A stretch of 36,460 nucleotides of DNA from a virus. Positions 1 through 36,460 of this stretch are shown one piece after another. The stretch is taken from the IMG/VR virus record IMGVR_UViG_3300044627_004287, positions 1-36,460 of that record. One strand, given 5' to 3'. Numbering within the stretch: the stretch's first letter is position 1; every line of letters begins with the position of its first letter. Below the pieces are notes generated by a model. That model made no database searches and had not been told where the DNA came from. It saw nothing but the letters and a program-made list of their open reading frames with translations. The position numbers and the translations under genes are program-made.

Positions 1-127
1 TTGTTTTCCTTTTTGCTTTCATCTTCTTGATAGCATTCCCAATTAACTATTGAAAAATAAGAGAATTTATTAGTCGTTTTGATTTCAATAGTGTTTTCAC
101 TTTTTAGGTAGTTTAAAATTTTATTTA
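1..127. repeat. Terminal direct repeat, left copy (circular join)
   Basis: These 127 bases are identical to 36334-36460. Together with a gene that reads in frame across the join, this shows that the sequence is one full turn of a circular map. An overlap of 127 equals a common maximum assembler word size, so the repeat itself is probably an assembly overlap and not a physical terminal repeat. Confidence 0.95.
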
Positions 128-341
128 CAGAGCCAAGTGAAATTTTAAAAAAGTTAGCAATTTTTAACTGGCTTCCTATAAATGAGCCAACGGGTACAGT
201 GATTTTTTCATTGTTAATAATTAAATCTTTTGGCTCGTAATTTGCATTAGCTAGTAAATAAATTAAAACTGCTAAATAATTAGGTTTTTGTGCAATTGGA
301 CTATCTAATAATTTGCGGTGAAGTTTAAACCAACCACTCAT
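1..341 (-). CDS. Replication-initiator-like winged-helix protein, N-terminal part (continues at 36333)
   Basis: The ATG is at 341 and the frame is open to base 1. Codon 114 uses bases 2, 1 and 36333, then the frame continues to the stop at 35997, giving 225 aa. The N-terminus (GWFKLHRKLLDSPIA, then LAVLIYLLANANYEPKDLII, then a helix-turn-helix around residues 60-85 ending NWECYQ) looks like the DnaD-like or replisome-organiser proteins of many phages. These proteins bind origin DNA and load host helicase. No helicase gene is visible, which suits recruitment of the host enzyme. The start lies one base after the stop of the small HTH gene at 343-516, so translation is probably coupled. The fold assignment rests on sequence pattern only. 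Confidence 0.72.
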   Translation of the reverse strand, partial: MSGWFKLHRKLLDSPIAQKPNYLAVLIYLLANANYEPKDLIINNEKITVPVGSFIGSQLKIANFFKISLGSVNKILNYLKSENTIEIKTTNKFSYFSIVNWECYQEDESKKEN

Positions 342-342
342 A

Positions 343-516
343 TTACCCCACTATTTTAATTTTAGTCCGCCTATTACCCTTTCCTTTTGGTTTTATTCCC
401 GCTCGTTTAAGCATTAAAAGAAGTGTTTGAAGGGACACGCCTAGCACCTCCATAACCTCTTTATTGGTTAAGCTTTGGTATAATTCTTCAAGTTCGGTTT
501 TTGAGATTTGCTTCAT
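343..516 (-). CDS. Small HTH protein A (57 aa)
   Basis: This short gene reads MKQISKTELEELYQSLTNKE, followed by a Hin/resolvase-like helix-turn-helix (VMEVLGVSLQTLLLMLKRAG) and a basic tail (KPKGKGNRRTKIK). It is clearly paralogous to the protein at 595-774, with the same MKxISKxELxELY opening, the same helix spacing and the same basic tail. It lies directly upstream of the replication protein. It is probably a small DNA-binding regulator or an origin-binding accessory factor. Its own upstream region holds four AAGTTAT-type half-sites. Confidence 0.75.
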   Translation of the reverse strand: MKQISKTELEELYQSLTNKEVMEVLGVSLQTLLLMLKRAGIKPKGKGNRRTKIKIVG

Positions 517-567
517 AAGTTATATGATAAGTTATAGCATAACTACTATATAACTTTTATTTGTAAA
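517..567 (-). promoter_or_regulatory. AAGTTAT half-site cluster with TTTACA box
   Basis: Four related heptamers occur in 40 bases: AAGTTAT at 517-523 and 529-535, then the inverted forms ATAACTA at 539-545 and ATAACTT at 550-556. Start-to-start spacings are 12, 10 and 11 bases, close to one helical turn. A TTTACA box on the minus strand lies at 562-567, but its -10 partner (AGTTAT, spacer 17) is weak. The cluster sits between two HTH paralogues and just before the ATG at 516, as expected for an operator. The binding protein is unknown. Confidence 0.5.
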
Positions 568-594
568 CAGTTATTTTAAAAAATAGTTCTTCGG

Positions 595-774
595 TTACTT
601 TTCAAATTTAAATTTTCTTTTTCCCTGTCCGCTTTTGCTACTTTTTAAAGGTATTTCTGCTTCCCTTAAAAGCTTAAGTAAAGCTCGTACAGATATTCCC
701 ATTTGCTTTGCAAGGGGAAAAGTGTTATTTGAGTAATAAAGTTCTTTTAATTCTTCTTTGCTTATTTTTTTCAT
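595..774 (-). CDS. Small HTH protein B (59 aa), paralogue of 343-516
   Basis: The sequence opens MKKISKEELKELYYSNNTF and continues with an HTH-like segment (PLAKQMGISVRALLKLLREA) and a Lys/Arg-rich tail. It aligns end to end with the 57-aa protein at 343-516, so the pair is a tandem duplication. The start follows a good ribosome site (AAGGGG, about eight bases upstream), and that leader is itself a duplicate of the one before 1133. It is likely a DNA-binding protein of the replication/control operon. Confidence 0.75.
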   Translation of the reverse strand: MKKISKEELKELYYSNNTFPLAKQMGISVRALLKLLREAEIPLKSSKSGQGKRKFKFEK

Positions 775-798
775 AATTATTCCCCTTGCTGATTGTTA
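772..798. repeat. Start-junction direct repeat, copy 1
   Basis: On the minus strand this segment carries AACAATCAGCAAGGGG, AATAATT and then ATG. It matches 1131-1156 except for two substitutions and a one-base indel. The two copies bracket the gene at 777-1133. Here the duplicated leader is read as the end of that gene (NNQQGE and stop). Confidence 0.75.
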
Positions 799-1133
799 TC
801 TTCTGGTTCAAAGTATTGTTCAAGCTGATTTTTAATATTTTGCTCACCTAACTTATTAAGTTTGTTAGCAAGGGTTCTTAAATTTTTTAGATGCGTGCCT
901 CTTGCCCTACTAACTTCGTAGCACATAAATAATTCTTTGTCTTTCCAATACCCCAAATAAAAATTATGTTTATTTTTAAAAAGAGACAGTGGTATTTCGC
1001 CAATCGTAAAAGTTTTTACAAAATTAAGATATTTATCTTCACGCTTAAATCTAAAATCTTCTGTAATTTCAAAACCGCTTGCAGTTTCATGCCATTCTTT
1101 CTGTATCATACAAGTTATAACTTTAATTAGCAT
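777..1133 (-). CDS. Unknown phage protein (118 aa)
   Basis: No family is recognised. The protein is mixed charged and aromatic and looks like a soluble globular protein, with a long amphipathic helix near residues 80-110 (RTLANKLNKLGEQNIKNQLE). The start at 1133 has AAGGGG upstream. The last six residues, NNQQGE, are encoded by a copy of the leader sequence found upstream of its own start, so this gene appears to have been inserted between duplicated start junctions. Confidence 0.7.
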   Translation of the reverse strand: MLIKVITCMIQKEWHETASGFEITEDFRFKREDKYLNFVKTFTIGEIPLSLFKNKHNFYLGYWKDKELFMCYEVSRARGTHLKNLRTLANKLNKLGEQNIKNQLEQYFEPEDNNQQGE

Positions 1134-1156
1134 ATTATTCCCCTTGTTAATTGTTA
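1131..1156. repeat. Start-junction direct repeat, copy 2
   Basis: This is the partner of 772-798. It contains the end of the gene at 1147-1320 and the ribosome site and ATG of the gene at 777-1133. Confidence 0.75.
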
Positions 1157-1320
1157 AAAATATTTTCTATTTCCCTACCATAAACATCTTCGGCAAAAAC
1201 AAAGCCTTGCTTTTCTTGTTCTTTTAGTAGAACTGTTCGCAAGCTTTCCATAGATGTTATATACGGAGTTTGTGGAAAATTGTCGTTAGCTGGGCGGTAA
1301 AAGTGGGTTGTGTTGTTCAT
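1147..1320 (-). CDS. Small unknown protein (57 aa)
   Basis: An open frame from ATG 1320 to TAA 1147, starting MNNTTHFYRPANDNFPQTPY and ending EIENIFNN. It fills the space between 1133 and 1322 exactly, with one base between it and the upstream stop, which is how the neighbouring real genes are packed. It is acidic to neutral and has no membrane segment. No family is recognised. Confidence 0.65.
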   Translation of the reverse strand: MNNTTHFYRPANDNFPQTPYITSMESLRTVLLKEQEKQGFVFAEDVYGREIENIFNN

Positions 1321-1321
1321 A

Positions 1322-1531
1322 TTATTTAACCTCTTTAATTAATTTGTTTTCCTTAAAGCCCTGTTGAAAATTATTACTCTCTTGTTTACGCTTTCCAATT
1401 AACCAAGAGGCTATCTCTACTTCACCACTACTAAGTAAATTAACATGGCTTTTAGGAAACCACACACCTTTAATTAAATAAGCTTTATCAGTTTTTTTAG
1501 ACACCTTTGCTTTTACCTTAACCATTTTCAT
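1322..1531 (-). CDS. Small basic unknown protein (69 aa)
   Basis: The protein opens KMVKVKAKVSKKTDKAYLIK and continues GVWFPKSHV with a later VEIASWLIGKRK. The KAYLI-G-W-PKS pattern recurs in short phage proteins of unknown role that look like small beta-barrels. It is very Lys-rich, so nucleic-acid binding is possible but unproven. It lies second in the leftward operon that starts at 1775, one base from the stop of that gene. Confidence 0.65.
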   Translation of the reverse strand: MKMVKVKAKVSKKTDKAYLIKGVWFPKSHVNLLSSGEVEIASWLIGKRKQESNNFQQGFKENKLIKEVK

Positions 1532-1532
1532 A

Positions 1533-1775
1533 CTAATACCCCCTACTTAAATAATAATCCTCACAACCCCTTGCTTCTTTTATTTCAATACCACTATCGT
1601 AGTTTGTTTTACAAAAACTATCGCTAGGATAAGCAAGATTATAGTAAGTAATGCCCAAGTAGACTAAAAAACCCACAAACAATGCCAGAACTGCCGAAAG
1701 TAGATTTACGCATATAATGGCTCCTTTATATAATTCTGTTTGTGGTATGTTATAGGTGTTTTGTTTGTTTTTCAT
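1533..1775 (-). CDS. Small single-pass membrane protein (80 aa)
   Basis: A polar N-terminus is followed by one strong hydrophobic segment (about residues 18-46, including AVLALFVGFLVYLGITYYNLA) and a polar tail with two cysteines. It is the first gene after the leftward promoter/operator at 1798-1840. No family is recognised. First position in an early operon would suit a host-takeover or exclusion protein, but that is only inference. Confidence 0.7.
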   Translation of the reverse strand: MKNKQNTYNIPQTELYKGAIICVNLLSAVLALFVGFLVYLGITYYNLAYPSDSFCKTNYDSGIEIKEARGCEDYYLSRGY

Positions 1776-1797
1776 AAGTTTAGTTGTTAAGTTTATT

Positions 1798-1840
1798 ATT
1801 GCCTTAAAAGCAATATAATTATAAAATTTATAATTGTAAA
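1798..1840 (-). promoter_or_regulatory. Leftward promoter with palindromic operator (site A)
   Basis: Read on the minus strand: TTTACA (1840-1835), a 17-base spacer that is itself palindromic (ATTATAAATTTTATAAT), then TATATT (1817-1812). The palindrome ATTGCTTTTAAGGCAAT (1798-1814) overlaps the -10 box and the predicted start point, so a bound repressor would block initiation. The leader carries ACTTAACAA (1784-1792). It drives the gene at 1775 and the operon towards the replication gene. Related sites lie at 30518, 35197 and 12259. Confidence 0.75.
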
Positions 1841-1847
1841 GCGTTAT

Positions 1848-1876
1848 TTGACATTTAGTTTAGTGGTGCTAATTAT
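1848..1876 (+). promoter_or_regulatory. Rightward late promoter, possibly leaderless
   Basis: TTGACA (1848-1853), a 17-base spacer, then AATTAT (1871-1876). Its -35 box lies seven bases from the -35 of the leftward promoter, so the two are back to back. The predicted start point is at about 1883, on the ATG at 1882, so the first transcript could lack a leader. Confidence 0.55.
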
Positions 1877-1881
1877 AGGGT

Positions 1882-2082
1882 ATGAAAAATCTTATAACTA
1901 AGAATGCCTTAGGCAAGTGGTGGACTTGCGGAAGTTATAACCCATCTAACAAGAATGGAAAAGAGGTTGTTGGAATTAAAATCTCTCCTGAGTTTAAAGC
2001 ATTAATAGAAAATACTAAAGAAGGTGATTATATAAACTTCTTAGTTGTTGAAAAAAAAGAAAAGGGCGATAATGAAAATTAA
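1882..2082 (+). CDS. Unknown small protein, first gene of late arm (66 aa)
   Basis: A short soluble protein (MKNLITKNALGKWWTCGSYN at the start, charged EKKEKGDNEN at the end) with no recognised domain. It begins six bases after the -10 box of the rightward promoter, without a ribosome site. Six bases separate its stop from the ParB-like gene. Its position before the terminase genes resembles small DNA-packaging accessory genes, but that is inference. Confidence 0.6.
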   Translation: MKNLITKNALGKWWTCGSYNPSNKNGKEVVGIKISPEFKALIENTKEGDYINFLVVEKKEKGDNEN

Positions 2083-2088
2083 TAAACT

Positions 2089-2553
2089 ATGTTAATAAAA
2101 AAGCTCAAAATAGCCGATTTAAAACCAGCGGAGTATAACCCTCGCCAATCCACTAAACAGCAAGAAGCTCATTTAAAAGAAAGTTTAACTAAGTTTGGTG
2201 TAGTTGAGCCTGTAATAGTAAACCAAAATGCCGAAAGGAATAATATTATAATTGGTGGGCATTTTAGAGTAAGGGAATTAAAAAAAATGAACGTTAAAGA
2301 AGTTGATTGCGTTATATTAGATTTACCCTTGGAAGATGAAAAGGAATTAAATATAAGACTAAATGCTAATAAGGGCGACTGGGACTATGATTTGTTAGCC
2401 AATAACTTTGATTTGGAAGATTTAACTACTTGGGGATTGGAAATAAAAGATATAGACGCAGATATTGAAGATGATAAAGAAAGTTTAGATGCCCTTGATA
2501 CCAATTCTATTAAATGCCCTCATTGCAACAAAGAATTTTCATTAAATGACTGA
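2089..2553 (+). CDS. ParB/Srx-type domain protein (154 aa)
   Basis: Residues 1-90 form a ParB-like N-terminal domain: the I-LKPAEYNPR opening, LKESLTKFGVVEPVIV, and the signature IIIGGHFRVREL (53-64). The C-terminus is acidic and then has a CPHC knuckle at 143-146. It lacks a DNA methylase domain and the ParB central HTH, so it is not a plasmid partition ParB. Free-standing ParB-fold proteins beside terminase genes are common in phages and may act as nucleases or packaging cofactors. Its end overlaps the small terminase gene by eight bases. Confidence 0.8.
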   Translation: MLIKKLKIADLKPAEYNPRQSTKQQEAHLKESLTKFGVVEPVIVNQNAERNNIIIGGHFRVRELKKMNVKEVDCVILDLPLEDEKELNIRLNANKGDWDYDLLANNFDLEDLTTWGLEIKDIDADIEDDKESLDALDTNSIKCPHCNKEFSLND

Positions 2554-3064
2554 AAAAAAAACAAAAGCGGATTACCCCAATTTACTTAAAGGAAAGGGCA
2601 TAGACAGCACCGAAAGAGCAAGGGAGCTTGGCAAGAAAGGTGGGACTGCGTTTGGGCAAAAACACAAAGAAAGAAAGGCGTTAAAAGAACGCTTAGAATT
2701 AGCATTAGATATATATACCGAGAAATTAAAACAAACTGCTTTAGCTGAAGGTAAGGCTGAATTAGCAAAAGAAATAGATGCTATGGGGGCTATACCCTTT
2801 AAACTATTAGATATAATGACTTCTAAAACCATTAAGGCTGAAACTAGATTAAGGGCAATGGCTGAAATAATGGATAGGACGGACGGCAAGGCTATTCAAA
2901 AAAACGAAATAACTGGCAAAGATGGTGCTCCAGTTGAACTTAATATGAATATTGAAACAGATGAAAAGGAATATTTAAAAAAAGCTTTACTAAACCTTAC
3001 TGAAAATGAAAATAAAGTTGAACCTAGCGAAACAGGCGATGACTTTATAGATGATGAAAATTAA
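2546..3064 (+). CDS. Terminase small subunit-like protein (172 aa)
   Basis: The N-terminus (ERARELGKKGGTAFGQKHKE) is a basic, Gly-rich helix pair typical of small terminase DNA-binding regions. Residues 40-115 form a long helical stretch that could oligomerise, followed by NEITGKDGAPVELNM, a motif common near the end of this class of packaging proteins. It overlaps the large subunit by 14 bases, in the order expected for TerS-TerL. Sequence similarity among small subunits is weak, so the call leans on position. Confidence 0.72.
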   Translation: MTEKKTKADYPNLLKGKGIDSTERARELGKKGGTAFGQKHKERKALKERLELALDIYTEKLKQTALAEGKAELAKEIDAMGAIPFKLLDIMTSKTIKAETRLRAMAEIMDRTDGKAIQKNEITGKDGAPVELNMNIETDEKEYLKKALLNLTENENKVEPSETGDDFIDDEN

Positions 3065-4451
3065 AACCGAAACTTACGCTAAGATACTAGCTAATGATTT
3101 GTCTTTCTTTACTAGGAAGGTGTTTAAAACTATAAACCCCAACACTCCATATATTCACAATTGGCATATTGACTACCTTGCCTCTATTATAGCCGACCCT
3201 GAAAATAGAAGGCTAATAGTCAATGTACCTCCGAGAAGTATGAAATCTACGCTTATTACTATAGCCTTTCCTGCTTGGTTATTAGCTAGAAATCCTTCAC
3301 AAACTATAATATGTGCTTCTTATGCTGACAACTTGGCTAGAAAGCATTCTATAGAGTGCAGGCAGGTAGTACAGTCAGATTGGTATAGGGCTTGCTTTCC
3401 ACATATTCAATTAAGCGATGTATCTAACACGACAAAAGTATTTACTACTACGCGTCAAGGCTCAAGGACTGCTACTTCAACGGGTGGAACATTAACAGGG
3501 CTAGGGGCGGATATTATTATTTGTGATGATATATTAAACGGTATAGACGCACAAAGCCAAACTTATAGGGAGGGTGCTAATACTTGGTTTGAGCAACAAT
3601 TGCAAACAAGGCTAAATGACAAAGTTAATGGTAGAATAATAGTGATAGGGCAAAGACTACATACTGATGATATAACGGGCTTTTTATTAAATAAAGAGGG
3701 GTGGAGGCTAATAAAACTACCTGCTGAGTTTAATGAAGACGCTACATTTGAATGGATAAACCCTTTAAGTGGAGGGCTTGAAAAAAAAGTTGTTAAGGCT
3801 GGTGATACTTTAAACGCAAGAGAACCCAAGGATATCTTAGAGCAACTGCAAAAAGACTTGGGTTCTTATGCTTATGCTTCACAATACTTACAAGAGCCCG
3901 TGCCTATTGGGGGCGGTATTATTAAAAAAGATTTCCTAAGATATTATGGTCAGCAACCTATCTTTAATGAAATTTATCAATCTTGGGACACGGCAGTTAA
4001 AACAAGCGAAACTAATGACTATAGTGTTTGTTTAACGTGGGGCGTGCTGGGTAATGAGTATTATTTACTAGATTGCTTTAGAAATAGAGTTGTGTTTACT
4101 GACTTAGTAGCTAAGGCAAGGCAACTGGCAGAAAAATTCAATCCAAAAAAGATTATTATAGAAGATAAATCTAGCGGACAGCAGTTAATACAAGATTTAA
4201 GGCGTAATAGCAATTTACCTATAGTCCCAGTGCAGGTAGATAAAGACAAGGGCAGTCGTCTTGCTCAATGTTCATTTATATTTGAAGCTGGAAGGGTGCA
4301 TTTGCCTTCTAATGCCTTTTGGGTTAAGGATTACGTAGCTGAATTAACAAGCTTTCCATTAGCTAAGCACGATGATTTGGTAGACGCAACCACCCTCTTT
4401 TTAAATTATGTTGCAAAACCAAAAAATGTTCCTAACATTAGGATATTATGA
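3051..4451 (+). CDS. terL: Terminase large subunit (466 aa)
   Basis: This is the packaging ATPase-nuclease. The ATPase domain has a Walker A-like PPRSMKST at residues 60-67 and a Walker B ADIIICDD at 153-160. The C-terminal RNase H-like nuclease shows its three acidic clusters in SWDTA, IIIEDKSSG and KHDDLVDA. The length is normal for a phage terminase. Two adjacent ATGs (3051 and 3054) are possible starts. It overlaps the portal gene by ATGA. It acts with TerS and the portal to drive DNA into the prohead. Confidence 0.95.
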   Translation: MMKIKTETYAKILANDLSFFTRKVFKTINPNTPYIHNWHIDYLASIIADPENRRLIVNVPPRSMKSTLITIAFPAWLLARNPSQTIICASYADNLARKHSIECRQVVQSDWYRACFPHIQLSDVSNTTKVFTTTRQGSRTATSTGGTLTGLGADIIICDDILNGIDAQSQTYREGANTWFEQQLQTRLNDKVNGRIIVIGQRLHTDDITGFLLNKEGWRLIKLPAEFNEDATFEWINPLSGGLEKKVVKAGDTLNAREPKDILEQLQKDLGSYAYASQYLQEPVPIGGGIIKKDFLRYYGQQPIFNEIYQSWDTAVKTSETNDYSVCLTWGVLGNEYYLLDCFRNRVVFTDLVAKARQLAEKFNPKKIIIEDKSSGQQLIQDLRRNSNLPIVPVQVDKDKGSRLAQCSFIFEAGRVHLPSNAFWVKDYVAELTSFPLAKHDDLVDATTLFLNYVAKPKNVPNIRIL

Positions 4452-5665
4452 AAATACCTTTTTTAAATAAAAAGACTAGCTTAACTAAGCAAGCAGAGCC
4501 TTTACAAACAAAATCATTCGGAGGGTTTTCGTTCTTTAGTGAGTATGCAAACTCCACCTTTACTAATTTTTCTAAACACCAGATAGACACTGAAGCCCTT
4601 TCAAACATAATTGTTGCAAGGTGCGTTAATCTTATAGCTCAAGAAATATCCTGCCTAGACCCTAAGTTCTATTTAAACAATGAACTAATAGATGGAATAA
4701 AGGACAATAGATTAAAAACATTACTAGCCTTTCCTGATGGCAAAACATCCTTCAAGGATTTTACCTTTCGCTTTATTGCCCAATATATTTTATACGGGCA
4801 AGCCTTTATTTATAAAGATAGCCCGCAAAACGCTAGCGCAATGTATAATGTGCCAAGCGACGCTGTTTGTCCTATATACGTTGATAAAAGAACTAAGCTA
4901 GCTTTAAAAGGTTATTCTTTAGGCAAAGAAGATTACTTGTTTGACAGTAAAGGCTTCAGTCAAATATTTGGTATGAATAACTTTAACCCTGATAGTGCCT
5001 TTGAGGGCTTAAGTCCTTTATATTCTTGTGGACAGTCGGTAGATATAGTTAAGAAAACTTTGCAATGGAATTACCAAGTGCTTAACCAAGGCGGTAGACC
5101 ATTAGGCTTTTTTAGCGTTAAGAATGCTGATGGCAGAGCAAGTGAATTAACGGAGCAACAGGCTGAAAACCTAAAGAAAACTTTAAACGATGCGATGAAC
5201 GGTATTAAGAATGTAGGTAAGTCCATAATACTAGAAGGTGGCTTGGAATTTACAGCGACGCAAATACCTGCACAAGATATGGAGTTCTTTAACTCTCAAA
5301 CTAGAAACATTCAGTTAATTTGTAGTGCCTTTGGCGTGCCTAGCCTATTAGTTCTGCCAACTGAAAGTACCTATGCAAACTTAGAACAAGCTAATTTACA
5401 ATTTTACCAATCGACTATTATTCCCTTAGCTAATAGATACTTTGATTTATTAAGTGGCAATCTGCTACCTGATAATATGAGAGTATCTTTCTTTAGTGAG
5501 CAAATACCTGCCATTGCCGCTCAAAGAACGCAGGCAATGCTTGACTTAAGTTCTATAAACTTCCTAACTCTAAACGAAAAAAGAAAGCATTTCGGTTTGG
5601 ATGACCTTGAGGGGGGCGATATTATTACTAATCAACAAGGCGTACCTATAGGTGAAAGTGCTTAG
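4448..5665 (+). CDS. Portal protein, HK97 type (405 aa)
   Basis: The portal forms the dodecameric ring through which DNA enters and leaves the head. Family hallmarks are the N-terminal IIVARCVNLIAQEISCLDPKFY, the middle SPLYSCGQSVDI segment, and ICSAFGVPSLLVLPTESTYA followed by NLEQANLQFYQSTIIPLANR. Length and position between TerL and the head morphogenesis gene are typical. An AGGA lies before the ATG. Confidence 0.92.
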   Translation: MKIPFLNKKTSLTKQAEPLQTKSFGGFSFFSEYANSTFTNFSKHQIDTEALSNIIVARCVNLIAQEISCLDPKFYLNNELIDGIKDNRLKTLLAFPDGKTSFKDFTFRFIAQYILYGQAFIYKDSPQNASAMYNVPSDAVCPIYVDKRTKLALKGYSLGKEDYLFDSKGFSQIFGMNNFNPDSAFEGLSPLYSCGQSVDIVKKTLQWNYQVLNQGGRPLGFFSVKNADGRASELTEQQAENLKKTLNDAMNGIKNVGKSIILEGGLEFTATQIPAQDMEFFNSQTRNIQLICSAFGVPSLLVLPTESTYANLEQANLQFYQSTIIPLANRYFDLLSGNLLPDNMRVSFFSEQIPAIAAQRTQAMLDLSSINFLTLNEKRKHFGLDDLEGGDIITNQQGVPIGESA

Positions 5666-6401
5666 ATATCAGATTAAATATTTAGCAAAGCTTAATGCCA
5701 TAGAGCGAAAGTTTGCCAAAATCTACAGGGCTGAAATTAAACGCTTTAATAAAGAGGCTTTTGAGTTCTTTTCAGGTGGGGCAGTTCCTGATTACTTAGT
5801 TAGAAAACATCAGCAAATAATACAAAAGATACTAGAAGACCATGACACACTAACTGTAAATAGATTTGCAGGACTTGTATATAATGAATTTATTAAAAAA
5901 GAAATAAAGGCAGATTTAAACCTATCGGCACTAGAAATAGCTAAACGTTTTATTGCTTCTAATTCACTTAACCGCTCTAAGCTTATTAGCGAAACTTCAA
6001 AAGACAAGGTTACTAAAGCTATATCTAAAGGTTATGAACTAGGCGAAAGCGTAGATAAAATAGCTAAAAGAATAAGGGCGGTTGATGCCGTAGCTTTTTC
6101 AAGAAGCTTTACTATAGCAAGAACGGAAACACATAGAGCCTCTACTTATGCAAGTAATGAGGTTATTAATAATGCAAGCGATACATTAGGCTTAACCTTT
6201 CTTAAACAATGGGTGCCAACGGTTGATAGTAGAACAAGACAAGACCATTTAAGTATGGCTGGAAGTGAGCCTATACCAATGGGCGACAAGTTTTATGTAG
6301 GCGGGGAATATCTCGACCGTCCTAATGATACAGATGCCAGTGAAGCTAATTCAATTAACTGTAGATGCGTGTTAATATACGTTCCGCAAAATAATACTTG
6401 A
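5652..6401 (+). CDS. Phage head morphogenesis protein, Mu F / SPP1 gp7 family (249 aa)
   Basis: The C-terminal half has the family signature: IARTETHRASTYASNEV, then WVPTVDSRTRQDH, a Gly-rich loop, and NCRCVLIYV at the end. These proteins enter the prohead in a few copies and assist portal assembly or DNA ejection. The start is a GTG at 5652 that overlaps the portal gene by 14 bases. An in-frame GTG at 5658 is an alternative. Confidence 0.88.
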   Translation: MKVLRYQIKYLAKLNAIERKFAKIYRAEIKRFNKEAFEFFSGGAVPDYLVRKHQQIIQKILEDHDTLTVNRFAGLVYNEFIKKEIKADLNLSALEIAKRFIASNSLNRSKLISETSKDKVTKAISKGYELGESVDKIAKRIRAVDAVAFSRSFTIARTETHRASTYASNEVINNASDTLGLTFLKQWVPTVDSRTRQDHLSMAGSEPIPMGDKFYVGGEYLDRPNDTDASEANSINCRCVLIYVPQNNT

Positions 6402-6445
6402 TTTTTATATTTAAAATCACACGCTTTGTAAAAATAAGATAGCTA

Positions 6446-7114
6446 ATGAGCCTTACTTTAAAAAAATATTGTGATTTTGAATTAAAAGAAAGTGCCGAAC
6501 AAAAAGGCGTTTTCAGTGGATATGCTTCAGTGTTTAATAATATTGATAGTGATAGGGACGTTATTATTCAGGGTGCTTTTGCAAAATCATTATCTAAAAG
6601 AAAACCTAAATTATTATTCCAGCATAAAACTGATGAACCTATTGGCTTAATAGTAGATGCTTATGAAGATGATACGGGGCTTTATGTAAAGTGCCAAATT
6701 AATTTAGAGACCGAAAAGGGTGCTGAAACCTATTCAAACCTTAAGATGGGTGTATTAGATAAAATGTCCATAGGCTTTAAAACAAATGATTATGAAATGG
6801 ACAAAGTTAAGGGCGTTCGTGTTCTTAAAGAATTAGATTTATATGAAGTTTCAATTGTTACCTTCCCTGCTAATGATATGGCAGAAGTTGATAGTGTAAA
6901 AAATTCATCGTCTCCAAAAGACGTAGAAAAAGCCTTGCGTGATGTAGGGTATTCAAACAAGAACGCTAAGCATATTATAAGTATGTTTGGCATTCCAAGT
7001 AGCCAGCGAGATGTTGGGTTAATAGACAAAACTAAGGAGGCTTTAGCTTCTTTAGAAAAAGTAAAACTTAACCTTAACAACATCTTAATCAATGGAAACA
7101 CAAACAAACAATAA
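6446..7114 (+). CDS. Prohead protease, HK97 (S78) family (222 aa)
   Basis: The order of motifs is that of the S78 assembly proteases: KGVFSGYASVFNNIDSDRD near residue 20, LLFQH with the likely catalytic His at 60, LDKMSIGF with the likely catalytic Ser at 108, then ELDLYEVSIVTFPAND. The tail beyond 150 is helical and Lys-rich. It would cleave the N-terminal scaffold region of the capsid protein. Its 3' end overlaps the major capsid gene by 23 bases, giving translational coupling. Confidence 0.92.
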   Translation: MSLTLKKYCDFELKESAEQKGVFSGYASVFNNIDSDRDVIIQGAFAKSLSKRKPKLLFQHKTDEPIGLIVDAYEDDTGLYVKCQINLETEKGAETYSNLKMGVLDKMSIGFKTNDYEMDKVKGVRVLKELDLYEVSIVTFPANDMAEVDSVKNSSSPKDVEKALRDVGYSNKNAKHIISMFGIPSSQRDVGLIDKTKEALASLEKVKLNLNNILINGNTNKQ

Positions 7115-8276
7115 CCAAGACATAATCTCGTCTATTGGACAGATTAATAGCATGCTTCATGTTCTTGCTGAAAAAAACAGCGAGGCTACTAAAAAATATG
7201 ATAGCTTGATTGAAAAAACTAGAAACGATTTATCTTTAGAAATCGCTACTAAAATTGGTGAAATTCAAAAGGCAAAATTAGCTCCTTCTTTTGAAAGTAA
7301 AAGCGGTGATTATAAAGCTACTAGCGATTTTATAAGAAAGGGAATTGGTGCAGACCATAACCAGCCAAAAACTTTTGTTGTAGAGCAAAAAGATATGTCA
7401 GTAGCTAATCACGAGCTTGGCGGATACTTAGTATATCCAACTTATGGCAATGTTGCCCTTGCTTTACAAAGACTGCAATCACCTATTAGAAAATATGCTC
7501 AAGTTATACCTTTTTCTCAAAATGATGGCATAGTTCTTCCTAGATGGTTTAATAATTCTACTTCTTTATTCAATGTGGAAGGTGGGGCTAACTCAAATGC
7601 GGAAGCTAATACTGGTGAAGTAAAAATCGTTGCTAATGAAATAACGGCTACTCATGTAGTATCTGCTAAACTTCTTGAAGATGCGGTTTACCCAATCGAA
7701 AGCCTTTTAGTTCAAGAATTAGCTAGAGAGTTTGCTGAAAAAGAAAGTAATGCTTTCATTAATGGCGACGGTGTGAACGAACCAAAGGGCATTTTAACTT
7801 ATGGCACGCAAGCAACGGAAGTTAATAGCATTGTTAAAGCTTTCTATGCAATCAACTCTGGAGCGTCTACAAGCTATACTTATGCTGGTATAGTAAATGC
7901 CTATGCTGGCTTAAAATCAGCTTATGCCACTAATGCTAAATGGTATGGCTCAAGAACCGCTATGGCTGAAATACTAAAAGTTGCTGATACCCAAAACCTT
8001 CCTATATTTAGGGAAGTTGGCGTGCTTGGCGTAACCTTTAGCATCTTTGGCAAAGAGTTTATTCAATTAGAGCACATGCCTATTGTTGCCGCTTCAAGCA
8101 AATCTTTGATTTACGGTGATATGGAAGCTGCTTATGCAATAGCTGAAAAACCAACTCAAACTATTTTAAGAAACCCTTACCGCTCTGACAACAAAATTGG
8201 CTTTCAGGGTAGAAAAAGAGTTGGTGGCGATGTAAAGGCTTTTGATGCTTTAGTTTTCATCAATACTTCTACTTAA
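7092..8276 (+). CDS. Major capsid protein, HK97 fold (394 aa)
   Basis: Residues 1-65 form a coiled-coil scaffold region of the delta-domain kind, expected to be removed by the S78 protease. The body begins with LGGYLVYPTYGNVAL (about 109-123) and includes FINGDGVNEPKGIL (222-235), a hallmark of HK97-type capsid proteins. It ends with the usual RKRVGGDVKAFDALVFI beta strands. The exact cleavage point is not visible from the sequence. Confidence 0.95.
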   Translation: METQTNNNQDIISSIGQINSMLHVLAEKNSEATKKYDSLIEKTRNDLSLEIATKIGEIQKAKLAPSFESKSGDYKATSDFIRKGIGADHNQPKTFVVEQKDMSVANHELGGYLVYPTYGNVALALQRLQSPIRKYAQVIPFSQNDGIVLPRWFNNSTSLFNVEGGANSNAEANTGEVKIVANEITATHVVSAKLLEDAVYPIESLLVQELAREFAEKESNAFINGDGVNEPKGILTYGTQATEVNSIVKAFYAINSGASTSYTYAGIVNAYAGLKSAYATNAKWYGSRTAMAEILKVADTQNLPIFREVGVLGVTFSIFGKEFIQLEHMPIVAASSKSLIYGDMEAAYAIAEKPTQTILRNPYRSDNKIGFQGRKRVGGDVKAFDALVFINTST

Positions 8277-8305
8277 TATTAACAATTAACCAATAGGTAA
8301 TAATT

Positions 8306-8737
8306 ATGACTAATAGTTTTTCTAAAAATAACATTGCAAGGGCAAATTTTACTATTGCCTCTACCCCTTTGTCTACGGCTACAACAACTGTACAAGGAAC
8401 AAGCACTGATACTTTTGGGGCTGATGAATTGTTCTTTGAAATAGATATAACTACTTATGCTAACGGCACCCTAACCGTTGCCGTGAATGAGGCTGATGCT
8501 TCAAATATGAGTGGTGAAACCGTCGTGCCTGCCGCTCAAATTAAGTATTATAAGTACAATGCCGCTGGTGCTCCTATAGCTTCTGGTGCTAACTTAACAG
8601 CTACTGGTAAACTTATTGTTGCTATTTTAAATACAAAAAGGTATGTTACTTGTGATATAGTAACTACTGGAACTGTATCTTTAACCGCAATAGCTCAGGC
8701 TAAAGTGTTTTCATCTAATAACCCTCAAATAGCATAA
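8306..8737 (+). CDS. Possible head decoration protein (143 aa)
   Basis: The protein is rich in Thr, Ala, Ser and Val and poor in charge, with a beta-strand pattern throughout (TFGADELFFEIDITTY, GTLTVAVNEA). It lies directly after the capsid gene, where head decoration or fibre proteins often sit. No clear family match is visible, so the name rests on composition and position. An AGG precedes the ATG. Confidence 0.5.
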   Translation: MTNSFSKNNIARANFTIASTPLSTATTTVQGTSTDTFGADELFFEIDITTYANGTLTVAVNEADASNMSGETVVPAAQIKYYKYNAAGAPIASGANLTATGKLIVAILNTKRYVTCDIVTTGTVSLTAIAQAKVFSSNNPQIA

Positions 8738-8741
8738 TCAT

Positions 8742-8924
8742 ATGGCAAAAGAAAAAGAAGTTGTTTACAAATACAAAATATCAAAAGATATTTTGGTTAC
8801 GTTTAATGGACTAAATAGTGGCTTAAAACTATTAAAGAAAGGTGATGTGGTTGACTTTGAAGAAAGTAGCCCCGACCTTTTCCAAAATATTTTTAAAGGT
8901 GGCTATATTGAAGAAGTAAAATAA
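8742..8924 (+). CDS. Small head/neck-region protein (60 aa)
   Basis: A compact Lys-rich protein (KEKEVVYKYKISKDILVTFN, then LKKGDVVDFEE and GGYIEEVK). Short genes of this style often stand between capsid and connector genes in HK97-like phages. It resembles in size and build the small gene at 10553-10729. Function unknown. Confidence 0.6.
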   Translation: MAKEKEVVYKYKISKDILVTFNGLNSGLKLLKKGDVVDFEESSPDLFQNIFKGGYIEEVK

Positions 8925-8928
8925 CTTT

Positions 8929-9588
8929 ATGAGACTTAACCCTGCCTCAAACTTGGTTGTTAAAACGCAACCTACTACCCTTCCAGTTAGTCTGGAGTTA
9001 GTAAAAAAGTCCTTAGGCAGGGACAGTTCGGTAGGAGATGAACAGCTTTTATTAGCAATTAAAACGGCTATAGAAGTTGTTCAATCTTTTACTAATACAA
9101 TTTTAATTGATACTACCTTTACGGAAAGTAGAGATGCCTTAAGTAGCGTTAGTCTTTCTGTAAATGATTTCTTTTACACACAATTTCTTTACGACACGTC
9201 TTTACGTTCTGCTCGTTATATAACATTAATGGCATTTCCTGCCAAGACTATTAATAGCTTTAAGATATTTGCTGAAGATGGCACATCTACTACAATTTCT
9301 GCAACAAATTACTTTTTAGATACCGCTGGCAATAGGTTTTATTTAAAAGACGGTTTTAGCTCTACTTCATCAAGAGGTATTGCTGGGTATGAGATTGAAT
9401 ATATAGCGGGCAAAGGCACAACTTCCGCTGTTATTGATGGTATATTCCAAACTGCTATAATAGCTTACACTGGTAAGGTTATAGAGATAATGGAAGCTAG
9501 AAGTAGCTCTTTAAGGTTTTCCCCCGAATGGGAAAGTGCTTTTAAGGCGGGCTTAATGCCTGTTAGAAGGTTTGCACAGGGGCATTAA
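8929..9588 (+). CDS. Head-tail connector, gp6-like (219 aa)
   Basis: The N-terminal LVVKTQPTTLPVSLELVKKS, followed by DEQLLLAIKTAIEVVQSFTN, is the helical core of HK97 gp6-like adaptor proteins that bind below the portal. A beta-rich insert follows, and the C-terminus is a helix (FQTAIIAYTGKVIEIMEARS). Order after the capsid gene supports this. The stop overlaps the next ATG by one base. Confidence 0.8.
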   Translation: MRLNPASNLVVKTQPTTLPVSLELVKKSLGRDSSVGDEQLLLAIKTAIEVVQSFTNTILIDTTFTESRDALSSVSLSVNDFFYTQFLYDTSLRSARYITLMAFPAKTINSFKIFAEDGTSTTISATNYFLDTAGNRFYLKDGFSSTSSRGIAGYEIEYIAGKGTTSAVIDGIFQTAIIAYTGKVIEIMEARSSSLRFSPEWESAFKAGLMPVRRFAQGH

Positions 9589-10088
9589 TGAAAATTAATG
9601 TATCAGTAACCGATAATTTTAAAATAGATTTAAAGAATAAGTCTTTTGTTTTGGAGTTAAAGAAATTATTATTTAATACGGCTATACAAGTTCAAAACGA
9701 AGCAAGAACATTAGTTCAAACTGGCACAAGAAGCGGTAGGGCTTATGTAAGAAGAAGCCAAGATAGCCCTAGAATTTATGTTGATAAAGTTAAGCGACCA
9801 GAAACTATTGCTGGTTTACCAAAAACAATTGCCAGTGCTAAAGGTGAGCCCCCTAAGACGGATACAGGAAGGTTAGTTAATACTATTAATATTGATGGTT
9901 CTGTAAAAGAAGATGGGGGCGGCTCGCCTTATGTTATTATAAAAGCTGGTGGTGGGGCGGTTAACTATGCGGCTAAGTTAGAAGATGAATTAAATAGACC
10001 TTATATGACCCCTGCTAGTAAAAAGGGCTTGGATTTCTTTAAAAAGAATATAAACAATATAGTAAAGAGGGCTTATGACAGTAAGTGA
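9588..10088 (+). CDS. HK97 gp10-like neck/tail-completion protein (166 aa)
   Basis: The helix FNTAIQVQNEARTLVQTGTR, then GEPPKTDTGRLVNTI and a later YAAKLEDELNRPYMTPA, follow the plan of gp10-like proteins in which a helix packs on beta strands and a GxPxxxTGRL loop is conserved. It is expected to sit at the head-tail interface. CAGGGG precedes the ATG. The 3' end overlaps the next gene by 14 bases. Confidence 0.78.
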   Translation: MKINVSVTDNFKIDLKNKSFVLELKKLLFNTAIQVQNEARTLVQTGTRSGRAYVRRSQDSPRIYVDKVKRPETIAGLPKTIASAKGEPPKTDTGRLVNTINIDGSVKEDGGGSPYVIIKAGGGAVNYAAKLEDELNRPYMTPASKKGLDFFKKNINNIVKRAYDSK

Positions 10089-10533
10089 TATTTATAAAGG
10101 GGCGTTGGACGCTATCCGAGCTAATTTTAATAGTGAGTTGCTGTTGTATGCACCTTCGCTTGCCCCATTAAATCCTGAACATATAATTTATGGAACGGTT
10201 GACGCTGAAACTAAAGACTTAGAAACTACTGGCATTACTGGCGAACCTATAATTATTTACGATATACAAAACCTCAATGCTATTAATGACAGCAATTATT
10301 CCAATGGAATATTAAGTTTAAGAATGAAGATTTGCTTTAGGGATACTACGGAAGCGGCAGAAGAAAATGTAATTGGGTATTTGCTGGACTATTCGCAAGT
10401 TATTAAGAACGTCTTTATTAAAAAACAAGATTGTGGGGCTGTATATTTTGAAGGTGGGGAGATACAAAATGCTATTGACAACAACCTATTTCTTTATACC
10501 CTTTCATTAAATATTAACTTCTACTATGCTTAA
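10075..10533 (+). CDS. Tail terminator-like protein (152 aa)
   Basis: An N-terminal helix (DIYKGALDAIRANFNSELLL) is followed by alternating strands and a second helix (NVIGYLLDYSQVIKNVF), ending in strands (LFLYTLSLNINFYYA). Size, fold pattern and place between the gp10-like and tail tube genes match gpU-like tail terminators, which cap the tail tube. AGAGGG precedes the ATG. Confidence 0.65.
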   Translation: MTVSDIYKGALDAIRANFNSELLLYAPSLAPLNPEHIIYGTVDAETKDLETTGITGEPIIIYDIQNLNAINDSNYSNGILSLRMKICFRDTTEAAEENVIGYLLDYSQVIKNVFIKKQDCGAVYFEGGEIQNAIDNNLFLYTLSLNINFYYA

Positions 10534-10552
10534 AGATAAAATGGAGAATAAA

Positions 10553-10729
10553 ATGGCAAAAGATAATGAAATAAATTTTATAGCTAAAAAAGACTTTAAG
10601 CTGCAAATTGCTACTGAAAACGGCTCTTATTCAACTTTTAATATTATAAAAGGTGAAGATTTAAAGGCAAGGCTTTCAAGCCAGCCTAAATATTTAACAG
10701 ATAACCTAATAACCGAAGGGGTGATATAA
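10553..10729 (+). CDS. Small protein before tail tube (58 aa)
   Basis: A longer frame opens at 10526, but GGAG lies nine bases before the ATG at 10553 (MAKDNEINFIAKKDFKLQIA), which is therefore preferred. The product is charged and soluble. It resembles in layout the 60-aa protein at 8742. Its function is unknown, and it lies in a row of structural genes. Confidence 0.6.
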   Translation: MAKDNEINFIAKKDFKLQIATENGSYSTFNIIKGEDLKARLSSQPKYLTDNLITEGVI

Positions 10730-10730
10730 T

Positions 10731-11624
10731 ATGATTGCTATTGCAAAAACGCAAAACAGATTTCTTTTTGGGCTTTGTTCAGTTGCCCTTTATAGGTACG
10801 ATATTACTCAAACTTCTCCAGCTGATGTAAGGGCTGGTCGGTATAGGGGCGAGTTTTTGCAGGAGTTTAACAACGTGGAAAACTTTAATTTTAATGCTAA
10901 TGCTGAGAGTATTTTGGCAGATGCTTTTGGTTGCTTCACTATCCCCCCTGCTGTTGAAAGTGGGGCTATAAGTGGCGAGTGTTCTTTTAGTGCTACACAA
11001 GCTCTTTCTATAAGGGCTAAAGAGGTTTTATTTAATACCACCTTTACTGATACGCCTATAGTATCTGATACCGCCCTAACTATAAGAAATATAGTTGGGA
11101 CAAGTGTGCAAAGTGCCACAACTGGTATTGCTTCGGTTTCTATTATAGCGTCTTCAACTAATGTTAAGCCAAGAATTATTACTATTATTGCTAAAACTTC
11201 AACTACTGTAGATATTATTGCCGACGGTGTAAATTATAGAACTGGTTTAACTATTGCTGGCTCTGGTGCTAATACCGATATAGCAGAATTAGGGCTTCGT
11301 ATAGTTGGCGGTTCTGGTTCAATAGCTTTTGTTGTTGGTGCTCAGGCTCAAACAGAAACTGTACCTATTGCGGCAAGTAGATACTATGCTGAAGTTGGGA
11401 CTGATTTTACTGGAGCTGATTTCTTTATTATAGCTAAAGGTCAAAGAACTCAATCTGGTTTATTTGATACCATTATACTTCCTAGAGTTAAATTATCGGG
11501 TGGGCAGTTTACTTTTGAAAGTAAAACGTTCCAAAAAACCCCATTAACTGGCACTGTTTATGCAGTAGATGAAGTATTAAATGGAAGACAAGTTCTATTT
11601 GCTGGTATTGATACTGGAGCTTAA
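10731..11624 (+). CDS. Major tail tube protein (297 aa)
   Basis: The protein opens MIAIAKTQNRFLFGLCSVAL and has beta-rich segments typical of siphovirus tube proteins, with a final ILPRVKLSGGQFTFESKTFQ. The middle (about 115-205) is Ser/Thr/Ile-rich and looks like an added Ig-like surface domain between two halves of the tube fold. It directly precedes the tail chaperone. AAGGGG lies upstream of the start. Confidence 0.78.
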   Translation: MIAIAKTQNRFLFGLCSVALYRYDITQTSPADVRAGRYRGEFLQEFNNVENFNFNANAESILADAFGCFTIPPAVESGAISGECSFSATQALSIRAKEVLFNTTFTDTPIVSDTALTIRNIVGTSVQSATTGIASVSIIASSTNVKPRIITIIAKTSTTVDIIADGVNYRTGLTIAGSGANTDIAELGLRIVGGSGSIAFVVGAQAQTETVPIAASRYYAEVGTDFTGADFFIIAKGQRTQSGLFDTIILPRVKLSGGQFTFESKTFQKTPLTGTVYAVDEVLNGRQVLFAGIDTGA

Positions 11625-11627
11625 TAA

Positions 11628-12095
11628 ATGACAATTTTAGATGATTTAATTGTTTCTAAAACCTTTAAATATAAAGATTTAGAGTTTCGCATTCTAACTA
11701 TAGGCGATGATTTAAAATTAGGTCGTCCTTTTAAAGAGCAGTTATTAGAAGGGTCTATTGATGGCAAGAAATATGTAGAAGGGTCGCTGGACTTTGTTAA
11801 TAAAATGATTTTTTACACGCTTTATATTGGTTGGGTTAATAATACTGACCAAATATCTTTTAAGGAATTTGAAGAAAAGCTTTTAAAGCTTCCTATTTAT
11901 GCGTTAGAAAACCTTCAGGCTTTAAGTGCCAAGATTGTTAGTGAGGGTGTTTATAGTGAAGTTAAATTAGTTGATAAAGAAGAAGATAATCAAGAAAGCG
12001 TAAAAAAAAAGAAGAAAAAACGGCTCTCACGGTTATTGATAGTTATATTTTGCTTAGTAGGGCTGGCGTTGTTGCTTCGCTGGACGACTTCTTAA
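11628..12095 (+). CDS. Tail assembly chaperone, unshifted product (G-like, 155 aa)
   Basis: This is the zero-frame product of a G/GT pair. Residues 1-125 look like a normal acidic soluble chaperone (LKLGRPFKEQLLEG, DFVNKMIFYTLYIGWVNN). After the KKKKKK run the frame reads an unlikely hydrophobic tail (LLIVIFCLVGLALLLRW), the usual sign that most of the conserved sequence continues in another frame. GGAG lies before the ATG. It should bind the tape measure protein during tail assembly. Confidence 0.8.
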   Translation: MTILDDLIVSKTFKYKDLEFRILTIGDDLKLGRPFKEQLLEGSIDGKKYVEGSLDFVNKMIFYTLYIGWVNNTDQISFKEFEEKLLKLPIYALENLQALSAKIVSEGVYSEVKLVDKEEDNQESVKKKKKKRLSRLLIVIFCLVGLALLLRWTTS

Positions 12096-12250
12096 AGCTT
12101 ACCTTTAGGCAAATGCGATTGCTAAGCCTACGCGTTCAAAATGCAAACCAACAAGATAAAGAGTTTAAAATAGAAATTGCTAATGGTAAGAGGCTAGAGC
12201 CTCACCAAAAGGTTAAATGCATTTACGATGCTTACCTAGACACTCTATAA
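11628..12250 (+). CDS. Tail assembly chaperone, -1 frameshift fusion (GT-like, 207 aa)
   Basis: A -1 slip at A_AAA_AAG (12005-12011) joins codons 11628-12011 to a frame that continues from 12011 to 12250 with no stop: EEKTALTVIDSYILLSRAG, then VVASLDDFLKLTFRQMRLLS, ending CIYDAYLDTL. That extension looks like real protein, unlike the zero-frame tail. The arrangement is that of lambda G/GT, where the T part recruits the tape measure and tube proteins. The 12050-12250 frame would otherwise need a TTG start without a ribosome site. Confidence 0.85.
12005..12011 (+). promoter_or_regulatory. Slippery heptamer A_AAA_AAG for -1 frameshifting
   Basis: The zero-frame codons are GTA AAA AAA AAG AAG. 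The heptamer has the correct X_XXY_YYZ phase and lies in a run of nine A bases, the type used efficiently in bacterial dnaX and many tail chaperones. No strong downstream stem or upstream ribosome-like enhancer was identified by eye. Confidence 0.85.
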
Positions 12251-12258
12251 AATAACAC

Positions 12259-12299
12259 TTTACAATTATAAGATTTATAAGTATTGCTGTTAAGGCAAC
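12259..12299 (+). promoter_or_regulatory. Internal promoter/operator-like site (site D)
   Basis: TTTACA (12259-12264), then an AT palindrome (ATTATAAGATTTATAAG), then ATTGCTGTTAAGGCAAC (12283-12299). This repeats the arrangement of the leftward promoters at 1798 and 35197. The -10 position is poor (TATTGC at spacer 17, or AGTATT at spacer 15), so the site may be weak or need an activator. It lies between the tail chaperone and the gene at 12312, and is the only copy in the late arm. Confidence 0.55.
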
Positions 12300-12311
12300 A
12301 ATAAATAAATT

Positions 12312-12776
12312 ATGGAAAATAGACCCAAAAGAAGCCTTATAGAAAAACTTGATATTTATAGATATACTCTTTTGAAAAGGAGGGCTTTGCGTATTTTAGC
12401 TAATGAGTATTATGTTGACCCAAAAATTGTTTTAAAGGTTGTAGATAAAAAGTTTAATGGCGTTACGGAAGAGTTTGTAATAGCAATCCAAGTGTTAAGG
12501 CGTTTAAGTGCAAGGCTAGAGAAAAACGATAAAGCCACCCTTGCTGATGAGTTTAGGTTGGGGACATATGCTTGCAAAAGTTTGGGTAGGTGGGAAAGCG
12601 ACCTAAAACCTCTTTGGAGGACAATAGAGCCCATTAATTTTATTAATGAATTTGATGAGCTTGTAAGCTCTTTAGAAAAAGAACTTGAGGAAAATAAAGG
12701 TTTGCATAAGGGTGCTACTTTGCTTTTATTTGGCATTGGCGTTCTTTCTTATTATTTACTACGCCCCCTTTTATAG
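12312..12776 (+). CDS. Unknown protein with C-terminal membrane anchor (154 aa)
   Basis: Residues 1-125 are charged and helical (KRSLIEKLDIYRYTLLKRRA, then LRRLSARLEKNDKATLADEF). Residues 134-154 are hydrophobic (GATLLLFGIGVLSYYLLRPL), so the protein looks tail-anchored in the inner membrane. It has no ribosome site of the kind used by its tail-gene neighbours and is preceded by an early-type promoter/operator. It interrupts the usual chaperone-tape measure pair, so it is probably an accessory (moron-like) gene, possibly for superinfection exclusion. No homologous family is recognised. Confidence 0.7.
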   Translation: MENRPKRSLIEKLDIYRYTLLKRRALRILANEYYVDPKIVLKVVDKKFNGVTEEFVIAIQVLRRLSARLEKNDKATLADEFRLGTYACKSLGRWESDLKPLWRTIEPINFINEFDELVSSLEKELEENKGLHKGATLLLFGIGVLSYYLLRPLL

Positions 12777-12800
12777 AAAAATTAACTTAATAAATGAATT

Positions 12801-13250
12801 ATGGAAATAAAATACATTGAATATTCAGAAGAAACTAAAGGTTTTATTACTAAATCCACTGAAAATAATATATTATATAAACATTTATATGATTTAAAAG
12901 AAAAGTACTGGGGGCTTAATGTTGCTATGTTTCTTGAGTTGGATGGTTATGGAATGCATCAGGCAATAAAAGACCCTGAAAAAAATTGTTATTATCTTTA
13001 TTATAATACTTGTGGTTGGCTTAGGGCTGAAAGGTTAAGAAGTAGAAAGGGACAAGATGAAATAGATTATTTAGATAATTTGTTTGAGAAAAATCCTTTT
13101 GATGAAACGGCAGTGGATAGGTTTTATAAAATAAGTGTAATAGACCTTTTTGAAGATACGTCGCATAACTTCCACCCTTTTTGTGAAACCTTAAAAACAC
13201 ACGGTATAAATCATTTGTATCTTGAGGCGTTAGGAATTTTGCAAAAATAA
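12801..13250 (+). CDS. Unknown soluble protein of the tail-operon insert (149 aa)
   Basis: A charged, aromatic-rich protein (EIKYIEYSEETKGFITKSTE, NCYYLYYNTCGWLRAERLRS, ending HGINHLYLEALGILQ). It contains no membrane segment and no motif that can be named. It follows the membrane-anchored gene at 12312 by 24 bases and probably shares its transcript, so the two may act together. The structural genes on either side have standard families, while this pair does not. Confidence 0.7.
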   Translation: MEIKYIEYSEETKGFITKSTENNILYKHLYDLKEKYWGLNVAMFLELDGYGMHQAIKDPEKNCYYLYYNTCGWLRAERLRSRKGQDEIDYLDNLFEKNPFDETAVDRFYKISVIDLFEDTSHNFHPFCETLKTHGINHLYLEALGILQK

Positions 13251-13300
13251 AATATCTTGTTTTTTAGTAAACTTTAGCCACGCTTTATAAAAAAGGTGCT

Positions 13301-14932
13301 ATGGTTGACGATATTAAAGTAAAGTTTAGTGCAGACACTACTGGCTTAGAAAAAGCTCAAGGTGTTATTAGTAAATTAGGCGGGGCTTTAAGGTTATTAG
13401 CCTTTGGTGCTGTAGCAAGGGAAAGTTTACAACTTGCTGACGAAGTAGATAGACTTTCTAAACGTTTTAATGTTTCAACCGATGCTATACAAGAGCTTCA
13501 ATTTGCTTCTAAGCAAACAGGGGTGGAGTTTAATCAAGTAGCAAGTGCAATGGCTATTGCTGCAAGAAGGGTTAACGAAGCAACGGCAGGTATAGGCGAT
13601 GCTAATAAAACCCTATCTGCTTTAAATTTAAACGCTAAGGACTTAAACGCCCTTGCTCCTGATAAACAATTTGCCAAGATTGCGGACGCTTTAAACAAGG
13701 TAAGTGATGAAGGCACAAGGGGAAGATTAGCCTTTGAGTTGTTTGGTAGAAGTGCAAGTGAATTAAATCCGTTATTAAGAGAGGGCTCTACAGGCTTAAA
13801 TAAACTATCTACTGAAGCTAGAAACGCTGGGCAGATAATGGATAAAGAAACCGTTGAGGCTTTAGATAAAACTGGCGATAGGTTGGAGGCGGTTAAAACT
13901 CAAGTTATAGGGTTGGCTGGCAGAATGCTTGCTGATTTAAGCCCTGCTATTTTACAAATAGCTGATAGTTTTTCAGCGTTATTAAAAGTAATAGAAAAGA
14001 TATGGAAGCAATTAGGAACTCCAATAGTTTCTGGCATAGGCAAAGGTTTAGGTGCTATTAAGAACTCCGTAGCTACTGCATCTGCAATGGCAATAAACTT
14101 TGCTACTGGCAATAAGGTAGATACTAAGGATATATTAGCCGTTGGCAATCAAAACCTTGATAATATATTAGCCGGTAAACCAATTGAGGGCGAGGCTGTC
14201 GCTGTTAATGGCGCGGTGGGCGGCACTACCACAACAGACCCCACTAAGCCCCTTACAGAAGACCAGTTTGATGAAGAAATAGCCACCATTGAAACACAAA
14301 ATGCAGATAGAATTGATAGATATCAAAGCAACCTAGATGCTATCTACGCCTTAATGGAAGCTAATGGAATTAAAAGACAAGACCTTACTAAGAAGCAAGA
14401 GGCGTTATTAACTGAAACAGAAGCAAGGGCAAGGGCGGAAAGATTGCAAAACTTAACTGACAGTTTTAATTATATTGCTACACTTTCTGCCAGTAGTAAT
14501 AAAACCCTAGCCAATATTGGTAAAGCCGCAAGTATTGCCACTGCTACAATGGATACTTACGCCGCTGCCAATAAAGCTTTAGCATCCGCCCCACCTCCAT
14601 TTAACTATGCATTAGCGGCTGCAGTTACTGCCGCTGGTTTATCCAACGTATCTAAAATAGCTGGCGTAAAAGGTTTTGCAACTGGTGGTATTGCGGAAGC
14701 TAATCAACCATTTATTGCAGGTGAAAGGGGGGCAGAAATAATTGCTCCTGTAAACCAAGCTAGTAGGGTGTTTAATGCCCTTGAAACTTCGGCTATGTTA
14801 AGAAGGGCTGAAAGCAATGTTGCAAATAGTGGTGGGCAACCTATTATAAATATTAACGCTAGTGGTGATATAGCGGGGCTTGTTAAATCACTTCGCTTTG
14901 AAATAGAAGACGCTAATAGGATGAATATATGA
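13301..14932 (+). CDS. Tape measure protein (543 aa)
   Basis: The N-terminus (DDIKVKFSADTTGLEKAQGV, then ISKLGGALRLLAFGAVA) and the long helical region with TGVEFNQVASAMAIAARRVN are typical of tail length proteins. The C-terminus has the lambda gpH-like motif GFATGGIAEANQPFIAGERG followed by AEIIAPVNQ. At 543 residues it is short for the family. With the known rule of about 0.15 nm per helical residue, a tail of roughly 80 nm is expected. AAGGTG precedes the ATG. Confidence 0.88.
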   Translation: MVDDIKVKFSADTTGLEKAQGVISKLGGALRLLAFGAVARESLQLADEVDRLSKRFNVSTDAIQELQFASKQTGVEFNQVASAMAIAARRVNEATAGIGDANKTLSALNLNAKDLNALAPDKQFAKIADALNKVSDEGTRGRLAFELFGRSASELNPLLREGSTGLNKLSTEARNAGQIMDKETVEALDKTGDRLEAVKTQVIGLAGRMLADLSPAILQIADSFSALLKVIEKIWKQLGTPIVSGIGKGLGAIKNSVATASAMAINFATGNKVDTKDILAVGNQNLDNILAGKPIEGEAVAVNGAVGGTTTTDPTKPLTEDQFDEEIATIETQNADRIDRYQSNLDAIYALMEANGIKRQDLTKKQEALLTETEARARAERLQNLTDSFNYIATLSASSNKTLANIGKAASIATATMDTYAAANKALASAPPPFNYALAAAVTAAGLSNVSKIAGVKGFATGGIAEANQPFIAGERGAEIIAPVNQASRVFNALETSAMLRRAESNVANSGGQPIININASGDIAGLVKSLRFEIEDANRMNI

Positions 14933-15765
14933 GCTGGTATAATGGATATAATGGCTGTAAGTTCTTTGAGCCTTCCTTACTTGAAAATGCAGGCGTAGTA
15001 TCTGCCCTTACCGCCACAACTAACAATTCTTTAGTAGGTAATATCCTAAATGATGACCAGTTATTGCCTTGGATAAGTTTAGGTTCTAATGATACTATAA
15101 CAGAAGAAATTAATATAACTTTTTCAACCTCTCAAACTGTTAGTAGAATATTTTTACTTAATTTTAACTTTAAGGATTTTAAAATATTTTATAATACAAA
15201 CCAAAACTTCGCTGGAGTTAAGACTTTAGACGCAAGTGGGCTTTCTGAAATTAATATTGTTAATAATACTAAAGATGTAGCTTATTTTGAAGTAACGCCA
15301 CAAGCTTGTAATAATATAAAAATACAGGCATTTAATACTATTGTGGCTAATGCACAAAAGTTCTTAGGCTATTTGGTTATTACAACGGAGGTGGGGGCTA
15401 TTAGCCAACATTACATGACTAAGATAGACATGAGCTTTGATAATAACGAAAAGGTAGTTAAAGCCCTTAACAATAGGTATTCCATCCAGAAGCAACAAAG
15501 AACAGTATCTGCAAGAATTGAAGGGAACTTTTTAACAGGAACTAATTATAGCTTAATACAGGGTTTATCTGCAAGAAGCGAGCCTTTCTTGTTTTGGGCT
15601 TGTGGTGGGTTGCCACCTTCTATATTCCCTGTTGCTGTTGCAGAAGGTTGGGGCTTAAGGGACTTATTTAAAATGCAGGTAGATAGTGCCTTTTCCCCTA
15701 GATATATAGCAGATATTTTTAGAAACAAACTAACCGCATCTTTAGCCTTAAGGCAGGTGAATTAA
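14929..15765 (+). CDS. Distal tail-like protein (278 aa)
   Basis: It directly follows the tape measure gene, with an ATGA overlap, the normal place of the distal tail protein. The N-terminal two thirds are beta-rich with an NTKDVAYFEVTPQACNNIKI segment like a jellyroll or discoidin-type domain. The C-terminal third (RTVSARIEGNFLTGTNYSLI) looks like the tail-tube-like domain. It is expected to join the tube to the tail tip. The identity rests on position and fold pattern. Confidence 0.62.
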   Translation: MSWYNGYNGCKFFEPSLLENAGVVSALTATTNNSLVGNILNDDQLLPWISLGSNDTITEEINITFSTSQTVSRIFLLNFNFKDFKIFYNTNQNFAGVKTLDASGLSEINIVNNTKDVAYFEVTPQACNNIKIQAFNTIVANAQKFLGYLVITTEVGAISQHYMTKIDMSFDNNEKVVKALNNRYSIQKQQRTVSARIEGNFLTGTNYSLIQGLSARSEPFLFWACGGLPPSIFPVAVAEGWGLRDLFKMQVDSAFSPRYIADIFRNKLTASLALRQVN

Positions 15766-16955
15766 TGGCTAATAATTACACTGTAGCACTTCAGCCAATA
15801 ACTTCCATTGATTATATTAAAAACGAGGTTTTTTACGGCAGTGAAATTGATATAACTAAGTATGTAGAAGCTAATTCCATTTCATTATTAAACCGTGAGA
15901 TTGATAGGGACAATAACGATATAGGGTTATTTTCGTATGGTAGTATTTCATTTAAAGTTAGAAACTTTAATGGCGAGTTTAATCAACCCTACCCTTATGG
16001 CGATGGGCAAACTTTCTTTTTAAGGGAAAGAAGTCGCTCTATATTTAAATTAAAGTTCTTTGATAAAAGTAATTCCGTTCTAACTACCTTTCAAGGCATT
16101 TCTAACGAACAAAAAATAAAGCAAAACCTATTTAATGATAAGATAACTTTTTCAGTTCGCTCATACGATAGCGTCTTTGATGATAATTATATTACGGGTG
16201 GTATTATTACGGATAATATAAATGCTAGCGATGCTATTAAGAATATTTGTAAACTACCAGCAGTTCAAAAGGTGCTTACTTATAGCCCCGCTAATATAAA
16301 TGTTGAAACTGATATAGTTATTAATAGTAGTAATTTTTTCCAACCCCTTTCTTTAAAGGAGGCTTTAAATAATTTATTAATAGCTACCAATTCTGTTCTT
16401 TATGTAAATAACGCAGGGGCAATAATAGTATGTTCAAGAGATGTTTCAAACGCCACTGTTTATACGCTAGGCAATAAAGATGTGCTTAATATCGAGAACT
16501 ATAACGATGGCACACAAAGGCTGTTTAATCAGTTTAGTATTGGCGACGGTTTTATAGCTAGAGATAATGCCTCCATACTAGAATGGGGGCTTAGAAAGAA
16601 AGATTTAAATGATTTAGAAAACTTTATAACAAACCCTGATAACAAGCAGGCTTTAGTTAATAGATTGGTTAACAGATATAAATATAAAAAGCTGGAGTTT
16701 GAAGCTACTTTTGAAACTAATACAGTAAAGAATATTGATTTACTTGATAGGGTTGTTTTAAACTGGACTACTTATACTAAACCCCCTTTAGGACAGGCTA
16801 TATATTCTTTGTGGGGCGGTGGGCAATGGGGAACTTTTAAATGGAATGCTAAATATGGTGGCTTGCCTATCTTAGGAAATAGGGTTTATAAAGTTATTGC
16901 AATTTCTATTGATACAGATAGGCTTCAAACAACACTCAAACTCAAAGAAGTTTAA
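15765..16955 (+). CDS. Tail tip / baseplate hub protein (396 aa)
   Basis: The start (VFYGSEIDITKYVEANSISL) and the strand-rich region SFKVRNFNGEFNQPYPYGDG resemble hub-type tail proteins that follow the distal tail gene. The middle contains an SLKEALNNLLIATNSVLYVN module and the end an RVYKVIAISIDTDRLQTTLK strand pair. AGGTG lies before the ATG. The protein probably forms the ring to which fibres attach. Confidence 0.62.
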   Translation: MANNYTVALQPITSIDYIKNEVFYGSEIDITKYVEANSISLLNREIDRDNNDIGLFSYGSISFKVRNFNGEFNQPYPYGDGQTFFLRERSRSIFKLKFFDKSNSVLTTFQGISNEQKIKQNLFNDKITFSVRSYDSVFDDNYITGGIITDNINASDAIKNICKLPAVQKVLTYSPANINVETDIVINSSNFFQPLSLKEALNNLLIATNSVLYVNNAGAIIVCSRDVSNATVYTLGNKDVLNIENYNDGTQRLFNQFSIGDGFIARDNASILEWGLRKKDLNDLENFITNPDNKQALVNRLVNRYKYKKLEFEATFETNTVKNIDLLDRVVLNWTTYTKPPLGQAIYSLWGGGQWGTFKWNAKYGGLPILGNRVYKVIAISIDTDRLQTTLKLKEV

Positions 16956-18856
16956 TGGGAACTAATACCTTAGATACCGTAGCCAATAGCAATACTAGCG
17001 ATGCTAATAATGTAAATCAGTTTAGCACTGCTCTTAGAGGCGATATAATACCAAGAAAGAATGCGGATGGCACGCCCGATACTACTATTACAAACTCATT
17101 AGGAACGCCTCTTTATCCATGGAAAGATTTATATATAGGTGGCTCAATAGTTGTTAATGGGCAGGTTTTAAATATAGAGGCTGGCGAAAGAAATCAAATA
17201 GTATCCAGTAGAAGTAATGCAAACGGAATGCCTGATTTTGTAAGGGCAACTGGTGCAAGCACCGTTCAAATATTAGCTGATGTATCCAACCCTTTAAGGG
17301 TGGTTGTTGACGGCACGCCCTATACACTAACGGCGAATATAACGAGTGGGGGTTCTTTAACGGCGGCTCCTGCTATTAATAATGCTTGGACAATAACAGA
17401 TGCGGCGGGAACGGCTGGCACTTTATTTCGTAGCACAACCTATGGTGAAATTGGTTGTGTAGCTGGTGCAACTGGTGGGGGTCGCTTATATCAAACGCAA
17501 GTTATGAGTGAGCAAATGCTTATGGGAACTATAGGCTCTGAAATTACAAATAGGACTGATAGTATATGCTCTTTTATTCGCTCTAGCGGGACTGATGTTG
17601 TTATGGGCTGGAATTATGGATCTGGTTTAAGGCATTGCAAATCTGGCTTTTTTATTGATAGTGCCGGGGCTTTAATTGCTAGACAAGGCAAGGCAAATAG
17701 CAATGTTTATTTATTGCTTAATACTGGTTGGGTGTTTTTAAACCCTGCCGCCTTAACAATAACTGTATCTTATAAAGACCCCATCTATTCACCAAATCAA
17801 CCTGCATCACCAGCCACCAATGATTACTGGTATGATACAATTAATGAAAAGTGGAAAAGATGGAACGGCTCGGCTTTTGTAATTGAAACTGTATTGCCAG
17901 TGGGCTGGGTGCTTGTAAATTCTTCTGGTAATTCTATTGCTTCCCGTTCTTTTGATTTAACTAAAAAATATGAAAGAACTTTTAGCGGCGACGAACCTCT
18001 TGTTAGAAGTGTAGATGTAATGGGTATTTTAGGTTCGGAATTAACTGTTTCAGTTTATGGTAAACTTTTAAAGTATAAAAGTAGAAACTCTTATAATTTT
18101 ACTTTAAATACCAACGCCGGTTTAATTCAGTGGAATTTTAATGACCCTAATATATTTGATGTTGGAACAACTAGGGCAATTAATACCTTATATCATTTAT
18201 ATATTACACCTCAAGGACAACCTAAAATATCTACGACACTAGCTCATTATAGGCAAGAATTGCAAGGTTGGTATCACCCTTTTGCTAACTGGCGTTGTGT
18301 TGGCGAGGCTATAACTAACGCTACTGGCAGCGGTAATTTTATTAGTCAGCAAGATAATTATAATATTTCACTAAACTCGCTTGGAAGATTTCCTAAAGTT
18401 TGGTTGTTAGAGGGAAGTGATGGCGTTGGCGGGCAAACTTCAGGCACTTGGTATAGACCATATGGTAGTAAAACCGCTAAAGTTATATGTATAGGGGGGG
18501 GTGGCGGTAGTAATACTGGCGGGGCTCAAAATGGAGCAACCTCTCAATTTGGCACTTTAATTCAAGCAACTGGCGGCACTGTTTTAGGCGTACCAGGTGT
18601 TGGGCAAAATGGAGATGTTATAGCACACGGCACTTTTTATGGTAAGGTTGGAAGGGGTGATGCGATTGCTAATTTTTATGGTAAAGGCGGTGTATTAACT
18701 GGGGATACAAGTAATGGCGGATACGCTGAGGGAACATTTAGTGTTAATAATATAAACTCCGCCGCCGTGAATGTTGGTAATGGCGGGTTTGGTCTTTTAA
18801 ACGGCGTTGGTGGCGTTGTAATGGTAACAACTTATGGCGAAAACTTCTTCCCTTAA
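16955..18856 (+). CDS. Tail fibre / receptor-binding protein with Gly-rich tip (633 aa)
   Basis: The N-terminus ends in SLGTPLYPWKDLYIGGSIVV, an attachment-style motif of phage fibres. Around residues 275-300 it has YSPNQPASPATNDYWYDTI followed by NEKWKRWNGSAFV, a common fibre repeat. The last 120 residues are very Gly-rich (CIGGGGGSNTGGAQ, VGNGGFGLLNGVGG), as in adhesin tips where polyglycine helices carry variable loops. The tip is the likely host-range determinant. Confidence 0.78.
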   Translation: MGTNTLDTVANSNTSDANNVNQFSTALRGDIIPRKNADGTPDTTITNSLGTPLYPWKDLYIGGSIVVNGQVLNIEAGERNQIVSSRSNANGMPDFVRATGASTVQILADVSNPLRVVVDGTPYTLTANITSGGSLTAAPAINNAWTITDAAGTAGTLFRSTTYGEIGCVAGATGGGRLYQTQVMSEQMLMGTIGSEITNRTDSICSFIRSSGTDVVMGWNYGSGLRHCKSGFFIDSAGALIARQGKANSNVYLLLNTGWVFLNPAALTITVSYKDPIYSPNQPASPATNDYWYDTINEKWKRWNGSAFVIETVLPVGWVLVNSSGNSIASRSFDLTKKYERTFSGDEPLVRSVDVMGILGSELTVSVYGKLLKYKSRNSYNFTLNTNAGLIQWNFNDPNIFDVGTTRAINTLYHLYITPQGQPKISTTLAHYRQELQGWYHPFANWRCVGEAITNATGSGNFISQQDNYNISLNSLGRFPKVWLLEGSDGVGGQTSGTWYRPYGSKTAKVICIGGGGGSNTGGAQNGATSQFGTLIQATGGTVLGVPGVGQNGDVIAHGTFYGKVGRGDAIANFYGKGGVLTGDTSNGGYAEGTFSVNNINSAAVNVGNGGFGLLNGVGGVVMVTTYGENFFP

Positions 18857-18860
18857 TCTT

Positions 18861-19154
18861 ATGGCATATAAAAAATTCAATAACTCTACACTTCGCTATA
18901 CTACAATGCCGTGGATACCTTTTGGACTTCGTAGTTGGGCAGAAAAAGTATTGGGCAATGCTAGTGAAATACATGATTTAGAATACACTACTAAGACTAA
19001 ACCTCGCAAAGAAGTAGATAAAAACTGGTTAAAACAAGTTAAGCAAAATGCTAGACAAGAGAGCGGTTATTTTGAAAAGTTTACTATTTACTTAGCTGGA
19101 GTTGTTGGCTACGCTATCATTAAAACCTTTGGAGGTTTATGGTGGAAGCGTTAA
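18861..19154 (+). CDS. DUF1353-like protein with C-terminal membrane segment (97 aa)
   Basis: A longer frame opens at 18834 inside the fibre gene, but the ATG at 18861 directly after the fibre stop is preferred. The segment PWIPFGLRSWAEKVLGNASE, then IHDLEYTTKTKPRKEVDKNW, matches the HD...Y...R..AD layout of DUF1353-like phage proteins, which occur in tail or lysis regions. A hydrophobic segment near the end (FTIYLAGVVGYAIIKTFGGL) is not usual for that family. Function unknown. Confidence 0.55.
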   Translation: MAYKKFNNSTLRYTTMPWIPFGLRSWAEKVLGNASEIHDLEYTTKTKPRKEVDKNWLKQVKQNARQESGYFEKFTIYLAGVVGYAIIKTFGGLWWKR

Positions 19155-19510
19155 ACTTTTTACCCTTAAAACAGAATATATCTATTAAAAAGGGTGCAAC
19201 TTTAAATATTAAGTTTTCATTATATAATGAAGATGTAATCAATAGAACTATAAACTTACTTGATTTGACTGGTTATAGTTTTACTTTACTTGTTCGCGAT
19301 AGGAGTAGCGGGGCAACTATATTAACCGCATCTACGGACAATGGTAGAATTACTATTGCAACAACCGTGCCAACTTTAACTATACTTGTTTCAGCTACTG
19401 ATATGAATGCTTTAACCGCTGGCGATTATGAATATTACTTAAGGGGAACTGATACGGGCGGGGTTGTATTCGATGTATTAGAGGGCAACTTCTTATTGGA
19501 GGTTTTGTAA
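19139..19510 (+). CDS. BppU-like baseplate/fibre adaptor domain protein (123 aa)
   Basis: The sequence ISIKKGATLNIKFSLYN, LLDLTGYSFTLLVRDRSSG and LTAGDYEYYLRGTDTGG follows the beta-sandwich plan of BppU-type N-terminal domains, which dock receptor-binding proteins on tail baseplates. GGAGG lies before the ATG, and the gene overlaps its neighbour by 16 bases. It sits between the two large fibre genes, which suits an adaptor role. Confidence 0.65.
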   Translation: MVEALNFLPLKQNISIKKGATLNIKFSLYNEDVINRTINLLDLTGYSFTLLVRDRSSGATILTASTDNGRITIATTVPTLTILVSATDMNALTAGDYEYYLRGTDTGGVVFDVLEGNFLLEVL

Positions 19511-19511
19511 T

Positions 19512-19742
19512 ATGGCTGTTTTTGTAGTATTTAGTAATGATAATATAAAGCCCGTTTTCCAAAATATTACTCTTGATGTGGAGTTTAGCAATCAAAGTCT
19601 TTTAATCGAGTTTGAAAACAAAAGGCTTGCTAGAATTAAAAGTCCATCCTTGACAACTGGGGCACCTTTGGCAAGCTATAGAATAACCGTTGATAGTGAT
19701 TTTAGAATAACTGCAGATGGTGATAGGAGGGTAGTAAATTAA
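19512..19742 (+). CDS. Small tail-module protein (76 aa)
   Basis: A beta-rich protein (MAVFVVFSNDNIKPVFQNIT, then ITVDSDFRITADGDRRVVN) preceded by GGAGG. It starts one base after the adaptor stop and ends at the second fibre start. No family is recognised. Its size and place suggest a minor tail or fibre-linking component. Confidence 0.6.
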   Translation: MAVFVVFSNDNIKPVFQNITLDVEFSNQSLLIEFENKRLARIKSPSLTTGAPLASYRITVDSDFRITADGDRRVVN

Positions 19743-21815
19743 ATGGCAAATAAAAAAATAAATGATTTAGTTGCTATAGACTCGGTTATTGGTTCAACCC
19801 AATTTGAAACTGATACTAACGGGACTACATCTAATAAAGCAACCGCCTCTCAAATTAAAACTTTTGTTGAAAATGGTATTGTTATTTCAAATTCTACTGG
19901 CGATTTAGCCCAATCAAGAATTACTAATTTAGTTAGTGATTTGGCGGCTAAGGCAAGCCTAACTGGAAGCGAAACTTTAACTAACAAAACAATCAATTTA
20001 ACTTCTAACACCTTAACGGGGACAATAGCTCAATTTAATGCCGCTTTAAGTGATAGTAACTTTGCCACTTTAACGGGGGTAGGAACTTTAACAAATAAGA
20101 CTGTAAATTTAACCTCTAATACCTTAACTGGCACTAAGGCTCAATTTGACACCGCCGTTTCTGATGGCAATATATTATTTGTAGGTGATATAACTCAATA
20201 TACAGATGAGCAAGCACAAGATGCGGTGGGCGAAATACTTACTGATACGACCTCTATCGATGCTATTTATGATGATGCGGGCAATACTATATCTTTTCAA
20301 AGAGAGGCTCTTACAGGGGCAATTACAGCCTCTAAAAACAGCAATGCAACCTCTTTAGGTTCTTTTACCACCTCTCAGCTTAATACTGCTTTAAGTGATA
20401 ACGATGTTGCTACTTTAGCTGGAACTGAAACACTAACTAATAAAACATTAACTAACCCCGCTATTGCTAATATAAGTGGCAATGTGGCAGTAGCTGGCAC
20501 TTTATCTGCGAGTAATTTATCTGGCACTAATACTGGCAACCAAAACATATTTTCAACTATAGCTGTTTCAGGGCAAAGCGATGTTGTGGCAGATACGACT
20601 AGCGACACCTTAACTTTAGTTGCTGGTTCTGGCATGTTAATAACTACTAATGCTGGAACAGATACTATAACTTTAGCAACTACTGGCGGTGGTGGCGGCG
20701 GTGAAGTAAACACGGCATCAAATGTAAATGTTGGTGGCGTTGGCGTATTTAAGCAAAAAACTGGAGTGGATTTAGAGTTTAGGGGTGTTAATGCTGGCTC
20801 AAATAAAGTTTCTGTTGCCTTAGATGCTGGAAACAATGAGATTGATTTAGATTTGGGTGTTATAAATGAGGTTATATCTATTTCTGCCAATTATAGCATT
20901 GTTGACGCTGATAATAATAAACTATTTCTAATAACTACACAAACTAGTGATATTGTTATAACCTTACCTAATCCAGCTACTGCCGTTTTAGGGACTAGAG
21001 TTTCGTTTTTAAAGGTAGATAATACCTTAGGTATAGTTAAGTTCACTAAAACCCCTACTGTATTTTGGGAGCTTTCTATAAAAAATGATTTTTTAGAGGT
21101 TGTAAATACAGGGGTTGATTGGGCTATAGTTACTTTCGGGAATTATTTTCTTGATAAATCAGTTAAGCATTATTTTCACGACTACACTAGTACAATTGGA
21201 TTTGAGGTGGGGGGTAGCTTAATAAATCTTTTTGCTGGATCGGGGGCTGGATTTACAGGCGTTGCTGCAACCGCTGGATTAGCTGGAATTGGAATTTTAT
21301 CTACTGGCACAACTTTATCTGGATATTCTGCCGCAATTTTGGCAACAACTAGTGCCCAATCCCCTTTTATTCAAAATGGGAATTTCATTGGACATTTTAA
21401 AGTCTCTGTATCAGTGGTAACTTTATCTGATGTGGCTCAAACATTTGATGCTTATGTTGGTTTTATTCCTGCCCTTGTTTCATCGGCTCCAACAAATGGG
21501 GTGTATTTTCAATATGATACAGACCAAAGTGCTAACTGGTTATGCGTAACGGCTAATAATGGAGTAAGAACTACGGTTAATAGTGGGGTTGCCGTTACTC
21601 TTGATTATAATAAACTAGAGGTTAGATTTAATAACAGTGAGGCTAGATATTATATTAATAATACCTTTATAACTTCAATTTCAACAAACTTGCCAACGGG
21701 GGCTTTTTCTTTTGGAAAGGCTATTTTTAAAAGCGTTGGGACAACGGCAAGAACTTTAAGAATGGATTGGTTGGCGGCAGATATCAACTTAGGTAACTTA
21801 AACAGGGGTATATAA
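19743..21815 (+). CDS. Large tail fibre with tandem repeats and jellyroll-like tip (690 aa)
   Basis: The N-terminal third carries repeats (SETLTNKTINLTSNTLTGTI, then GTLTNKTVNLTSNTLTGTK, and later TETLTNKTLTNPAIANISG) typical of trimeric fibre shafts. The middle has LSGTNTGNQNIFSTIAVSGQ, a segment widespread in phage fibres. The last 200 residues look like a globular lectin or jellyroll tip (LDYNKLEVRFNNSEARYYIN). AGGAGG lies 13-18 bases before the ATG. It is probably the second receptor-binding protein. Confidence 0.8.
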   Translation: MANKKINDLVAIDSVIGSTQFETDTNGTTSNKATASQIKTFVENGIVISNSTGDLAQSRITNLVSDLAAKASLTGSETLTNKTINLTSNTLTGTIAQFNAALSDSNFATLTGVGTLTNKTVNLTSNTLTGTKAQFDTAVSDGNILFVGDITQYTDEQAQDAVGEILTDTTSIDAIYDDAGNTISFQREALTGAITASKNSNATSLGSFTTSQLNTALSDNDVATLAGTETLTNKTLTNPAIANISGNVAVAGTLSASNLSGTNTGNQNIFSTIAVSGQSDVVADTTSDTLTLVAGSGMLITTNAGTDTITLATTGGGGGGEVNTASNVNVGGVGVFKQKTGVDLEFRGVNAGSNKVSVALDAGNNEIDLDLGVINEVISISANYSIVDADNNKLFLITTQTSDIVITLPNPATAVLGTRVSFLKVDNTLGIVKFTKTPTVFWELSIKNDFLEVVNTGVDWAIVTFGNYFLDKSVKHYFHDYTSTIGFEVGGSLINLFAGSGAGFTGVAATAGLAGIGILSTGTTLSGYSAAILATTSAQSPFIQNGNFIGHFKVSVSVVTLSDVAQTFDAYVGFIPALVSSAPTNGVYFQYDTDQSANWLCVTANNGVRTTVNSGVAVTLDYNKLEVRFNNSEARYYINNTFITSISTNLPTGAFSFGKAIFKSVGTTARTLRMDWLAADINLGNLNRGI
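19972..20172 (+). repeat. Fibre shaft coding repeats
   Basis: Two adjacent units of about 110 bases encode ETLTNKTINLTSNTLTGT and TLTNKTVNLTSNTLTGT, each followed by AQF-A-SD. A third, more diverged TLTNKTLTN unit starts near 20423. Such repeats can change copy number and so fibre length. Confidence 0.7.
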
Positions 21816-21817
21816 TT

Positions 21818-22807
21818 ATGGCTACTAAATATAGGTTTACAACGGTTAACGGAAGTTTTGAAATAGCTTCTGTAGCAGAGGCAGATGCTTACGCTTTAAA
21901 TTCAGGGCTTTCTTATGAAATAATCCAATACAACAAAGACCCTGTTGTTTTTGGGGTTGCCGATATTTTAGTTTATGATGTGCTGGAAAAGGCTAAATCA
22001 AACCCCGTGGATAGGGTTGCTAGGGTTCTTTTAGCTCATAACTTTACTGTGCCTTTTTTAAACAGTAGTGAGGGGTTAAATCCTAATCTACAGGCTTGTA
22101 GAGATTTAAAGTTAGAAAAGATTAAAGAGCAGGTTGCTCAATTGTTAGTTTATACAGATAGGGTTGCTAAAGACCAGTTAACCGCTCTTGATGGCAACTT
22201 AACTAGATTAAATGACGATTATACTACTAAACTTAGGAATATAACAGGCGTTGCTCAAACCGCCCTTGCCTCATTAAATACTTATGAAGAAATATTCGGC
22301 TACCAACCCGATTTTAGTGCAGATAATTATTCCATTAAAAGAGTAAACCCGCTGGACTTTGAAAGTTTGTTTTATGAAAGCGAGTGGGATATTATTGCCA
22401 CACTAGAAACAAAGCCCATATATGATAGCGTTCTTGCGTTAGCTAATCTAATTGTTGCTAAGGCTGGGGCTACTATAGTTCAAGCTGATATTGACGCTAT
22501 ATTTACACCTTATATTTTACCAACTATAACTGGCTATTCTAAGTATCACGGTTTACTTAATAGGTCGGTTGCAGTTGATTTGGATAGTTATCAATTATCT
22601 GATACCCTTGATGTATTGGTTAATAACGGTGTTTTAGGGGTTGGTGCTTTAGCCGCCACACGAAAAGCAGAAATACAATTAGGTATACCTTTAAAAATAG
22701 TTGGTGCCGGTGATTTAGATACAACGGCTTTAACCGCCAAACTAGATACTTTGCTTGCATTTGGTATTATTAATGATGCCAAGAAGGCAGAAATTTTAGC
22801 TAGATAG
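21818..22807 (+). CDS. Unknown fibre-associated protein (329 aa)
   Basis: It follows the large fibre gene by two bases, with AGGGG upstream. The protein is helical and uncharged at the ends (LDVLVNNGVLGVGALAATRK near the C-terminus), with a middle region KEQVAQLLVYTDRVAKDQLT. It has no signal peptide and no named motif. By position it could be a fibre-tip subunit or fibre assembly factor. Confidence 0.6.
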   Translation: MATKYRFTTVNGSFEIASVAEADAYALNSGLSYEIIQYNKDPVVFGVADILVYDVLEKAKSNPVDRVARVLLAHNFTVPFLNSSEGLNPNLQACRDLKLEKIKEQVAQLLVYTDRVAKDQLTALDGNLTRLNDDYTTKLRNITGVAQTALASLNTYEEIFGYQPDFSADNYSIKRVNPLDFESLFYESEWDIIATLETKPIYDSVLALANLIVAKAGATIVQADIDAIFTPYILPTITGYSKYHGLLNRSVAVDLDSYQLSDTLDVLVNNGVLGVGALAATRKAEIQLGIPLKIVGAGDLDTTALTAKLDTLLAFGIINDAKKAEILAR

Positions 22808-22869
22808 CAAAACTATTAGTTGTATTTTATTTTATTTATTTAACTATTTATTAAAATAGTTCTGATAAA

Positions 22870-23247
22870 ATGGCTAAAGACGAAGAAAGAATGGCAGTTG
22901 CTGAAATAAAAATAGAAAATATTGAGCTTGCAATAGCTCATAAGGAAAAGGCTTTTTTGGAAAAATATAAAGAAGAGTATTCAGTTCTTTTAAAAACAGT
23001 TCAGACTTTAGGTATTGAAAATATTGAATTAAGGGCAAGAATTAAAGAGCTAGAAGCAGCTATAAAAAGCTTAACTGAAAATGTGGGGTTGTTAACTAAA
23101 GTTTACACTGAATACGAAAAGAAGTTCTTTGAAAAGAAAAGCTTTGTAAAAGGTGCTATCTGGGCTTATAGTATACCTGTAATTTTCTTATTTACTTTTA
23201 TTGCTAATAAAGTTAAAGATTTATTAGAGAAAATAAATTTATGGTAA
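22870..23247 (+). CDS. Coiled-coil protein with C-terminal membrane segment, XhlA-like plan (125 aa)
   Basis: Residues 5-90 form a long coiled coil (ELRARIKELEAAIKSLTENV). Residues 100-117 are a membrane segment (WAYSIPVIFLFTFIAN). This order matches XhlA-type haemolysin or holin-associated proteins and is opposite to inner spanins, which have the membrane segment first. It begins a run of small membrane or basic proteins at the end of the late arm and may take part in lysis. Its stop overlaps the next ATG. Confidence 0.55.
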   Translation: MAKDEERMAVAEIKIENIELAIAHKEKAFLEKYKEEYSVLLKTVQTLGIENIELRARIKELEAAIKSLTENVGLLTKVYTEYEKKFFEKKSFVKGAIWAYSIPVIFLFTFIANKVKDLLEKINLW

Positions 23248-23378
23248 ATAAAAAACCCACCCCAAAACCAAAGGCTCCAACTCCAAAGCCAACTACTAAT
23301 AAAATGCGTGGAGATACAGTAAGGCGTGCTAATATGGCAAGAGTAAGGTCGGGCAGGAGTAGAAGCCGTAATGCTTAA
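23241..23378 (+). CDS. Small basic Pro-rich protein (45 aa)
   Basis: The protein is MVNKKPTPKPKAPTPKPTTN followed by an Arg-rich half (VRRANMARVRSGRSRSRNA). It overlaps the upstream stop by seven bases and the downstream start by eight, the tight packing seen for translationally coupled genes. The charge suggests binding to nucleic acid or membrane. No family is recognised. Confidence 0.6.
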   Translation: MVNKKPTPKPKAPTPKPTTNKMRGDTVRRANMARVRSGRSRSRNA

Positions 23379-23742
23379 GAAAGTTTTAATAATAGCTGGC
23401 TTTATTATTTATAGTTTAGCTTATAGCGTATCTGTTATTGTTGATAGATTTTTTGACTTAGGCGAAGGTTATCATTTTGACGTATTAAACGTTTTAGGGC
23501 AGTTTATTCTAACAATATTAGTTGTGGCTTATGTTATTGCTGATAGAGCCATTAGCATTAGATATAAGTACCTTGCTGTCGCAATGCTTCTTTATGTATT
23601 TTGGAATACTTTTTTTTATTATCTATTTATTATATTCGGTAAAATAGATATTATCTTTGTTACTATGCAAAACCTTTCTTATCTAATATTTATGGCTTAT
23701 GGCTTATGGAAGGCTTATCTTTATAAAGCCAAAAGAAACTAA
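23371..23742 (+). CDS. Multi-pass membrane protein, holin candidate (123 aa)
   Basis: About four hydrophobic segments: KVLIIAGFIIYSLAYSVSVI, FILTILVVAYVIADRA, LAVAMLLYVFWNTFFYYLFI and LSYLIFMAYGLWKAYLY, with a basic end. Number, spacing and size are compatible with a holin or a membrane exclusion protein. It sits in the late arm, far from the lysozyme gene, so the lysis role is uncertain. Confidence 0.55.
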   Translation: MLKKVLIIAGFIIYSLAYSVSVIVDRFFDLGEGYHFDVLNVLGQFILTILVVAYVIADRAISIRYKYLAVAMLLYVFWNTFFYYLFIIFGKIDIIFVTMQNLSYLIFMAYGLWKAYLYKAKRN

Positions 23743-23770
23743 GGCTCGCAATTGTCTACTTGATTTTATT

Positions 23771-24088
23771 ATGAGCTTTTTGCCTTTTGGTGTTTTTAGC
23801 TCGGCAGGTATTGAGTACAACGGCTTTATTTATACTGGCAATAAAAAAAGAAGAATTAGAAAAGAGGTTATAGTTTATTCAAAGCGGGTTTATTTAAGCA
23901 AAGAAACATTAAAGCACCTAACCGATAAAACCGAATATAATTATTTTAATAAAAACTGCGTTTATAAAATAAAGCCCATCTTAATTGAAAATAACTTTGG
24001 CTGGAAATGGTATTATAGAATGCCTAATTTCTTATATAAGGCTATTAAAGATAAAAAAGAGTTAGAAAGTTATTGGTTTATTTATTAA
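23771..24088 (+). CDS. Unknown basic protein, last gene of late arm (105 aa)
   Basis: The frame opens further upstream at 23699 inside the membrane protein gene, but the ATG at 23771, 29 bases after that stop, is the likelier start (MSFLPFGVFSSAGIEYNGFI). The product is Lys- and Tyr-rich (KKRRIRKEVIVYSKRVYLSK). The stop at 24088 lies two bases from the 3' end of the convergent tRNA gene. Function unknown. Confidence 0.6.
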   Translation: MSFLPFGVFSSAGIEYNGFIYTGNKKRRIRKEVIVYSKRVYLSKETLKHLTDKTEYNYFNKNCVYKIKPILIENNFGWKWYYRMPNFLYKAIKDKKELESYWFIY

Positions 24089-24090
24089 AG

Positions 24091-24167
24091 TGGCAGGAGA
24101 GACAGGACTTGAACCTGCAACATTCGGTTTTGGAGACCGACGCTCTACCAGTTGAGCTACTGCTCCC
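24091..24167 (-). tRNA. tRNA-Trp (anticodon CCA)
   Basis: The D stem GCTC/GAGC, anticodon stem TCGGT/ACCGA with loop CTCCAAA (anticodon CCA), T stem GCAGG/CCTGT with loop TTCAAGT, discriminator G and encoded CCA are all present. The acceptor is irregular: the 5' strand GGGAGCAG pairs with CTCTCCT only if one C is bulged, or with two mismatches if counted as seven bases. It lies at the end of the leftward arm. The normal CCA anticodon gives no sign of UGA recoding. Confidence 0.85.
24154..24167. repeat. tRNA 5'-end repeat, copy 1
   Basis: GAGCTACTGCTCCC, the 5' end of the tRNA-Trp gene read on the plus strand, recurs with one inserted C at 24673-24687. The copies flank the structured RNA element and the gene at 24366-24614. 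Confidence 0.5.
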
Positions 24168-24180
24168 ACAAATTAAATAA

Positions 24181-24250
24181 AGCTAACCGCACTGACCCAT
24201 TTTACTGGGCATTTAGTTTTATCTAAACGTTCCAACCAATGCGGTTAACT
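24181..24250. ncRNA. Structured intergenic element (three-way junction)
   Basis: An eight-base perfect stem TAACCGCA (24184-24191) / TGCGGTTA (24240-24247) encloses two hairpins: CCCA-TTTTAC-TGGG (24196-24209) and TTTAG-TTTTAT-CTAAA (24212-24227). It lies between the convergent arms next to the tRNA. It could be a small RNA, a diverged tRNA-like remnant without a T arm, or a two-way terminator. No coding potential was seen in 24168-24365. The rest of that interval shows only a weak hairpin near 24299-24310. Confidence 0.45.
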
Positions 24251-24365
24251 AACTAGGTCGCTCCTGGCTATAAAGTATTACTGCACAAATACCCGAGCCC
24301 TTCCAAAAGGACTTTTAAACTAACAGAAAAAAAACGAACTGTAAAGGATTACTTACTAGTTGGTT

Positions 24366-24614
24366 TTAAAACTCGGTATTTACCCAAGTATAATCTTCTT
24401 TGTAAAAATGAATAACAAAACAATTTTTTTTAAAATTATAAGTCATTGCGTGGATTAATTTGTAGCTATCTTTTTGAGTAGTAATAAACTCTTTAAATTT
24501 AGCTCTTGATTGCGGATTATAACATTCTTTATTTTCAGCCCTAACTGCAGCAGTTAGATAAGTAAGCTGATCTAAAAGCTCTTGCGTCCTTATAGGTAAA
24601 TCTTTTTTCTTCAT
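24366..24614 (-). CDS. Unknown small protein (82 aa)
   Basis: The sequence MKKKDLPIRTQELLDQLTYL, then TAAVRAENKECYNPQSRAKF, is helical and Lys-rich, with a beta-like end (NCFVIHFYKEDYTWVNTEF). It is the last protein gene of the leftward arm and has no ribosome site. It is flanked by the tRNA 5'-end repeats, so it may be a late acquisition. No family is recognised. Confidence 0.55.
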   Translation of the reverse strand: MKKKDLPIRTQELLDQLTYLTAAVRAENKECYNPQSRAKFKEFITTQKDSYKLIHAMTYNFKKNCFVIHFYKEDYTWVNTEF

Positions 24615-24672
24615 TAGAAATGATTTTTTTAAACAAACTGTATAAATAAGGAAAAGTCAAGGAAAATAGGCG

Positions 24673-24687
24673 GAGCTACCTGCTCCC
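24673..24687. repeat. tRNA 5'-end repeat, copy 2 / hairpin
   Basis: GAGCTACCTGCTCCC matches the 5' end of the tRNA-Trp gene with one extra C, in the same orientation. It also forms a five-base hairpin (GGAGC-AGGTA-GCTCC on the minus strand, 24672-24686) followed by GCCTATTTT, so it could act as a leftward terminator. Bases 24615-24768 hold no gene. Confidence 0.45.
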
Positions 24688-24768
24688 GTTAAAAACATAT
24701 AAATTTAACAACATTAACAAGGATGTATATTTTAATAAGCTATTAGTCGGGAACTGATAATATAAAAC

Positions 24769-25032
24769 CTATTCTATATTGCAATGCTTTTTTTTGTAAA
24801 AATACTCATTATAGATATTATCTAATTCATTTCTTGAGTACTCGCAGTCTTTAGCTTCTGAAATTGAAACGCCAGTATTACCAACTGAAGCTCCGCCAAA
24901 ACATTTACGTATCTTATTGTATTCTGTTTTTAATCTAGGTTGGTCTTCGCACTTCCATATTGCTTTATTTGTATCTATTAAGTCAGGCATGTAGCAATTA
25001 GATAGGATTAATAATATAATTAATATTTTCAC
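24769..25032 (-). CDS. Small exported Cys-rich protein, possible lipoprotein (87 aa)
   Basis: A signal-like start (MKILIILLILSNCYMPD) has a Cys at 13. The LSNC sequence is only a partial lipobox because Asn precedes the Cys. Five further cysteines and a charged C-terminus follow. It is downstream of the lysozyme and DUF1828-like genes. An outer-membrane lipoprotein (spanin-like or exclusion) is possible, but it lacks the Pro-rich character of Rz1. Confidence 0.55.
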   Translation of the reverse strand: MKILIILLILSNCYMPDLIDTNKAIWKCEDQPRLKTEYNKIRKCFGGASVGNTGVSISEAKDCEYSRNELDNIYNEYFYKKKHCNIE

Positions 25033-25089
25033 GTCTTTAACGCCCCCTGTATTTTAATTTTTAATTTATTCGCTTCGTAATAAGCTTTT

Positions 25090-25521
25090 CTATCGAGCAT
25101 ATTTCAAAGCATTGATTTCAATTATAGCAGAAATGAGGTTATGTAATTTTTGAACAAAGTCGCCTTCATTACATTTTACACGAAGCTCGCCAGTTAACAC
25201 CTCTAATTCAGTGTCGTTTTTGTAGCGAAGCTCGCCCTTTAATACCTTTAGACCGTAAGCATTTATTATCTTATCAGCCTGTGCAGGCACTGTCCACGGT
25301 AAAACCTCCCCGTCATCAGAGATAGTTATGACACCCTTTTCCTGTTTAACATAAACTGTTATATACTCATTCTTCCTATATTGATTATGAGTGATTAAAT
25401 AAGGGGTAGTTAATTCAAACCAACCCTTATTCCCCTTTTTAACGCTACTATTTTCCCTAAGCCATAGGAAATAATCATCACGGAATAATTCATTAAACAT
25501 TTTGTGTTTTTTACTAAGCAT
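25090..25521 (-). CDS. DUF1828-like protein (143 aa)
   Basis: Residues 30-75 (WFELTTPYLITHNQYRKNEY, then ITVYVKQEKGVITISDDGEV) match the DUF1828 pattern of a TP....N.YI.IYV start followed by an L/ISDDGE turn. DUF1828 proteins occur in mobile elements and are unsolved, although some neighbours suggest roles in conflict with the host. The start overlaps the lysozyme stop by eight bases, so the two are coupled. Confidence 0.6.
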   Translation of the reverse strand: MLSKKHKMFNELFRDDYFLWLRENSSVKKGNKGWFELTTPYLITHNQYRKNEYITVYVKQEKGVITISDDGEVLPWTVPAQADKIINAYGLKVLKGELRYKNDTELEVLTGELRVKCNEGDFVQKLHNLISAIIEINALKYAR

Positions 25522-25945
25522 AAAACAATTTTGCCTCCGTAGCTCTTCTTCTTTCTAAACCTTTTAACTTTCTACCACCTGCAAAAACCCATCTCATAAA
25601 CTCACTTGTTAAATCTTCAGCCCCGTCTCTATTAAGCCTTGTTCTAAGGGTAGATGCTTGCAAACGCCCACTACCAACATTAAAAGTAAAGGATACAAGG
25701 GCGGAAAATTGATTTTCATTTAACTCATAAGTAATTAATTTATTAACCCAATATTCTGCATGGTTTAAATCTTTTTTTAATAATTCTTCGGCTTCGGTTT
25801 TTGAAATGCCGCATGAGAAGTTTTCATGCGGCTTTACAACATGCCCATATCCAATCGTTGGTAAACCTGCCGGGCAAATGTACACCGTTTCATAAAACCC
25901 TTCAAAATGCTTAATGATTGCTAAACCCGCTTCATTTGTTTTCAT
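25514..25945 (-). CDS. Endolysin, GH24 lysozyme (143 aa)
   Basis: A T4/P22-type muramidase that cuts peptidoglycan. Glu15 lies in HFEGF and Thr30 in LPTIGYGH. The position that is Asp in T4 lysozyme is Cys24 (YICPAG), a variant seen in other phage members. FNVGSGRLQASTLRTRLN and the final GLERRRATEAKLF are typical. There is no signal peptide, so it needs a holin; a 3TM-type holin lies upstream at 26956-27381. Its ATG overlaps the stop of the ImmA-like gene by ATGA. Confidence 0.93.
   Translation of the reverse strand: MKTNEAGLAIIKHFEGFYETVYICPAGLPTIGYGHVVKPHENFSCGISKTEAEELLKKDLNHAEYWVNKLITYELNENQFSALVSFTFNVGSGRLQASTLRTRLNRDGAEDLTSEFMRWVFAGGRKLKGLERRRATEAKLFYA
25922..25945. repeat. Lysozyme-start direct repeat, intact copy
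   Basis: These 24 bases encode the first eight residues of the lysozyme (MKTNEAGL). They recur with one mismatch at 26499-26522. The copies are 577 bases apart and bracket the ImmA-like gene. Confidence 0.9.
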
Positions 25946-26469
25946 ATTATCTTATAGTTTAACTGGTTTACTTTTAATCTAACTGCAAGCGGGGACACTT
26001 TAAAATATTTGGCTACATCGTCACTATCTTTGGACACATTTTGTATATAATATTTAAAATCAGCTTTTGGCATTAGTAAATTTATAGCAAACTCATTTGC
26101 CTCAAGTTCTATTCTGTTATTATTAATAGATTTTCCAAGATAGGCGTAATCTATAAACTCCTTTGTTTCATCATCTCTATGTAAAATATAATGAGCTAAT
26201 TGGTGGGCAAGCGTAAATCTTTGCCTTGTAATATGGTGCTTAGCATTTACCTCACAAACCCAACCCAGTTCTGTTTCTTTCAATATTCCCGAAGTGTTAT
26301 CTGGCAGGGTATTGGAACAAATAATTTTTATGCCCATTAATTCCATTAAAGCCCCTATATCTAAAGGAACAGCCTTTATATTATTCTGTCTAGCGAAATT
26401 TAAAACATCTTCCGCCATTTCAAATTGCAACGGGCTTTTCTTTTTATTTTTTCTTCTTATTATTGCCAT
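25942..26469 (-). CDS. ImmA/IrrE-like protein with altered HExxH (175 aa)
   Basis: ImmA/IrrE peptidases cleave XRE-type phage repressors on induction. The fold pattern is present: VPLDIGALMELMGIKI, then FTLAHQLAHYILH (86-98) and ELEANEFAINLLMP (121-134). The zinc motif reads HQLAH (89-93), with Gln in place of the catalytic Glu, so peptidase activity is doubtful and a binding-only role is possible. It is inserted between a nuclease gene and the lysozyme, with a duplicate of the lysozyme start on its upstream side. Confidence 0.85.
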   Translation of the reverse strand: MAIIRRKNKKKSPLQFEMAEDVLNFARQNNIKAVPLDIGALMELMGIKIICSNTLPDNTSGILKETELGWVCEVNAKHHITRQRFTLAHQLAHYILHRDDETKEFIDYAYLGKSINNNRIELEANEFAINLLMPKADFKYYIQNVSKDSDDVAKYFKVSPLAVRLKVNQLNYKII

Positions 26470-26522
26470 AAATTTATTAGCTGTATTATTAAAATATTTA
26501 ATCCCGCTTCATTTGTTTTCAT
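26460..26522 (-). pseudogene. Vestigial lysozyme start (20-codon leader ORF)
   Basis: ATG at 26522 opens MKTNEAGL as in the lysozyme, then diverges (NILIIQLINLWQ) and stops at 26460, overlapping the ImmA-like start at 26469. The ATG overlaps the stop of the nuclease gene (ATGA), as the real lysozyme ATG now does with the ImmA-like stop. It looks like a scar left when the ImmA-like gene was inserted. Confidence 0.75.
26499..26522. repeat. Lysozyme-start direct repeat, vestigial copy
   Basis: Matches 25922-25945 at 23 of 24 bases, in the same orientation. The similarity stops on both sides of the 24 bases. Confidence 0.9.
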
Positions 26523-26785
26523 ACCGCCTCTTTATAATTAGATTTTAAGCATATTTCTACAAAAGCTTTGGCAGCTTCGCTGGTTTGAATAAGAATTACT
26601 TTTTTATCTTCAATCTGCTTTTCAGTTCTAGGGGTTGAGTACGCCTTACATTCTATAAAAATATCGTATTCCGGCAAATAAAAATCAAGACCTTGAGCCT
26701 TATTTTCCATTTCGTGTATAAACTTTATACCCTTATTTAACAAAACTTCTGCCACAATTCTTTCTATCGGGTCATTTATTTTCAT
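26519..26785 (-). CDS. Small PD-(D/E)xK nuclease-like protein (88 aa)
   Basis: A minimal restriction-nuclease fold: helix IERIVAEVLLNKGIKFIHE, then LDFYLPEYDIFIECKAY with Asp34 and the Glu45-x-Lys47 pair, then VILIQTSEAAKAF. Such short proteins occur as resolvase-like or repair nucleases in phages. It overlaps the downstream vestigial lysozyme start by ATGA, and its own start lies inside the end of the membrane protein gene at 26772. Confidence 0.75.
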   Translation of the reverse strand: MKINDPIERIVAEVLLNKGIKFIHEMENKAQGLDFYLPEYDIFIECKAYSTPRTEKQIEDKKVILIQTSEAAKAFVEICLKSNYKEAV

Positions 26786-26954
26786 TTTTACCGTCCTCTT
26801 TCTTCACTAAAAGATAAATTAAAAATAACGGAGGTATAATAAATATAAAATAGGAAATAAGAATAGATACGCCTATAAAAAAAACTGGAATAGTAATAAA
26901 CACCACAAGAACTATTAAAATATTAAATAAAACTTTTTTTAAAAACAACTTCAT
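26772..26954 (-). CDS. Small two-pass membrane protein (60 aa)
   Basis: The ATG at 26954 (MKLFLKKVLFNILIVLVVF) is preferred to the longer frame from 27014, because it lies one base after the holin-like stop and has AGTAGG upstream. Two hydrophobic segments follow (ILIVLVVFITIPVFFIGVSI and ISYFIFIIPPLFLIYLLV), then a charged KKEDGKNENK end. It may be an antiholin or holin partner, judged by position only. Confidence 0.62.
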   Translation of the reverse strand: MKLFLKKVLFNILIVLVVFITIPVFFIGVSILISYFIFIIPPLFLIYLLVKKEDGKNENK

Positions 26955-26955
26955 A

Positions 26956-27381
26956 TCACCTACTCCCATTAAGTTTAGCCAAGCCCCTTTGTCCAAAGTA
27001 AAAACTAAATACACCAGCTAACATTGCACTATCTTCTTCACCCCATAACTCGCCACCAGAGCCATTTAAAACTTGCCCTATTTTAATTCCAGCATAAAGA
27101 AAAAACATAAAGTAAGTAATAACAGGGCGAACACTGGTATTTAAATTTATAAAGAATTGACTAGCTTTTTCATCTCTTTTTGTTTCTGCACTTACTCTAT
27201 TATTAAAAGCTTCTGTTTCTATAGCATCTAGTTTAGCCTGATTACCTTCCCTAGTTGCTTGCATTTGCAATGCCATAACCGCAAGCTCGTGTTTCTTATC
27301 AGACCTATCTCTTATAAGTTTAAATATATCTGGCAAGGTAGAGCCAAAAAATCCAAGTAGTGAGCCAAGTAATGTTAGCAT
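26956..27381 (-). CDS. Holin, 3TM family (141 aa)
   Basis: The ATG at 27381, with GGGGG upstream, gives MLTLLGSLLGFFGSTLPDIF, then IRDRSDKKHELAVMALQMQ, a helical linker, SVRPVITYFMFFLYAGIKIG and LAGVFSFYFGQRGLAKLNG. The RP-x6-F and final FGQR are hallmarks of the 3TM holins of proteobacterial phages and gene transfer agents. It would open the inner membrane for the lysozyme encoded downstream. A longer frame to 27459 lacks a ribosome site. Confidence 0.82.
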   Translation of the reverse strand: MLTLLGSLLGFFGSTLPDIFKLIRDRSDKKHELAVMALQMQATREGNQAKLDAIETEAFNNRVSAETKRDEKASQFFINLNTSVRPVITYFMFFLYAGIKIGQVLNGSGGELWGEEDSAMLAGVFSFYFGQRGLAKLNGSR

Positions 27382-27382
27382 A

Positions 27383-27556
27383 TTATTTACCCCCTTTTTT
27401 AAAAAAGTTTTCAATATCTTTAATTTTACCGCCGCCGTCTGCGTAAAAAAGCAACCCAAACCAAAGTATAATAAATAAAATTATTGCTATTATTGGATAA
27501 TCTAAACCAATTAAAAACAACATCAAAAACATTTGAACCAATAAAAAACCAAGCAT
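27383..27556 (-). CDS. Small membrane protein (57 aa)
   Basis: ATG 27556 with GGGAG upstream, stop one base before the holin start. Two hydrophobic segments, MLGFLLVQMFLMLFLIGL and PIIAIILFIILWFGLLFY, then a Gly/Lys-rich tail. It may regulate or assist the adjacent holin. Confidence 0.62.
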   Translation of the reverse strand: MLGFLLVQMFLMLFLIGLDYPIIAIILFIILWFGLLFYADGGGKIKDIENFFKKGGK

Positions 27557-27557
27557 A

Positions 27558-27761
27558 TTATTTTTTCTCCCAATCTTTTAAGCGTTTTGGTAAGGTTGCA
27601 TATTGCATTAAAGCAAGCACGCTTAGTAAGGCAAATAGGACTATTCCAAACCCCATTTTAAATGTTAATAAAGTGAATACAAAATAAGCAGCGCCAATAC
27701 CTACAGCTACCAATAAAGCAGCCATAATATATGATAATAATATTAATAAAAACTTTTTCAT
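27558..27761 (-). CDS. Small two-pass membrane protein (67 aa)
   Basis: Hydrophobic segments FLLILLSYIMAALLVAVGIG and FGIVLFALLSVLALMQY, then a basic LPKRLKDWEKK tail. AAGGAG precedes the ATG. It is followed by one base and the next membrane protein. With 27383, 26956 and 26772 it forms a block of four membrane proteins before the lysozyme. Confidence 0.65.
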   Translation of the reverse strand: MKKFLLILLSYIMAALLVAVGIGAAYFVFTLLTFKMGFGIVLFALLSVLALMQYATLPKRLKDWEKK

Positions 27762-27764
27762 AAT

Positions 27765-27917
27765 TTACTCCTTTGTTTTTGTTTCACTTATTTTCTTTTC
27801 CATAATATTATTAATAGAACGGATAAAAATATCTTTCCATTTGTCATTAAATGGCTCTGGGGACTTAGTAGCCCAATACTTTTTTATATCTTCTACAAGT
27901 TGTTGTTCGTTTGTCAT
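27765..27917 (-). CDS. Small unknown protein (50 aa)
   Basis: ATG 27917 to TAA 27765 (MTNEQQLVEDIKKYWATKSP, ending SETKTKE). It overlaps the upstream gene stop by ATGA and lies three bases from the next ATG, so it is packed like a real gene. Helical and charged. No family recognised. Confidence 0.6.
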   Translation of the reverse strand: MTNEQQLVEDIKKYWATKSPEPFNDKWKDIFIRSINNIMEKKISETKTKE

Positions 27918-28186
27918 GCTATAATTTCTCCCTTGTATAAAATACTATCAATCATCCAATTATAACCACAAAACTTATTGGTAGCTTTTTCTCTTGGTTT
28001 TGCGATTCTTACCGTAACCCCCGCTACCCAACCATCTCCAAAATTATAAGTATAATAACTTTCTAATGTTTTTGCTTTTTTTTCTGATATGTTTTTAGCT
28101 ACAGTATATTTAGCCTCCTTACCAGACCATTTGCCATTCCAAGAATTATTTGATGGCATTGATAGTTCAAAAATATATCTTTTCAT
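27914..28186 (-). CDS. Conserved phage protein of unknown function (90 aa)
   Basis: The sequence FELSMPSNNSWNGKWSGKEA, with YNFGDGWVAGVTVR and FCGYNWMIDSILYKGEIIA, matches a widespread family of short phage proteins with the pattern FELSMP-x-SWNG-WSG and GYDWMI-SI. Their role is unknown. The ATG at 28186 with GGAGA upstream is preferred to a TTG at 28204. An AGCC-ACTT-GGCT hairpin sits just before the ribosome site and could tune translation. Confidence 0.75.
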   Translation of the reverse strand: MKRYIFELSMPSNNSWNGKWSGKEAKYTVAKNISEKKAKTLESYYTYNFGDGWVAGVTVRIAKPREKATNKFCGYNWMIDSILYKGEIIA

Positions 28187-28266
28187 AAAAATTTCTCCAG
28201 CCAAGTGGCTATTATGTGAAGTATTAATAATGTGTTTGCAGTGATAGCAATATTGTGGCGTGTTTT

Positions 28267-28575
28267 TTATTCATATGTGTAAAATTTAATTCCTGTAGGC
28301 TTTATTTCGTCAATTTCTATAGTTGTGTTTTTTATATCAGTAGAAAAATTTTCTTTATTTTTTAAATTTATCTTTAAACAAACATTAACAAACTCCCCAT
28401 CTTTTTTGATTTGATTTATTTCTTTTTCTGCATCTTGCTTAGCCCTCTCTAAAGTAAAATATAACAACTCATCATAAAAAGTGGCAGTCGATAAAGGGTG
28501 GAACTGTTCGCCATCATACACATAACGCTCACCATCATGCGTTAAAAGCAACCTATAATAAGTTTTATCGTTCAT
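28267..28575 (-). CDS. Unknown small protein (102 aa)
   Basis: The start (MNDKTYYRLLLTHDGERYVY) suggests a beta-hairpin, followed by a helix (YFTLERAKQDAEKEINQIKK) and an acidic end. It looks like a compact alpha/beta protein. A 62-80 base gap separates it from the next gene. Function unknown. Confidence 0.62.
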   Translation of the reverse strand: MNDKTYYRLLLTHDGERYVYDGEQFHPLSTATFYDELLYFTLERAKQDAEKEINQIKKDGEFVNVCLKINLKNKENFSTDIKNTTIEIDEIKPTGIKFYTYE

Positions 28576-28576
28576 A

Positions 28577-28717
28577 TTATTCCCTATCTTCCGTTATAGA
28601 ATAAAAAATTGGTGCAAAAATAAAAGTGAAAACAACAGCAAAATAAATATTTGCTAAAACATCAGTTGGTTGAATAATCATTAAAAGTGAAGCAATCGCT
28701 ATATGAATATACATCAT
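28577..28717 (-). CDS. Very small membrane protein (46 aa)
   Basis: ATG 28717 overlaps the upstream stop by ATGA, with GAGGGGG before it. Two short hydrophobic stretches (YIHIAIASLLMIIQ, then LANIYFAVVFTFIFAPIFY) and an acidic SITEDRE tail. Function unknown. Confidence 0.58.
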   Translation of the reverse strand: MMYIHIAIASLLMIIQPTDVLANIYFAVVFTFIFAPIFYSITEDRE

Positions 28718-29010
28718 ATTGCCCCCTCTAATATAAGTTTATAAACACCCTTTTGAGGCATTGATTTTATAGCTGATTTATCAGCCTTTGACATATTGTA
28801 TAGCTTTGTCATTATTTGCTTTCTTCCTTTCATAATTTTATAAGTTCTAAAATATGCTACCGTTACTTCATCAATATTAATTTCCCTGTTAGCCAATTCA
28901 AAAATCTTAATTAACTGATTTTCAAAAAGATTTTCAGAGTGGGCTTTCAGCTCTTTTTTTAAATTGTCTGGCACATCTGTTAAATCTACTAAATCAAAAA
29001 TATTTTTCAT
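28714..29010 (-). CDS. Conserved-looking phage protein (98 aa)
   Basis: The protein reads FDLVDLTDVPDNLKKELKAH, then ANREINIDEVTVAYFRTYKI, GRKQIMTKLYNMSKA and KGVYKLI. The acidic first helix and the INIDEVTVAYFRTY core look like a helix-rich DNA-binding protein, and the motif set recurs in phage early regions. It overlaps both neighbours by ATGA. Function unknown. Confidence 0.65.
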   Translation of the reverse strand: MKNIFDLVDLTDVPDNLKKELKAHSENLFENQLIKIFELANREINIDEVTVAYFRTYKIMKGRKQIMTKLYNMSKADKSAIKSMPQKGVYKLILEGAI

Positions 29011-29264
29011 ATCGCCCCCTCTGGTTTAATAAAGTTAGGATTAAGATTATATGTATTACAAGTATCCAATAGCTTCCTAGTCCTTTCTAATTCGCTTTTA
29101 CTATCATTTGTCATAACTATAGTGGCAAGAATTAAGGTTGATGTAAAAAACACAACAGTTAATATGCTATAAATATAATGTACTTTTTTAGCTGTTGCTT
29201 TTCGCATCTGGTTATTAAAACCAGTGCCAATATTTATTAAGTTTTCTTTTTTATCATTTGTCAT
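29007..29264 (-). CDS. Small single-pass membrane protein (85 aa)
   Basis: A basic N-terminus, one membrane segment (YIYSILTVVFFTSTLILATI), then a helical outer part (SKSELERTRKLLDTCNTYN). The start lies in a GGAGTTAAAAATGAC junction that recurs upstream of the next gene. It overlaps both neighbours. Function unknown. Confidence 0.62.
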   Translation of the reverse strand: MTNDKKENLINIGTGFNNQMRKATAKKVHYIYSILTVVFFTSTLILATIVMTNDSKSELERTRKLLDTCNTYNLNPNFIKPEGAI

Positions 29265-29637
29265 TTTTAACTCCTATGTTTTCTACATAAATTACAGGTT
29301 TATCATTGCGTTGGATTATTTTCTTTCTTTTATCTTTAACCAAACCTATCCATTGCGAAGAAGAGGCACAATTTCTTGTATACATAGCACCGTCTTGAAT
29401 ATGGTCTACATAATCACTTATAAATGCGTCCCAATCCTCGTGAATGCGGGAAAAAACTACATCTTTAGCCCGCACCTCACTTTCCTTACTCACCACCTCA
29501 ATATTAAGTGCGTCAAGTATAGCTCCAATGCCCGCCTTTTCGCACGTTGAAACGTTCAAGCTCTCGTGTTCACTATAAGCTAAATTAAAAATACTAAATA
29601 GTTTTTCAATCGCCATTTCTCTTGAGTTATTTGTCAT
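29254..29637 (-). CDS. Unknown protein between junction repeats (127 aa)
   Basis: The protein reads REMAIEKLFSIFNLAYSEHE, then KAGIGAILDALNIEVVSKES and WDAFISDYVDHIQDGAMYTR. It is helical and soluble, and no domain is recognised. It starts at GGAGGCTAAAAATGAC and ends in KNDK overlapping the next start, a junction almost identical to its own. This suggests insertion or duplication at start junctions. Confidence 0.65.
   Translation of the reverse strand: MTNNSREMAIEKLFSIFNLAYSEHESLNVSTCEKAGIGAILDALNIEVVSKESEVRAKDVVFSRIHEDWDAFISDYVDHIQDGAMYTRNCASSSQWIGLVKDKRKKIIQRNDKPVIYVENIGVKNDK
29257..29280. repeat. Start-junction repeat, copy 1
   Basis: On the minus strand: AACATAGGAGTTAAAAATGA, then CAAAT. 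Closely similar to 29630-29654 (AACATGGAGGCTAAAAATGA, then CAAAT), with a weaker third copy at 29809-29824 (GGAGGCTAAAAATGAT). Each copy ends one gene with KNDK, or a similar end, and starts the next. Confidence 0.6.
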
Positions 29638-29812
29638 TTTTAGCCTCCATGTTATTTTTTAGTTGCCCAAGATATTCTTTAACGGCAGCAAGAAATTCGT
29701 CTGCTGTAATTTTATTAGAGCTATATTCTCGCTCTATTTTAATTTTTAGTGGCGTATTTGGCAAGTTAGCAAATTTAAACACCAATTCTAAATCTTCTAT
29801 TGTATTAATCAT
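29627..29812 (-). CDS. Small helical protein (61 aa)
   Basis: The protein reads INTIEDLELVFKFANLPNTP and ITADEFLAAVKEYLGQLKNN, ending in EAKNDK. Strong ribosome site GGAGG. The layout suggests a small regulatory or adaptor protein. No family recognised. Confidence 0.6.
   Translation of the reverse strand: MINTIEDLELVFKFANLPNTPLKIKIEREYSSNKITADEFLAAVKEYLGQLKNNMEAKNDK
29630..29654. repeat. Start-junction repeat, copy 2
   Basis: Partner of 29257-29280. It contains the end of the gene at 29627 and the ribosome site and start of the gene at 29254. Confidence 0.6.
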
Positions 29813-29823
29813 TTTTAGCCTCC

Positions 29824-30027
29824 TTATTTTTTAGTGTTTTTTGCCTGCTCCTCAAGAAGGTTAAGTAAATTAACAATAAACCTCTTTTCTTGTGTAGTTG
29901 TTTGCCTTTGTATAATTTGCTGGTAGTAATCTTTTAAAACCATCTCTACGCAACCAAAATCTAAAAGCCTAGCTTTAAAATCCAACTCCCCACTTATTAA
30001 GCCTTTTGGTGTTTTATCTTTTTTCAT
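29824..30027 (-). CDS. Small unknown protein (67 aa)
   Basis: The protein reads MKKDKTPKGLISGELDFKAR, then LLDFGCVEMVLKDYYQQIIQ and FIVNLLNLLEEQAKN. Helical and soluble, with weak start signals. It lies directly below the gene controlled by the promoter at 30518-30546. Confidence 0.58.
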   Translation of the reverse strand: MKKDKTPKGLISGELDFKARLLDFGCVEMVLKDYYQQIIQRQTTTQEKRFIVNLLNLLEEQAKNTKK

Positions 30028-30038
30028 ATAATTAATTA

Positions 30039-30491
30039 TTAAAGTTTTATGCTATGCCAGTACTCATCGTCTAAAGCTTTTGCATCTTTTTTAGCAACAT
30101 CTTCAGCAATTTCATTTTCATAATCTACATACATTTGTACAGCCTTGTAAAAAGAAGGGAGTATTTCTTCATAAAGCTTATCTTTCAATATTTCGGCGTG
30201 GAAAGACGTATCTGAAAAATCTTTAAAAGTAGTACATTTTCTTAATAAAAAATAATTACCAACCTTTAAAATAATTAACTCTTCACTAGCTTGATACTTT
30301 TCACCATCAAGCGAATAAACTAGCTTTAATTCTTTTTCAGTTTGCTCAATAAAAACAAATACATTTGGGTCATTTTTCTCATAAAAAGCTTTACTTAACT
30401 GATTACTAACCAACTGCTCTTTTGGAACTTCTATACATAGATTATCATCTATTGCTCTAAACAAATTTAGTTCTTGTGCTATTGTTTTCAT
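30039..30491 (-). CDS. Unknown early protein (150 aa), first gene after promoter B
   Basis: It opens MKTIAQELNLFRAIDDNLCI and carries beta-rich middle strands (VFVFIEQTEKELKLVYSLDG) and a long acidic C-terminal helix (YEEILPSFYKAVQMYVDYEN). No known fold can be named. It is the first gene after the best promoter in the genome, a place often used for host-takeover or anti-defence proteins, but the sequence itself gives no function. Confidence 0.65.
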   Translation of the reverse strand: MKTIAQELNLFRAIDDNLCIEVPKEQLVSNQLSKAFYEKNDPNVFVFIEQTEKELKLVYSLDGEKYQASEELIILKVGNYFLLRKCTTFKDFSDTSFHAEILKDKLYEEILPSFYKAVQMYVDYENEIAEDVAKKDAKALDDEYWHSIKL

Positions 30492-30501
30492 AAAACCCCG
30501 T

Positions 30502-30546
30502 TTGTTAAGTTAGTATAATTATAATTGCTTTTAAGGCAATTGTAAA
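30502..30546 (-). promoter_or_regulatory. Leftward promoter with operator in the spacer (site B)
   Basis: On the minus strand: TTTACA (30546-30541), a 17-base spacer that is exactly the palindrome ATTGCCTTAAAAGCAAT (30524-30540), and a perfect TATAAT (30523-30518). The leader has ACTTAACAA (30502-30510). The operator 17-mer is identical, in the opposite orientation, to that of site A. A protein bound here would block RNA polymerase. The XRE-type gene ends four bases upstream of the -35 box. Confidence 0.85.
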
Positions 30547-30549
30547 GCA

Positions 30550-30867
30550 TTATTTTAAACTTTTTAAAAGGCGTTCAAAGTTCATAATTAGCCTAACTGT
30601 TGGTTGTTTTTTACCAGTTTTGTAGTTAGAAAACCTTGCTTCTGATTTATAGCCAAGTAAAGCAACTAACTGTTTTTGAGTATAGCCTTTTGCTTTAGCT
30701 TCATTTAAAAGTTGGTTAAATTTTAATTCATGCATAAATTCTTTAGTAAGTTGTGCTTTAATAGTTAAGTTATCTTCGGTTTCTATAACCTTGTTTACAT
30801 ATCCAATTGGCTTTTCATTGCCAGTATAGTTTATAAGCAACTTTGGCTTTTTAGTTTTTTCTTTCAT
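30550..30867 (-). CDS. XRE-family HTH protein, candidate repressor (105 aa)
   Basis: Residues 48-100 hold a Cro/C1-type helix-turn-helix: FNQLLNEAKAKGYTQKQLVA, then LLGYKSEARFSNYKTGKKQP and TVRLIMNFERLL. The N-terminal half is strand-rich (KPKLLINYTGNEKPIGYVNK) and could be a dimer or ligand domain. It lies directly upstream of promoter B, so it is the best candidate to bind the TTGCYTTTAARGCAA operators and might be the target of the ImmA-like protein. An antitoxin role without a paired toxin is less likely. Confidence 0.72.
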   Translation of the reverse strand: MKEKTKKPKLLINYTGNEKPIGYVNKVIETEDNLTIKAQLTKEFMHELKFNQLLNEAKAKGYTQKQLVALLGYKSEARFSNYKTGKKQPTVRLIMNFERLLKSLK

Positions 30868-31076
30868 ATAACCCCTGTATAAAAACCTTCCTTTACCTTC
30901 AAGACGATATTTTCTTCATCACCCTTAACCATTTCAAAAAAATAATAAAAACCTTCGGTAAAATGAGCAAAGCCAATTAAAGTTCCATTAGGTGCCTCTA
31001 AATATGCCTTACAAGCCCGCACGCTTTCTAAAGTATCTAGAAAATCTTTGCTGGATAGTATTGATTTTTCTTTCAT
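30864..31076 (-). CDS. Small unknown protein (70 aa)
   Basis: MKEKSILSSKDFLDTLESVR, then aromatic strands (TLIGFAHFTEGFYYFFEMVK) and VKEGFYTGVI. It starts with the same MKEK codons and upstream bases as the next gene (14 identical bases at 30856-30869 and 31065-31078). Overlaps both neighbours by four bases. Confidence 0.6.
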   Translation of the reverse strand: MKEKSILSSKDFLDTLESVRACKAYLEAPNGTLIGFAHFTEGFYYFFEMVKGDEENIVLKVKEGFYTGVI

Positions 31077-31351
31077 ATTAACACCTCTCCTTTTTTATTT
31101 AAAATATTAATTAAAATCTCACCGTCCCCTTTTTCTATTATAAGGGTATATTTTATTCCCCGCATCTCCAAAGGTGCAGTGAATTGACTTCCAACCTTTG
31201 CATCGTTGTAAAGTTTGTTGGTAGCAACGTCGTTTATTAATTTTTTTAAATTTTCGTTTTTAATTTTAAAGCTAGGTTTAGGTATTTGATTTTTTTTTAA
31301 AACCTCAGCAGTCTTTAATAAATTTTCAAAAGTCCGTTTTAGTTCATTCAT
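31073..31351 (-). CDS. Small unknown protein (92 aa)
   Basis: MNELKRTFENLLKTAEVLKK, then KNENLKKLINDVATNKLYND and a beta-like end (RGIKYTLIIEKGDGEILINI). Helical, with a beta-rich C-terminal half. GAGGGGG lies before the ATG, and both neighbours overlap it by four bases. Function unknown. Confidence 0.6.
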   Translation of the reverse strand: MNELKRTFENLLKTAEVLKKNQIPKPSFKIKNENLKKLINDVATNKLYNDAKVGSQFTAPLEMRGIKYTLIIEKGDGEILINILNKKGEVLI

Positions 31352-31722
31352 ATAACCCCCTCTTTTTTTAAAATACTTATTAATTCATCTAAGCTTCTAT
31401 ATATATAATATTTTTCATTAATAGAAGCCTTGCAACTTTCTTCAAACGCTTTTTGGAAACCGTCTCTATCTTGCTTATTTTTTCCAACCTTCGCCTCTAA
31501 GTACAAATGGTGCATTATAAACCCCACTCTATACCTAATCCAAAAGTCTGGCAAGCCACGTTTTAATCCTTTTGCTTTTAATAAAGCCCCGGTCGTTATA
31601 CTTCGCTTTTCACCTGATGGTATATAAGTAAAGTTTATTCTATAGTTAGTCAAAACCCCTGCTGTTTCTTTGTGTAAAACATCTTCACCACCAAGCCCTC
31701 TTTTACTTTTTCTATAAAGCAT
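31348..31722 (-). CDS. VRR-type PD-(D/E)xK nuclease (124 aa)
   Basis: The motifs follow the VRR nuclease plan: KGLKRGLPDFWIRY with the catalytic Asp, then HHLYLEAKVGKNKQDRDGFQ with the Glu-x-Lys pair and downstream Gln, and YYIYRSLDELISILKK. The family includes Holliday-junction and flap-type nucleases, so it may resolve recombination intermediates made with the Rad52-like and YqaJ proteins. The ATG at 31722, overlapping the upstream stop (TAATG), is preferred to a GTG at 31731. Confidence 0.82.
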   Translation of the reverse strand: MLYRKSKRGLGGEDVLHKETAGVLTNYRINFTYIPSGEKRSITTGALLKAKGLKRGLPDFWIRYRVGFIMHHLYLEAKVGKNKQDRDGFQKAFEESCKASINEKYYIYRSLDELISILKKEGVI

Positions 31723-32015
31723 TAAAACCACTCCGCTAATTTAAAAAGTTTAACACTGTTGCCAAAATAGTTCTTTGTTCTTCCACATTCAACTATAAAA
31801 CCTTTTTTGTAAAGTTGGGTTATTCTAGGGCGAACTGAAAGCACATTTAAGTTTAACATCTTGGCAATTTCATCTGCAAAGAAAGCTTTTAAGTGGTTTT
31901 GTTCAAATATTTTTAAAGCCCTCCATCTAATTATTTCAGCTTCTGGCTCAAAGTTTAAAGCCATTTGTTTTGATGTGGTGCTTTCTTTATAGCCACAAGT
32001 GCTTGGATAAGTCAT
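31722..32015 (-). CDS. Winged-helix phage protein (97 aa)
   Basis: TYPSTCGYKESTTSKQMALN is followed by a winged-helix core: FFADEIAKMLNLNVLSVRPR, then ITQLYKKGFIVECGRTKNYF. This TS..A...TADEIA...SVRPRI-L layout is a known class of small phage DNA-binding proteins found near recombination genes. It is probably a replication or transcription accessory factor. The ATGA overlap with the upstream gene supports the start. Confidence 0.75.
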   Translation of the reverse strand: MTYPSTCGYKESTTSKQMALNFEPEAEIIRWRALKIFEQNHLKAFFADEIAKMLNLNVLSVRPRITQLYKKGFIVECGRTKNYFGNSVKLFKLAEWF

Positions 32016-32464
32016 AAAAAGCCCTCCGATTTTAAATGGTTATTTAACTCACCAATTAATCTGTGTATATTTTTTGATACCCCAACGGGGTCTATAACCC
32101 TACCCAAAGTTCCGCTTAAATGTGCCATTTCCCACCTTATATCATGGAACATACCTATTATAATATTAGCTTTTGACACAGCATTATGAACAATATTTAA
32201 AGGCAAGTCTTCTAATGTAAAAAGAAGCGGGTTTTTGGGTAAAGTCTCATCTTCATAAAGTTTTTTTGAGACAAAATAAATAGGGACTTGAACCTCAGGG
32301 CTTGAAAAAAATATACCAATTTCATCGCCACATTTGGCAGAAAAAAAATCACAACCAAATATTTTATATTTATGAAGCTCCTTTATTTCTTCTTGGTATT
32401 TAAAAATATAGCCCCGTCCTTCCAAAACTTTTATAATTTCACTTAATCTTTCAACACAATTCAT
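32012..32464 (-). CDS. Unknown protein (150 aa)
   Basis: The protein reads MNCVERLSEIIKVLEGRGYI, then FGCDFFSAKCGDEIGIFFSS and PLNIVHNAVSKANIIIGMFH. A strand-rich middle lies between helices. AGGGGGGTG precedes the ATG. No family is recognised, and it lies between nuclease and recombination genes. Confidence 0.62.
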   Translation of the reverse strand: MNCVERLSEIIKVLEGRGYIFKYQEEIKELHKYKIFGCDFFSAKCGDEIGIFFSSPEVQVPIYFVSKKLYEDETLPKNPLLFTLEDLPLNIVHNAVSKANIIIGMFHDIRWEMAHLSGTLGRVIDPVGVSKNIHRLIGELNNHLKSEGFL

Positions 32465-32465
32465 A

Positions 32466-32594
32466 TTAACACCCCCCTACTATTAGCCATTTAACAAACC
32501 AAATTGCAATGCCTATCATCATTATACCAAAAGTAATAGCTACTGACCAAGCAGTTATATCTAAATGATCTAAATTCTTTAAAAACTTTTTCAT
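32466..32594 (-). CDS. Very small membrane protein (42 aa)
   Basis: MKKFLKNLDHLDITAWSVAI followed by TFGIMMIGIAIWFVKWLIVG. One membrane segment. The ATG overlaps the upstream stop by ATGA, and GGGGGAGG precedes it. Confidence 0.58.
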   Translation of the reverse strand: MKKFLKNLDHLDITAWSVAITFGIMMIGIAIWFVKWLIVGGC

Positions 32595-32881
32595 CTTGCC
32601 TCCCCCGGTTCATAATTCTTCCAGTCATAATAAGCGTCTAAAAACTCTTTTTTCTTAACGAGAAATTTTTTTGAATATGCTTTGTCATTGTCGTAAATTA
32701 GGGCTGTTATAAATAGGTAATCTTTTACATCTTCACCTGCTATTCTACATTTAGTTTCATCTATATATGAAGTTTCATTTATATATGAAAAAGTTAAAAT
32801 TTGATTTCTAGCTAAATTAATTTGTGGCTTGCCATCTATAGGGTAAGCCCTAATAAAATATTTAAATAAATATAAATCCAT
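32591..32881 (-). CDS. Unknown protein with internal 6-residue duplication (96 aa)
   Basis: MDLYLFKYFIRAYPIDGKPQ, then SYINETSYIDETK, in which six residues are repeated by an 18-base tandem duplication (32753-32788). The C-terminus is charged and aromatic (LVKKKEFLDAYYDWKNYEPG). AGGAGG lies just before the ATG. Function unknown. Confidence 0.62.
   Translation of the reverse strand: MDLYLFKYFIRAYPIDGKPQINLARNQILTFSYINETSYIDETKCRIAGEDVKDYLFITALIYDNDKAYSKKFLVKKKEFLDAYYDWKNYEPGEAR
32753..32788. repeat. 18-base tandem duplication
   Basis: AGTTTCATCTATATATGA followed directly by AGTTTCATTTATATATGA, one mismatch. It is in frame and adds SYI(N/D)ET to the protein. Confidence 0.85.
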
Positions 32882-33160
32882 TTAAACCTCCTGAAAGAAT
32901 TTATTTAAGAAAGTAATTTTTCTTAAACCCTCAACCCCATCTGCAAAATGTATATTTACACCTTTCATTACTTTTAAAACCCCAGTTTTTTCATTAATAA
33001 TTATTTTAATATCGGGGGCAATTCTTAAAAACTCATAATCAGCAAAGGCACCATCACTCCCCTTTTCATAGGTAAAGAAAGTGCTATTTCTAAAATCAAT
33101 TTCACCACTTAAGTTTAAAAGCTGGATAACTTGCCTTGCGGTTTGCGTTTTATTATTCAT
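32882..33160 (-). CDS. Unknown small protein (92 aa)
   Basis: The ATG at 33160 (MNNKTQTARQVIQLLNLSGE) is preferred to 33175, because GGAGG lies about ten bases upstream and it makes an ATGA overlap with the preceding stop. The middle is strand-rich (APDIKIIINEKTGVLKVMKG). Function unknown. Confidence 0.62.
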   Translation of the reverse strand: MNNKTQTARQVIQLLNLSGEIDFRNSTFFTYEKGSDGAFADYEFLRIAPDIKIIINEKTGVLKVMKGVNIHFADGVEGLRKITFLNKFFQEV

Positions 33161-33651
33161 CCAAAATGCCTCCAATTTTCCAGCTGTTCTTTTTTCACAA
33201 AAGAGCCAACTTCACAAATAAATTTTTCTAAAAAGCAACTTGGGTTATCGGAATAAACCCCGTCACTTTCTTTATCGGCTTCATAGATATCAATAAAGGA
33301 AGCAAGCCACTTTAGCTTTTGTATTGCCTGCGTCGCATACTCTATTCGATAAATAAGATAATACCCGCCCACTTGTTTAATAAACTCTAAATTATTATTA
33401 GATAGATGTAAAATTGGGAAATAAACCTTTGTTGAAAAATAAGAAAGCTCTCCATAAAAAGTATGTAATTTTACAACCCCACCTTTATGAGGGCGAATTA
33501 TAAAATTCATATTTAAATAAAAGATTTTATCTTCTACTTTTAAATTTTCATCTTTTTCAAAAATAAAACCTCTCTTTTCACTTAAATAGTTTTTAAATTC
33601 TTCTACCGTATTTCTACAATAGTTGACATACTGTTCTTTAGTTTCGCTCAT
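33157..33651 (-). CDS. Unknown protein (164 aa)
   Basis: An N-terminal helix (EQYVNYCRNTVEEFKNYLSE) is followed by beta-rich segments (KIFYLNMNFIIRPHKGGVVK, VGGYYLIYRIEYATQAIQKL). It overlaps the exonuclease gene by 14 bases. It may be an accessory to the recombination module, by position only. Confidence 0.62.
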   Translation of the reverse strand: MSETKEQYVNYCRNTVEEFKNYLSEKRGFIFEKDENLKVEDKIFYLNMNFIIRPHKGGVVKLHTFYGELSYFSTKVYFPILHLSNNNLEFIKQVGGYYLIYRIEYATQAIQKLKWLASFIDIYEADKESDGVYSDNPSCFLEKFICEVGSFVKKEQLENWRHFG

Positions 33652-34339
33652 TTTCTTCCCTCCATTTTATAACTTCGTCCCAAAACTTAGTAGCTTCTTT
33701 TATTAAAAAAGCACAATCATCTTTAGAGCTTCTGTATTCATTACAAATACCATTAGGTTGCTCTATTAAAATTCTAAATTTATCATTCACCCCCTTTGCA
33801 TCAAAAGTTAATCTAAAAAATTTATCAGTTGGCTCGGTTTTATCAAAAAATTGGCAATATAAAACCGCCATATCTAAAGTATAAACAATCATATAGTGAA
33901 GCAACTGCCAATAATATCCAGCCCCACCATTAAACCAATAAGCATTAACTATATCTGGATTATACCAGCTTTCATAATTACTTATTTGAGAGGTTTTAAT
34001 TTCTAAAATGTAGTCCAAGCCTTTAGTTTTTTTATTAAGAACTAAGCGGTCAAGGCTGGCATAGAGAAAGGGCATTGCTTGGCTTGTAATAGTATCAACT
34101 TTTAAACAAGAAAATTCTTTAAATGTAGGGTAATATTTTTTTAGATATAAACCCGCAATTCTATCTTCTTCTTTTTTACCCTGTTCAGTGTAAATATTAC
34201 CTTTAAACTCCCCTCCCCTTCCAGTTTTTTCTAAAAACAACTGCTGGCGGCTTTTAAATTTATTAAAGCCAAGAACGGAGGCTATTTCGCTACCCCCTAT
34301 TCCCGACATTCTATCAAATGGCTTAGTTTCTACTTTCAT
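33638..34339 (-). CDS. YqaJ-type recombination exonuclease (233 aa)
   Basis: A lambda-exo-like PD-(D/E)xK nuclease. It shows RMSGIGGSEIASVLGFNKFK at the N-terminus, Asp97 in YASLDRLV, Glu113-x-Lys115 in ILEIKTS, and GYYWQLLHYM with the conserved Gln145. It would resect double-stranded ends to give single strands for the annealing protein whose stop overlaps its start (TAATG), the usual paired layout of phage recombination systems. Confidence 0.9.
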   Translation of the reverse strand: MKVETKPFDRMSGIGGSEIASVLGFNKFKSRQQLFLEKTGRGGEFKGNIYTEQGKKEEDRIAGLYLKKYYPTFKEFSCLKVDTITSQAMPFLYASLDRLVLNKKTKGLDYILEIKTSQISNYESWYNPDIVNAYWFNGGAGYYWQLLHYMIVYTLDMAVLYCQFFDKTEPTDKFFRLTFDAKGVNDKFRILIEQPNGICNEYRSSKDDCAFLIKEATKFWDEVIKWREENERN

Positions 34340-34902
34340 TATATTTTATTATAAGTGTTGTTATAAACTGGCTTTGCTTTTATTGCGTCTGGCACATTAG
34401 GTTTAGCTGGCTTTTCTTCCTCAAACTTAAAATCTTTATCATATAAGCTATTGCCAAACTGGTCGCCAAATGTTCTAAAAGCCCTTTTCATTCCATCTGA
34501 TACGCAACCCTTATAAGCAATCTCGCTAGCCTCTAAGTAAGATGTTTTTGAACTTCCGCCACAAGAGCCAACATCTTCCCTAGTGCCGAAATCTTTTACC
34601 CAAACCTTTACCACAGATGCAAATAAAACCTCGTAGTTATCTTCTAAAACAGGAAGCCCGTCTTTATAAACTTTTTGTTTATCTTTCCAAACTTGTTTTT
34701 TAGTTATAGTTCTGCCCAATTCTTTTACTTCTTTAACTTCTATACTCCAATTATCTTCACCAAATATTCTATTAGCTTGCTGAATTATAAAAAAGCTTTC
34801 AAGGTATTTTAATTTGCTTTTGCCAAATCCAGCCTCTCTTTCTGCCACATCTTCTTTTTTAATTGGCTTTTGTAATTCTATTTTGATTTTTTCTATATCC
34901 AT
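34339..34902 (-). CDS. Rad52-family single-strand annealing protein (187 aa)
   Basis: The Rad52/Rad22 core is visible: GFGKSKLKYLESFFIIQQAN, RIFGEDNWSIEVKEV, FASVVKVWVKDFGTREDVGS and YKGCVSDGMKRAFRTFGDQF, then GNSLYDKDF. The C-terminal 35 residues are a Pro/Lys linker. It is expected to form rings on single-stranded DNA and pair short homologies, with the YqaJ nuclease. It is the second gene after promoter C. Confidence 0.9.
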   Translation of the reverse strand: MDIEKIKIELQKPIKKEDVAEREAGFGKSKLKYLESFFIIQQANRIFGEDNWSIEVKEVKELGRTITKKQVWKDKQKVYKDGLPVLEDNYEVLFASVVKVWVKDFGTREDVGSCGGSSKTSYLEASEIAYKGCVSDGMKRAFRTFGDQFGNSLYDKDFKFEEEKPAKPNVPDAIKAKPVYNNTYNKI

Positions 34903-34921
34903 ATTATTAATGTTTAATTGT

Positions 34922-34976
34922 TAAGTTTCTTGAGCGTTCTATTCTTTGTCAAGTCTAAGTCTCTTGAACGTTCTAT
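34922..34976. repeat. 21-base direct repeat at a gene end
   Basis: TAAGTTTCTTGAGCGTTCTA (plus one T; 34922-34942) and TAAGTCTCTTGAACGTTCTA (plus one T; 34956-34976) differ at two positions, with a period of 34. The TAG stop of the gene at 34939-35172 lies in the first-listed copy. The period is not a multiple of three, so the duplication shifted the reading frame. Confidence 0.75.
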
Positions 34977-35172
34977 CGCACACAATTGTTAAACCCTCTA
35001 TAAACACCTCTATAGACTCCTCAATTTTGCTAGCAAATAAATCTAAAAGCTCTTTTTCCAAAGCTGTTGCTTTTTCTTGCTTTTTATACTCTAGCAACTC
35101 AAGCCCGGTACTATAAAACTCCCATTGTAGCTTTTCTTCGTATTCTTGAGAACCTTTTTTAATTTCTTCCAT
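34939..35172 (-). CDS. Unknown acidic helical protein, first gene after promoter C (77 aa)
   Basis: MEEIKKGSQEYEEKLQWEFY, then KATALEKELLDLFASKIEES and VCDRTFKRLRLDKE. Almost entirely helical and acidic until a basic end. A 21-base duplication covers its last codons and may have shortened it. It shares a transcript with the annealing protein and exonuclease. Confidence 0.62.
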   Translation of the reverse strand: MEEIKKGSQEYEEKLQWEFYSTGLELLEYKKQEKATALEKELLDLFASKIEESIEVFIEGLTIVCDRTFKRLRLDKE

Positions 35173-35188
35173 ATTGTTTGTTTATTAG

Positions 35189-35237
35189 TTGTTAAGTTTC
35201 CTTAAAGGCAATATATTATAAAATTTATAATTGTAAA
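35189..35237 (-). promoter_or_regulatory. Leftward promoter of the recombination operon (site C)
   Basis: On the minus strand: TTTACA (35237-35232), a 16-base AT palindrome (ATTATAAATTTTATAA), TATATT (35215-35210), then an operator half-matching the others (ATTGCCTTTAAGGAAA, 35197-35212) that overlaps the -10 box and start region. The leader has ACTTAACAA (35189-35197). It drives the genes from 35172 down through the annealing and exonuclease genes. Confidence 0.75.
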
Positions 35238-35245
35238 TAGGTATT

Positions 35246-35866
35246 TTACATTTTTTTAAGATTAATTTCTTGGGGTTGATTAAATTTATTTTCTTTTAAA
35301 TAAACCCATTTTTTCCAAACCGCCTCTCTTACTTCTTTGCTTAAATCAAGCTCTTGCTCTTGATAAATCTTCCTTATAAATTCTTTTAATTTTTTCCCAA
35401 TATCTTCCTTTTTTTTATTAAAGCCCCTTTCTTCAGGCTCGCTATTTAAGCCTTTATTTTCAGTCTCTTTGTCTTTAGAATAATCTAAATGCGGGGCGGC
35501 ATCGCAGGAATAGCCAAGCGGACGACCTCTTAATTCGCCATTATCGTTATAGCTAGGGTACTGCGTATTAATAATAGATTGGGCAATTATTTTTAATTGA
35601 GCTTCGGCACATCTAAGTAAAGCATTCCCAAAACCAACCTCAACAGCCCTTAAATAAACCTCATTCGTTGCCTTAAAATCTTTACACTTTTCTAAAAACA
35701 ACCTGTTAATCAAAATATCCCTTACATTTTCAATCTCGCAATTAAGCTCTTTTGATTTATCTAAAAGTCTATTAATTCCCTCTTGTTGAAGCGGGTGTAA
35801 ATCTTTAAAGCTTTTGTTTTTATCATCTTTATTATCGTAATTATTTTTTGTTGCTCCTTTTGCCAT
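35246..35866 (-). CDS. Unknown Lys-rich protein downstream of the replication gene (206 aa)
   Basis: The start MAKGATKNNYDNKDDKNKSF is disordered and polar. A helical domain follows (LLDKSKELNCEIENVRDILI, RAVEVGFGNALLRCAEAQLK), then a charged linker and a C-terminal helix (VREAVWKKWVYLKENKF). It may take part in replication, judged by its place after the initiator-like gene. No family recognised. Confidence 0.62.
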   Translation of the reverse strand: MAKGATKNNYDNKDDKNKSFKDLHPLQQEGINRLLDKSKELNCEIENVRDILINRLFLEKCKDFKATNEVYLRAVEVGFGNALLRCAEAQLKIIAQSIINTQYPSYNDNGELRGRPLGYSCDAAPHLDYSKDKETENKGLNSEPEERGFNKKKEDIGKKLKEFIRKIYQEQELDLSKEVREAVWKKWVYLKENKFNQPQEINLKKM

Positions 35867-35996
35867 ATTTTTTATAAATTAAATTGTTAAATAAATTGAT
35901 TTTGGTTAATGTTTTTATATCTTGCTATACTAGCATATTAAAACCCCCCTATTTATTAAAATTTTAGTGCTTTTTGTGGCAATGATATATATCATA
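35867..35996 (-). promoter_or_regulatory. Intergenic control region with two palindromes
   Basis: This 130-base gap holds a perfect 14-base palindrome ATGATATATATCAT (35982-35995) just after the replication gene stop, a run of six G on the minus strand, and TGCTA-TAC-TAGCA (35923-35935). On the minus strand the second palindrome lies in the 17-base spacer before a TATAAA -10 box (about 35913-35918) with a weak -35 (TTTAAT). It is probably a separately regulated promoter for the gene at 35866. An origin function is also possible. Confidence 0.45.
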
Positions 35997-36460
35997 TTAC
36001 TTCCTTTCAATCCAATTTACCCAAGTTTTAACCCAATCAATTTTATAAGGGTCGCTTGGTTTTTTATCGCCCTTACCAGCCCAGTACTTATAAAAACCGT
36101 TATATTTAGCCATTAAAGCATCATCATTAACCCCGTTTCTACTTTCAAAAGTCTTAACAAAAATATCCGCAATTAGTAATTCTGGTTTAAGTTCTGCGTT
36201 TTCTTTTTTTAGCTCTTCAATTAAAAAATCGTGTAATAATATATTCTTTCTTTCTTTCTTATATTCTTTACCTTCTTTACCTTCTTCTATTTGTTTCACG
36301 TTGTTTTCATTTTGTTTTCGCGTTGTTTTCATTTTGTTTTCCTTTTTGCTTTCATCTTCTTGATAGCATTCCCAATTAACTATTGAAAAATAAGAGAATT
36401 TATTAGTCGTTTTGATTTCAATAGTGTTTTCACTTTTTAGGTAGTTTAAAATTTTATTTA
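35997..36460 (-). CDS. Replication-initiator-like protein, C-terminal part (continues from base 1 of the circle)
   Basis: This is the second part of the 225-aa frame that starts at 341. The frame is open through the terminal repeat. The C-terminal domain (residues 115-225) reads LLHDFLIEELKKENAELKPE, then LLIADIFVKTFESRNGVNDD and WAGKGDKKPSDPYKIDWVKT, a helical layout like the DnaD-like or helicase-loader-binding ends of phage initiators. An internal ATG at 36332 would give only 111 aa and lacks the HTH domain. Confidence 0.72.
   Translation of the reverse strand, partial: NKILNYLKSENTIEIKTTNKFSYFSIVNWECYQEDESKKENKMKTTRKQNENNVKQIEEGKEGKEYKKERKNILLHDFLIEELKKENAELKPELLIADIFVKTFESRNGVNDDALMAKYNGFYKYWAGKGDKKPSDPYKIDWVKTWVNWIERK
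36334..36460. repeat. Terminal direct repeat, right copy
   Basis: Identical to 1-127; see that entry. Removing one copy gives the 36,333-base circle. Confidence 0.95.

Follow-up and report, generated by a model that had tools for sequence, protein, structure and literature searches.

Organization of the lysozyme region

The window analysed here, that is, the whole stretch of 36,460 nucleotides of viral DNA (positions 1-36,460 of IMGVR_UViG_3300044627_004287), carries the genes and repeats listed in Table 1, which are described throughout on the minus strand. On this strand a holin-like gene is followed by the gene for a probable membrane protein, a small nuclease-like gene, an ImmA-like gene and a phage lysozyme gene. 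The ImmA-like protein matches the family profile PF06114 (E 3.3e-21), with HQLAH (26191-26205) in the place of the catalytic HExxH, so that the sequence does not have the expected motif. HExxH is kept in five of the six phage homologues compared and HMLGH is found in one; proteolysis by the ImmA-like protein is therefore doubtful, judging from its sequence. The Rad52-like protein named by the original prediction, made earlier for this DNA, is indeed encoded by the phage, together with a YqaJ-type exonuclease.

Table 1. Position of the genes, repeats and gene boundaries in the window
Feature	Position	Strand	Basis
Boundary repeat TAACAATCAGCAAGGGGAATAAT, after gene 777-1133	776..798	-	Repeat comparison
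Boundary repeat TAACAATTAACAAGGGGAATAAT, before gene 777-1133	1134..1156	-	G001 has same boundary around different gene
Phage lysozyme (PF00959)	25514..25945	-	Profile match
Repeat copy 2, intact lysozyme gene start (TATGAAAACAAATGAAGCGGGTTTA)	25922..25946	-	Repeat comparison
ImmA/IrrE-like gene (Peptidase_M78), HQLAH replaces HExxH	25942..26469	-	Profile match; motif comparison
20-aa leader ORF MKTNEAGLNILIIQLINLWQ*, nuclease stop through ImmA start; proposed translational bridge	26460..26522	-	ORF reading
Repeat copy 1, vestigial lysozyme start (TATGAAAACAAATGAAGCGGGATTA)	26499..26523	-	Repeat comparison; 29/30 from ATG to L108 lysozyme
Small nuclease-like gene, missing from 32-kb relative contig	26519..26785	-	Annotation, comparison
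Gene for 60-aa probable membrane protein, between holin and nuclease	26772..26954	-	ORF reading
Holin-like gene (phrog_6637, function unassigned there)	26956..27381	-	"Holin" inferred from place before lysozyme
Boundary repeat AGAGGGGGCAATATGA, right of extra 98-aa gene	28714..28729	-	Comparison with L108
98-aa gene, absent from L108	28714..29010	-	Flanking orthologues adjacent in L108
Boundary repeat AGAGGGGGCGATATGA, left of extra 98-aa gene	29007..29022	-	Single copy in L108
Boundary TAAAAATGACAAAT, single-copy (empty) site of L108 pentapeptide-repeat gene junction	29256..29269	-	Comparison with L108
Boundary GGAGGCTAAAAATGACAAAT (KNDK*/MTN type junction)	29629..29648	-	Boundary comparison
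Boundary GGAGGCTAAAAATGA	29809..29823	-	Boundary comparison
YqaJ-type exonuclease	33638..34339	-	Profile match
Rad52-family single-strand annealing protein	34339..34902	-	PF04098, E 4.6e-29

The nearest relative found, and the only one close enough for a gene-by-gene comparison, is a 32-kb contig (L108, the same as G001). Its identity with the window is about 50% for the terminase, 71% for the lysozyme, 66% for the holin and 60% for the DUF1828 protein.

The lysozyme start is duplicated around the ImmA-like gene

The first 24 bases of the lysozyme gene (25922-25945) recur, with 23 of 24 identical, at 26499-26522, the two copies of this direct repeat being placed 577 bases apart from start to start. 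The match grows by one base to 25 (24/25). The number of matches expected at three mismatches or fewer, as calculated from shuffles, is 0.00, and in the 12.5-kb region of the minus strand that was scanned this is the strongest interspersed direct repeat with copies up to 2.5 kb apart; the sole higher scorer is a tandem of 22-bp period. This tandem (GAAAACAAAATGAAAACAACG, at about 36294-36341) is placed at the start of the gene 35997-36332. Both copies of the lysozyme start lie in ATGA overlaps: the nuclease ORF stops on the TGA within the ATGA at 26519-26522 and the ImmA-like ORF stops within the ATGA at 25942-25945, a direct repeat of a gene boundary being thus present on both sides of the ImmA-like gene. 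The original prediction had described the repeat with its single mismatch and the two overlaps, as well as the upstream copy as the leftover of a lysozyme start, and all of these stand.

The unit between the repeats contains the ImmA-like gene only, with no transposase, integrase, homing endonuclease or intron seen in it, which speaks against insertion of a transposon or an intron. One contig only crosses the junction, and no second contig spanning it was found in the contig searches, as might be the case for an assembly artefact at the short repeat. However, the two ends of the record share a 127-bp repeat, as is usual for an assembly overlap, which points to a k-mer much longer than 25 and makes misassembly across a 25-bp repeat unlikely, and on either side of the repeat the frames are intact. 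Such an artefact is thus considered extremely improbable.

A closer look at the upstream copy shows that it opens a leader frame of 21 codons including the stop, whose end overshoots the ATG of the ImmA-like gene by 5 bases. The leader ATG is preceded by GAGGCGG, and the ATG of the ImmA-like gene has no Shine-Dalgarno sequence. Of the first 30 bases of the leader, 29 are identical to the lysozyme gene of the relative, versus 25 for the lysozyme of its own genome, the two lysozyme genes themselves matching at 24 of these positions. Past base 24 the leader reads like the gene of the relative (GGATTAAATATT), unlike the lysozyme of the window (GGTTTAGCAATC). This suggests a second allele rather than a fresh duplication, an argument that stands on about six AT-rich positions, and the simple duplication of the current start that had been proposed does not agree with it. 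The leader appears to be what is left of a lysozyme allele different from the one now in the genome, or of the ancestral allele. No relative was found for its 3' half.

The resemblance of the leader and the intact gene to two different alleles would also be expected if a tandem, or nearby second, lysozyme gene had once been present and its first copy had been deleted nearly completely when the ImmA-like gene, or another gene, replaced it. This origin is improbable, since among 31 lysozyme loci no second lysozyme start is found within 4 kb; the relative and every other lysozyme locus looked at show one such start each, and so a single copy of the boundary. Alternatively, whatever its origin, the leader could be an upstream ORF under selection, maintained for the coupling or regulation of ImmA translation. 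It begins at the stop of the nuclease gene, behind GAGGCGG, and ends just past an ATG devoid of Shine-Dalgarno sequence, which might indicate such a role. Nevertheless, a leader retained by distant relatives for its function as a peptide, named in the original prediction as evidence against a vestige, was looked for in the 31 lysozyme loci and not found. The leader is not conserved in the nearest relative either, its 3' half is without a relative, and it is not improbable for a short, AT-rich frame to stop close to the start that follows, so that a selected role seems quite unlikely.

Gene order between holin and lysozyme

The genes of the relative are arranged as holin, 50-aa ORF, 78-aa ORF, DUF4326 gene and lysozyme. 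The 78-aa ORF represents the C-terminal half of an ImmA-like protein (46% identity) and does not include the active-site motif. No ImmA found is closer to that of the window: its match is 32/68, against no more than 23/68 in other phages. Viral and bacterial contigs, searched for relatives of the ImmA-like gene, gave only this remnant and one weak bacterial match. The presence of HQLAH in the window and of a half-gene in the relative suggests either decay or a non-proteolytic role of the ImmA-like protein. The nuclease gene was not found in the 32-kb contig. A lysozyme profile search of bacterial genomes gave no matches and, therefore, no host was assigned.

A total of 89 holin-lysozyme pairs was retrieved, many of them from redundant contigs. 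Holin and lysozyme are adjacent in 72 of these pairs, 68 of them showing the 4-base ATGA overlap, which indicates that the holin is the old neighbour of the lysozyme, and inserts of more than 100 bases in the 17 other pairs indicate that the gap between them repeatedly accepts genes. In the loci L152-L230 and L113-L124 this junction holds varied inserts of 105-1507 bases and is an insertion hotspot. Boundary repeats at the other holin-lysozyme inserts are mostly absent, with only the 9-base CAAAAATGA or GGCAAATGA in L199-201 and L213; this scarcity of long repeats counts against the history proposed below.

Other duplicated boundaries in the lineage

Two other genes of the lineage could be compared with an empty site, in which a single boundary copy is seen without the extra gene. 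The 98-aa gene of the window stands between two AGAGGGGGCRATATGA copies, and the empty site in the relative has one copy with matching flanks. The relative, in turn, has a 267-aa pentapeptide-repeat gene between two TTAAAAATGACAAAT junction copies, while the window has the orthologues of its neighbours side by side, with one copy. The gene 29824-30027 and its counterpart in the relative (L108 884-1132) are alike at 44 of 45 bases at their start (MKKDKTPKGLISGEL), their bodies being unrelated. A 23-bp boundary (TAACAATYARCAAGGGGAATAAT) flanks the gene 777-1133; in the relative, where its counterparts are placed at L111 12984-13006 and 13341-13363, a different gene follows the orthologue of window 1147-1320. 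The replacement of one gene by another, by way of nearly identical boundaries, likely explains why different genes lie inside. In the relative, the 19 bases that close the holin gene are repeated after the 50-aa ORF.

Recurring gene-end sequences were also observed at L111 16289-17771, with NLTTNQ or TLTTNQ at or near the ends of three consecutive genes. In an unrelated phage contig (L067 117-1271), a tandem run of small genes shares the boundary GAAGGAGGGTGAGTGATG.

Gene starts of the window that are at most two genes apart reach a score of 14 or more in 5/81 pairs, versus 1/780 for farther pairs (p = 4e-5; p 3e-4 without the lysozyme pair), the value of 5/81 relying on hand-picked starts, with that of the holin set 4 bases off. 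With an automatic gene caller the difference for window starts is not significant (1/140 near versus 1/1168 far, p 0.2), an enrichment blurred because small genes are missed and starts are shifted. The same caller gave 2/140 versus 0/1168 for window ends (p 0.01), 3/86 versus 3/616 for the starts of the relative (p 0.03) and 5/86 versus 1/616 for its ends (p 1e-4). In 60 unrelated loci the same trend was seen, although such matches are rarer (9/2016 near pairs, 0.4%, versus 4/5688 distant ones).

Proposed history of the junction

The duplication of the MKTNEAGL start is a scar left by recombination. According to the original prediction, nuclease and lysozyme were adjacent first and the ImmA unit entered the lysozyme start, with duplication of this start; the start of the intact gene would then have drifted later. 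The 25-base repeat at both ends of the 577-base unit fits such an entry, as do the two genes with one boundary copy per side and a single copy in the empty site. However, the usual neighbour of the lysozyme is the holin (68/89), an ImmA remnant is already present between holin and lysozyme in the relative, whose 32-kb contig has no nuclease, and the leader is nearer to the lysozyme of this relative than to that of its own genome. Moreover, the nuclease-lysozyme junction without the ImmA-like gene, for which a search had been suggested, was found neither in viral contigs and phage records nor in the lysozyme loci, one close relative being known. Entry of the ImmA-like gene into a nuclease-lysozyme junction is thus possible but rather unlikely, and less favoured than the arrival of a block carrying the nuclease.

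The ImmA remnant in the relative, the lack of the nuclease in its contig and the allele of the leader make the nuclease block the likelier newcomer and this history the most economical one. In the ancestor of the clade the lysozyme would have followed the holin directly via the ATGA overlap, at a junction that repeatedly takes accessory genes. The incoming block would have ended in the nuclease and the first 30 bases or so of a lysozyme gene, its hypothetical donor being a phage with the nuclease directly before a lysozyme. The block would have been joined some 30 bases ahead of the start of the ImmA-like gene, in a recipient that already had this gene before its own lysozyme, with the left exchange taking place in the holin or other shared sequence. 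The annealing recombinase of the phage (Rad52 homologue and YqaJ exonuclease) is the likely enzyme. The ImmA genes of the window and of the relative could also be separate acquisitions.

After the exchange, ribosomes that have completed the nuclease would begin again at the stub ATG, terminate 5 bases beyond the ImmA ATG and begin once more at this second ATG. In this way the stub would relay translation into the ImmA-like gene, because the latter has no Shine-Dalgarno sequence of its own; many genes of this phage have none, which makes its absence here weak evidence for coupling. Taken together, the account comprising the scar, a nuclease and stub block joined before a resident ImmA-lysozyme pair, the recombinase and the translational bridge is put forward with moderate confidence. 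Boundary sharing of the same kind would account for at least four other genes in the phage and its relative. The exchanged junction carries a ribosome-binding site and a stop/start overlap, so that the products would be translatable and would survive selection. That such near-identical junctions may work in this lineage as interchangeable docking sites, at which the recombinase of the phage adds, removes or swaps single early genes, with products that stay translatable because the translation signal is itself the joint, is a tentative idea that we regard as doubtful.

Comparison with known systems

The entry of single accessory genes without breakage of the operon is debated, with random illegitimate joining on one side and homologous exchange at conserved boundaries on the other. 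Here one phage pair gives several scars, two of them with filled and empty sites, in which the boundary is a translation signal. Boundary-guided exchange becomes thereby testable with a phage encoding its own annealing recombinase.

The scar at the lysozyme start is a further case of a published kind, with a gene start duplicated rather than a gene end. In the mycobacteriophage Island3, gene 68 is extra and shares with gene 67 a 60-bp sequence at the 3' end, of which Brujita has a single recombinant copy (Pope et al. 2011, PMC3029335). As in the window, an extra gene is flanked by the duplicated boundary of its neighbour; however, a gene end is duplicated there and the empty site is known, whereas here the start of the lysozyme is duplicated, the two copies look like different alleles and no empty nuclease-lysozyme site was found. 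In LRRHood a 1.35-kb insertion lies between 29-bp direct repeats present once in Cali (PMC3029335). In both cases direct repeats of 25-30 bp enclose accessory DNA and relatives have one copy, but the LRRHood insertion has four genes including a repressor, while in the window there is one ImmA-like gene and no intact ImmA-less reference was found.

Short conserved boundary sequences have been proposed as joints of phage mosaicism, as cited in PMC3029335. The proposal, as cited there, shares with our observations recombination at short conserved gene-boundary sequences; here, in contrast, the boundaries consist of Shine-Dalgarno sequences and stop/start overlaps that recur in the early operon of one lineage. 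Finally, Rad52-like phage recombinases recombine short, diverged sequences, as shown experimentally in lambda (De Paepe et al. 2014, PMC3945230). In our phage only the genes and the scars are observed. What the two systems share is a Rad52-family annealing protein encoded by a phage and paired with an exonuclease, and exchange at short, diverged sequence.
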